Position numbers and translations under genes: made by a program. Positions 1 through 64,000 of a DNA stretch of 64,000 bases are shown piece by piece. A model generated the notes under the pieces. The model did not search any database and was not told the origin of the DNA. It saw nothing but the letters and a program-made list of their open reading frames with translations. The DNA comes from Carbonactinospora thermoautotrophica (GTDB taxonomy: Bacteria > Actinomycetota > Actinomycetes > Streptomycetales > Carbonactinosporaceae), in contig NZ_JYIJ01000010.1 in assembly GCF_001543895.1 (NCBI RefSeq), positions 1-64,000 on the forward strand. The letters are read 5' to 3'. Each line of letters starts with the position of its first letter. Within the stretch, counting starts at the first letter, position 1.

Positions 1-1039
1 CGGCCCCGCCCGCGCCGACGCTGCCGCCCGCGCCGCCGGGCACCACACCCCCGGCCCGGCCGATCCCGGCCCCGCCGCCGACCCGGCCGCCACCGACCCC
101 GGAGCCGCGACCGGCCCCACCACTCACCGGCGGCAGCACCCCGACCGGCGGGACGACCCCACTCGATGCGCCCGACCCCGTGGGCTGCCAACCGCCCGGC
201 GACTGGCCCGGCAACCCCTGCCCGGGTGACGGATTGACGCCCTCCAGCTCACTGCCCAACGGACCCCCACCCGGCAGCGCGCCGCCACCCGCCGGCACCC
301 GACCGCCCAGGCCACCATCACCGCCCCCGTAGCCGTGGACGCTCCCGCCGCCGTACCCGGCGACACCGCCGCCACCGCCACCCGAGCCGGAAACACCGGA
401 GTAACCTCGCCCCGAATGACCGGATACACCCGTTCCCGACCCGCCGTCGCCAGGGTCCTTCCAGTCGTCGACGTCCGGCGTGTCCTTCCCCCGCACCGTC
501 CCGGGGGCTAGCACTTCAGCGGCCTGGCGGTATTCAGCGTCGGCTGCGGCGACCAGCCGGATGGCTTCCTGGCGGTCGCGTTCCATCTCCTGGAGTTCGC
601 GTTCGCCGATCACGCGGCCGACGATCCCGCCGATGACGTTCACGCCGGGGGCGGGCGGTAGGGCCGCGCCTGCCCCGTGCTTGAGCGCCTTGGCCGCCGC
701 GACCTTCCACTCCGGTGGCGGGGGCGGCATCTGCTTCGCCTTAGCCAGGGCATCCCCGGCGGAGGACAGCGCCCTGCCGGCGGTCTCCGCGTCGTTGGCG
801 AGCGTGGTCGTCGACTTGACGATGTAGTCCACGGCCTGGCCGAACTGTTCGGCCGCCTGGCCCTGCCACGCGCCGGAGGCTTGCAGGGCGCGTACCTCGG
901 CCTGCAGCACGCCGATCTGCTCGCGCAGGTCGGCGGCGACCCGCTGCCAGTGCTCGCCCGCCCCGTGCAACGCGCTCGGGTCGGCGTTCTCGACCAGCTT
1001 CCACAGCTGGTCGTGGTCCAGCGACTCGTACTTCGACAT
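1..1039 (-). CDS. WXG-type/PPE-like type VII secretion protein with Gly-Pro-rich tail (copy 1, partial)
   Basis: The 3' end lies beyond the left edge; 346 codons are visible, starting at ATG 1039 (MSKYESLDHD). The N-terminal ~110 residues are predicted helical and contain a W-Q-G motif at residues 58-60 followed by AEQF, the pattern of WXG100-type substrates of type VII secretion. A hydrophobic Gly/Pro stretch (PGVNVIGGIVGRVIG) follows, then a long low-complexity Gly/Pro/Ser tail. It is a near-duplicate of the gene at 3635-4922, and here the reading frame stays open through the tail. It is the last visible member of a minus-strand run that includes a mycosin, so a secreted or cell-surface role is likely. 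WXG family membership is inferred from motif and context only. Confidence 0.75.
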   Translation of the reverse strand, partial: MSKYESLDHDQLWKLVENADPSALHGAGEHWQRVAADLREQIGVLQAEVRALQASGAWQGQAAEQFGQAVDYIVKSTTTLANDAETAGRALSSAGDALAKAKQMPPPPPEWKVAAAKALKHGAGAALPPAPGVNVIGGIVGRVIGERELQEMERDRQEAIRLVAAADAEYRQAAEVLAPGTVRGKDTPDVDDWKDPGDGGSGTGVSGHSGRGYSGVSGSGGGGGGVAGYGGGSVHGYGGGDGGLGGRVPAGGGALPGGGPLGSELEGVNPSPGQGLPGQSPGGWQPTGSGASSGVVPPVGVLPPVSGGAGRGSGVGGGRVGGGAGIGRAGGVVPGGAGGSVGAGGA

Positions 1040-1056
1040 CTCGGTCCCCCCGTTCC

Positions 1057-1542
1057 TCACCAGTCCATGCCCTGGTCCCGCGCCTCGGGGTGCTGCTGCT
1101 CCTGCTGCTGGGCGTAGCGGCGCTGCTCCTCGACCTGCTGCTGCGACTGGCGCAGCAGCTCGCCCTCCTCCCGCGTGCACAGGTTCGGCTGTGGCTGGTA
1201 CTTGCTGGCGTAGATCTCGGGCAGCTCTTCCTTGCTCTTCACGAACGGCACCCGGTTGTCCGCGTCGGTCTCGCGGTAGCGGTTCACCACCCGGGCGGTG
1301 TTGCCGCGCAGGTTCTGGATCTGGGCGACCGTGTCGTTGAGTAGCAGGTGCAGCCGCTGCGACATGGTCCGGTACGCGCCCGCCAGCAGCGGGGAGGCCT
1401 CCAGCCCCCCGAGCTTGCCGCCGTCCAGCCGGCCGTCGTGCACCGCCTGCTGCGCGGCGCGGTCGAACTCGTCGACGATCCCGGCCAGCTTGGCAGCGAA
1501 CCGCTGCAGGGCGTCCACATCGGCGTGGAAGGAGTCAGCCAC
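1057..1542 (-). CDS. Small helical protein of the type VII cluster
   Basis: 161 codons from GTG 1542 (MADSFHADVD), preceded by a GGGG-containing ribosome site. An upstream ATG at 1713 is possible but would run through the hairpin at 1658-1695. The protein is predicted almost wholly alpha-helical, with no signal peptide or membrane segment. It has an N-terminal heptad-like stretch (ALQRFAAKLAGIVDEFD) and a Gln/Glu-rich C-terminus (QQQVEEQRRYAQQQEQQ) that may form a coiled coil. It sits 17 bp upstream of the WXG-type gene, which suggests an ESX-like partner or chaperone. I do not recognise a named family; small WXG-like partners are often encoded as adjacent pairs, so the function is inference from position. 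Confidence 0.6.
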   Translation of the reverse strand: MADSFHADVDALQRFAAKLAGIVDEFDRAAQQAVHDGRLDGGKLGGLEASPLLAGAYRTMSQRLHLLLNDTVAQIQNLRGNTARVVNRYRETDADNRVPFVKSKEELPEIYASKYQPQPNLCTREEGELLRQSQQQVEEQRRYAQQQEQQHPEARDQGMDW

Positions 1543-1657
1543 CGAAACCCCCGTCAAACCGTCCGTATGATCAGGAAAGGTACCGGCGAGGGGTGACCAC
1601 GGCAACGGCGCAACCCCTGACCACGGGCCTTTTCGGCGTATCGGCACGTCGGCCCTG

Positions 1658-1695
1658 ATGGGTGTGCGTGCCGTGTCGGGGGCACGCACACCCAT
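1658..1695. repeat. 15-bp-arm hairpin, possible terminator
   Basis: Perfect inverted repeat with arms 1658-1672 and 1681-1695 around an 8-base loop. It lies just past the end of the broken Excalibur-like gene (stop at 1717-1719, minus strand). The right arm is part of a direct repeat: GCACGCACACCCATGCC recurs at about 1700-1717. The core GTGTGCGTG is shared with the large palindrome at 9033-9082. No T-tract follows, so termination is plausible but not shown. Confidence 0.6.
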
Positions 1696-1716
1696 GCCTT
1701 CACGCACACCCATGCC

Positions 1717-2179
1717 TTACCGGGCGGTGTTGTCACCCGGCCCGCAGGCGATGCCGTCGCGGTTGGTGTCGAGCCGGTGCCGGTCGCGGCCGTGCACGGG
1801 CAGTGGGTCGAAGCCGTGCGCGCAGTCAGGCGCAGTGGTCCGCGACGCCGGTCGGGAACCGCCACGGCACGCATTGCCCGGGCTCGCCGTAGGCGCGGTC
1901 GCAGCTGTCGTACCCCGGCGGCAGCGACACCCGGGTCCGTTTCGGGGCGGGGTGCTTGCGCTGGCCGGTCAGCCGCTGGGCGGACGGCTGGATGTGCGGG
2001 GCCGCCGTGGGTTTCACGGACGGCGGGGCCGGCTTCGGGCGCGCGGTGGCCTGGCCGATCGCCAGCCCGGTGCCCAGCGCCGCGGCGAGGCCGGCATCGA
2101 CACGTCGAACCAACTTTTTTCGCGGGGCCGCCCAGTGCTTGAAACGCCAAGCCGCCGCAGGGGTAAGGCCCACCGCCAT
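1717..2179 (-). pseudogene. Excalibur-like Cys/Asp-rich protein, disrupted near the C-terminus
   Basis: The frame from ATG 2179 (MAVGLTPAAAW) encodes a basic N-terminus with a short hydrophobic stretch (LAAALGTGLAIGQA), a Pro/Lys-rich linker and YDSCDRAYGEPGQCVPWRFP, then stops at 1826-1828. A second frame from about 1839 to the stop at 1717-1719 continues the same domain: DCAHGF, GRDRHR, then LDTNRDGIACGPGD, an Excalibur-like calcium-binding end. Joining the two requires a stop where a Trp would fit plus one frame change. The complete protein would be an anchored extracytoplasmic domain protein. It may be truncated, or the sequence may contain an error. The domain name is from recall of the pattern, not a search. 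Confidence 0.6.
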
Positions 2180-2325
2180 GAGGCGTCTCAGCCGACGGTC
2201 CCCACACGGACACCGCGTCCGCTCATCGGCATGAGCGGACGGCACCCCGGCCGACCTGGCCAGCACCCCCACCTCGGGGGTCTGGTCTTACTTCCGGTGG
2301 GTGCGTGGCCCACGGGCGGGGGTTC

Positions 2326-3606
2326 TCAGTGTTGGGGTGGTTGCCAGCCGGGCGGCGGGGGTGGGCCGGGCTGTGGCCACGGCCCGGGGGGTGCGCCGGC
2401 CTGCTGGTACTGCGGGCCGGGTGGTGGCCCGTACGGCCCGGGCGGCCCGGGGGGTGGCCAGCCGCCCCCGCCCGGCGGCTGGTCGCGCCCGCTGCCGCGC
2501 CGGGCCAGGAGCACCACGACGAGGATGACCGCCCCGACGGCGAGCAGGCCGCCCAGCGCCCACACCAGCACTGGCCCGGGGCCGCCCTCACCCGAGTCGT
2601 TGGCCTGTGGCTGTTGCGTGGGCTGGGCGGCGGTCAACTCGGGCGCGAGGGGGTTCTTGTCCCGGGGCCACTCGCCCACGTCCTCGGTCAGCGCCCGCAC
2701 CGGGTTGATCATCCCGTACCCGCAGTAGTCATCCCTGCCCGGCGGCCCGCAGTCGTCGGCGGTCTTGATCAGCCGGTGGATCACCTGGTTCGCCGACAAC
2801 TCCGGGAACTTCGCCCGGATCAACGCCACGGTAGCCGACACGTACGCGGTGGCCTGGCTGGTCCCGCTGCCGGTGTCGTACTTCCCGCCCGGCTCGGCTG
2901 CGTAGATGTCCACCCCGGGGGCGGCCACGGTCACCCACGGGCCGTGCTGGGTCTCCGCCCACGGCTTGCCGTTCTTGTCCACGGCGGTGACCGCGATCAC
3001 CCCGGGGTAGGCGGCCGGGTAGTTCGGCGTGCTGAGCCCGTCGTTACCCGCCGCAGCCACGATCACCACGTCACGGCGCAGGGCCTCCTCAATCGCCGCT
3101 TTTTCCGGGCTGTTCTCAGCGAGTTGTGGATCCTTGGTACCGCCAGCCGAGATATTGATGACTTTGATTCCTTGTGCGATCGCATGCTTGATGGCGGCCT
3201 CGCGGGCGTTGCTGTACGAAGAGCCGTAGGTGCCGGTGACCATTGGGTAGATCCGGGCTCTCGGCGCAAGACCCAACACCCGTCCCGAGCCGTTGCCGGT
3301 GCCAGCAATGAGACTGGCCATTGCGGTGCCGTGCCCATGTTGATCGGTTGTGCCATCCCCGGTACCACGATGAAAGTCCTTACCGGGAACAACCTGACCA
3401 CGCAGGTCCGGATGCGTAGCGTCGACACCCGTATCGAGAACCGCAACCGTCACACCCTCGCCCTGCGTGTACTTCCAGGCTTCCTTCGCGCGGAGTTTCT
3501 GCAACGCCCACTGGTTGCTGACACCGGCGGTGGCCGAGCCAGACGTGGCCAGCAGCAGCATGCCGGAGGCGGTGAGCAGGCTTCCGGCCCGTAGCAGTCT
3601 TCGCAC
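2326..3606 (-). CDS. mycP: Mycosin: type VII secretion-associated subtilisin-like serine protease
   Basis: 426 residues from GTG 3606. The N-terminus is a signal peptide (hydrophobic ~9-21, cleavage near residue 28). The S8 catalytic triad is intact: Asp58 in AVLDTGVD, His92 in HGHGTA, Ser250 in GSGTSQATA; the oxyanion Asn188 is in AAAGND. A transmembrane helix at about 345-368 is followed by a cytosolic Pro/Gly-rich tail. This architecture (signal peptide, S8 domain, C-terminal helix) is that of mycosins, membrane-anchored proteases that stabilise and process ESX secretion systems. Length fits the family. No EccB/C/D/E core genes lie in the window. It is 28 bp downstream of the second WXG-type gene, so the two are probably cotranscribed. 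Confidence 0.92.
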   Translation of the reverse strand: MRRLLRAGSLLTASGMLLLATSGSATAGVSNQWALQKLRAKEAWKYTQGEGVTVAVLDTGVDATHPDLRGQVVPGKDFHRGTGDGTTDQHGHGTAMASLIAGTGNGSGRVLGLAPRARIYPMVTGTYGSSYSNAREAAIKHAIAQGIKVINISAGGTKDPQLAENSPEKAAIEEALRRDVVIVAAAGNDGLSTPNYPAAYPGVIAVTAVDKNGKPWAETQHGPWVTVAAPGVDIYAAEPGGKYDTGSGTSQATAYVSATVALIRAKFPELSANQVIHRLIKTADDCGPPGRDDYCGYGMINPVRALTEDVGEWPRDKNPLAPELTAAQPTQQPQANDSGEGGPGPVLVWALGGLLAVGAVILVVVLLARRGSGRDQPPGGGGWPPPGPPGPYGPPPGPQYQQAGAPPGPWPQPGPPPPPGWQPPQH

Positions 3607-3634
3607 TCCTCGGCTCCGTCCCTCCTCTGGCGGC

Positions 3635-4922
3635 CTATTCGATGACCGGGGGCACGGTCGGCTTCTTCACCGCCCAGGTGTCCTCGTCCTCGACCAGGTA
3701 CGAGGGGCGGCGGCTGCGCTCGCGTTCCTGCTCACCCCCCGCCCCGCCGTGCGCCCCATGCGCACCCATCATGCCCGCCGGCCCACCGGCCCCGGTCGGC
3801 CGGCCACCGCCGGCCCCGGTCCCGGCCGGGCGTCCCCCGGAGATCCCGGACCCGGGCACCGCGCCCCCACCGCCCGGCACCCGGCCGGCCCCGCCCGCGC
3901 CGACGCTGCCGCCCGCGCCGCCGGGCACCACACCCCCGGCCCGGCCGATCCCGGCCCCGCCGCCGACCCGGCCGCCACCGACCCCGGAGCCGCGACCGGC
4001 CCCACCACCACTCACCGGTGGCAGCACCCCGACCGGCGGGACCACCCCACCCGACGCGCCCGACCCCGTGGGCTGCCAACCGCCCGGCGACTGGCCCGGC
4101 AAACCTTGCCGGCGGGTTGACGCCCTCCAGCTCACTGCCCAACGGACCCCCACCCGGCAGCGCGCCGCCACCCGCCGGCACCCGACCGCTCAGGCCACCA
4201 TCACCGGCCCCGTAGCCGTGAACGCCTCTGCCCCCGCCGTACCCGGCGACGCCCCCACCGCCGCCCGGGCCGGAGACGCCGGAGTAGCTGCTCCCCTGAT
4301 GACCGGACACGCTCGCCCGCGAGCCGCTCTCACCAGAGTCCTTCCACTCTTCAACATCCGGACCGCCCCAGTCGACCTCTGCTGTTGGGTCCAACTGGCG
4401 GGCCGCCTGCCGGTACTCGGCGTCGGCTGCGGCCACGAGCCGGATGGCTTCCTGGCGGTCGCGTTCCATCTCCTGGAGTTCGCGTTCGCCGATCACGCGG
4501 CCGACGATCCCGCCGATGACGTTCACGCCCGGGGCGGGCGGCATGGCCACGCCCGCCCCGTACTTGAGCGCCTTGGCCGCCGCGACCTTCCAGTCCGGCG
4601 GCGGGGGCGGCATCCGCTTGGCCTGGGCCAGCGCATCACCAGCGGAGGACAGCGCCCTGCCGGCGGTCTCCGCGTCTTCCGCGACCTGGTGGGTGGATTT
4701 GACGATGTGGTCCACGACCTGGCTGAACTGCTCGGCCGCCTGGCCCTGCCACGCGCCGGAGGCCTGCAGGGCGCGCACCTCGGCCTGCAGCACGCCGATC
4801 TGCTCGCGCAGGTCGGCGGCGACCCGCTGCCAGTGCTCACCCGCCCCGTGCAACGCGCCCGGGTCGGCGTTCTCGACCAGCTTCCAGAGCTGGTCGTGGT
4901 CCAGCGACTCGTACTTCGACAT
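3635..4922 (-). pseudogene. WXG-type/PPE-like protein, copy 2, frameshifted in the Gly-Pro tail
   Basis: The N-terminus from ATG 4922 is almost the same as copy 1 (1-1039), including the W-Q-G motif at residues 58-60 and the PGVNVIGGIVGRVIG segment. Near 4098-4130, after the residues GSELEGVNP, this copy is 5 bases shorter than copy 1. The original frame therefore runs into arginine-rich missense and stops at 3732-3734, whereas the native tail (GLPGQSPGGWQPTG onward) resumes in another frame and ends at 3635-3637 with the residues KKPTVPPVIE. Both halves are open, so the break is recent, phase-variable or a sequence error. Without the shift it would be a ~430-residue secreted WXG-type protein beside the mycosin. 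Confidence 0.75.
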
Positions 4923-5123
4923 GCAGCTCCCCCCGTCTTCTCAAAGCCGTGGGCGTTGCGGCGGCCGTCGCCCAGCCATCCGCTGCCGGTACGACCGGCG
5001 CGGCAGGGACCAGCGGGGGAACCCCGCCAGCACCGTCCGTAACCGATCATCAACGGTACTGACGAGGGACGACCCAGGAAAGCACAACCCCCGCACGAGC
5101 CCCTTTCCGGTCCCTTTCTCGCC

Positions 5124-5158
5124 GGTGTCGGGAATCCGGCTACCGGCTCCCCGACACC
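5124..5158. terminator. Inverted repeat after the kinase gene
   Basis: Arms GGTGTCGGG (5124-5132) and CCCGACACC (5150-5158) with an inner pair of CCGG tetramers lie 34 bp past the kinase stop codon on the minus strand. It could terminate the kinase transcript or separate it from the type VII cluster downstream. No T-run follows. Confidence 0.4.
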
Positions 5159-5192
5159 CACGGCGGCCGCGGCCCATGGGCCGGCAGCCGGG

Positions 5193-6773
5193 TCAGCTCT
5201 CGGGGCTCACCTGGTCGAGGTGGGCGAGGAGTTGCCGGGCGTCCTCCAGCAGCGGGTTGCCGGAGGAGTACGACCGCATATCCGCCAGGAGCGCGCGCAG
5301 GTCGTCCCGTGCCCGCGTGACCTGGCCGGAGGAGGCCAGCAGGACGCAGATCTGGTACCGCAGCTCCAGCACCTGGTCGTCGTGCTCGCCGAAGAGGGCC
5401 CGCATCTCGGGCAGGAGCGAGCGGAAGCCGGCCAGCGCCGCCGCTGTCTCGCCGAGCGCCGCCCGGCAGGCCACGGCCTGGAAACGGCAGTGCAGCACGT
5501 GTTCCTCCCCGGCGCCGCGCCTGGCCAGCTCGCCGGCCAGGTCCTCATACTCGGGGAGCGCCCGCCGGTAGTCGCCGGCGGCGAAGAGCACGTTGGCCAG
5601 GTCGAACCGCAGGCGCAGCACCAGCGGGTGGGTGGCGCTGAAGGCGCGCGTGGCCGCGTCGAGGATCTCCCGCAGCATGTCGGCGGCCTGGGTGTACCGG
5701 CCGTCCATGGCGAGTTCCTCGGCCCGCTGCCGGGCCTGGCGCACCTCGGTCTCGCCGACGGCGGCCCGCCGGCCGGGCGGGGGAGCGGCCCGGCCCCGCG
5801 CGGCAGGCCCGAGGGAGACCGTGGTCACCAGGGGGTTCCGGTCCGGCAGCAGCGCGAGCGCGTCGGTGTACAGGCGGGTCGGCGCGGTCTGCGCGGTCTG
5901 CACAGCGGCCGGCGCCTCGACCCCGGCCAGCGGCGGGTCCGGGACGTAGGGCAGCAGCCGCGCGTAGACGGCCGCCGCGTCGGCCGGCCGGTCCTCCGGC
6001 TGCTTGGCCAGCAGGTCGAGCACGAGCCGTTCCAGGTCGGCGGGGACGTCCGGCCGCAGCTCCCGCAGCGGCCGGGGCTCGCTTTCCAGGTGCTCCCGGA
6101 GGACGGCCAGCGAGGTCTCCCCCTGGAAGACGGGCTCGCCGGAGAGCAGCTCGTGCAAGACGCAGCCGAGGGCGTACAGGTCGCTGCGCGGCTCGCAGGC
6201 GCCGGTCAACGCCTGCTCGGGGGCCATGTAGGCGGGGGTGCCGACCGTCTCCCCGGGCGCGGTGAGCTTGGTCAGGTCGGGCCGGTCCAGCAGCGCGGCC
6301 ACCCCGAAGTCCAGCACCTTGACCGTGCCGTCCTCGCAGACCATGACGTTGTGCGGCTTGAGGTCGCGGTGGACCAGGGGGACGGCGTGCGCGACGGTGA
6401 GCACCGCGCAGATCTGGGCGCCGATCCCGGCCACCCACCGCACCGGCAGCGGCCCGTGCTCGGCCACCAGATCACCCAGGGTGTACCCCTCGACAAGCTG
6501 CATGACGAGATAGAAACCCGCGTCGTACTCGCCGACGTCGTGCACGGCCGGCACGCCGGGGTGGTCCAGCCGCGCGGTGGCCTGGGCCTCGCGCAGGAAC
6601 CGCTCGATCGACAGCCGCCCGCGGCTGCGGTGGGCCAGGACGTCGGCGCGCAGCAGCTTGACCGCGACCCGGCGGTCGAGGGTGCGGTCGTACCCGACCC
6701 AGACCTCGCCCATGCCGCCCCGGCCGATCGGGGTGTCCAGCTCGTACCGGCCGTTGATCACGCGCTCCGCCAC
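5193..6773 (-). CDS. Soluble Hanks-type Ser/Thr protein kinase with C-terminal TPR-like repeats
   Basis: 526 residues from GTG 6773 ([12 protein letters not shown]), chosen because GGGAGGGG lies just upstream and kinase homology starts there; an in-frame ATG at 6845 would add 24 residues. The kinase domain (~10-275) has the Gly loop GRGGMGEV, the ATP lysine in [14 protein letters not shown] (135-142), DFG (155-157) and APE (184-186), so it looks catalytically complete. A Pro/Ala linker follows, then helical repeats (~340-520) resembling tetratricopeptide units for protein binding. There is no transmembrane segment or PASTA domain, unlike PknB. It lies upstream of, and codirectional with, the type VII cluster, a possible but unproven regulatory link. 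Confidence 0.9.
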
Positions 6774-6971
6774 CGTGCCCCTCCCGTACGACAGGACCAA
6801 GTGTGGCGGGAAGATCACCGGGGCGTCACGGCCTTCCGTCGACAAGGTCTACGACACCCCAGAGGCGTCGCTTCCTGCGTGAACGCGGCATCGGAGCGCG
6901 GATCGCCCGCCGTGGGATCGACTCCGGCCAGCGCAGCAGGGGCCCGCCGTCGCCGGATCAGGCCCAGGACA

Positions 6972-7424
6972 CTAGCAGTCGGTGGTGAGTTCCCCGATCA
7001 GGCTGACCACCGTTCCGGTGCTTGGACATACCCAGCTTGCCCGCTCGTCTAGGGTGACGGTCGCTGTCATGGGATGTTGATGACCCTGCACCCAGCACAG
7101 GGGCCAGGTGATGAACTCGTATCCGGTGAAGTGGGTCTGCACACGATCCGCCAGGGCGGCGATCAGGTTGGGGGTGGGGAGGGTCAGTTCCAGGTCAAAG
7201 GCGAACGACATGTCGGCCCCGGTAAGGCCGAGGAGCAGGGTGTTGGCGACGCCCAACGGATGGGGCTCTGCGGTCCACCGCAGTTGCGGGAACCTGCCGG
7301 CGATCGCGGATTCGGTCAACAAGTCCTGTCCTACCAGCGTGCAGGCGTGTCCCACCGTGGTCGGCACCCCTGCCTCGGGTTCGGGGGTGCCGACCAGCGG
7401 CCAGGACACATCACGCATTGTCAC
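6972..7424 (-). CDS. Unrecognised protein, second gene of a two-gene unit
   Basis: 150 codons from GTG 7424, whose GTGA overlaps the stop of the upstream gene (translational coupling). No signal peptide or clear membrane helix. It is rich in Thr, Pro and Trp (WPLVG, FITWPLCWVQGHQHP, ASWVCPSTGTV), suggesting a mixed alpha/beta cytosolic fold. GC content is visibly lower than that of its neighbours. I recognise no family. The tight pairing with the next upstream gene suggests a joint function, for example a protein and its partner or immunity factor, but nothing in the sequence proves this. Confidence 0.6.
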   Translation of the reverse strand: MTMRDVSWPLVGTPEPEAGVPTTVGHACTLVGQDLLTESAIAGRFPQLRWTAEPHPLGVANTLLLGLTGADMSFAFDLELTLPTPNLIAALADRVQTHFTGYEFITWPLCWVQGHQHPMTATVTLDERASWVCPSTGTVVSLIGELTTDC

Positions 7425-7888
7425 CCTTGAGGCGTGTTCGCGGACTGGTCGTCGTATTCAATGACCAGTTCGGAGGTGTACGGCTCCTCGGTCTCCTCCG
7501 AGGCGTGCCGCATCAGATTGTCGCCTTCCAGGATGTAGTTGAACACCCGCCGCAAGTTAGCAGTTCCGGGGTGTCCGCCTACGTTGACGCGGAACGTGTA
7601 CATCCCGCCGAGTTGATAGTCGGCGGCGAAGGAGTTGCGGGGGACAGTCGAGTGCCAGTGATAGCTGACCGGGATGTTCCGGTGGGTGTCGGTGTATCCG
7701 GTCGGCCGGCCCCGCTTGAACTGGTTGGCGGTGCAGTTCATGTTGCTTGTGGCCATGGCCTGCAGTGCCGGCTTGACCTTGAAACCCCAGGCCATCGGAT
7801 TGGCGTAGGTCCCAGAGATCCGGAAGGTGACCTGAGCACTGAAGGTGCCGTTACGGTCTGAGCCCTGGTACCCGGGCGGGCTCGGCAC
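7421..7888 (-). CDS. Unrecognised beta-rich protein, first gene of a two-gene unit
   Basis: 155 codons from GTG 7888 (MPSPPGYQGS). The frame is closed just upstream by a stop inside the inverted repeat at 7937-7967, which limits alternative starts. The protein has alternating hydrophobic residues typical of beta strands (FSAQVTFRISGTY, MYTFRVNVGGHPG, SELVIEYDD) and a single Cys. No export signal is seen. It overlaps the following gene by 4 bases and diverges from the GYD gene at 7981. No family is recognised. The beta-sandwich impression is inference from the residue pattern; structure prediction would be the natural test. Confidence 0.6.
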   Translation of the reverse strand: MPSPPGYQGSDRNGTFSAQVTFRISGTYANPMAWGFKVKPALQAMATSNMNCTANQFKRGRPTGYTDTHRNIPVSYHWHSTVPRNSFAADYQLGGMYTFRVNVGGHPGTANLRRVFNYILEGDNLMRHASEETEEPYTSELVIEYDDQSANTPQG

Positions 7889-7936
7889 GCCTTTGGCGTC
7901 GCCATTCGGGTGAAGCTCGGTCCGCCCGCCTTCTTC

Positions 7937-7967
7937 CGGGTAGACCGCCGGCAGAGCGGTCTACCCG
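7937..7967. promoter_or_regulatory. Perfect 12-bp-arm inverted repeat between divergent genes
   Basis: Arms 7937-7948 (CGGGTAGACCGC) and 7956-7967 (GCGGTCTACCCG) with a 7-base spacer. It sits between the start of the minus-strand gene at 7888 and the strong ribosome site AAAGGAGG just before ATG 7981. It could be a dimeric operator serving both divergent genes, or a 5'-UTR hairpin close to the ribosome site of the GYD gene. Confidence 0.6.
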
Positions 7968-7980
7968 AAAGGAGGCGGCC

Positions 7981-8274
7981 ATGCCGTCCTACGTCATCCT
8001 CCTGAACTGGACCGACCAGGGGATCCGCGCGTTCCGGGACACGCTGCAGCGTGCCCAGGACTTCGGCGCGCTCGCCGAGCGGTTCGGCTCCCGGATCAAG
8101 GACCTGTACTGGACGCTCGGCCCGTACGACCTGGTGAGCCTCGTCGAAGCTCCCGACGACGAGACCGCCACCGCGCTCGCGCTCGCCCTCAGCGCCCTGG
8201 GCAACGTCCGCACCACGACCCTGCGCGCGTACGACCGGGAGGAGATGCACGCGATCATCGACAAGGTTTCCTGA
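7981..8274 (+). CDS. GYD domain protein
   Basis: 97 residues from ATG 7981, with a near-ideal ribosome site (AAAGGAGG) 6 bases upstream. It matches the small GYD family (about 95-105 residues): N-terminal beta strand YVILLNWTDQGI, conserved LGPYDLVSLVEAPDD, and C-terminal TTTLRAYDREEM. GYD proteins are ferredoxin-like alpha/beta dimers of unknown biochemical role, related in fold to dimeric barrel proteins. It is probably cytosolic. The gene stands alone or is cotranscribed with the oxidoreductase at 8399. Confidence 0.85.
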   Translation: MPSYVILLNWTDQGIRAFRDTLQRAQDFGALAERFGSRIKDLYWTLGPYDLVSLVEAPDDETATALALALSALGNVRTTTLRAYDREEMHAIIDKVS

Positions 8275-8398
8275 TCGCCGGCGGATCAAGCTGCAGGCGA
8301 GGCCGAGGTCGGTGTACCCCGTGCGTACGGCGTTGACTGACCGTGCTCCGCCTCGGCCGTCCCGCCCCACGGCGAACCGGTGCGGGAGACTGGCGATC

Positions 8399-8839
8399 GT
8401 GTCTCGACGCATGACGGATGAGGAGTGGCAGGCCTTCCTGATGGAGGGCACCCGCACGGCCAAGGTGGGCACGGTGCTGCGGGACGGGCGTCCGCACGTC
8501 ACGCCCGTGTGGTTCGTGCTCGACGACGGCGATCTGGTCTTCACCACGCCGGGTGATTCGGTCAAGGCACGATCGTTGCGGCGGGATCCGCGGGTGTGCG
8601 TCTGCGTGGACCTGGAGGAGCAACCTTTCGGTTTCGTGATGCTGGAGGGCGAGGCCGTTCTGGTCGATGACCGTGACGCCGTCGAGGAGTGGACGGCGCG
8701 CATCAGGGCCCGCTACGCGCCCGCTGCCTCTGTGGCGTCGACGGCACCTGCCAAGGCTGACGCGTACAACCGACCGCCAGGCCTACTGGTGAGAGTCAAG
8801 CCGAGCCGCGTGATCGCGGTCAGCTACGACGACGAGTGA
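8399..8839 (+). CDS. PPOX-class (flavin or F420-dependent) oxidoreductase
   Basis: 146 residues from GTG 8399 (GGGAG upstream); ATG 8411 is an alternative. The split-barrel fold of pyridoxamine-phosphate-oxidase-like proteins is indicated by AKVGTVLRDGRPHVTPVWFVLDDGDLVF in the N-terminal half, followed by SLRRDPRVCVCVDLE and FGFVMLEGEAV. The strand pattern 'GxPHVTPVWF' is typical of F420- or FMN-binding members common in actinobacteria. Substrate cannot be predicted. The length fits small single-domain members of the family (~140 residues). Confidence 0.85.
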   Translation: MSRRMTDEEWQAFLMEGTRTAKVGTVLRDGRPHVTPVWFVLDDGDLVFTTPGDSVKARSLRRDPRVCVCVDLEEQPFGFVMLEGEAVLVDDRDAVEEWTARIRARYAPAASVASTAPAKADAYNRPPGLLVRVKPSRVIAVSYDDE

Positions 8840-9032
8840 CCGGTCCGCGGCACAGGACGGCGAGCCTGTGTAGCGGGTGGCCACGGCTCGGTGACGCCCC
8901 AGCCTCAGGAGGGCGGGAGTCGCTGTGGCCTTTCCGGAACCTCGCGCGACGGCGAGGCCGAGGCGGATGCGCCGGGTCGTCACCGCCATCGTGTTGCCCT
9001 GTTGACCGGTGTTGCCCAGGCATAGCGTCAAC

Positions 9033-9082
9033 CGTCGAGTGTGCGTGTCGTCCCACGCGTGGGACGACACGCACACTCGACG
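9033..9082. repeat. 50-bp perfect palindrome downstream of the XRE-TPR gene
   Basis: Every base from 9033 to 9082 pairs about the centre at 9057/9058 (ACGCGT core, outer CGTCGAG and CTCGACG). It begins 5 bases past the stop of the minus-strand regulator gene. A second copy at 10716-10765 differs at one paired position only, with both arms changed together. As RNA it would form a 23-bp or longer stem, a strong bidirectional terminator candidate despite the lack of a T-run. Confidence 0.8.
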
Positions 9083-9087
9083 CAGGG

Positions 9088-10665
9088 TTAGGCGCGGCGG
9101 GCGGTGGTGAGGAGGTCGCTCAGCTCGCGGGCTGCCGGGCGCTTGCGGTGGGGTTCGGGGATGAGCAGCAGGACCTCCCGCGCCCGGTTGAGCACCAGCG
9201 GGGTGCGGTACTCCGGCGGCAGGTCGAGCACCGTGCGGGTAGCCGAGGCGCAGCCGGCGTCGTAGTCCTTGTCGTGGATGAGGCACTTGGCCTGGTCGAG
9301 CTTGGTGCGGATCCAGGTGTTGGAGTTGCGCGGGTAGTGGCGGAACACCTCCGGCTGGGCGGCCCTCGCCTCGCGCGTGTGGCCGAGAATGGTCATCACA
9401 TTGCTGGTGGCCGCGTGCAGCTTGTGTTCCTGCATGCCCCACAGCGGTGAACGCCGCTGCGATTCGGGAACGCGTTCAAAAGTGTCCTTGGCCTTTGCGA
9501 GCGCGGCACGAGCAGCGGATTCGTTGCCCATGCGTGCGTGGACGAGGGCTTCCTGATCAAGCGCTGACACCAGGCCAGGACAAGGGTTTCGACTGAACTC
9601 CTGTGTTTCCTGAGCAAATCGAAGGCCGCGTGAGATGTCGTCTTCCCGAGAAATCGCGTGTCCCGCCTGGCAGCCGCGTATCCAAGTGGCGAGGACGCGA
9701 TCTCCTGCTTCATCGGCGGCCATGCGGGCGGTCGTGAGCCAGGCGTGTGCTTCCCGGAACTGGCCAAGGAAACTCAACGTGTCGGCGGCGAGGTCGGCCA
9801 AGTGGGCGGCAACCCGCCACAGGCGGCGCTGGGTCATCACCGGAAGCCGGTGGCCGAGCCATCCACTGACCTCGTCGAAGTCGGTCAGCAGCGCGCTGAG
9901 CCGGGGGAGTGGGGCCAGTTCGTAGAAACGCCGCTCGTATTCCGGGATCAGCGACTCCAGCCGGTCCAGGATGTCGGTGGGGATGCCGCTGCCGGTGGTG
10001 GTCTCGTGCAACCGTTGCCTGGTCTGTTCGACGGCGACCAGGTGGCCGGGGGTGAGGGCGATCCCGGTGGTGACGGCCAGTTGGCGGAGCAGTTCGCGGC
10101 GGCGCATGTCGGCGGAGCCCCCAATGCCGATCGACGACAGGACCTGGCTCCTACGGTGACCGCCGTGATCCGGTTTGTCGAGGGGCAAAGGGGTCTGAAA
10201 AGGGGTGGCGGAGGCCGCGTCCGGGACAGTGCTGCCTTCGCTGTAGTCCCCGCCGAAGCCGAGCCAGTCCGGGCGCGCCCGGTACAGCCGGCACAGCGGG
10301 TCGAGCAGCCACACCGGCACCGCGGTGCGCCCGAGTTCGTACTTGCTCAGGTCCCCCTTGCGCAGCTTGGGTCGGCGCAGGCCGGTCTCGGCGCAGATCT
10401 CGACCAGCCGTTCGACGGCTTTCTCCAGCGGCATGCCGTGGGCGAGTCGCCAGGCCCGCAAGGGTGGTACTTGGCAGCAGGCGGCGATCTCGGCGGCGAT
10501 CTGGACCAGTGGCCAGCCTTCCTGTTCGGCGCGCTTGCGGATGCGGGCCGCGCATGCCCTGCCGTGCGTCATGTCGCAGCACCCCCGGTACGTGGACAGA
10601 TCGTGACCGAGACAGTAATGCGCCAAAAGTCCCGGGGGAGGCCGTTTCGGCGGATCGGGTGACAT
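9088..10665 (-). CDS. XRE-type HTH regulator with C-terminal TPR-like domain
   Basis: 525 residues from ATG 10665; a later start at Met32 is possible. The N-terminal part holds a Cys/His-containing segment (HYCLGHDLS, GCCDMTHGRAC) and a helix-turn-helix region (~residues 70-130, with GDLSKYELGRTAVPVWLLDPLCRLY, the usual XRE turn). A Ser/Pro linker and a long helical C-terminal half (~200-520) follow. The latter includes LAADTLSFLGQFREA and ALVHARMGNESAARAALAKA, the pattern of TPR-bearing regulators common in streptomycete-like actinobacteria. Ligand and targets are unknown. It is isolated between two 50-bp palindromes, next to the restriction locus, so it may be a cassette or a local regulator of it. 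Confidence 0.8.
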   Translation of the reverse strand: MSPDPPKRPPPGLLAHYCLGHDLSTYRGCCDMTHGRACAARIRKRAEQEGWPLVQIAAEIAACCQVPPLRAWRLAHGMPLEKAVERLVEICAETGLRRPKLRKGDLSKYELGRTAVPVWLLDPLCRLYRARPDWLGFGGDYSEGSTVPDAASATPFQTPLPLDKPDHGGHRRSQVLSSIGIGGSADMRRRELLRQLAVTTGIALTPGHLVAVEQTRQRLHETTTGSGIPTDILDRLESLIPEYERRFYELAPLPRLSALLTDFDEVSGWLGHRLPVMTQRRLWRVAAHLADLAADTLSFLGQFREAHAWLTTARMAADEAGDRVLATWIRGCQAGHAISREDDISRGLRFAQETQEFSRNPCPGLVSALDQEALVHARMGNESAARAALAKAKDTFERVPESQRRSPLWGMQEHKLHAATSNVMTILGHTREARAAQPEVFRHYPRNSNTWIRTKLDQAKCLIHDKDYDAGCASATRTVLDLPPEYRTPLVLNRAREVLLLIPEPHRKRPAARELSDLLTTARRA

Positions 10666-10715
10666 CGACCCGCGAAGGTCGCTGCTGGGCCGACCCGAGG
10701 TCGCCCCAGCAGCTA

Positions 10716-10765
10716 CGTCGAGTGTGGGTGTCGTCCCACGCGTGGGACGACACCCACACTCGACG
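10716..10765. repeat. 50-bp perfect palindrome downstream of hsdR
   Basis: Palindromic about 10740/10741, with the same core and ends as the palindrome at 9033-9082. The only change relative to that copy is C to G in the left arm, matched by G to C in the right arm. It starts 9 bases past the hsdR stop (minus strand). The position, just after a gene end, suggests a transcription terminator; the pair also brackets the XRE-TPR gene exactly. Confidence 0.8.
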
Positions 10766-10774
10766 CGACGACGA

Positions 10775-13700
10775 TCAGGCCACCAGGCCGCTGTTGCGCC
10801 GGATCGCCTGGTAGGCCGCGCGGCGGGCCAGCTTGGTGAGCCCGCTGCGGAAGGCGTCGTCGTCGAAGAAGCGTTGCATGAGCCGGCCGTTGTCGTCGTG
10901 GCGCTCGATGACCACGTCCTCGAACCGCTTGTCGAAGACGACGCCGAAGTTCTCCTCGTCGTTGACCGCGGCGGCGGCCTGCAGGGCGCTGTCCTGCACG
11001 GCGGCGACGATCTGCTGCTCGATCCAGAGCTTGTCGGCGTCGGTCAGCGCGGCCCCGTACCGCTGGTTGAACTCCTCGATCAGCTCCGACAGGGCGATCT
11101 TGTCCGGGTCGCGTACCGGGCCGACCCCGCCCCCGGTGAACCCGGGCAGCGTCTGCTCGCCCTCGGGGGTGAGGCTGGCGTCGTGCTCGCCGGTCTTGCT
11201 GATCCGCAGGTGGGTGAGTTCGAGCGGGCCGACGTCGACCGCCGGGTCCTGCCGGCGCGGCAGCCGGTTGAGCAGCGCCCGCCCGAACAGGTACAGCCGC
11301 TCCAGCTCCCGGTCCACGTACGGCACGACCTGGGAGAGGAAGGCGTACTTGCGCACGTAGTCGCGCAGCGCTGAGCGGAACTCCTCGGCGGCCGGCGGGT
11401 CGTCCTCGGCGAGCTGCAGGTACCGGTCGCGGGCCGCGTCGGTGAACCGGTACAGCTCGGCGTGGATCCGCTCCAGCTCGGCCTGGCTGAGCGCCTTGCG
11501 TTCGGCCGCCAGGTACTTCTCGGCGTAGGCCTCCATCTCCGAGTCGACCAGCAGGCCGTACTTTTCCACCTCGTCGGCGGCGGTGTACAGCAGGTTGGGG
11601 TCGGTAGGCGTGGTGATCGCCGTCTCGTAGAACGGTCGGAACTCTTTCTGGATCTCCTCGGCCTCGTTGGCGAAGTCGAGGACGAAGATATCGCCCTGGG
11701 TCTTGAGCGGGTGGGTGCGGTTGAGCCGGGAGAGGGTCTGCACCGCGGCCACGCCCTTGAGTGGCTTGTCCACGTACATCGTGGTGAGCAGCGGCTGGTC
11801 GAAGCCGGTCTGGTACTTCTCCGCCACCACGAGGATGCGGTACTCCTGCGGCTGCCGGGCGCGCGAGGTACCGGCGTGCGGGTCGTCGGCGGCGGTGTAG
11901 GCGAAGCGCTCAGGCAGCTCACCCTCGGGGAAGCCGTTCAGCCCGGCCTCGGTGTACTCGACCCCGTCGACCTCGATCGACTGGGAGAAGGCGACCAGCA
12001 CCCCGCAGTCGCGGTAGCCGTGCGTGTCCACGTACTCCCGCAGGGCCTGGTACATGCGCACGGCGTGCTCCCGGGAGCGGGTGACCACCATCGCTTTGGC
12101 CCGGCCGCCGAGCCGGTCGGCGGTGTGGGCGCGGAAGTGCTCGATGATGATCTCCGCGCGCTGCTCCATGCTGGTCGGGTGCAGCTCGGCGAACCGGGCG
12201 AGCTGCGCGGCGGCCTTGCGCCGCTCGACCTCCTTGTCGACCGGGCTCTCGCTGGCCAGCCGGTAGTACGTCTGGTACGTGATGTAGTTGCGCAGCACGT
12301 CGAGGATGAACCCCTCCTCGATCGCCTGGCGCATCGAGTAGACGTGGAACGGCCGGTAGTTGCCGGTGACCGGGTCGGGGATGCCGAACAGCTCCAGCGT
12401 CTTGGGCTTGGGCGTGGCGGTGAACGCGAAGTACGACAGCGTGTCGTGCCGACCCCGGGCGAGCGCTTCGGCGGTGAGCGGGTCGGCGTCCTCGTCGATG
12501 TCGTCGCTGCCGTACTTGAGCAGCACCTTCTTCAGCGCGATGGCCGACTCGCCGGACTGGGAGGAGTGCGCCTCATCGATGATGACCGCGAATCGTTTCC
12601 CCTTCAGCTCGCGGACCTGGTCCAGCACGTAGGGGAACTTCTGCAGCGTGGTGATGACGATCTTCGCGGTCTCGCCCTGCAGCGCCTCGGCGAGCTGCGC
12701 GGAGTGCTTGTCGATCCGCTGCACCACGCCGGGCACGTGCTCGAACTGGAACACCGTCTCCTGCAACTGCCGGTCGAGTACCACCCGGTCGGTGATCACG
12801 ATGACCTTGTCGAACACCGGCTGGTTCGGGCCGAGCCCCTTGGCCCGGGCCTCCGGGTCGATCTGGTCCGGGTCGGCGGGGGTGTGCAGGCTGGACAGCC
12901 GGTGGGCGAGCCAGGCGATCGTGTTCGACTTGCCCGAGCCGGCCGAGTGCATCACCAGGTAGTTGTGGCCCGACCCGTGCCGGGCGGCGTGGTCGGCCAG
13001 CGTGGTGACCGCGTGCCACTGGTGGAAGCGGGGAAAGATCAGCGGCGCGGTGTGCGGGTCGGTCTTGGCCCGGCTCTTGCCCTTGGCCACCTCCGGGTCG
13101 GCCACGTGCAGGAACCGCCGCACCAGGTCCAGCCAGACGTCCGGGTGCCAGACCCGCTCCCACAGGTAGTGAGTGCGGTGCTTGCCTGGCGGGGCCGGGG
13201 GGTTGCCCGCGCCGCCGGACACGCCCGGCCCCTCGGAGCCGGTGTTGAACGGCAGGAAGCGGGTCTTGTCCCCGGCCAGCCGCGTGGTGACGAAGACCAG
13301 GTCCGGGTCGACCGCGAAGTGCACCAGCGTGCGCCGGGCGAAGATCAGCTCCTTGGGGTCGCGGTCGTGCCGGTACTGGTGCTTGGCGTGCTCCACGGTC
13401 TGCCCGGTGAGCGGGTTCTTCAGCTCCGCTGTCGCCAGCGGCAGGCCGTTGACGAACAGCACCAGGTCCAGCGATTTGTCCGGCTGCTTCTCCGAGTAGC
13501 GGAGCTGGCGGACCACGGTGAGCCGGTTCTTCCGGTACAGGTCGAGGGCGTCGTCGGCGATGGTGTGCGCGGGCTTGAAGTAGGCCAGCTTGAACCCGAT
13601 GCCCCGGTCTTTCACCCCGCGGCGCAGCACGTCCAGCGCGCCGCGCCGGTCGATCTCCTTGGCCACCAGCTCGGCGAACCGCCGCTGCGCCTCGCCCGGG

Positions 13701-13897
13701 TCCCCGCCGTGGAACGCGAGCAGCCGGTCCCACTCCTCGGCCTGGGTCGCGCCGATGAAGGTGAACAGCTCGGCGGTGTCCAAGCCGAGGTCGCGCCGGT
13801 AGTTGCCGGGGTCACCCTGCTGCCAGCCGGAGGCGAGCAGGGACGCCACTACGGCGTCCTCGAAGGCGTGCTCGGTGTGGATCGCGGTCATTCCCAC
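10775..13897 (-). CDS. hsdR: Type I restriction enzyme, R subunit
   Basis: 1040 residues from ATG 13897 (or Met3). The N-terminal endonuclease domain has the PD-(D/E)xK pattern: Asp144 in KSLDLVLF, then ATAELKN (Glu158, Lys160). The Walker A motif HSAGSGKSNT is at 317-326 and DEAH at 441-444, followed by helicase lobe motifs (FTATPKPK, SRLNRTHPLK). Length fits HsdR (about 1000-1100). It translocates and cleaves DNA as part of the HsdR2M2S1 complex when recognition sites lack adenine methylation. It is separated from hsdS (15147) by the oppositely oriented DUF3800 gene and a 383-bp gap, so it probably has its own promoter in 13898-14280. Confidence 0.95.
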   Translation of the reverse strand: MGMTAIHTEHAFEDAVVASLLASGWQQGDPGNYRRDLGLDTAELFTFIGATQAEEWDRLLAFHGGDPGEAQRRFAELVAKEIDRRGALDVLRRGVKDRGIGFKLAYFKPAHTIADDALDLYRKNRLTVVRQLRYSEKQPDKSLDLVLFVNGLPLATAELKNPLTGQTVEHAKHQYRHDRDPKELIFARRTLVHFAVDPDLVFVTTRLAGDKTRFLPFNTGSEGPGVSGGAGNPPAPPGKHRTHYLWERVWHPDVWLDLVRRFLHVADPEVAKGKSRAKTDPHTAPLIFPRFHQWHAVTTLADHAARHGSGHNYLVMHSAGSGKSNTIAWLAHRLSSLHTPADPDQIDPEARAKGLGPNQPVFDKVIVITDRVVLDRQLQETVFQFEHVPGVVQRIDKHSAQLAEALQGETAKIVITTLQKFPYVLDQVRELKGKRFAVIIDEAHSSQSGESAIALKKVLLKYGSDDIDEDADPLTAEALARGRHDTLSYFAFTATPKPKTLELFGIPDPVTGNYRPFHVYSMRQAIEEGFILDVLRNYITYQTYYRLASESPVDKEVERRKAAAQLARFAELHPTSMEQRAEIIIEHFRAHTADRLGGRAKAMVVTRSREHAVRMYQALREYVDTHGYRDCGVLVAFSQSIEVDGVEYTEAGLNGFPEGELPERFAYTAADDPHAGTSRARQPQEYRILVVAEKYQTGFDQPLLTTMYVDKPLKGVAAVQTLSRLNRTHPLKTQGDIFVLDFANEAEEIQKEFRPFYETAITTPTDPNLLYTAADEVEKYGLLVDSEMEAYAEKYLAAERKALSQAELERIHAELYRFTDAARDRYLQLAEDDPPAAEEFRSALRDYVRKYAFLSQVVPYVDRELERLYLFGRALLNRLPRRQDPAVDVGPLELTHLRISKTGEHDASLTPEGEQTLPGFTGGGVGPVRDPDKIALSELIEEFNQRYGAALTDADKLWIEQQIVAAVQDSALQAAAAVNDEENFGVVFDKRFEDVVIERHDDNGRLMQRFFDDDAFRSGLTKLARRAAYQAIRRNSGLVA

Positions 13898-14062
13898 CCC
13901 TGTCTTGCCAGCCGACCGGTGCCGCCGATCGGTTCTCTGTCATGGTCACGGCGCTGTCACCCGCGCCCCTGCGCTCATGGCCGTGGCGCACCTGCCAGGA
14001 CCACCCCCAGATGCGATCCACAAGAGTGTTGATCGTCCTTGACGCGGGCAGCCCTATGCGAT

Positions 14063-14139
14063 TTGCTAAAGGGAGCAACCAAGCTGTTGGCTGCACTTGG
14101 TGCAGCAAGTCCTACGGCCGCTCTCCGGAGCGGCCGTAG
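14063..14139 (+). ncRNA. Candidate structured leader RNA upstream of the DUF3800 gene
   Basis: Consecutive short hairpins: TTGCT/AGCAA (14063-14078), CCAA/TTGG (14079-14090), CTGCAC/GTGCAG (14091-14105), then a strong stem CTACGGCCGCTC/GAGCGGCCGTAG with a TCCG loop (14112-14139) followed by TTGT. Alternative pairings exist (CCAAG 14079-14083 with CTTGG 14096-14100; TTGCT with AGCAA 14104-14108), as in attenuator leaders. It lies in the otherwise empty 383-bp gap (13898-14280) between hsdR and the DUF3800 start. Strand is inferred from the downstream gene. No known RNA family is recognised, and no promoter was identified. Confidence 0.35.
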
Positions 14140-14280
14140 TTGTATCCGCTCCGACCACCGGGTACGACCTGGCGTCCAGATCCAGGGCGGTTGCTCACGC
14201 TCCGCATCCAAAACTGCACCATCCGCGTGATAACGTACCGGGCACCCTGCGCCAGTAGGCCCTTCCGCGGTGGTCAGCGC

Positions 14281-15114
14281 ATGTACTTCTGCTACGTGGA
14301 CGAAGCCGGATGCGGTGAGCTGCTCACGCCATCCCGACCAGCCAGCACTCCGGTCTTCTGCATCGTCGGCGTGATCGTCGAGGACCGCCGGCTGAAGAAG
14401 TTGGTGTGGGACTTCCTCGCGTTGAAGAAGGAATTCGAGCCCTCGCTCACCGCCCGCGCGAACCTGTCCGACGTGGTACGGCACGAAGTCAAGGGCGCGA
14501 ACATCAGGGCGGACATCAGATCGACCAGCCGTAGGCGCCGCCGACGTGCGCTCCGCATCCTGGACAGCACCCTCCAGCTGCTCCAGGCCAACGACTGCCG
14601 GCTCATCGGGCGTGTCTGGGTCAAGATGGAGGACGTGCCGATGGACGAGACCGCCGTGTACACGTCCTCGGTCAGTGCGATGTGTGAGTACTTCCACCAT
14701 TTCCTGGAATCGAGGGAACAGTCCGGAGCCCTCATCCTGGACAGTCGCACCAACAAGCAGAACGCCGCCAACGTCCACTGCATCACGACGCGAAAGTTCC
14801 GCACCGGTGGCGATCCCTACCGGCGACTGGTCGAGTCCCCGCTCTTCGGGCTGAGCGACACCCATGTCGTGCTGCAGATCTCCGACCTGCTGGCTTCGGC
14901 GGTGGTCTTCCCGCTCGCCTGCATGGCGTACTGCTCCGATCTCACGTGGAACACGCACAGCATCCACGCGTACCACGAGCTGAAAGGGGGCTTCGCCGAA
15001 CGCGTGGCCGCCCTGCAATACCGCTTCCCGCATCCCGAAACGGGCAAGTGGAGTGGGGGCGTCGTGGTCTCCGACCGCCGTATGGGCAGGAGCGGGAAAC
15101 TTCTCTTCCAGTGA
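14281..15114 (+). CDS. DUF3800 domain protein inserted in the type I restriction locus
   Basis: 277 residues from ATG 14281. The family hallmark is an N-terminal acidic turn, YFCYVDEAGCGE, then ALILDSRTNKQN in the middle and VVLQISDLLASAV near the C-terminus. Together these form a likely acidic metal site resembling an RNase H-like fold. DUF3800 proteins are often found near restriction systems and mobile DNA, but their biochemical role is not established; a nuclease role is inference. It is on the plus strand, opposed to hsdS (convergent, 32 bp apart) and divergent from hsdR. A hairpin-rich region lies upstream (14063-14139). Confidence 0.85.
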   Translation: MYFCYVDEAGCGELLTPSRPASTPVFCIVGVIVEDRRLKKLVWDFLALKKEFEPSLTARANLSDVVRHEVKGANIRADIRSTSRRRRRRALRILDSTLQLLQANDCRLIGRVWVKMEDVPMDETAVYTSSVSAMCEYFHHFLESREQSGALILDSRTNKQNAANVHCITTRKFRTGGDPYRRLVESPLFGLSDTHVVLQISDLLASAVVFPLACMAYCSDLTWNTHSIHAYHELKGGFAERVAALQYRFPHPETGKWSGGVVVSDRRMGRSGKLLFQ

Positions 15115-15146
15115 CGGGCACCAGGACGGCCCCGCCCCCGTCCGGC

Positions 15147-16349
15147 TCATCCCCGAACCCCGCTCGCGGTCGTGACGTCGATCTGCCCGGTGACGGCGGC
15201 GGTGATGAGGGCCTGGCGGCGCTCGGCGAGGAGGTCGAGCTGGCAATCCAGCATGCGCTTCGCTTGATTGATGAGGGCGATCTCTTGATCGAGATCCCGT
15301 ACCAACTCTTCTTGCCGCTGGATCGGTGGAAGTGGTATCGGCAAATCCCGCACTACCGGCGCAGGAAGATTATTGGCAAGCCCACTTGCCCCAGACGTGC
15401 CGAGCTGGATCTGCTCCCGAACAGGGATGGAGCGCATCATGTGAGCTACGAATTCAGGAATAACTTTTCTGCGATTCAACTGGATACGATAGATCTTGTC
15501 ACAAAGCAAAAGTCGCCGCTCCAGCTTCGGCACTACGGCAACACTGCCGATCAAGTCGAGTGAGCCGCTCGCGCGAGACATCAAGAAATCACCTTCGCAC
15601 AGCTCATACTCCAGGCGTGGCTCCAAATGCGCTGGAAGCGTCTTGTGCTCCTCAGGGCGGAAGAATCCCCCGTTGACACAACCTGCCTTTACAACTCCCC
15701 ATTCGCCGGGACCAGCCTGTCTGTTTTCGCAGTCAGGTGACCACCCTTGCTCGATCCTCCAAAGGACATGGCGAAGCCTGACACACCCATACTTGGCGGC
15801 AGCCTCAGTGTATGAGCGAGTCACCAAGCCCCGTACGCGCTCCTCCAGCAATTTCTGTTGGAGTTTACGCAGCTCGACCCAACGCGTAATCAAGGCCGTC
15901 TCGCCGTCGAGGAAGTCGGCGATGCGGCGCTGCTCCTCCAGTGCAATATCTGGAAAGAGCAATGCTCCGATATCTTCCGCAGTCACAGCTCTATAAGTTG
16001 TGCCCGTCGCCATCGAATTGAGTTGGTTGACCTGCGAGTGTAGCCACCACCACAAGAACCGTGGATTGCACTTCTGGGCGCGTACAGCACACAAGCCACG
16101 TCCAATGCCGTAGCTGCAATTAGCTACATTGAGAGCACCAACAGGGGCGCGAACAGAGATCAGTATGTCGCCAGCTTCTGCTTTCTTGCTAGGGTTGGAG
16201 CACTGAAAGCGGGGGGTAGGGTTCTCGTCTCCGAACTCCGCATTTCCCTGCAGAAATGGCAACCCTTCCGTAAAAGGCTCTACATATTCCGAAGGTGGAG
16301 CCTGCCCTGCAATGATCTTGGCAACGTACTTCAAAGGGATGTGCCTCAC
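15147..16349 (-). CDS. hsdS: Type I restriction-modification specificity subunit
   Basis: 400 residues from GTG 16349, overlapping the hsdM stop by 4 bases (GTGA), a coupled arrangement. Two half-repeats are visible: each has a target recognition domain followed by a conserved helix, PDIALEEQRRIADFLDGETALI in the first half and LPPIQRQEELVRDLDQEIALI in the second. These are the two recognition domains and spacer helices that read a bipartite DNA site. Base composition drops sharply toward AT in both recognition domains (about 15300-16300), typical of exchanged specificity modules. It forms the methyltransferase with HsdM. The recognition sequence cannot be deduced. Confidence 0.92.
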   Translation of the reverse strand: MRHIPLKYVAKIIAGQAPPSEYVEPFTEGLPFLQGNAEFGDENPTPRFQCSNPSKKAEAGDILISVRAPVGALNVANCSYGIGRGLCAVRAQKCNPRFLWWWLHSQVNQLNSMATGTTYRAVTAEDIGALLFPDIALEEQRRIADFLDGETALITRWVELRKLQQKLLEERVRGLVTRSYTEAAAKYGCVRLRHVLWRIEQGWSPDCENRQAGPGEWGVVKAGCVNGGFFRPEEHKTLPAHLEPRLEYELCEGDFLMSRASGSLDLIGSVAVVPKLERRLLLCDKIYRIQLNRRKVIPEFVAHMMRSIPVREQIQLGTSGASGLANNLPAPVVRDLPIPLPPIQRQEELVRDLDQEIALINQAKRMLDCQLDLLAERRQALITAAVTGQIDVTTASGVRG

Positions 16350-18379
16350 CCCGTCACCTCCCCCAGCAGCTTCTGGATCTCGGCCTCCAACTGCTTGATC
16401 TCGGCGTCGATCTCCTCCAGGGGGCGCGGGGGCTTGTAGACGTAGAAGTGCCGGGTGAACGGGATCTCGTAGCCGATCTTGGTCTTGGAGTGGTCGACCC
16501 AGGCGTCGGGGACGTGGGGGAGGACCTCGCGCTTCAGGTACTCGTCGACGTCCTCGCCCAGCGGGACGTTCTCGTAGTCGCGCAGGTCCGGGTCGGGGAG
16601 CGGGTTGCCCTTCTTGTCGGTCTGGATCTCGCCCTCGGGGTCGGGGACGGAGACAGCGGCCATGATCGCCTTCTCCACCGGGGCGGACATCACCAACCGC
16701 TCGGTGGCCAGCGCGGCGAGCAGGTCCTTGACGAACTCGGCCTTGGTCCACCAGGTCCGGCCGACGAGCCGGCGCAGCGCCCGGCGGTAGGGCTCGCGCG
16801 GGTCCTCCGCCGCGATCAGCTCGCCCTGGTCGGCCGCGCCCTTCTTCCCAGCCTGCTTGGCCAGGGCGGTGAACGCCTTGCTCGCCTCGATCTCGGCGAG
16901 GGTGTCCTCGGTGACCTCGAACCGCAGCCGCAGCGGGCGCTCCACGGTGATCCGCTGGTAGCCGAAGGCGTGCCGGTCGAAGACCTTCACCTTGCCGTGC
17001 AGCGGGTGGGCGGGGTCCTCGGCCACCTTGAGCGCGTCCACGTACAGCTCGGTCAGCTCGCGGATCTGCTCCTCGGTGATCTGCTTGCGCTTCTCACCCA
17101 GCGACTTGCGCATCTTCGCCCAGTGGTCGCGGGCGTCGAGCAGGATCACCTTGCCCCGGTGGGCGGGGTCCTTGCGGTTGGTGAGGATCCAGAAGTAGGT
17201 GGAGATGCCGGTGTTGTAGAAGAGCTGGTCGGGCAGGGCGACGATCGCCTCCAGCCAGTCGTTCTCCAGGATCCAGCGGCGGATCTCCGACTCCCCCGAC
17301 CCGGCCCCGCCGGTGAACAGCGGCGAGCCGTTGAAGACGATGGCCAGCCGGGTGCCGCCGGCCTCCGGCCGCTTCATCTTCGAGATCATGTGCTGCAGGA
17401 ACAGCAGCGAGCCGTCATTGATCCGGGGCAGGCCGGCGCCGAACCGACCGGCGTGGCCGCGGGCCGCCTCGTCCTTGATGAACTGCTCGACCTTCTTCCA
17501 CTCCACCCCGAACGGCGGGTTGGCCAGCATGTAGTCGAAGGTCGCGTCCTTGTGGCCGTCCTGGCTGAAGGAGTTGCCGAACGCGATGTTGGCCGGGTCC
17601 TGCCCCTTGATCAGCATGTCCGAGCGGCAGATCGCGTACGACTCCGGGTTCAGCTCCTGCCCGTACACCTCCACGGTGGCGTGCGGGTTGTACCGGGTGA
17701 TCTGCTCCTGCGCCTCGGTGAGCATGCCGCCGGTGCCGCAGGCCGGGTCGTAGATCTTGCGGACGATGCCCGGGGTGGCGAGCGCGTCCCGGTCCGGCGC
17801 GAGCAGCAGGTTCACCATGAGCCTGATGACCTCGCGCGGGGTGAAATGCTCACCGGCGGTCTCGTTGGACAGCTCGGAGAAGCGCCGGATCAGCTCCTCG
17901 AAGACGTACCCCATCTGGTGGTTGGAGACGGCCTCAGGATGCAGGTCGATCTCGGCGAACTTGGCGACCACCTGGTAGAGCAGGCCGGCGTTGTCCAGCC
18001 GGGTGATCTGGTTGTCGAAGTCGTACTTCTCCAGCACCTCCACGGTGCCCGGGGAGAACCCGCCGATGTAGACCTGCAGGTTTCGTTTGACGTTGTCCTG
18101 ATCGGCGAGCAGCCCGCGGAAGGTGAACTTGCTGACGTTGTAGAACCGGTGGCCGGCGACCCGGCACAGGATCTTCTCGACGTTCTGCACGCCCTGGGCG
18201 CGCAGTTGCTCGTACCGGGCCAGCACGGCGTCCTTGGTCGGCTCCAGCACGCAGTCCAGCCGGCGCAGCACGGTGAACGGCAGGATCACCTTGCCGTACT
18301 CGGACTGCTTGTAGTCCCCCCGCAACAGGTCGGCCACCTGCCAGATGAAGCCGACCAGCTCCTGGTGCTTGTTGCTCAC
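16346..18379 (-). CDS. hsdM: Type I restriction-modification N6-adenine methyltransferase subunit
   Basis: 677 residues from GTG 18379, with AGGGGAGACAGGA as ribosome site; the larger open frame upstream is a shadow of the preceding gene. The N-terminal HsdM helical domain (QELVGFIWQVADLLRGDYKQ) precedes the catalytic domain with SAM motif I DPACGTGGM (211-219) and motif IV NPPF (287-290). The C-terminal region extends beyond the usual ~520 residues and includes a YQRITVERPLRLRFEVTED segment found in longer HsdM proteins. With HsdS it methylates adenine in the recognition site. It is 23 bp downstream of a second methylase gene and overlaps hsdS, giving a three-gene operon. Confidence 0.95.
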   Translation of the reverse strand: MSNKHQELVGFIWQVADLLRGDYKQSEYGKVILPFTVLRRLDCVLEPTKDAVLARYEQLRAQGVQNVEKILCRVAGHRFYNVSKFTFRGLLADQDNVKRNLQVYIGGFSPGTVEVLEKYDFDNQITRLDNAGLLYQVVAKFAEIDLHPEAVSNHQMGYVFEELIRRFSELSNETAGEHFTPREVIRLMVNLLLAPDRDALATPGIVRKIYDPACGTGGMLTEAQEQITRYNPHATVEVYGQELNPESYAICRSDMLIKGQDPANIAFGNSFSQDGHKDATFDYMLANPPFGVEWKKVEQFIKDEAARGHAGRFGAGLPRINDGSLLFLQHMISKMKRPEAGGTRLAIVFNGSPLFTGGAGSGESEIRRWILENDWLEAIVALPDQLFYNTGISTYFWILTNRKDPAHRGKVILLDARDHWAKMRKSLGEKRKQITEEQIRELTELYVDALKVAEDPAHPLHGKVKVFDRHAFGYQRITVERPLRLRFEVTEDTLAEIEASKAFTALAKQAGKKGAADQGELIAAEDPREPYRRALRRLVGRTWWTKAEFVKDLLAALATERLVMSAPVEKAIMAAVSVPDPEGEIQTDKKGNPLPDPDLRDYENVPLGEDVDEYLKREVLPHVPDAWVDHSKTKIGYEIPFTRHFYVYKPPRPLEEIDAEIKQLEAEIQKLLGEVTG

Positions 18380-18402
18380 CGGAGTCCTGTCTCCCCTCGC
18401 GA

Positions 18403-20463
18403 TCAGGTTTTCGTACGCCGCCCGGCGGGCGGCCGAGCCCACCCTCGTCGGCCGGACGATGAGTCCGGGGGCCGCAGCGTGCCGTCGGTCAGGCCGTCCG
18501 CGACGGCTGCCGCCACATCCTTGCCCAGCTCGGCGACACGCGTCAGGGCTTCCTCGAAGTCGGCCAGCCGCCGGAAGGCCTCCCCGTACCGCCGCTGCTC
18601 GGCCAGCGGCAGCCGGGGTACCCGGGCACGGCGCACGTCGACGCGCATCGACCCCGACAGCGTGGAAGTGTGCCGCGCGTTGGCCTGGCTGCGTAGGAAA
18701 CCCGCGAGGAACCACGGGTCCAGCGCGTCCGGGTCCGGCCGCAGCAGGTACAGGTGCGGGCCGAGCAGCGCGCCGCCCTCGGTGACCACCCGCGCCACCA
18801 GCTTGGGGGTCACCATCGGCACCACCACGTCGCCCGGGCGAGTCACCACCTCCGGCCACCCGTCCCGGTCGCGCGACGCATGGCCCGACGGCGGCCGGCC
18901 CAGCACCACGTCCTTGGCGGTGAGCAGCGGCGGCCCGCCCGTGTCGCCGGCCTCCGCGCGCACCGGGACTTGGCGCAGCTCCAGCACCCCAGCGCGGGCC
19001 AGCTCGGCGACCGTGCTGGTGGCGAACTCCTCCGCCCGCCCGGCCCGCACCTCGGGCACCAGGTCCGGCAGCCGGGCGAGCAGGGCGCGCAGCCGCTCCC
19101 GGGTGTCGGCGTACCGCTCGGCGGTGTCCGGGCTGGCCGGCACGGCTAGGTGCCGGGCGGGGGTGAGGTCGACCTCCTCGTCGAGCAGGTCGATCACCGG
19201 GACGCTGCGGCAGGTGGTCGGGTCGCCCGGTTCGGCCTCCGGGTCGGTCAGGAACGCCTCCCAGGCGGCCAGCACCCGCCGGCCGGCGTCGTCCCCGTAC
19301 CCGGTGGCGTCGACCATGAGCAGCCGCCCGGCCGGCCGGGTGCCGTCCGGGCGGTGCAGTACCCACACGTGCAGCGGGAGCGGGGTCGGCCCGAGGCTGG
19401 CCGGCAGCGCGACGACCGCCAGCAGCGCGCCCCGGCGCAGCAGCTCCGCCCGGATCCGCCGGCCCGCCCGGCGGGCCGCCACGCCGGGCGGCATGGTCAG
19501 CACCACCCGCCCGCCCGGCCGGGCGTGGGCGAGGGCGTGCTGCACCCAGGCCAGCTCCGACTCCGTCCGCGGCGGCAGGCCGTACTCCCAGCGCGGGTCG
19601 TAGGCCAGCTCCTCCTGCCCCCAGCCGCGCTCGTTGAACGGCGGGTTGCACACCACCGCATCCGCGGCGAGGTCCGGGAAGGCGTCGGCGCGCAGCGAGT
19701 CACCGACGCGTACCTCCACGTCCCCGGCGCGCAGGGCGAGCCGGACGGCGGCTAGCCGGGCGACGGCCGGATCCAGCTCCTGCCCGACCAGGCGGACCGG
19801 TCCGCCGGCCCGCTCCAGGGCGACGCGCAGCAGGGTGCCGGTTCCGCAGGCGGGGTCGAACACGGTGCCGGCGAGCGGGCTGGCGAGCCCGACCATCAGG
19901 TCGGCCACGGCCGGGGACGTGGGGAAGAACCGGCGGGAGTGGGTCTCGACGTACCGGTCGCGCAGGTACTCGAACGCCGCGACCGTGCCCCGCTCGGCGG
20001 CCAGCTCGGCGAGCGCGCGTACCAGCGGCACGTGCGCAGGGTCGAGCCGGGCCGGGGTCGTACCCGGCAGGTCGGCGGTGGCGGTCGCCACGGCCTCAGG
20101 CAGCCGGGCGGCGACGGCGGCGTCGTCCAGGGCGGCCAGGGCCGGCCAGGCCAGGTCGGGGGCGCCGCGTTCCAGGTAGAGCAGGAAGGCCCCGGCGAGC
20201 CCGATGACGTCGCCGAGACGCAGGTCGTCGGCGGCGGCTCGGAGCTGCTGCCAGACCCGCTCCTCGGCGGGCACCGCGCGGAGCTTGCCCTGGGCGCGCA
20301 GCCACGCCTCGACCTCGGCCAGGTCGAAGACCGGGCTGGTCGCCGTGCCGCCCACCGGCTGGGGGAAGTCGGCGTGGCGCCGCCGCCAGTTGCTGACCGC
20401 GGCCCGGCCGACCCCGGCGAGCCGGGCGATCTCGGCCGCGGTGACCGTCGCGCTGGTGGGCAC
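18403..20463 (-). CDS. HTH-methylase-specificity fusion: N-6 adenine DNA methylase with N-terminal DNA-binding and C-terminal TRD-like domains
   Basis: 686 residues from GTG 20463, ribosome site GGAGGGGG upstream. Domain order: helix-turn-helix (~7-30, AAEIARLAGVGRAAVSNWRR); helical HsdM-like segment; methylase with DPACGTG (203-209) and NPPF (273-276). The C-terminal ~200 residues resemble a half HsdS (VVLGRPPSGHASRD, GDVVVPMVTPKLVARVV, then RVPRLPLAEQRRYGEAFRRLADFEEAL). Such self-contained methylases could modify DNA without a separate S subunit, or act as a regulator. It is the first gene of the operon with hsdM and hsdS, so one locus carries two adenine methylases. Family assignment is firm; its role beside a complete type I system is open. 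Confidence 0.85.
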   Translation of the reverse strand: MPTSATVTAAEIARLAGVGRAAVSNWRRRHADFPQPVGGTATSPVFDLAEVEAWLRAQGKLRAVPAEERVWQQLRAAADDLRLGDVIGLAGAFLLYLERGAPDLAWPALAALDDAAVAARLPEAVATATADLPGTTPARLDPAHVPLVRALAELAAERGTVAAFEYLRDRYVETHSRRFFPTSPAVADLMVGLASPLAGTVFDPACGTGTLLRVALERAGGPVRLVGQELDPAVARLAAVRLALRAGDVEVRVGDSLRADAFPDLAADAVVCNPPFNERGWGQEELAYDPRWEYGLPPRTESELAWVQHALAHARPGGRVVLTMPPGVAARRAGRRIRAELLRRGALLAVVALPASLGPTPLPLHVWVLHRPDGTRPAGRLLMVDATGYGDDAGRRVLAAWEAFLTDPEAEPGDPTTCRSVPVIDLLDEEVDLTPARHLAVPASPDTAERYADTRERLRALLARLPDLVPEVRAGRAEEFATSTVAELARAGVLELRQVPVRAEAGDTGGPPLLTAKDVVLGRPPSGHASRDRDGWPEVVTRPGDVVVPMVTPKLVARVVTEGGALLGPHLYLLRPDPDALDPWFLAGFLRSQANARHTSTLSGSMRVDVRRARVPRLPLAEQRRYGEAFRRLADFEEALTRVAELGKDVAAAVADGLTDGTLRPPDSSSGRRGWARPPAGRRTKT

Positions 20464-20651
20464 GCCGCACCCCCTCCATGGCTCAGCTTCCTGGGCGGTG
20501 CCCAGCATACCCGCCGTCGACCTTGGTTGACACCGACCTACGGGAACTTCTGGTGTACGAAGCATCCGCAAGATTTGTGGTTGACAGAGTTCACAGCGAT
20601 CGACTTCACTAGATCGCGGCACGGGCGTCCGGCCTAGTGAGAGGAATCCGC

Positions 20652-21194
20652 ATGAAGCACCGCCGTACCGTCGCCGTCCTGGCGATCACCGTCGCCGCTC
20701 TCGCCGGCTGCGCCGGGCCCACCAACGGGACCGACTGGGGCGGCAACAGCGTCAAGAACGCCGAGGCCCCTGCGTCCGGCGCCGCGACGCCGAGCCCGAC
20801 CAAGGACGCCCCGAAGGTCTTCGACATGGGCTACACGGCCACCATCACCCAGGGCAGCGAGGAGACCCTGAAGATCACCGTGTCGAACCCCAGGAACCTC
20901 AAGTCCGACCCGTACTACAAGCCCGAGAAGGGCCGCTTCCTCGCCGTCACGGTCGAGTTCACCGCCCTCGCCCCGGTGGACGTGAACCCGTTCGACTTCG
21001 TGGCCGTCGGCGCGGACGGCACCCGCTACGAGCCGACCGTCGGGCCGGAATCGGCTGGCCAGGAGTTGCACGCCGCCACGCTCAACCAGGGGGAGAAGCT
21101 CAAGGGCGTGGTCGTGTTCGACGTGCCAAAGGAGGGGGTCACCGGCATCGCCTACGCCCCGCTCAGCCAGGTCCTCGGCACCTGGCGACTCTGA
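20652..21194 (+). CDS. Lipoprotein with DUF4352-like immunoglobulin-type domain
   Basis: 180 residues from ATG 20652 (GAGAGGA upstream). A lipoprotein signal peptide ends at the lipobox LAGC (Cys near residue 20), followed by a Ser/Thr/Pro linker. The domain then reads GRFLAVTVEFTALAPVDVNPFDFVAVGADGTRY and KLKGVVVFDVPKEG, the pattern of DUF4352/telomeric-repeat-like beta sandwiches seen in many Gram-positive lipoproteins. It should be anchored to the outer face of the membrane. It diverges from the methylase operon; a TTGACA hexamer at 20581-20586 may be part of its promoter, though no clear -10 box follows. Function unknown. Confidence 0.82.
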   Translation: MKHRRTVAVLAITVAALAGCAGPTNGTDWGGNSVKNAEAPASGAATPSPTKDAPKVFDMGYTATITQGSEETLKITVSNPRNLKSDPYYKPEKGRFLAVTVEFTALAPVDVNPFDFVAVGADGTRYEPTVGPESAGQELHAATLNQGEKLKGVVVFDVPKEGVTGIAYAPLSQVLGTWRL

Positions 21195-21199
21195 AAGCA

Positions 21200-21315
21200 G
21201 CCGGCGGCGGGCCCAGCAAGGGGGGCTGGGCCCAGCAAGGGGGGATCGGCCCGGAGGGGGGATGGGCCTTGAAGGGGGGATTGGGCCTCGAAGGGGGGAT
21301 GGGCCCGCCGCCGGC
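21200..21315. repeat. G-run repeat array enclosed by a 15-bp inverted repeat
   Basis: Five imperfect units of 17-19 bp (21213-21304), each with a run of six G and a following GGGC or CGGC, lie between perfect inverted arms GCCGGCGGCGGGCCC (21200-21214) and GGGCCCGCCGCCGGC (21301-21315). It fills the gap between the lipoprotein and the TIGR04141-like gene. The array could fold as a G-quadruplex or a stem with a G-rich loop; terminator, attenuator or recombination site are all possible. Confidence 0.8.
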
Positions 21316-21372
21316 CAACACGCTCCGCATGGCCTCCGCACACGCCTCGCCGCCAGTCGGAAAGGACCCGCC

Positions 21373-23030
21373 ATGTCCGCGAGGAAGCGGAAGAACCCGA
21401 CCACCCGCAAGAGCACGTTGTACCGGCTGCGCCTGCCCAAGGCATCGCCAGAAGGCCTGCGCGCCATCGTGGTCAAGCGCTACCTGGAGCAGTACAGCTT
21501 CGCCGAGGAAGAGGTCACCGTCGCCGGAGCGCCCGGACTGCTGGTCCACGGCGTGATCGAACGCGACACCCCCGCCGACTGGTGCGAGGCCGTGGGCCGG
21601 CTGACCGGCAAGCAGGTCGCCGTGGGTACCGGACGGCCGCGGCCGTGCTGCTCCTCACTGTCGATGACGAGACGTACGCCCTCACCTACGGCATGGGCCA
21701 CCTGCTGATCGATCGAGGTTTCATCGAGCCCGGGTTCGGTCTCGCCTTTGCGGTCCGCGTTGTTGATCCAGGCAAGGTGCGGCAGGCGACCCACAGGCTG
21801 ATTGACACATCTGGCCGCATCAACCGCAGCTCAGTGCCGAGCGGACAGCACATCCGCGCCTTCGGCATCGAGGAGTACGGCGAGATTATCGGCCGCTTGA
21901 CCGGTGAATTGCGCGGCGTGAGCCTGACCTTCACCCGGAGAAGGGACCGCGCTGCCAGCATCGCGGGCGCGGACGCCCTCAAGATCCATCTTGGGACGAG
22001 CACGGAAGACCTGCTCACCGACCTGCGCGAGATCTCCCGCATCTGCGCGCAAGGAAGTCCGGTACCAGGACTGGAATTCATCACCCAGACGCGGGCGCTG
22101 AAGGCGGGCGAAGAGCCGGAAGGTGAACTCAACCAGAAGTTGGCGGAGATGCTCGGCGCGCCGGAGCCGCCGGACACCCTCGCGCTCGCCATCCCCGACG
22201 CCTGCCTGGCGCAGGAGGAAACAGCGCACTCGTACCGAGTGAGGATCGGCTCGGGCAGGTACCAGGTGATCGATGACCTGACCCTGGCGGACATCGTGGG
22301 ACCGCTGCGGAACCTGCCGCAGGAAGAGCGCCTGGAGGCCCTGCGCGAGGGATACGTCCAGATGTGCTCCGATGCCGAAGGAAAAGAGGAGGCAAGCCAA
22401 CGGATCAAGGCGCGTAACTGGATCACCGCTGAGATCCCCCTCGGCGCCGGCCGCTACGTGTACCACCAGGGGCGCTGGTACGTGGTGGGCGAAGGCCACC
22501 TGGATGCCTTGCGCGAGCGCGTGCGGGAGATCCTCGAACGGGGTTCTTCCCTGGAGTTGCCGCCCTGGCCAAGGGAGTACAAAGAAGATCAGTACAACCG
22601 GTACGCCGCCGACCAGCTTGGCCTGGTGTGCATGGACAAGAAGTCCCTGCACACCAAACAGCATCCACATGGCATCGAAGCCTGCGACCTGCTCGGCCCG
22701 GGGAACGAGCTGATCCACGTCAAGCGAGCTAAGGAGGGCAGCACCCCGCTCAGCCACCTCTTCGCCCAAGGGATAATTGCGGTGGACGCGCTGCTCAACG
22801 AGCCGGACGCCCGGGAGAAGTTCGTCCAGCAGGTCCGCGAGCAGAACCCGGACTGGCCGATTGACGAGACCTTCCGCCCGCGTAAGGTCGTCTACGCCAT
22901 CATGCTGAAGTCCGGTGAGGCGATCACCGTGAAGAGCCTCTTCACCTTCGCCCAGGTCATGCTCTACCGCGCGGTCACCACGCTCCAGCGCCTCAACGTC
23001 GAGGTCGAAGTCGTCGGCATTCCTCGGTGA
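21373..23030 (+). pseudogene. TIGR04141/DUF6119-type sporadically distributed protein, with one frameshift
   Basis: Starts at ATG 21373 (MSARKRKNPTTRKSTLYRLRLP; AAAGGA upstream). The first frame is good to about 21625 (LTGKQVAVGT), then reads missense and stops at 21708. The next frame picks up at once with TAAAVLLLTVDDETYALTYGMGH and continues to the stop at 23030 (KSLFTFAQVMLYRAVTTLQRL). One missing base near 21626-21630 explains it. The restored protein would be ~550 residues, the usual size of the TIGR04141 family, often found in defence-rich regions but with no established activity. The C-terminal half has a nuclease-like feel (HGIEACDLL, ELIHVKRAKEG), reminiscent of a D-(x)n-(E/H)xK site. 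Real decay or a sequencing error are both possible. Confidence 0.75.
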
Positions 23031-23193
23031 ACGACCCGCGCACTCGAACCGGCGCGGCGACGCCAATCCCCCTCGGCATATGCCGACCCGCAAAGCGCGG
23101 CACAACCAGGAACACAGTCAGGAAACCACGACGGGATCCGCGCGTTCCCGGTTTCCGGCGGATCGTGGCGTGACCGGCAGCGGCCCGAATCGG

Positions 23194-23766
23194 CTAGGGG
23201 GTCGGACATTCCCGGTTCCAGCGGCGCAGCACCGGGGTCTCGCGCTCGTGGCCCAGGACGCAGACGGCGGCGGGCTCCAACTCCAGGTGGCGGGCGGTGG
23301 CGGCGGGCAGGCCGCACCACCGTGCCCCGAGGACGCGCAGCATGTGGCCGTGGCCGAACAGCGCGACATCGCCGCCTGCCTGCCGGGCGAGCGCCAGCAC
23401 CCGGTCGGCGCGTCGCCCGACCTCCTCGAGGGTCTCCCCGGCGGGCAGCGGATGCGTCCACACCGTCCAGCCGGGGACCTCGTTTCGGATGTCGCGTGTG
23501 GTGCGCCCCTCGTACTCCCCGTAGTCGATTTCGCGTAGGTCGTCGCACACCCGGGCGTGGTCGCCGTAGCCGGCCAGCGCGCAGGTGTCCGCGGCGCGCC
23601 GCAGCGGGCTGGTCATGACGAGCGCGAAGTCACGGTCGCCCAGCAGGCGCCCGAGCAGGCGTGCCTGGCGACGCCCCTGCTCGGTGAGCGGGATGTCGGT
23701 GCGGCCGGTGTGCTGGCCGCTGCGGGTCCACTCCGTCTCGCCGTGGCGGACCAGGACGATCTCCAT
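23194..23766 (-). CDS. Histidine phosphatase (phosphoglycerate mutase-like)
   Basis: 190 residues from ATG 23766. The catalytic VRHGETEW lies at residues 6-13, with SPLRRAADTC (second Arg), REIDYGEYEG and the second His in ALFGHGHMLR. These complete the active site of the histidine phosphatase superfamily, which forms a phospho-histidine intermediate. Length fits the small cytosolic branch (GpmB/CobC type), which acts on varied small phosphates; the substrate cannot be told. It is monocistronic, convergent with the TIGR04141-like gene, and followed upstream by a 428-bp gap. Confidence 0.88.
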   Translation of the reverse strand: MEIVLVRHGETEWTRSGQHTGRTDIPLTEQGRRQARLLGRLLGDRDFALVMTSPLRRAADTCALAGYGDHARVCDDLREIDYGEYEGRTTRDIRNEVPGWTVWTHPLPAGETLEEVGRRADRVLALARQAGGDVALFGHGHMLRVLGARWCGLPAATARHLELEPAAVCVLGHERETPVLRRWNRECPTP

Positions 23767-24194
23767 GCGGGCGTTCTCCGTCCTCGGTCGGGCCGTCGCG
23801 ACCCGGCGCCGGCTGGCGCGGGCCGCCTCCGCGGACGTCTACCCGGCGCTGCTCCGACGATGCCCGCCTGTCCCGGCGCCGCTCGGCGCCCGGAGGCGGC
23901 GGGTGAGCGCCGGCTGACCGGGCACCGCAAGACCCGGCCGGCGCACTCGGACGGCCCGCGGAAACGAGCCAGCGAACAGTCGAAAATCCCCGTCGCCCGC
24001 CGCCGGATCCGCCACGGCCTTTTCGGATCGGGCCGATTCGATCGGCGCGTCCCAATATCAGCGCTCAAATGACTTTCTCACCCGCTGTTTCCGCTCTTCT
24101 ATTCCGAGTACTCTGAATATTCGGAAAGTTCCGACCGGCAGCCGCCTGACGGGTCCTGGCGCCCTGAACCAGCCAGTGAGGAAGGCGGGCAGGG
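23767..24194. other. Intergenic region upstream of the sugar ABC operon
   Basis: No convincing gene. The stretch 24060-24130 is much richer in AT than its surroundings and contains the inverted repeat described at 24102-24126, so the promoter of the transporter operon probably lies there. Confidence 0.5.
24102..24126. promoter_or_regulatory. Operator-like inverted repeat before the sugar ABC operon
   Basis: TTCCGA (24102-24107) and TCGGAA (24121-24126) form an inverted repeat about 70 bp upstream of ATG 24195, in an AT-rich patch. The spacing suits a dimeric repressor such as a ROK, LacI or GntR protein. No regulator gene is adjacent, so the cognate factor is unknown. Confidence 0.4.
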
Positions 24195-25223
24195 ATGAGG
24201 CGAGTGAAGCTCGCACCCTCGCTGGCCGCGGTGATCGCGCTGCTCGCGCTCGTCGTCGGGGTGGTCGCCGGCCGCGCGACCGCCCAATCCGCGGGCGGGT
24301 CGGGAGGCGGCAGCGGCGGTGCGGCCGCCGGCAAGCGCGTCGACGTCATCATCAAGGCCAGCGACTCCTCGTTCTGGCAGACGATGCTGGCCGGCGCGAG
24401 CAAGGCGGCGGGCGACTACGGGCTGCAGGTGTCGCTGTTCGGCCCGACCTCCGAGACCGACGTCAACCAGCAGGTGCAGCTCGTGGAGAACTCCATCTCC
24501 CGGGGCGTCGACGCCATCGTGCTGGCCCCGAACTCCTCCACCGCGCTGAACAACGTGATCGAACGGGCCCGCAAGGCCGGAATCAAGGTCATCATCGCTG
24601 ACACGCAGGTCACGACCGAAAGCGACGGGTTCATCGGCACCGACAACACCAAGGCCGCCGAGCAGGCCGGCCGGCGGCTGTGCGAGCTGACAAAAGCGGC
24701 CGGGAAGGATTCCGGCGACGTGCTGATCGAGTCCTCGGTCGCCGGTGTGCAGGTGCTGGAAAACCGCGAGGAGGGCTTCCGCAGCGGGCTGGGCAGTTGC
24801 CCGAACCTGAAAGTGGTCGGTCCCCGGTACAACAACAACGACATCAACACCGCGGCCAGCCAGGTCAACGACGCGCTGACCGCCAACCCCCGCATCGTGG
24901 GCGTGTTCGCGGCGAACAACACCTCCGGTGACGGCACCGCCCGGGCGATCAAGGACAACAACGCCGCCGGCCGGATCCCGGTGGTGTCGTTCGACACCGA
25001 CCCGCAGCAGGTCGCCGCGCTGCGTGACGGCACGCTGGACACCCTCGTCGTGCAGAACCCGTACTTCTTCGGTTACCAGGGGGTGGTCGAGGCCGGTATG
25101 GCCGTCGTCGGCACCGCCCCGCCGCGTAACCTCGACCCGGGGGCGGTGCTCGCGGAGAAGTCCAACATGGACACCCCGGAGGTCCAGGCGCTGCTGACCC
25201 CGCCCACGGCGAAGGCTCCGTGA
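24195..25223 (+). CDS. Sugar ABC transporter substrate-binding protein (ribose/galactose class)
   Basis: 342 residues from ATG 24195. An N-terminal uncleaved or signal-anchor helix (LAAVIALLALVVGVVAG) precedes a Gly-rich linker. There is no lipobox Cys, which is unusual for an actinobacterial binding protein. The periplasmic-binding type I fold is shown by VDVIIKASDSSFWQTMLAGASKAA, GVDAIVLAPNSSTAL, ADTQVTTESDGFIGTDN and PVVSFDTDPQQVAAL. Such proteins bind pentoses, hexoses or polyols. First gene of a three-gene operon with an ATPase (overlapping by one base) and a permease. Substrate not predictable. Confidence 0.9.
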   Translation: MRRVKLAPSLAAVIALLALVVGVVAGRATAQSAGGSGGGSGGAAAGKRVDVIIKASDSSFWQTMLAGASKAAGDYGLQVSLFGPTSETDVNQQVQLVENSISRGVDAIVLAPNSSTALNNVIERARKAGIKVIIADTQVTTESDGFIGTDNTKAAEQAGRRLCELTKAAGKDSGDVLIESSVAGVQVLENREEGFRSGLGSCPNLKVVGPRYNNNDINTAASQVNDALTANPRIVGVFAANNTSGDGTARAIKDNNAAGRIPVVSFDTDPQQVAALRDGTLDTLVVQNPYFFGYQGVVEAGMAVVGTAPPRNLDPGAVLAEKSNMDTPEVQALLTPPTAKAP

Positions 25224-26773
25224 TGAGCGCCGCTACCGCAGCCGAGCGGGTTCAGCCGACGCCGGCCTTCGTGTCGCTCACCGGAGCGTCGAAAGCCTAC
25301 GGGCCGATCCAGGCGCTCGCCGATGTCCGCCTCGAGCTGCACCTGGGCGAGGTGCACTGCCTGGCCGGGGAGAACGGCGCCGGCAAGAGCACCTTGATCA
25401 AGATTCTCACCGGGGCGGTCCGCCGGGACACCGGCGAGTACCGGATCGACGGGCACGACGTGGGCAGCCCGACCCCGGCGCAGGCCCGCACCGCCGGTAT
25501 CGGCGTGGTCTACCAGGAGCTCAGCCTGCTGCCCGACCTGTCGGTCGCGGAGAACCTCCTGATGGGGCAGTTGCCGGCCCGTCGCGGGATCACGCGCCCC
25601 CGTGAGCTGCGCCGCCAGGCGCGCCTCATGCTTGAACGGGTCGACCTCGGCGACCTCGACCCGGACACCCCGGTCGCGTCGCTGTCGCTGGCGGTCCGCC
25701 AACTCGTCGAGATCGCGAAGGTGCTCGGCCGGTCGCCGCGGGTGCTCATCTTCGACGAACCGACGACCGCGCTGTCCGAGAGCGAGACCGCGGCGCTGCT
25801 CGGCCGGATCCGCCAGCTTCGCGACGACGGACACGCGATCATGTACGTCACCCATCACCTGGAGGAGATGTTCGCCATTGGCGACCGGGTGACCGTGCTG
25901 CGCGACGGCCGGCTCACCACCAGCGCGCCGATGAGCCGGTTCGATCACGACAGCCTCGTCGCGGCCATGGTCGGCCGCAAGATCGAGTCCCTCTATCCGG
26001 CGAGCCACCGCAAGATCGGCGATCCTCGGCTGGTCGTTCGCGGGCTGCGCCGCCCCGGCGTCGACGGCGGCATCGACTTGACCGTCCGAGCCGGGGAGAT
26101 CCTCGGCGTCGCCGGCCTGCTCGGCTCCGGCCGCACCGAGCTGCTCCGCGCGCTCTTCGGCGCCGACCCGATCGAGGCCGGCGAGATCGAGATCGACGGC
26201 GTCCGGGTGACCCCCGGCAGCCCCCGTCAGGCCGTCCGGGCCGGACTCGGCCTGCTCACCGAGGACCGCAAGCAGCTCGGGCTGCTGCTGGAGCTGACCA
26301 TCCGGGAGAACGCCTCGATCGCCCACCTGCCGCAGTTGTCCCGGCTCTTCACCGTGGATCGGCGCCGGGAGAGGCGGGTCGTCGACCGCTACCTCGGCGG
26401 GCTGCGGTTGCGCGCCGCGTCCTGGGAGCAGGCGGTGTCCTCGCTGTCCGGGGGCAACCAGCAGAAGGTGCTCCTGGCCCGCTGGCTGGCGACCAACGCG
26501 AAGGTGCTGCTCTTCGACGAGCCCACCAAGGGCGTCGACGTCGGCGCGAAGAGCGAGATCTACACGGTGATCGGGGACCTTGCCGCCGAGGGGCTCGCCG
26601 TCATCGTCGTCTCCTCCTACCTGCCCGAAGTGCTCGGCCTCGCCGACCGGATCCTGGTCATGCGAGAAGGGCAGGTCGCCGGTGAGCTCACCGCGGCGGG
26701 CGCGACCGAAGAAGACGTGCTGCACCTCGCCAGCCCCGGCGTCGCTTCCGGAGGCCCCGATGCGACTCGCTAG
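25223..26773 (+). CDS. Sugar ABC transporter ATPase with two ABC domains (RbsA/MglA type)
   Basis: 516 residues from ATG 25223, its A overlapping the TGA of the binding-protein gene. The first ABC domain has Walker A GENGAGKST, Walker B VLIFDEPT and the degenerate signature LSLAVRQLVEIAK. The second has a degenerate Walker A (GLLGSGRTELL), an intact signature LSGGNQQKV and Walker B VLLFDEPTKGVD. This asymmetric pattern is standard for fused ribose/galactose-type ATPases. It powers uptake with the permease that follows. The end overlaps the permease start by 14 bases. Confidence 0.95.
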   Translation: MSAATAAERVQPTPAFVSLTGASKAYGPIQALADVRLELHLGEVHCLAGENGAGKSTLIKILTGAVRRDTGEYRIDGHDVGSPTPAQARTAGIGVVYQELSLLPDLSVAENLLMGQLPARRGITRPRELRRQARLMLERVDLGDLDPDTPVASLSLAVRQLVEIAKVLGRSPRVLIFDEPTTALSESETAALLGRIRQLRDDGHAIMYVTHHLEEMFAIGDRVTVLRDGRLTTSAPMSRFDHDSLVAAMVGRKIESLYPASHRKIGDPRLVVRGLRRPGVDGGIDLTVRAGEILGVAGLLGSGRTELLRALFGADPIEAGEIEIDGVRVTPGSPRQAVRAGLGLLTEDRKQLGLLLELTIRENASIAHLPQLSRLFTVDRRRERRVVDRYLGGLRLRAASWEQAVSSLSGGNQQKVLLARWLATNAKVLLFDEPTKGVDVGAKSEIYTVIGDLAAEGLAVIVVSSYLPEVLGLADRILVMREGQVAGELTAAGATEEDVLHLASPGVASGGPDATR

Positions 26774-27899
26774 ACGCAAGCACCCACCCGCGACCGGCGA
26801 CGCCGAGCGGGCCGGCACCTCACGCCGCGCTGACGGGCCGGGGCCGTCCCCCGCGCCGGACGCCGCCGGCCCGGTCGTCTCCGGTGGTGAAGCCGCCACG
26901 GCCGCCAAGGCCGCGCCCGAGGAGCGGGCGCTCACCTTCGGCGACGTCTTCGGCCGCGACGCCGGCGGCATCATCGTGCTGCTCGTCCTGTTCGGCGCGC
27001 TGTCGCTCGCCTCCGATCAGTTCCTCACCGGCGACAACCTCGCCAACCTCGCCCGCCAGGTCGTCATCTTCGGGATCATCGCCATCGGCCAGTTGCTGGT
27101 CATCCTCACCGCCGGCATCGACCTGTCGGTCGGTTCGGTGCTCGGCCTCGCCGGCTGCGTCACCGCCGAGCTGCTCGTGCGTGGTGTGCCGATCCCGGTG
27201 GCGATCCTGACCGGTCTGCTGGTCGCGGTCGCCTGCGGGCTGATCAATGGAACGCTCGTCGCGCATGCCAAGCTACCCCCGTTCATCGTCACCCTCGGCA
27301 TGCTCGGTATCGCCCGCGGCGTGGTGCTGGTGTTGACCGACGCCAGCACCGTCCAACCGCTGCCCAACGCGTTCAGCGAGATCGCCAACGGCTCGGTCCT
27401 CGGCCTGCCGAACCTGCTCTGGCTGTTCGCCGCGGTGGTCGTCGCGACCGCGTTCGTGCTGCGCCGCACGGTCTTCGGCCGCTACATCTACGCGATCGGC
27501 TCCAACCCCGAGTCTGCCCGGCTCGCCGGGGTGCCGGTCAACGCGGTGCTCGTCGCCGTCTACGCCATCTCCGGCCTGCTCGCCGGGGTTGGAGGGGTGC
27601 TGTTCACCTCCCGGCTCAACGCCGGGATACCCACCGCCGGCACCGGTTACGAGCTGAACGCCATCGCCGCCTGCGTCATCGGCGGGGCGAGCCTGTTCGG
27701 CGCCAAGGGCGGCGCCTTCGGCGCTGCTGCCGGCGCGCTCATCGTCGCCACCCTCAACAACGGCGGCAACCTGCTGGCCATCAACGCCTTCTATCTGCAG
27801 ATCACCATCGGGCTGCTCATCCTCGTCGCGGTCCTGTTCGACCAGTGGCAGGGTCGGCTCCGCGTCGGCCGCGCCCGCGGGACCTCCGCGGCGGCCTAG
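26760..27899 (+). CDS. Sugar ABC transporter permease (RbsC type)
   Basis: 379 residues from ATG 26760, overlapping the ATPase gene. An unusual ~55-residue hydrophilic, Ala/Pro-rich N-terminus precedes 8-10 transmembrane helices. The conserved loop AGIDLSVGSVLGLAG and the segment AYAISGLLAGVGGVL are typical of BPD_transp_2 permeases. It ends 205 bp before the convergent phosphotransferase gene, so the operon closes here. Substrate unknown. Confidence 0.92.
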   Translation: MRLARRKHPPATGDAERAGTSRRADGPGPSPAPDAAGPVVSGGEAATAAKAAPEERALTFGDVFGRDAGGIIVLLVLFGALSLASDQFLTGDNLANLARQVVIFGIIAIGQLLVILTAGIDLSVGSVLGLAGCVTAELLVRGVPIPVAILTGLLVAVACGLINGTLVAHAKLPPFIVTLGMLGIARGVVLVLTDASTVQPLPNAFSEIANGSVLGLPNLLWLFAAVVVATAFVLRRTVFGRYIYAIGSNPESARLAGVPVNAVLVAVYAISGLLAGVGGVLFTSRLNAGIPTAGTGYELNAIAACVIGGASLFGAKGGAFGAAAGALIVATLNNGGNLLAINAFYLQITIGLLILVAVLFDQWQGRLRVGRARGTSAAA

Positions 27900-28104
27900 C
27901 GGGAGACGCGAGAGGAGCCTCGACGCGGGCCGGCATCCGCGCGGGACAGCCCACCGAGCAGCGAGCGCCCGGACAGGCCGGCCGCTGACCCGCGGGCCGG
28001 GCAGATCGGGGGCACGCACCGGATGGCTGGCTCCCCGGTAGCCCTTGCCGTACCGTCAGGAGCGATCGCCACTGGAGGCCAGGGCGCGTCTGACCGGATG
28101 AGAT

Positions 28105-29133
28105 TCAGCTCCCGGGAGGCCGCCAGCGGGCCTGGACATCGCCGCGCATGAGGGTTTTCAGCCGCCAGGCGACCTCGCGGCGTGCGGCGGGCTTGCCGGG
28201 GGCGGTGCGGAGGTAGGGGGAGAGCCCGGACAGTTCCCGGATCGCGATGAGGGTGTCCAGCCCGGGCCAGTCGCGGATGTCCCAGCCGTAGGCCTCGGCG
28301 AGCGTGTCGAGGTCGGGGGTCGTGGGACGGCCGAACCTTCTGCACGTGTAGTGGACCTGCACGAGGTCCCATTCGCGGTGGCCGAGGGCGACGCCGTCCC
28401 AGTCGCACAGGACCGCGCGACCGTCGCGGGTGCGCAACAGGTTGCCCGGGTGCGCGTCGCCGTGTACCAGGGCTGGTGGGTGCGGGTAGCGCAGCGTCTT
28501 CCAGGCTCGTCCGAGTTCGTCGGCGCGGTTGAGCAGCCAGGCGCGTTGCCGGTCGGACAGCACCGTGCTGGTGCGGGTTTCGTGGCGCAGCCGGACGAAC
28601 GGGTCGTCGACGGTGGGTACGGGGAACGGCGGCTCGGGCTGGGCGTGCAGGGTGCGCAGGATCTGCCCCAGCTCGTAGGCGGTAGCAGTGGCGGTGTCCG
28701 GTGGGGCGTCGACGAGACGCCACACGGACACGACGTGGCCGTTGACGAGCAGGGGTTGTTCGCCCGCTTCGTCCGCGGGTTCGACGGTCGGCACGCCCCG
28801 CGCGGCGAGCCAGCGCGTGACCCGCAGCGAGGTGGCGATGCGGCTGGCCGCGTCGTGGGCGAGCGCGATGCGTACCACCACGCCGGCCGAGGTGATCCGG
28901 TACACGGCGTTGGAGTGCAGATGCAGCAGTTCCGCGTCCTCGCGGCGCGCGCCGATCCGTCGGCACACGGCGTCAAGCGTCTGCTCGATGCTGTGGCGCA
29001 GGTCCTCGCCGTCCCCCATCCCGGCGGTCCGCGCAGCGGTGGCATCCGGCAGCCGGAGCGGCGTCCAGCCAGCGTGAATCCTGTCATCTCGGTCAACTCC
29101 CGTCATCCCGGTCAACAAGGTGCGTCGCTCCAT
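28105..29133 (-). CDS. Aminoglycoside-phosphotransferase-like kinase
   Basis: 342 residues from ATG 29133, chosen for the strong AGGAGGGG ribosome site; ATG 29166 is an alternative. The APH/choline-kinase fold is shown by the Brenner-type motif LVHGDAHPGNLL (catalytic Asp) and the metal-binding LCDWDGVALG. The N-lobe has AVYRITSAGVVVRIAL with VVRI in place of the usual Lys-containing strand. Members phosphorylate antibiotics, choline, sugars or amino alcohols; nothing indicates which. It stands alone, convergent with the sugar transporter. No resistance role can be claimed. Confidence 0.85.
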   Translation of the reverse strand: MERRTLLTGMTGVDRDDRIHAGWTPLRLPDATAARTAGMGDGEDLRHSIEQTLDAVCRRIGARREDAELLHLHSNAVYRITSAGVVVRIALAHDAASRIATSLRVTRWLAARGVPTVEPADEAGEQPLLVNGHVVSVWRLVDAPPDTATATAYELGQILRTLHAQPEPPFPVPTVDDPFVRLRHETRTSTVLSDRQRAWLLNRADELGRAWKTLRYPHPPALVHGDAHPGNLLRTRDGRAVLCDWDGVALGHREWDLVQVHYTCRRFGRPTTPDLDTLAEAYGWDIRDWPGLDTLIAIRELSGLSPYLRTAPGKPAARREVAWRLKTLMRGDVQARWRPPGS

Positions 29134-29579
29134 AGACCCCTCCTGATCGCCGTGTTTCCCAGCCACGGTAGGTGGCGGGGCCGGGTGAACGGCAAGAGGA
29201 TGTGACCCAGGGGGCTCCTCGTTCGGTGGGACGAACCCCAGCCCCTGGGCGTCAGGCCGCTGATCTCCTACAGATTCGCCGGTACTCCGGGGTGGGCCAC
29301 TGGCCGCCCCGACATCACCCCTGCCGCACCTCGCCGGCTTCCCGCCGGCACCGGCGAGATGGCTGCCAGGGTCACCGTTGCCCGCGGTGCCCCGGCCCGG
29401 CCGTACCTCATGCCCCCGGGGTAGGGCGGGCGGCCGCCCTTCGTCGTCGGGGCCGGCGTAGCTCCTCGACCGTGCTGCCGGTCGAAGGCCCCGGCTTGAA
29501 TACTCCGAACGTCTGACGCGATTCGCTCTTGCGCCTATCGCCGGGACTGAGGCAGGGTTTCGTGGGGGATTTGCCCTTC
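29134..29579. other. Intergenic region between divergent genes
   Basis: About 446 bp between the phosphotransferase start and the phosphodiesterase. Open frames here have poor codon statistics and no recognisable motifs. I see no clear RNA or operator. Confidence 0.4.
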
Positions 29580-30509
29580 ATGTTTGATCAGAAAGACCGC
29601 GCGATCACGGTGGTGGCGCACCGGGGCCTGACCGAGGGCTCCGAGGCTGAGCACACCCTTGAGGCCTATCTCACCGCGCTCGCGCGGCGGGTGGACGCGG
29701 TCGAGTGCGACCTGCGTCTCACCCGGGACGGCCTGCTGGTGTGCGTCCACGACCGGCACGTGCACCTGCCGGACGGGCGTCGCCGCCGGGTCTCCACCTC
29801 GACCATCCGCGACTTGAGCCAGGGCGTGGGTGAGGAGCCAGGCCCGTCACCGCCGGGAGCCGAACCCCAGCCGGGCGGGGAGGTGCTGCAGTTCGAGCGG
29901 CTTCTGGAGCTGCTCGCCGACCACGGCTGGCCGATGCAGTTGCACGTGGAGACCAAGCACCCCACCCGGTACGGGGGCAGGCTGGAGCGCGCCCTGGTGG
30001 ACCTGCTGACCCGGCACGGGCTGCACCAGCCCGCCGACCGCATGGCTTCCAAGGTGTGGCTGATGAGCTTCTCCGCTCTCGCCCTGCGCCGGATCCACGC
30101 CTGGGCCCCGCGGCTGCCGACGGTGCTGCTCCTCGACCGGCGCGTCCCGATCGGATGGCAGAGCGGGCAGCGGGGCGTGACCGGGGTCGGGCCCTCGCTC
30201 ACGGTGTTGCGGCGCGACCCGGCCTTCGTGCGCCGGGCGCACCGGCGCGGTCAGCGGGTGCACGTGTGGACGGTCAACGAGCCCCCCGATATCGCCCACG
30301 TGCTGGATCTGGGGGTGGACGCGGTGATCACCGACCGGCCCAGCCAGGTGTTCCGGGTGGTCGAGGAGGGCTGGCGAAACCCCCGGCGCGGGCAGCCCGG
30401 GCGGGCGGACACGGACCCCGGCACGGGCGGACCCGCTCGCACGTACGATCTGGGCCGAGGGGTCGCCGGGGAACGTACGCCTCCACTGGATCCCCGGGCG
30501 TCGTGGTGA
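29580..30509 (+). CDS. Glycerophosphodiester phosphodiesterase family protein
   Basis: 309 residues from ATG 29580; GTG 29562 is an alternative with AGGCAGGG upstream. The GDPD TIM barrel is marked by VVAHRGLTEGSEAEHTLEAYLTAL (His-Arg and Glu), VECDLRLTRDGLLVCVHD (metal Glu/Asp and His) and the late VHVWTVNEP and GVDAVITDRP. There is no signal peptide, so it is cytosolic. It would hydrolyse glycerophosphodiesters from lipid turnover to glycerol-3-phosphate. The C-terminal ~45 residues are low-complexity and Arg/Gly/Pro-rich. Monocistronic. Confidence 0.9.
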   Translation: MFDQKDRAITVVAHRGLTEGSEAEHTLEAYLTALARRVDAVECDLRLTRDGLLVCVHDRHVHLPDGRRRRVSTSTIRDLSQGVGEEPGPSPPGAEPQPGGEVLQFERLLELLADHGWPMQLHVETKHPTRYGGRLERALVDLLTRHGLHQPADRMASKVWLMSFSALALRRIHAWAPRLPTVLLLDRRVPIGWQSGQRGVTGVGPSLTVLRRDPAFVRRAHRRGQRVHVWTVNEPPDIAHVLDLGVDAVITDRPSQVFRVVEEGWRNPRRGQPGRADTDPGTGGPARTYDLGRGVAGERTPPLDPRASW

Positions 30510-30650
30510 CCCCATCGGGATCCCCGGTCCCGCGCCACGGCCTGACCGGACCGCCGTGACTACCCTCAGCCCACCGGGTCCGCGACTCTTGGCGGTGCTC
30601 CGCCCGCCAGCCTGACCGCTCGTCCGGCACGCCGACGGGGAGCCACGGCC

Positions 30651-31253
30651 TCAAAGCACCGCGGCCCGCATCTCCGCCGTGTTCCTGATGTGCTCCAGCA
30701 GGGCGAGCAGGACCTCCTTGCTGGAGGACCGGGCGCGCACGTCGCACATGACGATCGGCACGGACGGCTCGACGTCGAGGGCTTCCCGCACCTCCTCCGG
30801 CTCGCACTCCCGCTTGCCGTGGAAGCAGTTGACGCCCACGGCGAAGGCGATGCCGCGTCGCTCGAAGAAGTCGATGGAGGCGAAGCTCGTCTCCAGGCGC
30901 CTGGGGTCGACCAGGACCACAGCCCCCAGGGCTCCGTTCGCGAGGTCGTCCCACATGAACCAGAAGCGGTTCTGGCCGGGGGTCCCGAACAGGTACAGCA
31001 CCAGCTCGGGGTTGATCGTGATCCGGCCGAAGTCCATGGCGACCGTGGTCGTGGACTTGCCCTCGATGCCGGCCAGGTCGTCCACGCCGACGCTCGCCTG
31101 CGTCATGACCTCCTCGGTCTGCAGCGGCGGGATCTCGCTGACCGAAGCCACCATCGTGGTCTTCCCCACACCGAATCCGCCAGCGATGAGGATCTTGACC
31201 GCAATGGGCACCGTACCGGGCCGCAGGGCGGTCTCAGAGCTTGCGGATACCAT
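30651..31253 (-). CDS. cvnD: Conservon ATP/GTP-binding protein
   Basis: 200 residues from ATG 31253, inside the end of the preceding cvnC gene (20-base overlap). P-loop GGFGVGKTT (residues 25-33), switch region FLGTP replaced by YLFGTPGQNRFW, and VGVNCF in place of the NKxD motif identify the CvnD family of small Ras-like GTPases fused to actinobacterial conservons. In streptomycetes the four Cvn proteins form a membrane-associated complex likened to a G-protein system. It is the last of four overlapping genes here. A cytochrome P450 gene often follows conservons; none is seen. Confidence 0.93.
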   Translation of the reverse strand: MVSASSETALRPGTVPIAVKILIAGGFGVGKTTMVASVSEIPPLQTEEVMTQASVGVDDLAGIEGKSTTTVAMDFGRITINPELVLYLFGTPGQNRFWFMWDDLANGALGAVVLVDPRRLETSFASIDFFERRGIAFAVGVNCFHGKRECEPEEVREALDVEPSVPIVMCDVRARSSSKEVLLALLEHIRNTAEMRAAVL

Positions 31254-31620
31254 CGATCACCGCCTCAAGCACGCTCAAGTCCGGGCCATTCGCCATGGGG
31301 GCAGACGTTCGCACCACGATCATCGCGTTGTCGAGCAGATCACCGAGGAGGATCTTGACCACGCTCACCGGCAGGTCCAGGTAAGCCGCGATCTCGGCCA
31401 CCGACAGCGGCCGCTGCCGGCACAGGTCGAGGATGGCGGCAGGCTCCGGTTCCAGCCGTGACGTGTCGACCTCCGGGTCCGCGGTGATCACTAACGTGAT
31501 CAGGCTGAACTCATCCCTGGCCGGCCGGGTGCGCCCGCCCGTGACGGCGTACGGCCGCACGAGACGCCCCGTGGCCTCGTCGAACCACGACTCGTCTGTC
31601 CAGTTTGTCCAGTTCGTCAC
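31234..31620 (-). CDS. cvnC: Conservon DUF742 protein
   Basis: 128 residues from ATG 31620. The DUF742 pattern is clear: RLVRPYAVTGGRTRP near the N-terminus, then a winged-helix-like part with ILDLCRQRPLSVAEIAAYLDLPVSVVKILLGDLLD. It overlaps cvnB by 4 bases and cvnD by 20, indicating translational coupling. In characterised conservons this protein links the sensor and the GTPase. The N-terminus is preceded by the odd dipeptide repeat NWTNWT. Confidence 0.93.
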   Translation of the reverse strand: MTNWTNWTDESWFDEATGRLVRPYAVTGGRTRPARDEFSLITLVITADPEVDTSRLEPEPAAILDLCRQRPLSVAEIAAYLDLPVSVVKILLGDLLDNAMIVVRTSAPMANGPDLSVLEAVIDGIRKL

Positions 31621-32048
31621 GCGTGCTCACCATGATCGCCTTGTGAAGGATTGACGCGGGGCGCAGCGCTCAGGTATTGGCCGACCTGCTTGACGAGCAA
31701 GTTCAGCTCGTAGGCCATCAGGCCGGCGTCCACCTGATCCGATGCCAGGACGGCCAGCCGCGCCCCCTGCCCGGCAGCCGTCACGAAGAGGAACAACCGG
31801 TCCATCTCGACGACGGTCTGCCGCACCCGGCCCCCGTCAAAGCGCTGTCCGACACCCCGGGCGAGGCTCTGCAGGCCGGACGCCACTGCGGACAGGTGCT
31901 CGGCTTCGTCCCGGGCGAGTTTGTTGGACATGGCCATCAGCAGGCCGTCCTCGGACAGGACGATCGCGTGAAGGGTCTCGGGGACTCGTTCCACCAGATT
32001 GTCCAGGAGCCAGTTCAGCTCGCCGTTGGCGTGGGTGTGCTGCGTCAT
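31617..32048 (-). CDS. cvnB: Conservon roadblock/LC7 protein
   Basis: 143 residues from ATG 32048, overlapping both neighbours by 4 bases. The roadblock/LC7 fold is shown by LNWLLDNLVERVPETLHAIVLSEDGLLMAMS and FLFVTAAGQGARLAVLAS, with the usual length. These small proteins act as GTPase-activating or scaffold partners of Ras-like proteins such as CvnD. A C-terminal extension of about 20 polar residues is unremarkable. Confidence 0.93.
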   Translation of the reverse strand: MTQHTHANGELNWLLDNLVERVPETLHAIVLSEDGLLMAMSNKLARDEAEHLSAVASGLQSLARGVGQRFDGGRVRQTVVEMDRLFLFVTAAGQGARLAVLASDQVDAGLMAYELNLLVKQVGQYLSAAPRVNPSQGDHGEHA

Positions 32049-34549
32049 CGCTGATCCTTTGTCACGGATGGTGCTGTACGGGCGTCCTCATCCTCGGCCC
32101 CGGTGCCAGCGTCCTGCTCCCGGTCGCGCTGCGCTGCGGCGTCCACGTTGCGCGCTTGCTGGGTCCCGCGCTGGATGGCCGCCATCGTGGCGCGGGCCCG
32201 TTCCGGCGACACGGTGTCCCCGCCGCTCTCGTGCTGGTTCACCGGCTCGCGCAACTGCTCCGCCAGACTCGCCTGCCGGATGCGCCGAGGAAGCGGTCGC
32301 CGCGTTCCCGGCCCCGAGGATTCCGGCTGCCCCTGCTGCCGTGCCTCGCGGGACGCGCGGTGGGCGGCGTCCGCCGCCTCGATGACGCTCCGGAGCTCGG
32401 CCGCCATGCCGCGGGCGATCTCGTCGTGGTCAGACGAGGCGCGCGAGGGGCCGGCCTGCGCGGCCGGGCTGCCCATCGGCGGGGTGTCCTGCCGCTCGAC
32501 GCGCGACTCCTTGGCGAGCGCGCGGGCGCCGGTGGGCAGCCCGGGGATGCGGAGGAACGGCTCGATCTCCTGGAGCAGGGACGCCGGGATGAGCACGATC
32601 GCGCGCGTCCCGCCGTAGGGCGACTTGTGCAGCGAAACCTTGATGCCGTGCCGGGCCGCCAGCCGGGCGACGACGAACAGCCCCAGGCGGGGGTCCTCGC
32701 CCAGCGCCATCATGTCGAACTCCGGCGGGTTCGCCAGGAGCTCGTTCGCCCTCTGGTACTCCTCCGCGGACATGCCCAGACCGCGGTCCTCGATCTCGAT
32801 CGCCAGCCCCTCGGGGACGGTCTCCGCGCCGACCTGCACCTGGGTATGGGGCGGGGAGAACACGGTGGCGTTCTCGACCAGTTCGGCGACCAGGTGGATG
32901 ACGTCGCCGACGGCGGGCCCGAGCAGCGCGACCGAGGGCACGGCCTGCAGCTTGACCCGCGAGTAGTCCTCGATCTCCGACGCGGCGCTGCGCAGCACGT
33001 TGCTCAACGGGACCGGGTTGTGCCAGCGCCGCCCGGGCAGGGCACCGCCGAGGATCGCCAGGTTCTCCGCGTTGCGCCGCAGCCGGGTGGCCAGGTGGTC
33101 CACGGCGAACAGCTCGCTCAGGTACTCCGGGTCCTCGTGCTTGCGCTCCATCGCGTCGAGCATGGCGATCTGGCGATGGATCAGGACCTGCGTGCGGTGG
33201 GCGATGTTCAAGAACACCTTCTTGGTGCCCTCGCGCAACTGCGCCTGCTGCACGGCGGTGGCCACGGCGGTGTGCTGCGCGGTGTTGAACGCGGCGGCGA
33301 CCTGGCCCACCTCGTCGGCGCCGTAGTCCAGGTTCCGTACCTCTTCGGCCGTGTTCACGCTTTCCCCGCGCTGCAGCCGGGAGACGACGTCGGGCAGCCG
33401 CCTGTCGGCCAGCTCCAAGGTAGCCCGTCGCAGCCCGGACAGCCGGCCCAGCAGCGAGCGGGAGATGCGTACGCACAGCAGCACGGCGACCACCACGGCG
33501 GCCAGCCCCACCACGCTGCCCATGACGACCCGGGAGATCAGGGTGTGGGCTTTGTCGAGCCCCTCGGCGGCCACGCGGTCGGCGCTGCTGGCGTACAACT
33601 GCTGGAGCTTCCCGCTGACGCGGTCCACCGCGGTCCGCCACTCCCGGGTCCGAGAAGGAAGCGCGGTCCTCGGGCTTTCGGTGTCCTGGACGGTCCTCGG
33701 GTTCTCGGTGTCCTGGACGACGGTGTCCCCGATCACGGCGTCCTCGATCACGGCGTCCTCGACCGACGCCATGATGGCCCAGTCCCGGCTGGCGGTGATC
33801 TGGTCGTAGACCTGCCTGTCCTCGTCCGGGAGGTCCGGGGTGATCCGCACGTCGTGGATCAGACGCCGGGTCCTGGCGTAGTCGGCGAAGTCCGCCCGGT
33901 CAGCGACGCTGAACCGGCCCGAGGCCAGGGCCGCCGACAGCAGCGCGTCCTCACGTGAGATCAGTTCCGAGACGTGGAGCAGCGCCACCACCGAGTGGGT
34001 TCCCCGGCTGAGATCTCCGTCGCTCACCTGCGACAAGGCGTTGAACAGGGCGATCCCGTCGGCGATGGCGCCGGTGTAGTACTGGAAGGCGTCCGCCGAC
34101 GTGCCGGAGCGCCGGTCGATCGCGCTGCGCTGTCGCGCCAGGTCGTCCAGGGCGTCGTCCAGGGCGAGCATGTGCTGCCTGACCTGCGAGGGCGCCTGGT
34201 CCAGCTTGGTTCCGACCAGGACGTGGAACTCCTCGACGGCCACGTCGGTCCGCTTGCGCTGGGCGTCCAGTCCTGCCCGGGAGGAGCGCGGCGACACCCA
34301 CCGCACGGCGCTGAGGCGGCGTTCCTCCTGCAGGTTGATGATCACCGCACGGACGCGGGTACCCGCGGAGCTGACGAGCATGGCGTCGTCACGCAGGTCC
34401 AGCCCCCGAGACAGCAACATGCTCGTCGCGAACCCCCACAGCCCGACCAGGGCGAGGCTGGGGATCGTCACCAGGAGGACAAGGGACGCGCCGATGGAGT
34501 TGCGTCGCCTTAACCGGGGCAGTGTCCACTTGTCGCGTGTGCCTGTCAT
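32045..34549 (-). CDS. cvnA: Conservon sensor histidine kinase-like membrane protein
   Basis: 834 residues. Transmembrane helix at ~20-45, an extracytoplasmic nitrate/nitrite-sensor-type domain (~50-345), a second helix (~355-378), a HAMP-like linker, and a histidine-kinase-like ATPase with the N box LVAELVENATVFSPP and EIEDRGLGMS. The C-terminal ~200 residues are polar and disordered. The phosphoacceptor region (AHRTQVLIHRQIAMLDAMERKHEDP) resembles the degenerate H box of CvnA proteins. It starts the four-gene conservon. Residues ~264-300 carry tandem repeats (see 33665-33760). The signal it senses is unknown. Confidence 0.93.
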   Translation of the reverse strand: MTGTRDKWTLPRLRRRNSIGASLVLLVTIPSLALVGLWGFATSMLLSRGLDLRDDAMLVSSAGTRVRAVIINLQEERRLSAVRWVSPRSSRAGLDAQRKRTDVAVEEFHVLVGTKLDQAPSQVRQHMLALDDALDDLARQRSAIDRRSGTSADAFQYYTGAIADGIALFNALSQVSDGDLSRGTHSVVALLHVSELISREDALLSAALASGRFSVADRADFADYARTRRLIHDVRITPDLPDEDRQVYDQITASRDWAIMASVEDAVIEDAVIGDTVVQDTENPRTVQDTESPRTALPSRTREWRTAVDRVSGKLQQLYASSADRVAAEGLDKAHTLISRVVMGSVVGLAAVVVAVLLCVRISRSLLGRLSGLRRATLELADRRLPDVVSRLQRGESVNTAEEVRNLDYGADEVGQVAAAFNTAQHTAVATAVQQAQLREGTKKVFLNIAHRTQVLIHRQIAMLDAMERKHEDPEYLSELFAVDHLATRLRRNAENLAILGGALPGRRWHNPVPLSNVLRSAASEIEDYSRVKLQAVPSVALLGPAVGDVIHLVAELVENATVFSPPHTQVQVGAETVPEGLAIEIEDRGLGMSAEEYQRANELLANPPEFDMMALGEDPRLGLFVVARLAARHGIKVSLHKSPYGGTRAIVLIPASLLQEIEPFLRIPGLPTGARALAKESRVERQDTPPMGSPAAQAGPSRASSDHDEIARGMAAELRSVIEAADAAHRASREARQQGQPESSGPGTRRPLPRRIRQASLAEQLREPVNQHESGGDTVSPERARATMAAIQRGTQQARNVDAAAQRDREQDAGTGAEDEDARTAPSVTKDQR
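33665..33760. repeat. In-frame tandem repeats inside cvnA
   Basis: Two 27-bp units (33665-33691, 33692-33718) encode VQDTESPRT and VQDTENPRT, and two 15-bp units (33731-33745, 33746-33760) encode EDAVI twice. All unit lengths are multiples of three, so the frame is kept. They lie in the sensor domain close to the second membrane helix. Confidence 0.8.
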
Positions 34550-35250
34550 CTGTTTCCTCGGTAGGGCCGGAACGACGTTGGCAGGTGCGGGAGAAAACCA
34601 GGGGACCCCGCGGTGGCGGCAGGCCTGTCCCAGGCAGGTGCGGCGCCGGGAAGCGCGGGGTGGGGAGACGCACCGGCCACGTCACCGGGTAGTGGGGCCG
34701 TTGACCGCGCGACGTGGGGCCCGGCGCCCTCCACGAGACGTGGTCGGTCGCTGCCTGATGCCGTGCTCACTCCAGGTACGGGCCGGTCGAGTCCGCACCG
34801 TGGCGCGAGCCAGGCGCGTCGTACGTGGCGCGGACCCTGTCGCGCCCATGGCCACCGCCCCGCCGCGCGACGAGGTCGACGGCAGGCGTCGGCGGCCGGG
34901 TCCGGACGGTCGACAGGTCCCCGAAAGACGCACATGATCATTCTTCGGGCGTTGGCTGATGACCCCCGCGAAGAACCGAGTCGGCTGGCGGGACCGGAAT
35001 GAACCGTGATTCCACGCACACGCACGGTATCAGCCCCGAGGCGCGGCGATCACCTTGTCCAGGAAAGGAAATCCCGCAAAAGCGGCAGATCGCACCGAAC
35101 TTTATTCGGTCTCGCCAGTACCGCGTCATCCGCCTCGTCCACCCTTGCCCGGACGCCGGGAGGGTCGCGGGCCGAGCACGCCGGGCAGTTGCCTACCTGA
35201 GCCGTGAGTGACGTGATCGACACGCCGAAGATCTGATTTCATGTGCTGCC
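34550..35250. other. Large intergenic region between cvnA and the GAF/PAS gene
   Basis: About 700 bp between divergent genes with no open frame of convincing coding quality on either strand. It must contain the promoters of the conservon and of the GAF/PAS gene, but I cannot assign hexamers with confidence. Confidence 0.45.
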
Positions 35251-36315
35251 ATGGACGCATTGACAGGTACTCAGAGCGGGTCTTATGGCGCCCCTTATGA
35301 GTCGCAGCGAACCCGGCGGCTGCGTAGCCTCGGCCTCAACGACCCCAGCCCGGACGAGGCCTTCGACCGTTTCGCCCACCTGGCGGTCAGCATCACCAAC
35401 GCTCCGATCGCCTTGGTGAACTTCGTCAACGACGAGCGCCAGATGTTCCGCGGCGTCTACGTCCCGCCGCCGGACACCGTTGAGGACCCCGACGGCCACG
35501 GGTGGACGGATCGTGGCATCGTGTTCGACCTTCCCGCCCGGGAGATGCCGCTCAGCCACGGTTTCTGCCCTCACGTGGTGGCGCAGCGGGCGCCGCTCGC
35601 CCTGGACGACGTCCTCGCCTACCCCAGGTTCGCGGGCAACCCCGTCGTGAACGAGCTCGGCGTGCGCGCCTACCTCGGCGTCCCGCTCGTGGACGACGAC
35701 GGCACGGTGATCGGGACCGTGTGCGCCCTCGACCGTGAGCCCCGCGCGTGGGGTCGGCAGCGTCTGCACGCCATGCAGCGCCTGGCCGAGGCGCTGCTCT
35801 CGGAGATTCGGTTGCGCGACAACCTGCTGACCCAGCAGCAGGAGACGCTCGTCGCGTTCGACCGGTTGCCGTTCCCCGTCATGCTCACCGACGGCCTCGA
35901 ACACTGGGTGCGCTACGTGAACCTCGAGCACGTGGCCGCATTCGGCGAGCCCGCAGCGCACCTCCCCGGACCGCAGGCTCTCCCCCACCTGTCCATGGTC
36001 GGGCTCTTCAACGTGATGGCGGACGTCTACCGCACCGGCCGCCCGGCGCTCCTCAGCCAGGTGAGGATCGTCCCGGGCAACCACGGTGGCCGTCAGATCG
36101 ACCAGTACTTCTCCTTCTGCTGCACGCCCGTCCGCCTGCCGCACACCGGCCAGGTCAGCGGAGTGCTCACGGTCGGGCTCGACCTCACCACGCAGAACCG
36201 AACCGAAGAGGAACTGAGCACGCTGGCGAGCACGCTCGCGGAGCGGCTGCAGTGGTCCGGCCGCGGCGGAACCGCCGAGGCGATGCCCCTGCTGCCGGGA
36301 GGATTCCCGAGCTGA
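35251..36315 (+). CDS. GAF and PAS domain signalling protein
   Basis: 354 residues from ATG 35251. GAF domain (~35-190): FDRFAHLAVSITNAPIALVNFVNDERQ, SHGFCPHVV and YLGVPLVDDDGTVIGTVCALD. PAS-like domain (~205-320): FDRLPFPVMLTDGLEHWVRYVN to SGVLTVGLDLTTQNRTEEEL. No kinase, phosphatase or HTH output follows, so it is a stand-alone sensor or a partner. The conserved Cys in SHGFC is common in this GAF subgroup. It is divergent from the conservon. No membrane segment. Ligand unknown. Confidence 0.85.
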   Translation: MDALTGTQSGSYGAPYESQRTRRLRSLGLNDPSPDEAFDRFAHLAVSITNAPIALVNFVNDERQMFRGVYVPPPDTVEDPDGHGWTDRGIVFDLPAREMPLSHGFCPHVVAQRAPLALDDVLAYPRFAGNPVVNELGVRAYLGVPLVDDDGTVIGTVCALDREPRAWGRQRLHAMQRLAEALLSEIRLRDNLLTQQQETLVAFDRLPFPVMLTDGLEHWVRYVNLEHVAAFGEPAAHLPGPQALPHLSMVGLFNVMADVYRTGRPALLSQVRIVPGNHGGRQIDQYFSFCCTPVRLPHTGQVSGVLTVGLDLTTQNRTEEELSTLASTLAERLQWSGRGGTAEAMPLLPGGFPS

Positions 36316-36408
36316 CCCGCCGTGCTCCCGCCGTCAAACCTGTTACCCACCCCAGCATCGACCCTTCCGACTCCTCGGTCCCGGCCGCGTCCCGCGGTCC
36401 GGGACCGT

Positions 36409-36450
36409 GTTTGTCGGGCCTCGTTTGTCGGGCCTCGTTTGTCGGGCCTC
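36409..36450. repeat. Three tandem 14-bp repeats
   Basis: GTTTGTCGGGCCTC occurs three times without gaps (36409-36422, 36423-36436, 36437-36450) in the gap after the GAF/PAS gene. No coding function is seen. It may be a binding array or a slippage product. Confidence 0.85.
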
Positions 36451-36583
36451 GGCGGACGCGCGGTAGCGCGCGGACACCGGGCAAGCCGAGCCGCCGCGCG
36501 GTCAGCCCGGAAAAAAACGGGACTATTGATCTGATACCGATTACAGTGTGAGGTGGAGCGCCGTTCGGCATGACCTGATCGTC

Positions 36584-36988
36584 ATGGCGGCGCTCGACCG
36601 TTGGAACGGGTCGATGCTGATGCCGCGCAGCCTGCTTCTCCGAGCCCCTGCCTTGCTCGCGGTACTGGGGCTTTTCGGGCTGCTCACGTCGGGCTTCGAG
36701 CCCGTGGAACGCGGCACGCCCGCGACCGAGGTGAGCCGAGGCCCGGCGGTCACCGCTTCGCCGCAGGGCATGGCGGTGTCCCGGCACGACCCGGGCGAGC
36801 ACGTGACGCCGCCGAGACAGTCCTCGTTCCCGGCCCGTCCACACGCGCCGGTGTCGCTCCCCAGCCAGCCGGCCGTCGCCGGGATCCAGGCGCACGGGTT
36901 CCCGATCGTCTCGCCCGGGCCCGTCGCGCTACTCGGCTCTGACATCGCCGTCTGGCGCCGGGACCGCGCTCCGCCAGCCACGCGGTAG
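36584..36988 (+). CDS. Putative secreted or anchored small protein
   Basis: 134 residues if ATG 36584 is used; the frame is open from 36548. An Arg-containing start (MLMPRSLLLR) is followed by a hydrophobic stretch APALLAVLGLFGLLTSG (~20-36), like a signal peptide or anchor. A Pro/Ser/Arg-rich disordered tail follows. No family is recognised. It lies between the GAF/PAS gene and the DksA-like gene on the same strand. Confidence is moderate because composition alone could give such a frame in GC-rich DNA. Confidence 0.45.
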   Translation: MAALDRWNGSMLMPRSLLLRAPALLAVLGLFGLLTSGFEPVERGTPATEVSRGPAVTASPQGMAVSRHDPGEHVTPPRQSSFPARPHAPVSLPSQPAVAGIQAHGFPIVSPGPVALLGSDIAVWRRDRAPPATR

Positions 36989-37076
36989 TTCCTCGCTTCT
37001 ACCGCGACCAGCCAGCGGACCTGGCTGGTCGTTCGCTATTCCTTCCTTCTTCTCCTTCACGTGATCCGGAGGAACC

Positions 37077-37478
37077 GTGGCCATGGACAGCGAAAAGACC
37101 GCGCCCGGCAGCAAGACCACTGGCAAGGCCGCCAACAGCCGCAACGCGGGCCTCTCGCGCGAGCAGTTGACCATGTTCCGGGAGCTGCTGGAAGAGCAGC
37201 GCCGTTTCCGCCTGGGGCAGTTGCGGCAGTTCGACGCCGACTCGTCGCAGCAGAGCGGCGAGGCGGGGCCCAGCGGCCAGCGGGAGGTCGACCTGGAACT
37301 GGCCGCGTCCGCGCGTACCGTCCTCGCCGAGGTGGAGGCCGCGCTCGAGAGGATCGAACAGGGTACGTACGGGCTGTGCGAGTCGTGCGGTGAGCCCATC
37401 GCGCCGGAGCGGCTGGAGATCGTCCCCCAGGCGCGGTACTGCGTGACCTGCCAGCGCGCGCGGGAGACGCGGTGGTGA
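37077..37478 (+). CDS. DksA/TraR C4-type zinc finger protein
   Basis: 133 residues from GTG 37077 (GGAGGAACC just upstream); ATG 37083 is an alternative. Basic N-terminus, central coiled coil (LTMFRELLEEQRRFRLGQLRQF) and a C-terminal zinc finger GLCESCGEPIAPERLEIVPQARYCVTCQ with four Cys. This is the DksA/TraR fold. Many actinobacterial members regulate transcription through RNA polymerase, but the acidic DxxDA tip of true DksA is not obvious here. It overlaps the next gene by 7 bases. Confidence 0.9.
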   Translation: MAMDSEKTAPGSKTTGKAANSRNAGLSREQLTMFRELLEEQRRFRLGQLRQFDADSSQQSGEAGPSGQREVDLELAASARTVLAEVEAALERIEQGTYGLCESCGEPIAPERLEIVPQARYCVTCQRARETRW

Positions 37479-38284
37479 TTTCCGATATGCCGCGCGATCC
37501 CGGCGACGACGGACCACAGCTCCGCTGGTCGCTGCGCCCGGCGATCGCGATCGACCTGGGTAGCGCGCGCACCCGTGCCTGGATGCCGGGGCGGGGGATG
37601 TTCGTCGACGTCCCGACCCGGGTTCCCGACCTGGCCGACTCGCCCGCCCCGGTACGGCGCGGACGCATCGTCGACACCGACGGCTGCGTACGCATGCTGC
37701 GCGCCCTGCTCCACCGGTGTGCGCCGCCGTGGCGGCCCCGGCCCGTCTTGGTCTTGTGCCGCCCGGTCCTGGACGAGGCCGCCGACCGGGCGAGGGCGCA
37801 CCTGGTCCTCAAGGAGGCTCTCGCCCCCCGCGTCGCGCTGTTCATCGACAGCGTCAAGGCCGCGGCGATCGGCGCCGGAGCCGACCTGGCCGATTCCCGC
37901 CCGCTGCTCGTGGTCGACCTGGGCGCCGAACTCACCGAGGTGGCGGTCCTGGCCGAAGGCGCGGTCGTGGCCGCGCGGCGGGCCGAGATGGGGGTGCGGG
38001 ACCTCGGCGACGCCGTGACCACGGCCACGATCGCGCGAACGACCGGGACACTGGTGGGGGAGATGCTGCGCGAGGCCAGCGGCCCGGAGGTCGTCGACGC
38101 CTTGGGCCGCGGCGCGCTGCTGGTCGGAGCCGGCGCTCTCCTCCCGGAGTTCGTCCAGGACCTCGCCGCGGCCCTCGACACCCCGGTACGCGCGGCGCCC
38201 GCACCGCGCACGGCGGCCCTGCGCGGGGCGGCTGTCGCCGTCATGGCCGCCCGCCGGCACCCCATGGTCGCCGCCACCGGGTAG
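37472..38284 (+). CDS. MreB/actin-like ATPase domain protein
   Basis: 270 residues from GTG 37472, overlapping the previous gene; ATG 37487 is an alternative. The actin/Hsp70-type phosphate-1 strand AIAIDLGSARTRAW and phosphate-2 strand LLVVDLGAELTEVAVL, with LLVGAGALLPEF for the adenosine motif, indicate an MreB/FtsA-like ATPase. At 270 residues it is shorter than MreB (~340); the central part is compact. It may be a divergent, non-filamentous member. Coupling to a DksA-like gene is unusual. Confidence 0.8.
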   Translation: MVISDMPRDPGDDGPQLRWSLRPAIAIDLGSARTRAWMPGRGMFVDVPTRVPDLADSPAPVRRGRIVDTDGCVRMLRALLHRCAPPWRPRPVLVLCRPVLDEAADRARAHLVLKEALAPRVALFIDSVKAAAIGAGADLADSRPLLVVDLGAELTEVAVLAEGAVVAARRAEMGVRDLGDAVTTATIARTTGTLVGEMLREASGPEVVDALGRGALLVGAGALLPEFVQDLAAALDTPVRAAPAPRTAALRGAAVAVMAARRHPMVAATG

Positions 38285-38426
38285 TCGTCCGGCCGACGCC
38301 GGCACGCATCCGGCGCCTACCCGGCGGGCCTGGCCGCGTCGCGCCCGTGGCCGGGCCCGCCAGGGCGCGCGTTCGCCCGCGCGTCTTGAAAATGGCGTCC
38401 CGGGCCTGTGACGCCGCCGGTCCTGT

Positions 38427-38458
38427 CCAGGCTGGGGACGCCTACGTCCCCAGCCTGG
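38427..38458. terminator. 14-bp-arm hairpin after the MreB-like gene
   Basis: Arms CCAGGCTGGGGACG (38427-38440) and CGTCCCCAGCCTGG (38445-38458) around a CCTA loop. It lies 143 bp past the MreB-like gene and 100 bp before the next gene. A perfect stem of this strength suggests termination, though no T-run follows. Confidence 0.5.
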
Positions 38459-38557
38459 AGCACGACGCCGCGCCTGTCCTTGACGTCCCCCTCCCGGCCC
38501 GGACGATTCCCGGGCGAATCGGGCGAGGGGTGCGGATGACCAGATAGGTTTTGGCGT

Positions 38558-39220
38558 ATGCGCGTTGTCATAGCTGGCGGCCACGGACAGGTCGCCCTGC
38601 GGCTGGAGCGGTTGCTCGCCGTCCGGGGGGACGAGGTGGCCGGACTCATCCGTAACCCGGACCACGCCGGCGACCTGCGCGCCGCCGGGGCAGAGCCGGT
38701 GGTGTGCGACCTGGAGGCGGCGAGCGTCGAGGAGGTCGCCGGGCACGTCAGCGGGGCGGACGCCGTCGTGTTCGCGGCGGGCGCCGGTCCCGGCAGCGGC
38801 GCCGCGCGGAAGGAGACGGTGGACCGGGCGGCGGCTGTGCTGCTGGCCGACGCCGCGGAACGCGCCGGGGTGCGCCGCTACCTGATGGTGTCGAGCATGG
38901 GGGCCGACGCCCCGCCACCGGAGGGCACCGACGAGGTGTTCGCCGCCTACCTGCGGGCCAAGGCGGCCGCGGATGCCGACCTGCGCCGGCGGGACCTGGA
39001 CTGGACCATCCTGCGCCCCGGCTGGCTCACCAACGACCCGGGCACGGGCCGGGTACGTCTCGCCCCCAAGGTCGAACCCGGAGCGGTCCCGCGGGACGAC
39101 GTGGCCGCGACGCTCATGGCCCTGCTCGACACGCCGGCCAGCGCCGGCCTGGTCCTGGAACTGGTCGCCGGCGATACTCCCATCGCGGAGGCCGTCGCGG
39201 CCGTGACCGCCGCCCGCTGA
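38558..39220 (+). CDS. NAD(P)-binding protein of the atypical SDR family (YwnB/YhfK-like)
   Basis: 220 residues from ATG 38558. Rossmann start MRVVIAGGHGQVALRLERLL with the GGHGQVA glycine motif, then VVCDLEAASVEEV, ADAVVFAAGAG, YLMVSSMGAD and DWTILRPGWLTNDPG. These are features of atypical short-chain dehydrogenases lacking the YxxxK catalytic pair. It is cytosolic and probably binds NADP. Substrate unknown. Monocistronic. Confidence 0.88.
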   Translation: MRVVIAGGHGQVALRLERLLAVRGDEVAGLIRNPDHAGDLRAAGAEPVVCDLEAASVEEVAGHVSGADAVVFAAGAGPGSGAARKETVDRAAAVLLADAAERAGVRRYLMVSSMGADAPPPEGTDEVFAAYLRAKAAADADLRRRDLDWTILRPGWLTNDPGTGRVRLAPKVEPGAVPRDDVAATLMALLDTPASAGLVLELVAGDTPIAEAVAAVTAAR

Positions 39221-39371
39221 GCGGCGGCCGAGCCCGCGGCGGCCACGACCCGCGGCCGCGCGCCACCGCGAGCTCGACGGTGAACCCTCCCCGCGCCGGT
39301 GACCAGGAGCCCGGCCCTCGTCCGGGTCGAACAGGTCGAGCGCCTGGGCGGCGGGGGCAAGGCGGCCGGCG

Positions 39372-40652
39372 TCACCTTTCCAGGATGGCGGTGACGCCCT
39401 GGCCGCCGGCCGCGCAGATGGAGATCAGCCCGCGGCCCGAGCCCTTCTCGTGCAGCAGCTTCGCCAGGGTGGCGACGATGCGGGCGCCGGTGGCGGCGAA
39501 GGGGTGCCCGGTGGCCAGGGACGAGCCGTTGACGTTGAGCTTCGCCCGGTCGATCGAGCCCAGCGGCTCGTCCAACCCCAGGCGCTCGGCGCAGAAGGTC
39601 GGGTCCTCCCACGCCTTGAGCGTGGCGAGCACCTGCGCGGCGAACGCCTCGTGGATCTCGTAGAAGTCGAAGTCCCGCAGGGTGAGCCCGGCCCGGCGCA
39701 GCAGCCGCGGCACCGCGTACACCGGCGCCATGAGCAACCCCTCGCCCCCGTGCACGAAGTCCACCGCCGCGGTCTCGCAGTCGGAGAAGTACGCGAGCAC
39801 CGGCAGGCCGCGTTCCCGCGCCCACTCCTCGGACGCCAGCAGCACCGTCGAGGCCCCGTCGGACAGCGGGGTGGAGTTGCCCGCCGTCATGGTCGCGTGC
39901 GGGCCTTCGCCGAACACCGGCTTGAGCTTGGCGAGTTTCTCCACCGAGGTGTCCGGGCGCAGGTTCTGGTCGCGGGTCAGCCCGAGGTAGGGGGTCATCA
40001 GGTCCTCGAAGAACCCCCGCTCGTACGCGGCGGCCAGCTTGCGGTGGCTGGCGACGGCGAGCTCGTCCTGCTCCTCGCGGGTGATGCCCCACGCCTGGGC
40101 GGTGATCGCCGCGTGCTCGCCCATGGACAGGCCGGTGCGCGGCTCGGCGTTGCGGGGGATCTCCGGGATCAGGTGGCGGGGACGCAGCCGGGTGAGCTGC
40201 TTCAGCCGCGCACCGAGGCCCCTGGCCCGGTTGGCCGCGAGCAGGATCTGCCGCAGCTCCTCGTTGATCCCGATGGGCGCGTCGCTGGTGGTGTCGACAC
40301 CGCCGGCGATGCCGCAGTCGATCTGGCCCAGCGCGATCTTGTTCGCGACCAGGATGACGGCCTCCAGTCCGGTGCCGCACGCCTGCTGGATGTCGTACGC
40401 GGGGGTGGTCGGGTCCAGCTTGCTGCCCAGCACGCACTCGCGCGCGAGGTTGAAGTCGCGGCTGTGCTTGAGCACCGCGCCCGCGACGAACTCGCCGACG
40501 CGCTCGCCCTGCAGGCCGAACCGCCGGACCAGGCCGTCCAGCGCGGCCGTGAGCATGTCCTGGTTGGAGGCGGTGGCATAGGGCCCGTTGGAGCGGGCGA
40601 AGGGGATGCGGTTGCCGCCGATGACGGCGACCCGGCGCACGCTGGGGGCCAT
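39372..40652 (-). CDS. Acetyl-CoA C-acetyltransferase (thiolase, FadI/FadA type)
   Basis: 426 residues from ATG 40652. Catalytic Cys in QQACGTGLEA (about residue 91), His in NGSSLATGHPFAATGAR and Cys in ICAAGGQG complete the thiolase active site. It cleaves 3-ketoacyl-CoA in beta-oxidation or condenses acyl-CoAs. It is divergent from the FabG4-type gene; the TetR-type boxes at 40683-40711 lie in the 71-bp spacer, so both are probably controlled by the TetR regulator at 42889-43542. Confidence 0.95.
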   Translation of the reverse strand: MAPSVRRVAVIGGNRIPFARSNGPYATASNQDMLTAALDGLVRRFGLQGERVGEFVAGAVLKHSRDFNLARECVLGSKLDPTTPAYDIQQACGTGLEAVILVANKIALGQIDCGIAGGVDTTSDAPIGINEELRQILLAANRARGLGARLKQLTRLRPRHLIPEIPRNAEPRTGLSMGEHAAITAQAWGITREEQDELAVASHRKLAAAYERGFFEDLMTPYLGLTRDQNLRPDTSVEKLAKLKPVFGEGPHATMTAGNSTPLSDGASTVLLASEEWARERGLPVLAYFSDCETAAVDFVHGGEGLLMAPVYAVPRLLRRAGLTLRDFDFYEIHEAFAAQVLATLKAWEDPTFCAERLGLDEPLGSIDRAKLNVNGSSLATGHPFAATGARIVATLAKLLHEKGSGRGLISICAAGGQGVTAILER

Positions 40653-40682
40653 GGGTCCTCCTGGGGAGTGGCGTCTCGAACT

Positions 40683-40711
40683 TACTCATGAGTATATTTA
40701 CTCGTGAGTAA
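40683..40711. promoter_or_regulatory. Two TetR-type operator boxes between thiolase and FabG4 genes
   Basis: Box 1 is TACTCATGAGTA (40683-40694), a perfect palindrome; box 2 is TTACTCGTGAGTAA (40698-40711). Their centres are 16 bp apart. The same element and spacing recur at 43557-43602 next to the tetR gene. Position between two divergent starts fits repression of both. Confidence 0.75.
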
Positions 40712-40723
40712 GGAGGTGCCACG

Positions 40724-42055
40724 GTGCGCGATCGGTACCAGGCGTTCGTCACGTCCGGCCCGGGACGCTTCATCGCGAAACGGCTGGGCCTGCCCATCCC
40801 GGTGCGGCTGGAGCGGCACCGGCCCGGCCAGCCGGTCGTCCCCGGGCCGGTGCTGCTCGGCGGTACCGGGCGGCTGCTCGACCCGGCCGGCAAGGTGCTG
40901 CACGCGGTCGACGCGGAGATCCGCACGGCGGCGGGTGGCGACGACCGCTTCGCCGCGCTCGTCTTCGACGCCAGCGGCATCCGCGGCAGCGCCGAGCTGC
41001 GCGCGCTGTACGACTTCTTCCACCCCGTCGTGCGGCGGCTGCGCGAGTGCGGCCGGCTGATCGTGCTCGGCGCCCCGCCCGAGGACTGCGCGGACCCGGG
41101 GCAGGCGACCGCGCAGCGCGCCCTGGAGGGGTTCGTCCGCTCCGTCGGCAAGGAGATCAGGGGCGGGCGCACCGCCCAGCTCCTGTACGTCGCCGAGGGA
41201 GCCGAGAACGGCATCGAGTCCACCCTGCGCTTCTTCCTGTCCGCGAAGTCCGCGTACGTCTCCGCCCAGGTGGTGCGGATCGGCGTCGCCGGCGTGGTCG
41301 CGCCGGACGACTGGGACCGCCCGCTCGCCGGCCGGGTCGCGCTGGTGACCGGCGCGGCGCGCGGCATCGGCGCGGCGATCGCCGAGGTCCTCGCCCGGGA
41401 CGGCGCGCACGTGGTCTGCCTGGACACCCCCGCCCAGGACGAGGCGCTGGCGGGCGTCGCCGCCCGCGTCGGCGGGTCGGCGCTCGGGCTCGACATCACC
41501 GCGCCGGCCGCCCCGCGGGCCCTCGCCGAGCACCTGACGTCCGAGCACGGCGGGGTGGACGTCGTGGTGCACAACGCGGGCGTGACCCGCGACAAGACGC
41601 TCGCCCGGATGAGCGGGCAGCAGTGGGACACCGTCCTCGACGTCAACCTGTCCAGCCAGGAGCGGATCAACGACGTCCTGCTCGGCGAGGGCGTGCTGCG
41701 CGCCAACGGCCGCGTCGTCTGCGTCTCGTCGGTGAGCGGCATCGCCGGCAACGTCGGGCAGACCAACTACGCCACGAGCAAGGCCGGCGTCATCGGCATG
41801 GTGCAGGCGCTCGCCCCGCGGCTGCGCGAGCGGCAGGCGACGATCAACGCGGTCGCGCCGGGGTTCATCGAGACGCGGATGACCGCGGCCATCCCGCCGC
41901 TGATCCGCGAGGCGGGCCGCCGGATGAACAGCATGGCGCAGGGCGGGCTGCCGGTGGATGTCGCCGAGACCGTCGCCTGGCTCGCCCACCCGGCGTCAGG
42001 CGGGGTGAACGGCAACGTCGTACGGGTCTGCGGGCAGAGCCTGCTGGGCGCCTGA
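40724..42055 (+). CDS. High-molecular-weight 3-oxoacyl-reductase (FabG4 type)
   Basis: 443 residues from GTG 40724 (AAGGAGG upstream). The N-terminal ~195 residues form a Rossmann-like domain without a complete cofactor motif. The C-terminal SDR domain has TGAARGIG (209-216), NAG at 284-286, Ser338, Tyr349 and Lys353. This two-domain length matches mycobacterial FabG4, which reduces 3-oxoacyl-CoA with NADH, rather than the ~245-residue FabG of fatty acid synthesis. It is followed at 13 bp by the hotdog dehydratase gene. Together with the thiolase this suggests a fatty acyl-CoA cycle. Confidence 0.92.
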   Translation: MRDRYQAFVTSGPGRFIAKRLGLPIPVRLERHRPGQPVVPGPVLLGGTGRLLDPAGKVLHAVDAEIRTAAGGDDRFAALVFDASGIRGSAELRALYDFFHPVVRRLRECGRLIVLGAPPEDCADPGQATAQRALEGFVRSVGKEIRGGRTAQLLYVAEGAENGIESTLRFFLSAKSAYVSAQVVRIGVAGVVAPDDWDRPLAGRVALVTGAARGIGAAIAEVLARDGAHVVCLDTPAQDEALAGVAARVGGSALGLDITAPAAPRALAEHLTSEHGGVDVVVHNAGVTRDKTLARMSGQQWDTVLDVNLSSQERINDVLLGEGVLRANGRVVCVSSVSGIAGNVGQTNYATSKAGVIGMVQALAPRLRERQATINAVAPGFIETRMTAAIPPLIREAGRRMNSMAQGGLPVDVAETVAWLAHPASGGVNGNVVRVCGQSLLGA

Positions 42056-42068
42056 CCGGGGGAAGGCG

Positions 42069-42983
42069 ATGACCGAACTCACGTCGATCGTCCTGAAGTC
42101 CGTGCCGAACCTGGCCGCCGCATACGCCACCGCGGTGCTGACCGCCCCAGCCCGGCGCGGCGGCGACCGTCTGCCCGACCTCGAGCTGGTGCTGCCCGAG
42201 CTGGCCGTGGACCGGGAGCATCTCGCGGCGTACCACCGGGTGTGCGGCTTCCGGCTGGCCGACGAGCTGCCGGTCACCTACCCGCACGTGCTCGCCTTCC
42301 CGCTGGCGATGCGGCTGATGACGGACCGGGCCTTCCCGTTCCCCCTGCCGGGCCTGGTGCACCTCCGCAACCGCATCACCTGGCTGCGGCCCCTGCACGC
42401 GGCCGAGCGGATCACGTTCCGGGTGCGTGCGGAGGAGCTCGCGCCGCACGAGCGCGGCACCCGGTTCGACGTGGTGGCCGAGGCGAGCGTGGCGGGGGAG
42501 ACCGTGTGGACCGGCCGCAGCACCTACCTGCGCCGGGGAGGCGGGCGCCCCGGCCGGCCGGAGCGAAGAGCGTCCCCGCCCGCGCCTACCGCGGTCTGGC
42601 GCGTCCCTGAGGACATCGGCCGGCGCTACGCGGCGGTGTCCGGCGACCGCAACCCGATCCACCTCCACCCGCTGGCGGCGCGGCTGTTCGGCTTCCGGCG
42701 CGCGATCGCGCACGGCATGTGGGTGAAGGCGCGCTGCCTGGCGGCCCTTGAGGGCCGGCTGCCGGAGGCGGGCACGGTGGACGTGCGGTTCAAGCTCCCG
42801 GTCCTGCTGCCCGCCACGGTGGCCTTCGCCGCTCGCCGGGCGGACGGCGGCTGGAGTTTCGAGGTGCGCGACGGCGGGCGGCCGCACCTCAGCGGGACGG
42901 TCCAGCCGGCGGGCGCCACACCTTGCCCCGCAGGACATTGCTCAGCCCCATCCAGGCGAGGTTCATCAGCCGGGCGCTGGTGA
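42069..42983 (+). CDS. MaoC-like hotdog dehydratase (enoyl-CoA hydratase 2 type)
   Basis: 304 residues from ATG 42069 (GGGGGAAGG upstream). A double-hotdog pattern is visible: an N-terminal half with VTYPHVLAFPLAMRLM and a C-terminal half with VSGDRNPIHLHPLAARLFGFRRAIAHGMW. The latter contains the (R)-hydratase motif: Asp, Asn and His (D-x-N-P-I-H) and the GMW helix. It would hydrate or dehydrate trans-2-enoyl-CoA, partnering FabG4. The last ~95 bases overlap the convergent tetR gene, and the final ~20 residues look like read-through rather than conserved sequence. Confidence 0.9.
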   Translation: MTELTSIVLKSVPNLAAAYATAVLTAPARRGGDRLPDLELVLPELAVDREHLAAYHRVCGFRLADELPVTYPHVLAFPLAMRLMTDRAFPFPLPGLVHLRNRITWLRPLHAAERITFRVRAEELAPHERGTRFDVVAEASVAGETVWTGRSTYLRRGGGRPGRPERRASPPAPTAVWRVPEDIGRRYAAVSGDRNPIHLHPLAARLFGFRRAIAHGMWVKARCLAALEGRLPEAGTVDVRFKLPVLLPATVAFAARRADGGWSFEVRDGGRPHLSGTVQPAGATPCPAGHCSAPSRRGSSAGRW

Positions 42984-43542
42984 CCTCGGGGGACTCTTCG
43001 GGGTGGTCCAGCAGCCACTCGGTCAGCGACTCGCCAGCGCCGACGAGCGCGTTCGCCAGCGCCAGCACCTCGTCCTCCTCGACCGCGGGTTTCCGCACGC
43101 CCTCGGCCGCCATGGCGCGCGCGATCAGGGCGGCGACCGTCTCCACGATCATCCGGCGCATCTTCGCGACCTCGCCGGAGAACGGCTCGCCCTGCCCGCG
43201 GGCCTGCCGGTACAGCACCGACCAGCCCTCCCGGTGCTGCGCCACGAAGCCGAAGAACGCGTTCACCCCGCGCCACAGCTGCTCCTGCGGGGCCAGTCCG
43301 TCCTCGGCCACGCTGGTGATCGCCTCCCGCAGCCGGCCGGCCTCCCGGCGGATGCAGGCGGTGAACAGGTCGGCCTTCGAGCCCAGGTACAGGTACACCA
43401 GCGGTTTGGAGATGCCGGCGCGCTCAGCGATCTCGTCCATCGACGCCGCGTGGTAGCCGCGACGCGAGAACACCTGCACCGCGGCGTCCAGCATCTGCTG
43501 CTCGCGAACTTCCCGCGGCAACCTCTTCGGTTTCGCGCTCAC
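42889..43542 (-). CDS. TetR family regulator of the acyl-CoA regulon
   Basis: 217 residues from ATG 43542. TetR HTH (~10-55): REVREQQMLDAAVQVFSRRGYHAASMDEIAERAGISKPLVYLYLGSKADLF pattern. The C-terminal ligand domain is helical. It diverges from the SCP2 gene across three operator boxes at 43557-43602. Identical boxes lie before the thiolase/FabG4 pair, so it is likely a local repressor released by an acyl-CoA. Its 3' end overlaps that of the convergent hotdog gene by 95 bp. Confidence 0.93.
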   Translation of the reverse strand: MSAKPKRLPREVREQQMLDAAVQVFSRRGYHAASMDEIAERAGISKPLVYLYLGSKADLFTACIRREAGRLREAITSVAEDGLAPQEQLWRGVNAFFGFVAQHREGWSVLYRQARGQGEPFSGEVAKMRRMIVETVAALIARAMAAEGVRKPAVEEDEVLALANALVGAGESLTEWLLDHPEESPEVTSARLMNLAWMGLSNVLRGKVWRPPAGPSR

Positions 43543-43556
43543 GCTTGCCAGTCTAC

Positions 43557-43602
43557 CTACTCGTGCGTAACCTTACTTCTAAGTAAATTTACTTCTGAGT
43601 AA
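43557..43602. promoter_or_regulatory. Three phased TetR-type operator boxes between tetR and the SCP2 gene
   Basis: Boxes CTACTCGTGCGTAA (43557-43570), TTACTTCTAAGTAA (43573-43586) and TTACTTCTGAGTAA (43589-43602), centres exactly 16 bp apart. They resemble the pair at 40683-40711. Box 3 ends 10 bp before ATG 43613, so bound protein would block initiation. Autoregulation of tetR is likely. Confidence 0.78.
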
Positions 43603-43612
43603 GGACATTGCC

Positions 43613-44071
43613 ATGGCCGCACTCGACATCGAGAAGCTCGACGTCGGCGCGCTGACGCCGCAGGAGTTCGCCCAGCTCGTCGCCCAGACCCCCAAGCGGG
43701 AGATGGCGGAACTCATGGCCGGGGAGCATCGGCGCAAGGTGCTCGACGAGGTCTTCCGCCGCATGACGCACCACTTCCGCCCCGACAAGGCCGGCTCGAC
43801 CAGCGCCGTCATCCACTGGCGGATCGGCGGGCGGCCCGACGGCGGGCACGACGAGTACGAGATGGTCATCGCCGACGGTGCCTGCGCGCTCAGCCTGCGG
43901 CTAGAGCGCGAGCCGCGCCTCACGGTGACGGTCGACGCGGTGGACTTCCTCCGGCTCGCCTCCGGCAACGCCTCCGGCCCCACCTTGTTCCTGACCCGCA
44001 AGCTCAAGCTCGACGGCGACCTCGGGCTGGGCGCCAACCTCACCAACCTGTTCGACATCCCCAAGGCCTGA
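43613..44071 (+). CDS. SCP2 sterol-carrier domain protein
   Basis: 152 residues from ATG 43613. An N-terminal helical lead is followed by the SCP2 fold: VLDEVFRRMTHHFRPDKAGSTSAVIHWRIGG, YEMVIADGACALSL, LTVTVDAVDFLRLASGN and LKLDGDLGLGANL. Such domains bind acyl-CoA, fatty acids or sterols in the cytosol. It opens a likely operon with an acyl-CoA dehydrogenase (82 bp on) and an acyl-CoA synthetase, behind the TetR boxes, consistent with lipid transport to these enzymes. Confidence 0.9.
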   Translation: MAALDIEKLDVGALTPQEFAQLVAQTPKREMAELMAGEHRRKVLDEVFRRMTHHFRPDKAGSTSAVIHWRIGGRPDGGHDEYEMVIADGACALSLRLEREPRLTVTVDAVDFLRLASGNASGPTLFLTRKLKLDGDLGLGANLTNLFDIPKA

Positions 44072-44153
44072 GCGCACGTCGCGAGACCGCCCGCCCGGCT
44101 CGCTGACCCGAATAGCGGTTCCCAGACACGCTCCGAGAAGGAGAACACCCCCG

Positions 44154-45365
44154 ATGAGCTTCAGCCTCGACCTCACCGATGAGCAGCGCCAGCTGCGCGA
44201 GTGGGTGCACGGCTTCGCCGCCGACGTGGTGCGTCCCGCAGCCGCCGAGTGGGACGAACGCGAGGAGACCCCCTGGCCGATCATCCAGGAGGCGGCGAAG
44301 ATCGGCCTGTACGGTTTCGAGTCCCTCGCCCAGTTCTGGGCCGACCCCACCGGGCTGTCGCTGCCCATCGTCAACGAGGAACTGTTCTGGGGCGACGCGG
44401 GCATCGGCATGTCCATCTTCGGCACGACGCTCGCGGTGGCCGGCATCTTCGCCTCCGGCACGCCCGAGCAGCTCGCCGAATGGGTCCCGCAGTGCTACGG
44501 CGACGTCAACGACCCCAAGGTGGCCGCGTTCTGCGTCTCCGAACCCGAGGCCGGCTCCGACGTCTCCGCCATGCGGGTGCGCGCCCGCTACGACGAGGCC
44601 AAAGACGAATGGGTGCTCAACGGACAGAAGGCCTGGATCACCAACGGCGGCATCGCCAACGTGCACGTCGTGGTCGCCTCGGTGGACCCCGAACTCGGCG
44701 CCCGCGGCCAGGCCGGGTTCGTCGTGCCGCCGGGGACGCCCGGGCTGTCGGCCACCCGCAAGATCAAGAAGCTCGGGCTGCGGGCCTCGCACACCGCGGA
44801 CGTCTTCCTCGACGACGTGCGCGTGCCCGGGCACTGCCTGCTTGGCGGCAAGGAGGCGCTGGACGAGCGGCTGGCGCGCGCCCGCGAGGGCCGCAAGGCC
44901 AAGACGCAGGCGGCGCTGCGGACCTTCGAGGTGAGCCGGCCGACCGTGGGGGCCCAGGCCGTCGGCATCGCGCGGGCGGCGTACGAGTACGCGCTGGAGT
45001 ACGCCAAGCAGCGGGTGCAGTTCGGCCGGCCGATCATCGAGAACCAGGCGATCGCCTTCACGCTCGCCGACATGAAGACCGAGATCGACTGCGCCCGGCT
45101 GCTGGTCTGGCGGGCCGCCTGGATGGGCCGCAACGACAAGCCCTTCGAGGCCGGCGAGGGCTCGATGTCGAAGCTCAAGGCCGGCGAGGTCGCGGTCTGG
45201 GTGACCGAGAAGGCCGTGCAGATCCTGGGCGGCGCCGGGTACAGCCGCGAGCACCCGGTGGAGCGGATGTACCGGGACGCGAAGATCTACACGATCTTCG
45301 AGGGGACCTCGGAGATCCAGCGGCTTGTTGTCGCCCGGGCCATCTCCGGGATGCACATCCGGTGA
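44154..45365 (+). CDS. Acyl-CoA dehydrogenase
   Basis: 403 residues from ATG 44154 (GAGAAGGAGAAC upstream). ACAD hallmarks: CVSEPEAGSDVSAMR and WVLNGQKAWITNGG (FAD/substrate region), LGLRASHTADVFLDDVRVP, and the C-terminal LGGAGYSREHPVERMYRDAKIYTIFEGTSEIQ. The catalytic base is not assigned with certainty. It removes two hydrogens from acyl-CoA and passes electrons to ETF. Size is normal. It follows the SCP2 gene and precedes the acyl-CoA synthetase by 46 bp. Confidence 0.95.
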   Translation: MSFSLDLTDEQRQLREWVHGFAADVVRPAAAEWDEREETPWPIIQEAAKIGLYGFESLAQFWADPTGLSLPIVNEELFWGDAGIGMSIFGTTLAVAGIFASGTPEQLAEWVPQCYGDVNDPKVAAFCVSEPEAGSDVSAMRVRARYDEAKDEWVLNGQKAWITNGGIANVHVVVASVDPELGARGQAGFVVPPGTPGLSATRKIKKLGLRASHTADVFLDDVRVPGHCLLGGKEALDERLARAREGRKAKTQAALRTFEVSRPTVGAQAVGIARAAYEYALEYAKQRVQFGRPIIENQAIAFTLADMKTEIDCARLLVWRAAWMGRNDKPFEAGEGSMSKLKAGEVAVWVTEKAVQILGGAGYSREHPVERMYRDAKIYTIFEGTSEIQRLVVARAISGMHIR

Positions 45366-45411
45366 CGCCTGTCCGGTGTGGCAGCGGGAAGGAGCCGGGA
45401 AGGAACAGCGC

Positions 45412-47214
45412 ATGCGTGAAGTCGTCGAGCCCCCGCTCGTCCGCGCCCCTTCCGGGCGTTCGCTCGCGGACATGGTGTTCGCGAACGCCGAGGAGGCGCC
45501 GGACGAGGTCGTCCTGAACCGCAAGGCCGGCGGGCGGTGGCACGACGTCACCGCGGCGCGCTTCCGGGACGAGGTGGTGGCGTTGGCCAAGGGCCTGGTC
45601 GCGAGCGGGGTCGGCCTCGGCGACCGGGTGGGACTGCTGTCCCGCAACCGGTACGAGTGGACGCTGTTCGACTACGCGCTCTGGGCGGTCGGCGCGATCC
45701 CCGTGCCGATCTACGCCACCTCCTCGGCCGAGCAGATCCGCTGGATCCTCGCTGACGCCGGGGCGGTCGCCTGCGTGGTGGAGAGCGAGGAGCACGAGCG
45801 TGCCGCCGCCGCCCGCCCCGACCTGCTGATCTGGCGGCTCGACGCCGGCGCGGTGGACGCGCTCGTGGCCGCCGGGCGCGGCGTCGACACAGCAGAGGTC
45901 CACCGCCGGCGGGCCGCGGTGACCCCCGCCGACCCCGCCACGATCATCTACACCTCCGGGACCACCGGCCGCCCCAAGGGGTGCGTGCTCACCCACGGCA
46001 ACTTCTACGCCGAGGTCGACAACGCGGTCGAGCTGCTCTACCCGGTGTTCCGCAGCGTGTCGAAGGACCCCGCGGCCACCTTGTTGTTCCTGCCGCTCGC
46101 GCACGTGTTCGGCCGCATGGTGCAGGTCGCGTGCGTCCGCGCCCGGGTGCGCATGGGCCACGCGCCCAGCCTCAAGCAGCAGGACCTGCTGCCCGACCTG
46201 GCCACGTTCCGCCCCACCTTTGTCCTCGGCGTGCCGTACCTGTTCGAGAAGGTGTTCAACGTCGCGCGGGCGACCGCGGAGCGGATGGGCCGGGAGTCCT
46301 CCTTCGACCGCGCGGTCGAGATCGCCGTCCGGTACGGGGAGGCACTGGAGCGCCAGGCCCACGGCGGGCCGGGGCTTCGGCTGCGCCTGGCGCACCGGCT
46401 GTACGACAAGCTCGTCTACGCCCGCATCCGCGCCGCCTTCGGCGGCAAGGTCAGGTACGCCATCTCCGGCGGCTCCCCGCTCGGCCGGCGCCTGGCCCTG
46501 TTCTACGCGGGCGCCGGCATCGTCGTCTACGAGGGCTACGGGCTCACCGAGACCACGGCCGCCGCCACCGTGAACCCGCCGCTGGCCCCCCGCTTCGGCA
46601 CCGTCGGGCGACCCCTGCCCGGCACCGCCGTCCGGATCGCCGACGACGGCGAGATCTGGATCAAAGGCGGGCAGGTCTTCGCTGGGTACTGGAACGACGA
46701 GACCACTACCGGGGAGGTACTGCACGACGGGTGGTTCGCCACCGGCGACGTCGGCCAGCTGGACGACGACGGCTACCTCACGATCACCGGACGTAAGAAG
46801 GAACTGCTCGTCACCAGCGGCGGCAAGAATGTCGCGCCCGCGGTGCTGGAGGACCGCGTCCGCGCCCACCCCCTGGTCAGCCAGTGCCTGGTCGTCGGGG
46901 ACCAGCGCCCGTACGTCGCCGCCCTGATCACCCTGGACGCGGAGGCTGTGCGGCACTGGCTGACGCAGCGGGGGCGACCCGCCGACACCCCGCTCGCCGA
47001 CCTCGTCGACGACCCCGACCTGCTCGCCGAGCTCCAGCAGGCGGTCGACGAGGCCAACGCCGCGGTCTCCCGCGCCGAGTCCATCCGCAGGTTCCGGGTG
47101 CTGCCGGTCGACTTCACCGAGGACGCCGGGTTCCTCACCCCCTCGCTCAAGCCCAAGCGGGAGGTGATCGGTGAGGCGTTCCGCGCCGAGATCGAGAGCC
47201 TCTACTCCGGGTAG
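45412..47214 (+). CDS. Long-chain acyl-CoA synthetase (AMP-forming)
   Basis: 600 residues from ATG 45412 (AAGGAA upstream). AMP-binding signature IIYTSGTTGRPKGCVLTHGN, VYEGYGLTETTAAATVNPP, ATGDVGQLDDDGYLTITGRKKELLVTSGGKNV and a late KPKREV lysine region. This is the FACL/Faa type that uses ATP to activate fatty acids to acyl-CoA. It completes the set with acyl-CoA dehydrogenase, hydratase, reductase and thiolase. It is the last gene of the TetR-box operon. Confidence 0.95.
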   Translation: MREVVEPPLVRAPSGRSLADMVFANAEEAPDEVVLNRKAGGRWHDVTAARFRDEVVALAKGLVASGVGLGDRVGLLSRNRYEWTLFDYALWAVGAIPVPIYATSSAEQIRWILADAGAVACVVESEEHERAAAARPDLLIWRLDAGAVDALVAAGRGVDTAEVHRRRAAVTPADPATIIYTSGTTGRPKGCVLTHGNFYAEVDNAVELLYPVFRSVSKDPAATLLFLPLAHVFGRMVQVACVRARVRMGHAPSLKQQDLLPDLATFRPTFVLGVPYLFEKVFNVARATAERMGRESSFDRAVEIAVRYGEALERQAHGGPGLRLRLAHRLYDKLVYARIRAAFGGKVRYAISGGSPLGRRLALFYAGAGIVVYEGYGLTETTAAATVNPPLAPRFGTVGRPLPGTAVRIADDGEIWIKGGQVFAGYWNDETTTGEVLHDGWFATGDVGQLDDDGYLTITGRKKELLVTSGGKNVAPAVLEDRVRAHPLVSQCLVVGDQRPYVAALITLDAEAVRHWLTQRGRPADTPLADLVDDPDLLAELQQAVDEANAAVSRAESIRRFRVLPVDFTEDAGFLTPSLKPKREVIGEAFRAEIESLYSG

Positions 47215-47238
47215 CGGCAGTCCGGCCCGGCGGCCTGC

Positions 47239-48099
47239 TCAGCAGAGGCGGAAGAGGCCGGCGTGGTGGCGGGCGAACTCGGCGAAGTCGCGGGGTTCGC
47301 GGCCGGTCAGCGCCTGAACCGTGCCGGTGGTCGGCTCGGCGAGGCCCTCGCGCAGCAGACCGCACAGGGCCACCAGGTCATCCGCCAGCCACTCGGGCAT
47401 GCCGGCCTGGACCAGCCTCTGCCACGCCGCCTCGTCCGGCAGGTCGACGAACGTGATCGTGCGGCCGGCCGCGGCGGACAGCCGCTCGGCGACGTCGTGG
47501 TAGGTGATCGCCTCGGGCCCGGTGAGCAGATAGGTCTTGCCGTCGTGCCCGTCCGTGGTGAGGACGGCGGCGGCGACCGCCGCGACGTCCCGCGGGTCGA
47601 TCATCGCGATCCGGGCCTTGCCCACGGGCAGGAAGAACCGGCTGGCCTGGGTGATCGTCTCGCGGAAAGCCAGCACGTTCGACATGAGGTGGCTGGCCTG
47701 GAGGACCACGGCCGGGATCCCCGAACCGCGCAGGTGCCGCTCGATCCGGCCGTGCCAGTCGAACAGGCCGACCGGCGAGCCGACCTCGGCGCCCACCGTG
47801 GACAGCATGACGAGCCGCCGTACCCCGGCCGCCGCGTCGATCACATTCGTCTCGTACTCGACCTTGTAGAGGCTGTCGCCGGATGTCAGGAAGACACGCT
47901 CGACACCGGCCAGGGCACGGCGAACCGACTCCGGCTCGGCGAAGTCCCCGACCGCCAGCTCGACCCCCCGGCCGAGGACGGCGGCCGCCCGGTCCGGATC
48001 CCGCACGAAGGCGCGCACCGGCACCCCGCACGCCCGCAGCTCCTGGACCACCCGCGACCCCACCTTCCCGGTCGCACCGGTCACCAGCACCGTCGTCAT
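47239..48099 (-). CDS. NmrA-like NAD(P)-binding protein
   Basis: 286 residues from ATG 48099 (AAAGG upstream); ATG 48120 is an alternative. Rossmann start TTVLVTGATGKVGSRVVQELR, then VELAVGDFAEPESVRRAL, LVMLSTVGAEVGSPVGLFDWHGRIERHL and a C-terminal substrate domain. These are traits of the NmrA/HSCARG atypical SDRs, NADP sensors or quinone oxidoreductase-like enzymes. Convergent with the acyl-CoA synthetase gene. No YxxxK pair. Function cannot be assigned. Confidence 0.88.
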   Translation of the reverse strand: MTTVLVTGATGKVGSRVVQELRACGVPVRAFVRDPDRAAAVLGRGVELAVGDFAEPESVRRALAGVERVFLTSGDSLYKVEYETNVIDAAAGVRRLVMLSTVGAEVGSPVGLFDWHGRIERHLRGSGIPAVVLQASHLMSNVLAFRETITQASRFFLPVGKARIAMIDPRDVAAVAAAVLTTDGHDGKTYLLTGPEAITYHDVAERLSAAAGRTITFVDLPDEAAWQRLVQAGMPEWLADDLVALCGLLREGLAEPTTGTVQALTGREPRDFAEFARHHAGLFRLC

Positions 48100-48575
48100 C
48101 GTCAGCCTTTCGTCTCTCATCCGGCGCTCCCGGCCGGTAGGCGGTGATCAGCCATGCGGACGAGCCGGACAGCGTGTCCTCGCCGATGTCATGGGTCGCC
48201 GGGGGCGGCGAGCGCCGTGTCGAACGCCTGCGGTTCCAACGGCACCTTCCAACCAACGGCACCTGGGTGTCGGCCTGTTCGCCCCCGCTGTTCGCCAGCC
48301 CTTCGGTGTGGGCGTGTCGGCGGGCCGAGACGCGCGGCTCGCCGCACCGACGCCGCGACCTGCCCCACGGATGGGCTGTCGAGCCGGGGAAGGCGCGCGG
48401 GATCCGGATCTGGTAGCGGTGCGTCTGGTGAAATTTTCACTGTTTATACCCTACTTGGGAGTGAAACTCAGAACTCAGCCCCAAACGGCAGGCCAGGGCA
48501 ATGGCCGCCCAGCCGAACCGGACGACCCCGCCTCGCCGACCGGGCGGCAGGAGATCACGCGCGGAGGGCGCGGGC
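48100..48575. other. Intergenic region between the NmrA-like and GntR genes
   Basis: No convincing gene. A strikingly AT-rich patch at 48425-48480 contains the perfect palindrome GTGAAATTTTCAC (48428-48440) and a further GTGAAACTC about 20 bp later. This may be a promoter-operator for the NmrA-like gene or an unannotated short RNA. Confidence 0.45.
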
Positions 48576-49319
48576 TCAGTGACCGACCAGGGTGAGTTCG
48601 AAGGAGTACAGCGAGGCCCGGTAGACGTGGTCGCCGTACTCCACGGCGCGGCCGTTGTCCGCGTACGTGGTGCGCTTCATGGTGAGCAGCGGCGCGCCCT
48701 TGGCCTCGTTCAGCAACCGGGCCTCGGCGGTCCGCGCGGCCCGGGCGCCGATGGTCTGCGAGGCCACCCGCGGGTGGACGCCGGCGGCGCGCAGCAGCTC
48801 GTACAGGCCGTGCTCCTCCAGCGCTTCGGTGCTCAGTTCGACCAGGTCGGTGGGCAGGTGGTTGCGCAGCAGGGCCAACGGCTCCCCGCCGGCGTACCGG
48901 AGCCGCTCCAGCGCGATGACCGGGGTGCCCTCGGGTACGCCGAGCGCGTGCGCCGCCTGGCCGGAGGCGGGTTCGATCTCGTTGCGCAGCACCTTCGTGG
49001 TGGGCCGTTGGTTGCTCTTGGCCAGGTCGTCGTAGAGGCTGGTCAGCTCGATCGACCGCTTGACCCGGGCCTGCACCACCTGGGTGCCGACCCCGCGCTT
49101 GCGGACCAGCAGCCCCTTGTCGACCAGGTACTGGATCGCCCGGCGCATCGTGGGGCGGGAGAGCCCGAGTTGGTCCGCGAGCTGGATCTCGTTCTCCAGC
49201 CGGGTGCCGTGGGGCAGCTCGCCCGACTCGATCGCCTGCTCCAGCGCCTGGGCGACCTGGAAGTACAGCGGTACCGGGCTGGTGCGGTCCACCCGGATGG
49301 CTCTGCTGAGCTGGCTCAT
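48576..49319 (-). CDS. GntR/UTRA regulator, likely repressor of the inositol operon
   Basis: 247 residues from ATG 49319. N-terminal winged HTH: PLYFQVAQALEQAIESGELPHGTRLENEIQLADQLGLSRPTMRRAIQYLVDKGLLVRKRGVGTQV pattern. C-terminal UTRA ligand domain (~90-245): VIALERLRYAGGEPLALLRNHLP, SQTIGARAARTAEARLL and PLLTMKRTTYADNGRAVEYGDHVYRASLYSFEL. It diverges from the iol operon, with a near-perfect operator at 49409-49429. It likely senses inositol or a downstream phosphate. The assignment as inositol regulator rests on position. Confidence 0.92.
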   Translation of the reverse strand: MSQLSRAIRVDRTSPVPLYFQVAQALEQAIESGELPHGTRLENEIQLADQLGLSRPTMRRAIQYLVDKGLLVRKRGVGTQVVQARVKRSIELTSLYDDLAKSNQRPTTKVLRNEIEPASGQAAHALGVPEGTPVIALERLRYAGGEPLALLRNHLPTDLVELSTEALEEHGLYELLRAAGVHPRVASQTIGARAARTAEARLLNEAKGAPLLTMKRTTYADNGRAVEYGDHVYRASLYSFELTLVGH

Positions 49320-49408
49320 CGCGTTCCCTCGGGGGCTCTCCACGGGCTCAGTATGGCAGGTGCCCGGGGTGATGATCAGTGTTTCATGCTTAACTCCTGA
49401 CGTAAGAA

Positions 49409-49429
49409 TGTAAATACAAAGTATTGACA
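49409..49429. promoter_or_regulatory. Operator of the inositol operon
   Basis: Inverted repeat TGTAAATAC-AAA-GTATTGACA (arms 49409-49417 and 49421-49429), with one mismatch pair. It overlaps the -35 hexamer at 49424-49429 of the promoter for iolG. A GntR dimer bound here would block RNA polymerase. Confidence 0.65.
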
Positions 49430-49452
49430 CGGTCTATGTCGGCCACTAGACC
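49424..49452 (+). promoter_or_regulatory. Sigma-70-type promoter of the inositol operon
   Basis: TTGACA (49424-49429) and TAGACC (49447-49452) with a 17-bp spacer. The consensus -35 sits inside the GntR operator, and the start codon of iolG is 41 bp past the -10. The -10 is a weak match (TAGACC against TATAAT). Confidence 0.6.
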
Positions 49453-49492
49453 TGGGTACCACTGCAAGCAAGAGCCAGGGAGAGGACGCGAG

Positions 49493-50494
49493 ATGCGGGT
49501 CGGATTCCTCGGTGCAGGCCGGATAGGGGCGTTCCATGCCGAGATCCTCAAAGACCACCCGGACGTGGGGGAGCTGATCATCGGGGACGCTGATCCGCAA
49601 CGGGCCCGCACTCTGGCGGAGAAGCTCGACGCCACCGCCGCGGACTCGGTCGACGCGGTCTTCGACGCCCGCCCCGACGCCGTGTGCATCGCCGCCGCCA
49701 CCGCGGCCCACGCCGAGCTGATCCACAAGGCCGCCGACGCCGGGATCCCCACCTTCTGCGAGAAGCCGATCGCGCTCGACGTGGCCGGCACCCTCCAGGT
49801 GCTGGAGCACGTGCGGGCCGCCGGCATCCCGCTGCACATCGGCTTCCAGCGCCGCTTCGACGCGGGCTACCGCGCGGCGCGTGAGGCGCTGGCCGCCGGC
49901 CAGCTCGGCACCCTGCACCGCGCCCACGTGATCACCGCGGACCCCGCGCCGCCGCACCCGTCGTACGTCCCGACCTCGGGCGGCATCTACCGGGACTGCC
50001 ACATCCACGACTTCGACATCATCCACTGGGTGACCGGCCGGGACGTGGTCGAGGTCTTCGCCGTGGGCGCCAACCGGGGCGCGGACTTCTTCCGCGACGC
50101 CGGGGACGTGGACACCTCGCTGGCGCTGCTGCGCCTGGACGACGACACCCTGGTCACGGTCCAGGGGTCCCGGTACAACGGCGCCGGGTACGACGTGCGC
50201 ATGGAGCTGGCCGGCACCGAGGCCACGCTCGTGGTCGGCCTGGACGAGCGGGCTCCGCTGCGCTCGGCCGAGCCGGGCGTGAAGTGGCCGTCGCAGCAGC
50301 CGTACGTCAACTTCCTGGAGCGGTTCGCGAACGCGTACGTGGCGGAGCTGAACGCGTTCGTGGACATGGCCGCCGGACGGATCCCGAGCCCCTGCACCGG
50401 TGAGGAGGCGCTGGAGGCCCTGTACGTGGCCGAGGCGTGCGACCTGTCCCGGCGCGAGGGCCGGCCGGTGCGCGTGGCGGAGGTGCGCGCGTGA
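49493..50494 (+). CDS. iolG: myo-Inositol 2-dehydrogenase
   Basis: 333 residues from ATG 49493 (GGGAGAGGA upstream). The GFO/IDH/MocA fold is shown by MRVGFLGAGRIGAFHAEIL (NAD site), PTFCEKPIALDVAG (catalytic Lys in EKP) and GGIYRDCHIHDFDIIHWVTG (the D-x-x-x-H pair). It oxidises myo-inositol to 2-keto-myo-inositol with NAD. First gene of the operon. The stop codon lies inside a duplicated segment that also holds the iolE start (50479-50577). Confidence 0.92.
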   Translation: MRVGFLGAGRIGAFHAEILKDHPDVGELIIGDADPQRARTLAEKLDATAADSVDAVFDARPDAVCIAAATAAHAELIHKAADAGIPTFCEKPIALDVAGTLQVLEHVRAAGIPLHIGFQRRFDAGYRAAREALAAGQLGTLHRAHVITADPAPPHPSYVPTSGGIYRDCHIHDFDIIHWVTGRDVVEVFAVGANRGADFFRDAGDVDTSLALLRLDDDTLVTVQGSRYNGAGYDVRMELAGTEATLVVGLDERAPLRSAEPGVKWPSQQPYVNFLERFANAYVAELNAFVDMAAGRIPSPCTGEEALEALYVAEACDLSRREGRPVRVAEVRA

Positions 50495-50577
50495 AGCTCG
50501 ACCTCGCTGGTGAGCGCTGCGCGGGCGCCCCGATCGCCCGGCACGAGTCTGAGGAGGTGCGCGCGTGAAACTCGACC
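50479..50577 (+). repeat. Tandem duplication of the iolG-iolE junction
   Basis: About 25 bp (GGAGGTGCGCGCGTGAA-G/A-CTCGACC) occurs at 50479-50503 and again at 50553-50577. Each copy contains GTG plus a ribosome site. From the first GTG (50491) a 25-codon frame encodes a peptide ending EEVRA, like the end of iolG. The real iolE starts at the second GTG (50565). Confidence 0.75.
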
Positions 50578-51461
50578 GGGTGGCGGGCGCCCCGATCTCC
50601 TGGGGCGTGTGCGAGGTCCCCGGCTGGGGCCACCAGCTCACCCCCGACCGGGTGCTGGGCGAGATGCGCGAGCTGGGGATCACGGCCACCGAGTTCGGCC
50701 CCGACGGTTTCCTGCCCGACGCGCCCGCCGACAAGGCGGCCAAGCTGGCCGCGTACGGCCTGAGGGCGGTCGGCGGCTTCGTGCCGGTCGTGCTGCACGA
50801 CCCGGACCGCGACCCGGTCCCGGAGATCGAGCGGACGCTGCAATCCTTCGTCGCGGCCGGGGCGGGCACCCTCGTGCTCGCCGCGGACACCGGCCTGACC
50901 GGGTACGACACCCGGCTTGAGCTGGACGAGACCGGCTGGAAGACCCTGCTCGCCAACCTCGACCGCATCGGCGAGGCGGCGGCCCGGCACGGGATCACCG
51001 CCACGCTGCACCCGCACGTGGGCACCCTGGTGGAGCGCGGGCCGGAGGTGGAGCGCGTGCTGGAGGGCAGCCGGATCCCGCTCTGCCTGGACACCGGCCA
51101 CCTGCTCATCGGCGGCACCGACCCGGGCGAGCTGGCGCGCCAGGTGCCCGGCCGGATCGCGCACGCCCACCTCAAGGACGTCGACGCCGGGTACGCCGAG
51201 CTGGTGCGGCGGGGGGAGATGACGTACACCGACGCGGTCGCGCGCGGCATGTACCGGCCGCTGGGCTGCGGTGACGTGGACATCGCCGGCATCGTGCACG
51301 CGCTGGAGGGCGCCGGCTACCGCGGCTGGTACGTGATGGAGCAGGACACGATCCTCACCGGCGAGCCGGAGCCCGGCACCGGCCCGGTCGACGACGTGCG
51401 CCGCAGCGTCGCGTACCTGCGGGGGCTGACGGTGAGCGAGCGCGGCGAGGAGGGCGCGTGA
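50565..51461 (+). CDS. iolE: Inosose dehydratase/sugar-phosphate isomerase-epimerase family protein
   Basis: 298 residues from GTG 50565, the second of two duplicated starts. AP-endonuclease-2-like TIM barrel: GAPISWGVCEVPGWGHQL, HPHVGTLVE, CLDTGHLLIGG, HAHLKDVD and GWYVMEQD supply the usual metal-binding Glu/Asp/His set. It dehydrates 2-keto-myo-inositol to 3D-(3,5/4)-trihydroxycyclohexane-1,2-dione; an inosose isomerase (IolI) role is a less likely alternative. The opening residues match the IolE pattern. It overlaps iolC by 4 bases. Confidence 0.85.
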   Translation: MKLDRVAGAPISWGVCEVPGWGHQLTPDRVLGEMRELGITATEFGPDGFLPDAPADKAAKLAAYGLRAVGGFVPVVLHDPDRDPVPEIERTLQSFVAAGAGTLVLAADTGLTGYDTRLELDETGWKTLLANLDRIGEAAARHGITATLHPHVGTLVERGPEVERVLEGSRIPLCLDTGHLLIGGTDPGELARQVPGRIAHAHLKDVDAGYAELVRRGEMTYTDAVARGMYRPLGCGDVDIAGIVHALEGAGYRGWYVMEQDTILTGEPEPGTGPVDDVRRSVAYLRGLTVSERGEEGA

Positions 51462-52453
51462 CCCAGCGGTTCGACGTGATCACCATGGGGCGGGTCGGCG
51501 TGGACGTCTACCCCCAGCAGGTGGGCGTCAGCCTGGTCGACGTGGAGAGCTTCGGCAAGTACCTCGGCGGCAGCGCCACCAACGTGGCCGTGGCCGCCGC
51601 CCGGTACGGCCGCAGCGTCGCCCTGATCACCCGCACCGGGGCCGACCCGTTCGGCGAGTACGTGCACAAGGCGCTGCGCGAGTTCGGTGTGGACGACCGG
51701 TGGGTGACCCCGGTGCCCGGGCTGCCCACCCCGGTCACGTTCTGCGAGATCTTCCCGCCGGACGACTTCCCGCTGTACTTCTACCGCTACCCCAAGGCGC
51801 CCGACCTGGTGATCCACCCGGAGGAGCTGGACTACGACGCGATCCGGGCGGCGCGGGTGTTCTGGGTGACCGGCACCGGCCTGTCGGAGGAGCCGAGCCG
51901 CTCGGCCACGCTCGCCGCGCTGGCCAAGCGCGCCAAGTCCGGGATCACCGTGCTGGACCTGGACTACCGGCCCATGTTCTGGCCGTCCCGCGAGGAGGCC
52001 GGCCGCTGGGTGCGCGAGGCTCTCGCGCACGTCACCGTGGCCGTGGGCAACCTGGAGGAGGTCGAGACCGCGGTCGGCACCCGCGACCCGCGGGACGCGG
52101 CCGAGCGGCTGCTCGCCCTGGGCGTGGACGTGGCCGTCGTCAAGCAGGGGCCCAGGGGCGTGCTGGGCCGGACGCGCGACGGCGAGGTCGAGGTGCCGCC
52201 CGTCCCGGTCGAGGTCGTCAACGGCCTGGGCGCGGGCGACGCCTTCGGCGGCGCGCTCTGTCACGGGATGCTCGCCGGCTGGGACCTGGAGTACACGCTG
52301 CGCTTCGCCAACGCCGCCGGCGCGATCGTCGCGTCCCGCCTGGCCTGCTCGTCGGCCATGCCCGACCAGGCCGAGGTGGAGGCGCTGCTCGGGGCGTCGG
52401 AGACTTTCGAGGACGGCCCGCGCCCGGGCCTGGAGGAGGACGGCATTGCCTGA
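51458..52453 (+). CDS. iolC: 5-dehydro-2-deoxygluconokinase
   Basis: 331 residues from GTG 51458 (GTGA overlap). PfkB family: GRVGVDVYPQQ, KYLGGSATNVAVAAARYG, NGLGAGDAFGGAL (catalytic Asp) and VVKQGPRGV. The residues after DYRP (MFWPS) fit IolC. It phosphorylates 2-deoxy-5-keto-gluconate at C-6 before aldol cleavage. It sits between iolE and the aldolase gene, which begins within its last codons. Confidence 0.93.
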   Translation: MTQRFDVITMGRVGVDVYPQQVGVSLVDVESFGKYLGGSATNVAVAAARYGRSVALITRTGADPFGEYVHKALREFGVDDRWVTPVPGLPTPVTFCEIFPPDDFPLYFYRYPKAPDLVIHPEELDYDAIRAARVFWVTGTGLSEEPSRSATLAALAKRAKSGITVLDLDYRPMFWPSREEAGRWVREALAHVTVAVGNLEEVETAVGTRDPRDAAERLLALGVDVAVVKQGPRGVLGRTRDGEVEVPPVPVEVVNGLGAGDAFGGALCHGMLAGWDLEYTLRFANAAGAIVASRLACSSAMPDQAEVEALLGASETFEDGPRPGLEEDGIA

Positions 52454-53315
52454 CCTGCGCGATCTCATCGAGGCGCGGGCGTACCGGCCGGAGGCGGTCG
52501 CCGAGGCCGCCGCCCGGCGCACCCGGCGCCCGCTGCTGGGCCAGAACGGCCGGCTGTTCGTCATCGCGGCCGACCACCCGGCCCGCGGCGCCCTCGGCGT
52601 GGGGGACCGTGCCCTGGCCATGGCGAACCGCTTCGACCTGCTGGAGCGGATCTGCATCGCGCTGTCCCGCCCCGGTGTGGACGGCGTGCTGGGCACCGCC
52701 GACCTGATCGAGGACCTGCTGCTGCTCGGCGTGCTCGACGGCAAGGTGGTGATCGGGTCGATGAACCGCGGCGGGCTGGCGGGCGCGGCCTTCGAGCTGG
52801 ACGACCGGTTCACCGCCTACGACGCGCGGACGCTGCACGCCATGGGGTTCGACGGCGGCAAGATGCTGCTCCGCATCGACCCCGCCGACCCCGGCTCGCT
52901 CGCCACGCTGGAGGCCTGCGCGCACGCGGTCAGCGAGCTGGCCGCGCACCGGCTCATGGCGATGGTCGAGCCGTTCATGTCGTACCGGGCGAAGGACGGC
53001 CGGGTCCGCAACGACCTGTCGCCGCAGGCCATGATGCGGGCGATCGCCATCGCGTCGGGGCTCGGCAACACCTCCGCCTACACCTGGCTCAAGGTGCCGG
53101 TCGTGGCGGACATGGAGCGGGTCATGGAGTCCTCCACGCTGCCTGCGCTGCTGCTCGGCGGCGACCTGGGCCGCGATCCGGACGTGATCTTCAGCCGCTG
53201 GCGCAAGGCGCTCCAGTTGCCCACCGTGCGCGGGCTGGTCGCCGGGCGCGCCCTGCTGTACCCGCCGGACGACGACGTGGCCGCCGCCGTGGACACGGCC
53301 GTGAGCCTGCTGTGA
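52446..53315 (+). CDS. TIM-barrel aldolase, probable 2-deoxy-5-keto-gluconate-6-phosphate aldolase
   Basis: 289 residues from TTG 52446 (GGAGGAGG ribosome site), overlapping iolC by 8 bases. Reads as a Cgl0159-type (beta/alpha)8 protein: RLFVIAADHPARGALGVGDRALAMANRFDLLERI, GSMNRGGLAGA, GGKMLLRID and AMVEPFMSYR. It takes the place of IolJ in the operon, cleaving the phosphate to dihydroxyacetone phosphate and malonate semialdehyde. That assignment is inferred from position and fold, not from conserved IolJ residues. Confidence 0.8.
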   Translation: MPDLRDLIEARAYRPEAVAEAAARRTRRPLLGQNGRLFVIAADHPARGALGVGDRALAMANRFDLLERICIALSRPGVDGVLGTADLIEDLLLLGVLDGKVVIGSMNRGGLAGAAFELDDRFTAYDARTLHAMGFDGGKMLLRIDPADPGSLATLEACAHAVSELAAHRLMAMVEPFMSYRAKDGRVRNDLSPQAMMRAIAIASGLGNTSAYTWLKVPVVADMERVMESSTLPALLLGGDLGRDPDVIFSRWRKALQLPTVRGLVAGRALLYPPDDDVAAAVDTAVSLL

Positions 53316-53328
53316 GCGGAGGGACACC

Positions 53329-54201
53329 GTGACGGGCAAGTACCACCTGCCTTACCGCAGCACCGCGGACGCGCCGTACTCGGTGGTGATCACCCCCGAG
53401 ACCGCCGGCTGGACCTACTCGGGCCTGCGCGTCCTGGAACTGCCCGCGGGCGGGCGGCACACCTTCACGACCGGGGAGGAGGAACTGCTCGTGCTGCCGC
53501 TCGCCGGCTCCTGCCGGGTCACCTGCGACGGCGAGACCTACCATCTGGAGGGCCGGGCGTCCGTCTTCGACCGGGTCACCGACTTCGCGTACGTGCCGAT
53601 CCGGGCCGAGGTCACCGTCGAGGGCGAGGGCCGGTTCGCGCTGCCGTCCGCCCGGGCCACACGCCGGCTGCCGTTCCGGTACGGCCCCGCCGAGGAGGTC
53701 CCGGTCGAGGTGCGCGGCGCGGGCCAGGCCACCCGCCAGGTGAACAACTTCTGCGCGCCGGAGGCGTTCGAGTGCGACAAGCTCATCGCGGTCGAGGTGC
53801 TCACCCCGGGCGGCAACTGGTCCTCCTACCCGCCGCACAAGCACGACGAGTGCCGCGACGGCGAGGTCGTCCTGGAGGAGGTCTACTACTTCGAGGTGGC
53901 CGGCGAGCACGGGTTGGGGTACCAGCGCGTGTACGGCTCAGGACCGGGCCGGGAGATCGACGTGCTGGCCGAGGTGCGCACCGGGGACGTGGTGCTGATC
54001 CCGCACGGCTACCACGGGCCCTCGATGGCCGCCCCCGGGTATGACCTGTACTACCTGAACGTGATGGCGGGACCGGGCGCGGAACGCGTCTGGCGGTTCT
54101 GCGACGACCCGGCCCACGCCTGGATCCGCGGCACCTGGGCGGACCAGCCGACCGACCCGCGGGTCCCGATGACCACCGCGACCGGGCGGAGGAAGGCATG
54201 A
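53329..54201 (+). CDS. iolB: 5-deoxy-glucuronate isomerase
   Basis: 290 residues from GTG 53329 (GCGGAGGGAC upstream). Cupin fold with SSYPPHKHDECRDGEVVLEEVYYFEV (metal His and Glu) and IPHGYHGPSMAAPGYDLYYLNVMAG. It converts 5-deoxy-glucuronate to 2-deoxy-5-keto-gluconate. Length is normal. It overlaps iolD by 4 bases. Confidence 0.95.
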   Translation: MTGKYHLPYRSTADAPYSVVITPETAGWTYSGLRVLELPAGGRHTFTTGEEELLVLPLAGSCRVTCDGETYHLEGRASVFDRVTDFAYVPIRAEVTVEGEGRFALPSARATRRLPFRYGPAEEVPVEVRGAGQATRQVNNFCAPEAFECDKLIAVEVLTPGGNWSSYPPHKHDECRDGEVVLEEVYYFEVAGEHGLGYQRVYGSGPGREIDVLAEVRTGDVVLIPHGYHGPSMAAPGYDLYYLNVMAGPGAERVWRFCDDPAHAWIRGTWADQPTDPRVPMTTATGRRKA

Positions 54202-56114
54202 GCGACACCAAGCGCGAGACGGTACGGCTCACCGTGGCGCAGGCCCTGGTGCGGTTCCTCGCCAACCAGTACAGCGAGCGGGACGGCCACCGCGAGCGGC
54301 TGATCGCTGGCTGCTTCGGGATCTTCGGCCACGGCAACGTGGCCGGCGTCGGGCAGGCGCTGCTGGAGCTCAGCCGGCGACAGGGCGAGCAGATGCGGTA
54401 CTACCAGGCCCGCAACGAGCAGGCCATGGTGCACACCGCCGTCGGGTACGCCCGCATGCGCAACCGCCGCTCGACGCTGGCCTGCACCACCTCGATCGGG
54501 CCGGGCGCGACCAACATGGTCACCGGCGCGGCGCTCGCCACCATCAACCGGCTGCCGGTCCTGCTGCTGCCCGGCGACATCTTCGCCACCAGGGCCGCCG
54601 ACCCGGTGCTCCAGCAGTTGGAGGACCCCCGGTCCTACGACGTGTCGGTCAACGACGCCTTCAAGCCGGTGTCGAGGTTCTGGGACCGGATCAACCGGCC
54701 CGAGCAGCTGATCCCCTCACTCCTGGAGGCGATGCGCGTGCTCACCGACCCGGTGGAGACCGGCGCGGTGACGCTCGCCCTGCCGCAGGACGTGCAGGCC
54801 GAGGCGTACGACTGGCCGGCCGAGCTGTTCGCCCCCCGGATCTGGCGCATCCCGCGCCCGGTGCCGGAGCCGTCCGCCCTGGCCGCGGCCGTGGCCGCGA
54901 TCCGGCAGGCGGAACGCCCGCTGATCATCGCCGGCGGGGGAGTGATCTACTCCGAGGCCACCGCGGCGCTGAAGGCGTTCGTCGAGGCCACCGGCATCCC
55001 GGTCGCCGAGACCCAGGCCGGCAAGGGCGCGTTGCCGTACGACCACCCGTGCGTGGTGGGCGCGGTCGGCGCGACCGGCACCGCCGCCGCCAACGCGCTC
55101 GCCCGGGAGGCCGACCTGATCATCGGTGTCGGTACCCGGTACAGCGACTTCACCACCGCCTCGCGCAGCCTGTTCCAGCACCCGGGTGTGCGCTTCGTGA
55201 ACCTCAACGTGGCCGCGTTCGACGCGCACAAGCAGGCGGCGCTGCCGCTGGTCGCCGACGCCCGCGAGGGCCTGACCGCCCTGCTGCACGCGCTCGACGG
55301 CTGTCGGGTGGCGCCTGAGTACGCCGAGCGCGCCCGCCGGCTGGCCGCCGAGTGGGACCAGGTGGTGCAGCGCGCCTACTCCGGTGAACCGCAAGCCGGC
55401 CACGGGCCGCGGCCCAGCCAGGCCGAGATCATCGGCGTGGTGAACGAGCTGTCCGGGCCCCGCGACGTGGTCGTGTGCGCCGCCGGCTCGATGCCCGGCG
55501 ACCTGCACAAGCTGTGGCGCACCCGCGACCCCAAGGGCTACCACGTCGAGTACGGGTACTCGTGCATGGGTTACGAGATCGCCGGCGGCCTCGGCGTGAA
55601 GATGGCCTGCCTCGACCACGGCGAGGACCGCGAGGTGTTCGTCCTGGTCGGCGACGGCAGCTACCTGATGATGGCCCAGGAGCTGGCCACCGCCGTGCAG
55701 GAGGGGATCAAGCTTGTCGTGGTCCTCGTGCAGAACCACGGCTTCCAGTCGATCGGGGCGCTGTCCGAGAGCGTCGGCGCGGAACGGTTCGGCACCCAGT
55801 ACCGTTACCGCAACCCCAAGACCGGCCAGCTCGACGGCGACTACCTGCCGGTCGACCTGGCTGCCAACGCCGCCAGCCTCGGAGCCGACGTGCTCCGCGC
55901 GTACACCGTCAAGGAGTTCCGTGCCGCCCTGGAGAAGGCGATCGCCGCGGACCGCACCACGGTCGTGTACGTCGAGACCGACCCGATGGCGCCCGCGCCC
56001 AGCTCGGAGGCTTGGTGGGACGTGCCGGTCGCCGAGGTGGCCGAGCTGGAGTCCACCCGCCGCGCCCGCGCGGAGTACGAGCGGGGCAAGCGCACCCAGC
56101 GGCAGTACCTGTAG
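54198..56114 (+). CDS. iolD: 3D-(3,5/4)-trihydroxycyclohexane-1,2-dione acylhydrolase
   Basis: 638 residues from ATG 54198 (ATGA overlap with iolB). TPP enzyme: N-terminal RYYQARNEQAMVHTAVGYAR (catalytic Glu in the NEQ), a central domain with GVGTRYSDFTT, and a C-terminal TPP site LVGDGSYLMMAQELATAVQEG ending near NHGF. It opens the ring to 5-deoxy-glucuronate. Length fits IolD (~640). It is 12 bp before mmsA. Confidence 0.95.
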   Translation: MSDTKRETVRLTVAQALVRFLANQYSERDGHRERLIAGCFGIFGHGNVAGVGQALLELSRRQGEQMRYYQARNEQAMVHTAVGYARMRNRRSTLACTTSIGPGATNMVTGAALATINRLPVLLLPGDIFATRAADPVLQQLEDPRSYDVSVNDAFKPVSRFWDRINRPEQLIPSLLEAMRVLTDPVETGAVTLALPQDVQAEAYDWPAELFAPRIWRIPRPVPEPSALAAAVAAIRQAERPLIIAGGGVIYSEATAALKAFVEATGIPVAETQAGKGALPYDHPCVVGAVGATGTAAANALAREADLIIGVGTRYSDFTTASRSLFQHPGVRFVNLNVAAFDAHKQAALPLVADAREGLTALLHALDGCRVAPEYAERARRLAAEWDQVVQRAYSGEPQAGHGPRPSQAEIIGVVNELSGPRDVVVCAAGSMPGDLHKLWRTRDPKGYHVEYGYSCMGYEIAGGLGVKMACLDHGEDREVFVLVGDGSYLMMAQELATAVQEGIKLVVVLVQNHGFQSIGALSESVGAERFGTQYRYRNPKTGQLDGDYLPVDLAANAASLGADVLRAYTVKEFRAALEKAIAADRTTVVYVETDPMAPAPSSEAWWDVPVAEVAELESTRRARAEYERGKRTQRQYL

Positions 56115-56126
56115 GAGTGGATCATC

Positions 56127-57623
56127 GTGAGAACGATCAAGCACTGGATCGGTGGCCGGGAGACCGCCGGGGAGTCCACGCGCAGCGGGCCGGTCTACAA
56201 CCCGGCCACCGGCGAGGAACAGGCGCGCGTCCTGCTCGCCGAGCGCGCGGACGTGGACGCCGCGGTGCGGGCCGCCAAGCAGGCGTTCCAGACCTGGCAG
56301 GACGTGTCGGTGGTCAAGCGGGCGCGGATCATGTTTGCGTTCCGCGAGCTGGTCCACCGCCACCTCGACGACCTGGCCCGGATCGTCGCCGACGAGCACG
56401 GCAAGGTCGTCTCCGACGCCCGCGGCGAGGTCATCCGCGGTCTGGAGGTCGTGGAGTTCGCCTGCGGCATCCCGCACCTGCTCAAGGGCGAGTACTCCGA
56501 CCAGGTGTCCACCGACGTCGACTCCTACGGGTTCCGCCAGCCACTCGGGGTGTGCGCGGGCATCACGCCGTTCAACTTCCCGGTCATGGTGCCGATGTGG
56601 ATGCACCCGATCGCGATCGCGACCGGCAACACGTTCGTGCTCAAACCGAGCGAGCGCGACCCGTCCGCGTCCAACTTCGTCGCCGAGCTGTACCAGCAGG
56701 CCGGACTGCCGGACGGGGTGTTCAACGTGGTGCACGGCGACAAGGCTGCGGTGGACGCCGTCCTCGACCACCCGGACATCGCCGCGGTGTCGTTCGTCGG
56801 CTCCACCCCGATCGCGAAGTACGTCTACGAGCGGGCGTCCGCGCGGGGCAAGCGGGTGCAGGCGCTCGGCGGCGCGAAGAACCACGCGGTGGTGCTGCCG
56901 GACGCCGACCTGGACTACGCGGCCGACCAGATCGTCTCCGCCGCGTACGGCTCGGCCGGCCAGCGGTGCATGGCCATCTCGGCGGTCGTCGCCGTCGGGG
57001 AGACCGGGCCGGTGCTGGTCGAGAAGATCGCCGAGCGGGCCCGGCGGCTGCGCGTGGGGCCGGGCCGGGACGAGCGGTCGCAGATGGGGCCGGTCGTCAC
57101 CGGTGAGGCGCGCGACCGCATCGCCGGCTACATCGAGCGGGGGCTCGCCGAGGGCGCCAAGCTCGTGCTCGACGGGCGGGACGTCACCGTGCCCGGCCAC
57201 GAGCGCGGCTTCTTCCTCGGCCCGTCGCTGTTCGACCAGGTCACCCCGGAGATGTCGGTCTACCGCGACGAGATCTTCGGCCCGGTGCTGGTCGTGCTGC
57301 GCGCGGACACCCTCGACGAGGCGATCGCGCTGGTCAACGCCAACCAGTACGGCAACGGCACCGCGATCTTCACCAGCAGTGGGGAGGCGGCCCGCCGGTT
57401 CCAGCGCGACGTGCACGTCGGGATGATCGGTGTCAACGTCCCGATCCCGGTGCCCATGGCGTTCTACTCGTTCGGCGGTTGGAAGGACTCCCTCTTCGGC
57501 GACCGGCACATCCACGGACCCGAAGGGGTCTCCTTCTACACGCGCGCCAAGGTGGTCACCAGCCGCTGGCCGCACGTGGAGCGGCCGGTCGAGGCGCACC
57601 TGCACTTCCCGACGGCGAGCTGA
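56127..57623 (+). CDS. mmsA: CoA-acylating methylmalonate/malonate-semialdehyde dehydrogenase
   Basis: 498 residues from GTG 56127. ALDH fold: ITPFNFPVMVPMWMHPIAIATGNTFVLKPSERDPS, FVGSTPIAKYVYE, and catalytic Cys in GSAGQRCMAIS. The MPMWMHP-like segment marks the CoA-acylating MmsA/IolA subgroup. It converts malonate semialdehyde to acetyl-CoA and CO2, the last step of the inositol route. It precedes the transporter genes by 45 bp. Confidence 0.95.
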   Translation: MRTIKHWIGGRETAGESTRSGPVYNPATGEEQARVLLAERADVDAAVRAAKQAFQTWQDVSVVKRARIMFAFRELVHRHLDDLARIVADEHGKVVSDARGEVIRGLEVVEFACGIPHLLKGEYSDQVSTDVDSYGFRQPLGVCAGITPFNFPVMVPMWMHPIAIATGNTFVLKPSERDPSASNFVAELYQQAGLPDGVFNVVHGDKAAVDAVLDHPDIAAVSFVGSTPIAKYVYERASARGKRVQALGGAKNHAVVLPDADLDYAADQIVSAAYGSAGQRCMAISAVVAVGETGPVLVEKIAERARRLRVGPGRDERSQMGPVVTGEARDRIAGYIERGLAEGAKLVLDGRDVTVPGHERGFFLGPSLFDQVTPEMSVYRDEIFGPVLVVLRADTLDEAIALVNANQYGNGTAIFTSSGEAARRFQRDVHVGMIGVNVPIPVPMAFYSFGGWKDSLFGDRHIHGPEGVSFYTRAKVVTSRWPHVERPVEAHLHFPTAS

Positions 57624-57668
57624 GTCGGGATTCAACCCTCCTCTTCCCCCTTCCAGCGGAGGCGGTAG

Positions 57669-58634
57669 ATGAAGAAGCACCTGTGGGCCGGCATGCTGCT
57701 GGCGCCCGTGCTGCTGCTCTCGGCATGTTCCGGCAAGGCCGACACCGGCGGTCAGGCCGCTGGCGAGCAGGCCACGAACCTGCGGTTCGCCGTGGTGACC
57801 CACGGATCGGCCGGTGACGCGTTCTGGGACGTGGTCAAGAACGGGGCCGAGGCCGCGGGCAAGGAGCACGGCGTCAAGGTCACCTACCAAGGGGACGGCG
57901 ACCCGCAGAAGCAGTCCCAGCTCATCGAGGCGGCGATCAGCGAGAAGGTCGACGGGCTGGTCGTGTCGATGGCGAACCCGGACGCGCTCAAGGCCTCGGT
58001 CGAGAAGGCGGTCAAGGCCGGCATCCCGGTCGTGACCATCAACTCCGGGCAGGAGAAGTCCGCCGAGTTCGGCGCGCTGACCCACGTGGGCCAGTCCGAG
58101 GTGATCGCCGGCCGGGGCGCGGGCGGCAAGCTGAAGGAAGCCGGGATCAAGCACCTGGTGTGCGTGATCCACGAGGCCGGCAACATCGGCCTGGAGCAGC
58201 GTTGCCAGGGCGCCAAGGAGGCCCTCGGCGGCCAGGTGGAGAACCTCCAGGTCGACATCAACGACGTCGCCAACGCCTCGGCCACCATCAAGGCCAAGCT
58301 CCAGGCCGACAAGTCCGTCGACGGCGTCCTCACCCTCAACCCGGCGGTCGGCGTCGCCGCCCGGGACGCGGTCCGCGACTCCGGTTCCTCGGCCAAGGTC
58401 GCGACCTTCGACCTGTCCGGGGACGTGATCGACGCGGTCAAGAACGGGGAGATCCTGTTCGCCGTGGACCAGCAGCAGTACCTGCAGGGCTACCTGCCGA
58501 TCGTGTTCCTGAAGCTGTACAAGACCAACCTGAACACGGTCGGTGGCGGGCAGCCGGTGTTGACCGGACCCGGGTTCGTCACGAAGGAGAACGCGGACCA
58601 GGTCGCCAAGCTGGCGGAGGCTGGGACGCGATGA
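57669..58634 (+). CDS. Inositol-type ABC transporter substrate-binding lipoprotein
   Basis: 321 residues from ATG 57669 (GGAGG 6 bases upstream). Lipoprotein signal with lipobox LLSAC (Cys20), then a type-I periplasmic-binding fold: LRFAVVTHGSAGDAFWDVVKNGAEAAGKEHG, VDGLVVSMANPDALKASVEKAV, VVTINSGQEKS and ATFDLSGDVIDAVKNGEILFAVDQQQYLQGYLP. It is the anchored receptor of the operon's transporter. Inositol as ligand is inferred from the neighbours. Confidence 0.92.
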   Translation: MKKHLWAGMLLAPVLLLSACSGKADTGGQAAGEQATNLRFAVVTHGSAGDAFWDVVKNGAEAAGKEHGVKVTYQGDGDPQKQSQLIEAAISEKVDGLVVSMANPDALKASVEKAVKAGIPVVTINSGQEKSAEFGALTHVGQSEVIAGRGAGGKLKEAGIKHLVCVIHEAGNIGLEQRCQGAKEALGGQVENLQVDINDVANASATIKAKLQADKSVDGVLTLNPAVGVAARDAVRDSGSSAKVATFDLSGDVIDAVKNGEILFAVDQQQYLQGYLPIVFLKLYKTNLNTVGGGQPVLTGPGFVTKENADQVAKLAEAGTR

Positions 58635-58715
58635 CCCGGCGGTGGCCGGACCGGACCCGGTCCGGCCACCCACCTGGCCCGCCGGGCAGTGCGGCGGGTT
58701 GAGCAAGGAGCCTCT

Positions 58716-59789
58716 ATGACGACACTGGCAAGCGGCGCCGCGCACCGTTCGCAGCACGCCGACCAGCCCGGGGACGAGCGCATCGCGCAGACCGGTCGGC
58801 TGACCCGGCTGCTCGTCCGCCCGGAGATCGGGTCGGTCATCGGCGCGGTCGCGGTGTTCATCTTCTTCGCGGCGCAGTCCGACATCTTCCGCTCGATCAA
58901 CGGTTTCGCCAACTGGCTGGACCCGGCCTCGACGCTGGGGATCATGGCGGTCGCGGTGGCACTGCTCATGATCGGCGGCGAGTTCGACCTGTCGGCCGGC
59001 GTGCTCACCGGCACCACCGGGCTCGCGCTCGCCATGCTCACCACCCAGCTCGGGCTGAACGTCTGGGTCGCGATGGCCCTGAGCCTGGCGCTCGCGCTGG
59101 TAATCGGTTTCAGCAACGGTTTCCTGGTCGTGCGGACCAAGCTGCCGAGCTTCATCGTCACGCTCGGCACGTTCCTGATGCTCCAGGGCCTGAACCTGGG
59201 CGTGACCAAGCTGTTCACCGGCACCGTGCAGGTCCGCGGCATCGGGCGCGCGGACGGGTTCGACTCCGCCCAGGCGATCTTCGCCAGTACGGTCACCATC
59301 GCCGGCGCCGACTTCCGGGTCTCGATCTTCTGGTGGATCGTGGTCACGGCGCTGGCCACCTGGGTGCTCACCCGCACCCGGCCCGGCAACTGGATCTTCG
59401 CGATCGGCGGCAACGCCCAGGCCGCGCGCAGCGTCGGCGTGCCGGTCGACAAGGCCAAGATCGCGCTGTTCATGACCACGGCGTTCGCCGCGTGGCTGGT
59501 CGGCACGATCACCGCGCTGCGACTCACCTCGGTCCAGGCCAACGCCGGCATCGGCGAGGAGCTCACCTACATCGTCGCGGCGGTCGTGGGCGGCTGCCTG
59601 CTCACCGGCGGGTACGGCTCGGCGGTCGGCGCGAGCGTGGGCGCGCTCATCTTCGGCATGGCCGAGAAGGGCATCGTGTACGCCGGGTGGGACAGCGACT
59701 GGTTCAAGTTCTTCCTCGGCGTGATGTTGCTGCTGGCGACCCTGCTCAACAGCTTCGTGCGCCGGTACGCGGAGGAGAAGCGCAAGTGA
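58716..59789 (+). CDS. ABC transporter permease of the inositol operon
   Basis: 357 residues from ATG 58716 (AAGGAG upstream). About ten transmembrane helices, with the BPD_transp_2 signature [21 protein letters not shown] and [20 protein letters not shown]. It forms the channel with the following ATPase, which overlaps it by 4 bases. Confidence 0.93.
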
Positions 59790-60643
59790 GCGAGCTTTCG
59801 CCGAGCCGGATGAGCGGCACGCCCCTGCTCGAGGTGCGTAACGTTTGCAAGTACTTCGGGAACGTCATCGCTCTCAAGGACATCTCCACCACCGTGAACG
59901 CCGGCCAGGTCACCTGCGTGCTCGGCGACAACGGGGCGGGCAAGTCCACGCTGATCAAGATCCTGTCCGGGGTGCACCAGCCGGACGAGGGCGAGTACCT
60001 GGTCGACGGCCAGCCGGTGCGCTTCACCAGCCCGCGCGAGGCGCTGGACCGCGGCATCGCGACCGTCTACCAGGACCTCGCGATGATCCCGCTCATGTCG
60101 GTCTGGCGGAACTTCTTCCTCGGCTCGGAGCCGGTGAAGGGGTGGGGCCCGTTCAAGCGGTTCGACGTGGCGCAGGCCAAGGCCACGGTGCGCAAGGAAC
60201 TGCTCGAGATGGGCATCGACATCCGCGACCCGGACCAGCCGGTGGGCACCCTCTCCGGCGGCGAGCGCCAGTCCGTGGCGATCGCCCGGGCGGTGCACTT
60301 CGGCGCCCGGGTGCTGATTCTGGACGAGCCCACCTCCGCCCTGGGGGTGAAGCAGGCCGGGGTGGTGCTCCGGTACATCCTGCAGGCCCGCGACCGGGGG
60401 CTGGGGGTCGTCTTCATCACCCACAACCCGCACCACGCCTACCCGGTGGGCGACCGGTTCCTGCTGCTCAACCGCGGCAGGAGCCTCGGCGACTTCGCCA
60501 AGGACGAGATCACCCGCGAGGAACTGACCCGCCTCATGGCCGGCGGCGCGGAACTGGAAGAGCTCAGCCACGAGCTGGAACGCGGCTTCGGCGCCTCGGC
60601 GCAGGAGGCGGCGCGGGAGCTGAAGACGGAGGCCGAGGGGTAG
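59786..60643 (+). CDS. ABC transporter ATPase of the inositol operon
   Basis: 285 residues from GTG 59786 (GTGA overlap). One ABC domain: Walker [10 protein letters not shown], signature [15 protein letters not shown], Walker [13 protein letters not shown] and H-loop ITHNP. The C-terminus is an acidic helix. Unlike the two-domain ATPase at 25223, this has a single domain, the usual form in inositol-type transporters of actinobacteria. Confidence 0.95.
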
Positions 60644-61055
60644 GTCTTCCGGTGTGGGCGGTCCGGCGGCGACCAGCGGCGTGTACGCCCGTGGTCGCCA
60701 CCGGACCGGGGGTGATCGGTGCCGCAGACCGCGCCGCGGTGCGCCGGGCTTCGGCCCGGTGGTGAAGCGGCGCCGGGGCACGCGGCCGGGCGGGTCGGTG
60801 CTGCTGCTCGATGTCCTGGCGCAGGGCGCTGATCGGTGCTCCGCCCACCGATCCGGCGTGGTACGACCCCGACCAAAGACGTTGCGCCCGCCAGTAGTGA
60901 CAGGGAGTTCTGGTCCTGGCGCATCCGACGCGAGGACACGCCGGGACCAGCCGGCGGCCTTCGGGGGAAGTTCACCTGATTCGCGGGGTGGAGGTCCCGC
61001 CCGGAGGAAACGCCGCTCTTTCGGCTTGATCTCTTACCCGCGGATCTTCGATCAT
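60644..61055. other. Non-coding stretch after the inositol operon
   Basis: About 400 bp with no convincing gene between the operon and the transposase remnant. I see no clear terminator hairpin. Confidence 0.4.
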
Positions 61056-61400
61056 GTGTGGGTGCCGCGGCGGGCGTTCCGGTACCGGTTCCATCCGACT
61101 CCGCAGCAGGCCGGCCTGCTGAATCGGACGTTCGGGTGCGTGCGGTACGTGTACAGGCGCTCGCCCTGGAGGCCTACCTCGCGGGGAACGCCTCTGCTAC
61201 GCCGCGACCGGGCGTTGACCGCGTTCAAGGCCGACCTCGAGCACGCCTGGTTGCAGGAGGTGTCGAGCGTGCCGTTGCAGTAGGCGTTGCGACACGGCGC
61301 GTTCGTCGCGTTCTGGGACAAGCACGCGAAGTACTCACGGTTCAAGGCGAAGAAGCGCGGGAAAGCCTCGGCGACGTTCACCCGGAGCGCGCTCCGCCGC
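61056..61400 (+). pseudogene. TnpB/IS605 OrfB-family remnant
   Basis: Starts around GTG 61056 with AFRYRFHPTPQQAGLLNRTFGCVRYVY, the typical N-terminus of IS200/IS605-type TnpB (RNA-guided nuclease family). The frame then breaks: GERLCYAAT is in another frame, and LTAFKADLEHAWLQEVSSVPLQ returns. It hits TAG at 61281-61283 where CAG would read Gln. It goes on with ALRHGAFVAFWDKHAKYSRFKAKKRGKASATFTRSA and ends abruptly. The zinc-finger and RuvC catalytic part is absent. It is a dead fragment. Confidence 0.85.
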
Positions 61401-61444
61401 CAGTTCGGCGCCCGGCCACTGCGGCCTCGTCGACGTCGGCCCGG

Positions 61445-62608
61445 TCAGGTGACCGGGTCGTAGAAGATCCGGCTGGTCGGACAGCCCTGGTCCGCCAGCC
61501 TGCGCACCGTCGCCGTCACCATCTGCGGCGGACCGCAGACGTACACGTCGTGGCCTGCCCAGTTCCCGGACTCCGCGACGACGTCGGGCAGGCTGCCGAA
61601 TCGCCAGCGCTGGCTGGGGTACTGGGACACGACCGGGACGACCGTGATCGCCGGGCAGGCCTCGGCCAGGCGGAGCAGGTTCTCCAGGTCGTACAGTTCG
61701 TCGTCGTCGCGCGCGCCGAAGAACAGGTGCAGGGTGCGGCCGCGCGGATCGCGGGCGAAGGCCTGCGCGATCGCCTTGAGGGGGGCGAGGCCGGTGCCGC
61801 CGGCCACGCACAGCACCGGCCGGTCGGACGTCTCGTCGAGCACCATGCTGCCCATCGCCGACCCGAGCTTGAGCCGGTCGCCCACCTGGACCTTGCCGAC
61901 CAGCGCGTTGCTGACCCAGCCCGCGCCGACCGCGCGGACGTGGAACTCCAGCAGGTGGTCCTCGCGGGGCGCGTTCGCGATCGAGAAGGGGCGCCACACG
62001 CGCGGCCAGTACGGGGTCTCGACGGTGACGTACTGGCCGGCCACGTACGGCAGGGGCTGGTGCGGCCGGACAACGATTACCGCGATGCGGCCGGGGTAGC
62101 GCTGGTGGTGCAGCACCTCGGCGTCCCACCATCGGGGAGTGCCGGGCGGGACACTCTGCATCGCCTGGAGCATCACCTTGGCCGCCAGGTCGTACGTGCT
62201 CCGCCACGCCTCCGCGACCTGCGGGGTCCAGGCCTCGCCCGCGTACTTCTCGAGTGTGATCATCAGTGCCTCGCCGACGTACGCGAAGTGCTCGGTACGG
62301 ATGTCGTACTTGCGGTGATCGCGGCCGAGCTGCTGCAGGAAGGGGACGAGGGTCCCGGTGGAGACGATGCGCTGGACGATCGTGGTGATCGCGTCGAAGA
62401 GGCCCCCGCGCAGCTCGGACATGGCGACCGGGAACAGATCCCGCAGCTCGGGGTGGCGCAGGAAGAGCTCGGCGAAGAAGTGCAGCGCCACCCGGTCGCT
62501 GTGCTGGGCGATGACCTGGAAGCTTTCCCGGATCAGGCGTGCTTGCTCGGTCTGGTCGAGGGGTTGGGGGCGGTCCAAGCCGTCCGCCTCCCGGCTCCAA
62601 TCCTCCAT
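61445..62608 (-). CDS. Globin-FAD/NAD reductase (flavohemoglobin-like)
   Basis: 387 residues from ATG 62608; ATG 62800 would add a poorly conserved 64 residues. Globin domain (~15-145): FFAELFLRHPELRDLFP and KYDIRTEHFAYVGEAL with proximal His about residue 107; the usual B10 Tyr position reads Phe. The reductase part has RVWRPFSIANAPRE (FAD), VAGGTGLAPLKAIAQAF and DVYVCGPPQMV (NAD). Classical flavohemoglobins detoxify nitric oxide. The Phe at B10 and the short flavin motif RPFS suggest an altered activity, as in the atypical actinobacterial group. Confidence 0.88.
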   Translation of the reverse strand: MEDWSREADGLDRPQPLDQTEQARLIRESFQVIAQHSDRVALHFFAELFLRHPELRDLFPVAMSELRGGLFDAITTIVQRIVSTGTLVPFLQQLGRDHRKYDIRTEHFAYVGEALMITLEKYAGEAWTPQVAEAWRSTYDLAAKVMLQAMQSVPPGTPRWWDAEVLHHQRYPGRIAVIVVRPHQPLPYVAGQYVTVETPYWPRVWRPFSIANAPREDHLLEFHVRAVGAGWVSNALVGKVQVGDRLKLGSAMGSMVLDETSDRPVLCVAGGTGLAPLKAIAQAFARDPRGRTLHLFFGARDDDELYDLENLLRLAEACPAITVVPVVSQYPSQRWRFGSLPDVVAESGNWAGHDVYVCGPPQMVTATVRRLADQGCPTSRIFYDPVT

Positions 62609-63469
62609 TCCGCTGACCTTACTCGTCGTGCCGTGCCGCGGAGGTGAATCCGAATGATTGACCGTGCTGTGTTCGGCTGTCTCTGTCAATCTTGATAAAC
62701 CTCCTTGGCCCGTGATTTCCGGACAGGCGCGAGTAATGAATAGGCAAGATCCTACGCGACGCGCGTATCCGGCTTGAGGAATCTTGTGCGATGCATGCAC
62801 AGCAAAGCGGATGACCCGTACTTCACTCGCTGCCGTACGCGTTCACCCAGGGTCGGGTCAGGCCCTTGGTTAATTCCCGCCCGCGCGCTTCAGTCGTGCC
62901 TCCCCTAGCCCCGCCGCCGTGGCAGCTTGCTGAGGCGAGGGATGTGCTTCGAACAGTGGATGTGGGCCTCTTCGGCCCGGACCCGCACCCACACGGGCGG
63001 TCGGCGGCCCGGCCCGCGCAGTCGCACTCGCCCTCTTGTCCGCTGTCGCGACGAACATCTTTCCTGACACGCGATGAATTCACACATCTTGTCGTTCATC
63101 CGGTCGAGTACCTGGTCCGCGTAGAACTTCCGGGCTCGTTCCCCGGTGCCGAGAATGCGGTGGAGTTCGTGCTCACCCGCGGACCCGGGCGGGGTGAGTT
63201 GAAATCGATCACCATCCTGCGTTGACGCGTGCCGTTAAGGAGTACAGCGCGTCAGTGTTCGGTCACGTTCGGTGGTCCGCGCGTACCGCGGTCGAAGGAT
63301 CTTGCAAGACCAAATGCAAGAAAATGCCCGCCAGCGTGCCGAATCCCGCTGTCCGCGGGGCGACCCTGTCGCCCGGGTTCTCGGTTTTCGTCAAACGCGG
63401 GAACGGGCATTCGCGCGGGGACCGGCGTGTTTCCGACACTCCGGATCGGTCGCCTTGCCTCCGCACGCG
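62609..63469. other. Gene-poor region
   Basis: About 860 bp. The plus-strand frame 62866-63225 ends with a fairly protein-like stretch (VVHPVEYLVRVELPGSFPGAENAVEFVLTRGPG), but its first half is poor. I cannot say if it is a real small gene or a relic. The rest shows nothing. Confidence 0.35.
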
Positions 63470-63779
63470 AAGGATCGTGCCCGCGTCGTACCGCGAGCAC
63501 GAGATCCTTCAGGTCGGCCCGGGGCCGGGGTGGGCGAACGGCTCGTCCATGCCGCGGCGCCGGCCGGTACGCGGGTGCGCGGGCGATCGCCACCCGCCGC
63601 CGCGTGCCGCCGGACAGCTCCCGGGTACTTGCGGGCGGACAGGCCCACCGCCTCCAGTGCCTCGGCGGCCCGCCGAGTGCCGCTCCGCGCGGCCGACCGC
63701 GACCCGGGTCACCCGGTCCGGTACGGACAGCGCGCGGGGCGCCCGTGCCGGACCGGGTTCGAGCAGCGCGGTGCTGCTC
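63470..63779 (-). pseudogene. Remnant of an ABC transporter ATPase (SsuB/TauB type)
   Basis: Reading the minus strand from just after the substrate-binding gene, pieces of one ABC domain appear in order but in different frames: LSVPDRVTRVAVGR, AAEALEAVGLSARKYPG, ELSGGTRRRVAIARAPAYRP (signature), MDEPFAHPGPG (Walker B) and RADLKDLVLAVRR. The Walker A part is missing and the C-terminus is lost. At least three frameshifts are needed. This was the ATPase partner of the substrate-binding gene at the window end. Confidence 0.75.
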
Positions 63780-63782
63780 ACG

Positions 63783-64000
63783 TCAATTGCTCGGCGCCTG
63801 AATCAGCGTTGGGACGTCGATGTGCTTCTTCAAGTAGCCGAACTGCTGCATCAGGTTGGGGACCCGCTGCAGGCGGTCCGGGTTCAGCGTGGTCGGGTAC
63901 GTGCCGAGGGTCACCAGCGCCGCGGTCTCCGGCGGGATCTTCGCGTGCGCCGGCAGGACCTCCTCGACCGTCTTGCGGTCCTCGGCCATCTCCTGCGCTT
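63783..64000 (-). CDS. C-terminus of an ABC substrate-binding protein (nitrate/sulfonate/taurine type), partial
   Basis: The last ~71 residues are visible before the stop at 63783-63785; the gene begins beyond the right edge. AEDRKTVEEVLPAHAKIPPETAALVTLGTYPTTLNP and NLMQQFGYLKKHIDVPTLI match the end of SsuA/NrtA-like proteins. It is intact in the visible part, but its ATPase partner just downstream is decayed, so the transporter is probably non-functional unless another copy exists. Confidence 0.75.
   Translation of the reverse strand, partial: AQEMAEDRKTVEEVLPAHAKIPPETAALVTLGTYPTTLNPDRLQRVPNLMQQFGYLKKHIDVPTLIQAPSN

Follow-up and report, generated by a model that had tools for sequence, protein, structure and literature searches.

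Genomic context and organization of the element

In the window, by which we mean the whole stretch of 64,000 nucleotides that was analysed, which comes from a GC-rich actinobacterium, a compact intergenic element (21200-21315) lies between two genes, as the preliminary description had stated; both genes are on the forward strand. The upstream gene (20637-21194, likely start ATG at 20652, stop codon at 21192-21194) encodes a DUF4352-type lipoprotein (Pfam PF11611, E = 3.4e-11), and the stem of the element starts 5 bp past its stop codon. The end of the element is separated by 57 bp from a co-directional TIGR04141/DUF6119 gene (~21373-23030). An intact homologue from another genome aligns to this gene in two frames, first with residues 1-82 and then with residues 87-561, and the break falls between 21621 and 21633. 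The gene may thus have decayed by frameshift, or the break may reflect a sequencing error. To the left of the element, on the opposite strand, are HsdM-like, N6-methylase and HsdS-like genes.

Sequence inspection and an inverted-repeat search resolve the element into five G6 runs enclosed by a perfect inverted repeat. The two arms (21200-21215 and 21300-21315, forward strand) are 100% complementary and 84 nt apart; they were first described as 15 bp long and prove to be 16 nt. The G6 runs start at 21220, 21239, 21256, 21274 and 21293, with spacings of 19, 17, 18 and 19 bp, which agrees with the five units of 17-19 bp reported earlier. Together with the output of TRF (period 19, 5.3 copies, 84% matches, score 113), these positions define a tandem array at 21209-21306 on the forward strand, consisting of about five 17-19 bp units of the form GGGCC(N)AAGGGGGGAT, with the TRF consensus GGGCCCAGAAGGGGGGAT. 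Similarity is greatest between units 1 and 2 and between units 4 and 5. A coding repeat was considered and rejected, since the spacing from unit to unit does not keep to multiples of three, which puts the units out of frame.

Six GGGCCC-like boxes alternate with the five G6 runs. Each box is fully or almost fully self-complementary, enabling neighbouring units to pair as local hairpins, and fold prediction indicates that the outer boxes are also able to pair concentrically. The first local hairpin (21209-21233, forward strand) has 9-bp arms, GGGCCCAGC/GCTGGGCCC, and a loop of 7 nt.

Comparison with random expectation

The element is real and non-random, and chance is no explanation for it. G6 is rare in the window, with 22 occurrences on both strands compared to 132 expected from shuffled sequences; the presence of five of these 22 within 79 bp is therefore striking. 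Dinucleotide shuffles of the element itself reached five G6 runs in 7 of 1000 cases. Forty windows of 64 kb generated from a first-order Markov model contained no perfect inverted repeat of at least 16 bp with a loop of up to 150. The statistics on tandem arrays and hairpins of the own genome given here and below come from a sample of 424 kb, for which genes were called heuristically and in which only two tandem arrays have a period of at least 10 and at least four copies, namely the array of the element and one other.

Other repeats in the genome

Among tandem arrays in the 424-kb sample, the longest has 9.7 copies of the 18-bp unit GACGGGGAACCGGTGACC (L112, 12450-12624); it is possibly coding, 18 being a multiple of three. 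TRF also identified one series of tandem-repeat arrays twice at the beginning of the window (6-647 and 3891-4529), offset by ~3885 bp, an indication that a gene, or a segment of one, has been duplicated there.

A perfect, loopless palindrome of ~50 bp (CGTCGAGTGTGCGTGTCGTCACACG and its reverse complement) is dispersed in the genome and occurs in the window at 9033-9082 and 10716-10765. Its core is found in 29 copies in the genome, allowing up to 3 mismatches; of 118 further genomes from the order, one contains it, with 2 mismatches. The copies are mostly intergenic, several of them between convergent genes, and the differences among them preserve the complementarity of both arms, suggesting selection on, or conversion of, the palindrome. 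This dispersed palindrome is more interesting than the G6 element.

Distribution of the element

The element is present in a single copy in its own genome (5.13 Mb, 19 contigs), where the search otherwise returned only short chance matches and one unrelated triple-G6 site. A dispersed intergenic repeat family, which would have several copies, was accordingly rejected. The preliminary description had also offered a replication or recombination site or an island boundary as explanations. The single copy lends no weight to the former, and nothing else points there; the latter was discarded, since the change in GC content is gradual, without a step at 21.2 kb, and the window contains no tRNA.

A search of 59 further genomes from the order detected no copy of the array and gave one weak 42-bp match (41 bits), at a site without the array; the genome studied here is the sole member of its family among the genomes searched. 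A scan of ~85,000 species genomes with a pattern for two adjacent units, which may exclude records of the genome studied here, identified 40 scattered stretches in mostly unrelated phyla, with one match each and none with the array. The same pattern gave two single matches in viral contigs. No Rfam match was obtained for the element at E-values up to 1. The array is a curiosity of one genome, seen in no other genome searched, and does not represent a novel type of system.

Within the order, G6 arrays unrelated to this one appear sporadically. A four-unit G6/GGCC array is located between two convergent genes in L081, beside hairpin-like sequence, and is an independent parallel to the element. 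At the pattern matches in L037 and L049, from Nitrosovibrio and Betaproteobacteria MAGs, arrays of TTATGAGGGGGGATCCGGCC-like units contain up to five G6 within 600 bp. These arrays, common to two contigs of related organisms, are unrelated to the array of the window and seem to be a separate G6 repeat that recurs there.

The single copy, the absence from all other genomes searched and the sporadic appearance of unrelated G6 arrays in the order are in line with a neutral intergenic minisatellite, in which G-rich units would have been multiplied by replication slippage without any function, and the inverted arms would be a by-product of the palindromic GGGCCC boxes. G-rich repeats are known to be unstable in E. 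coli when transcribed (PMC7023247), which also fits. However, the arms continue to match perfectly for 8-10 bp past the repeat unit, which box duplication alone would not give, and the G runs stay at exactly six G in all five units while the spacers diverge. We regard a neutral minisatellite as possible but rather improbable, and as the main rival of the gene-end hairpin discussed below.

A tandem array directly upstream of a function-unassigned gene, with restriction-modification-type genes close by, also recalls the repeat arrays that precede the toxin genes of type III toxin-antitoxin systems, and the element could then encode a repeat RNA belonging to the TIGR04141 gene. A repeat array would in that case be expected upstream of homologous genes, but none of 17 other DUF6119 loci, drawn from 22 other DUF6119-bearing genomes of the class, has G6 runs or a similar array within 350 bp upstream, and the longest perfect inverted repeat in these regions has 13-bp arms. 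The array therefore does not travel with the DUF6119 gene. Considering also the frameshift in the TIGR04141 gene and the lack of an Rfam match, such a repeat RNA is extremely unlikely. The switch role proposed in the preliminary description likewise found no support, with neither an Rfam match nor a counterpart upstream of other DUF6119 genes.

Predicted fold and potential for quadruplex formation

The combination of a stem and a G-rich loop, as noted initially, is borne out as a predicted structure. The minimum free energy of the element on the coding strand is -72.3 kcal/mol (z = -3.3 against shuffles), and the opposite strand folds with a z-score of -4.3 against shuffles. When quadruplexes are allowed (ViennaRNA), the energy becomes -95.4 kcal/mol, with runs 2-5 in the quadruplex and the closed stem intact; this value is reached by 5 of 100 shuffles. 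Lack of conservation together with lack of a stable fold had been named at the outset as grounds for abandoning a special role. No conservation was indeed detected in the relatives available, yet the predicted fold of the element is stable.

Formation of a G-quadruplex by the array is plausible on the basis of these models. The linkers between the five G6 runs are 11-13 nt long, which is long, and the quadruplex energy parameters are extrapolated. The element lacks a set of four full G-tracts separated by loops of 1-7 nt, and the sole pattern with such loops is a G3 pattern at 21256-21285 that also uses G's of the boxes. The element could act as a quadruplex or R-loop element, where transcription would expose the G-rich coding strand and an RNA or DNA quadruplex would pause the polymerase or regulate the neighbouring genes. 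The G4Hunter score of the window peaks at the array and the quadruplex-enabled energy is the lower of the two, both consistent with such a role, but the shuffles that reach this energy, the long linkers, the extrapolated energies, the competition of the GGGCCC boxes for pairing and the absence of conservation, both in the 59 other genomes of the order and at the 17 other DUF6119 loci, make it unlikely. The models would also accommodate a stem-caged, multi-layer G-quadruplex terminator, with the stem gathering the G6 runs and a co-transcriptional quadruplex replacing the missing U-tract, which we consider very unlikely.

A putative gene-end stem-loop

The position of the element favours a transcript-end structure, because its stem begins 5 bp past a stop codon. 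A gene-end hairpin at this distance is the plainest reading, and is missing from the preliminary description. Specifically, the element may be a gene-end stem-loop (a terminator or an mRNA 3' stabiliser) of the U-poor type of GC-rich actinobacteria, with a loop expanded by tandem duplication, a proposal to which we assign about an even chance. Autonomous termination by U-less hairpins is disputed. In Streptomyces, Term-seq has found 3' ends to be poor in U and to have the most stable hairpins (PMC12207403). It has also revealed a large group of 3' ends that are structured but lack U (PMC8269248); these could be terminators, or ends that are protected once Rho has acted. Hairpins that occur in clusters and have no poly-U have likewise been put forward as terminators (PMC8355165).

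Two features of U-poor terminators are present: a stable GC-rich stem-loop within 80 bases of the stop codon, and no U-tract after the stem, where the tail is CAACACGC. No terminator-like match was obtained at the element. The loop of the outer stem (84 nt) is far above the usual size, the loops of U-poor terminators being a few nucleotides; only the local hairpins, such as the first one, fit the normal terminator pattern.

Perfect hairpins in the 424-kb sample are often located no more than 80 bp from a predicted gene 3' end when their arms are 11 bp (57%), 13 bp (57%) or 14 bp and longer (44%), compared to 10% of random points, while those with arms of 10 and 12 bp (14% and 21%) are not or only slightly enriched; the numbers are low, genes were called heuristically, and one palindrome family, to which some of the longest hairpins belong, accounts for part of the enrichment. 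Among gene-end hairpins with arms of at least 12 bp, 19 of 21 are without a T-rich tail.

We infer that the element is transcribed as the 3'-end structure of the lipoprotein mRNA. Moving past the stop codon at 21194, the polymerase would make the 9-bp hairpin, then further GGGCC boxes, until lastly the 16-bp GC-rich stem could close. Even with no U-tract, the closed stem would stall or release the polymerase, or else shield the 3' end of the mRNA from exonucleases. The loop has probably grown by slipped-strand duplication of the GGGCC(N)AAGGGGGGAT unit; the greatest similarity being between units 1-2 and 4-5 is as expected from local duplication.

Significance and relation to known systems

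The element is most likely a gene-end hairpin of an ordinary type, whose unusual part is the locally expanded G-rich loop. How transcripts end without U-tracts in very GC-rich bacteria is still debated, and a natural hairpin with five G6 runs in its loop is a handy test object for this question. Beyond this value, the element is a local peculiarity of one genome.

The array resembles intergenic minisatellites with G-quadruplex potential in its short G-run units, variable spacing and sporadic occurrence, but differs from them in being enclosed in a perfect inverted repeat. With the U-poor (I-shaped, HS-U-lack) gene-end hairpins of GC-rich actinobacteria, the element shares GC-richness, high stability, proximity to the stop codon and the absence of a U-tract, whereas its long loop contains five G6 units and theirs are short. 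It is also similar to the proposed hairpin clusters (PMC8355165), having a series of successive GC hairpins no more than 80 bases from the stop codon; in the element, however, these hairpins are tandem repeats located inside an outer stem.
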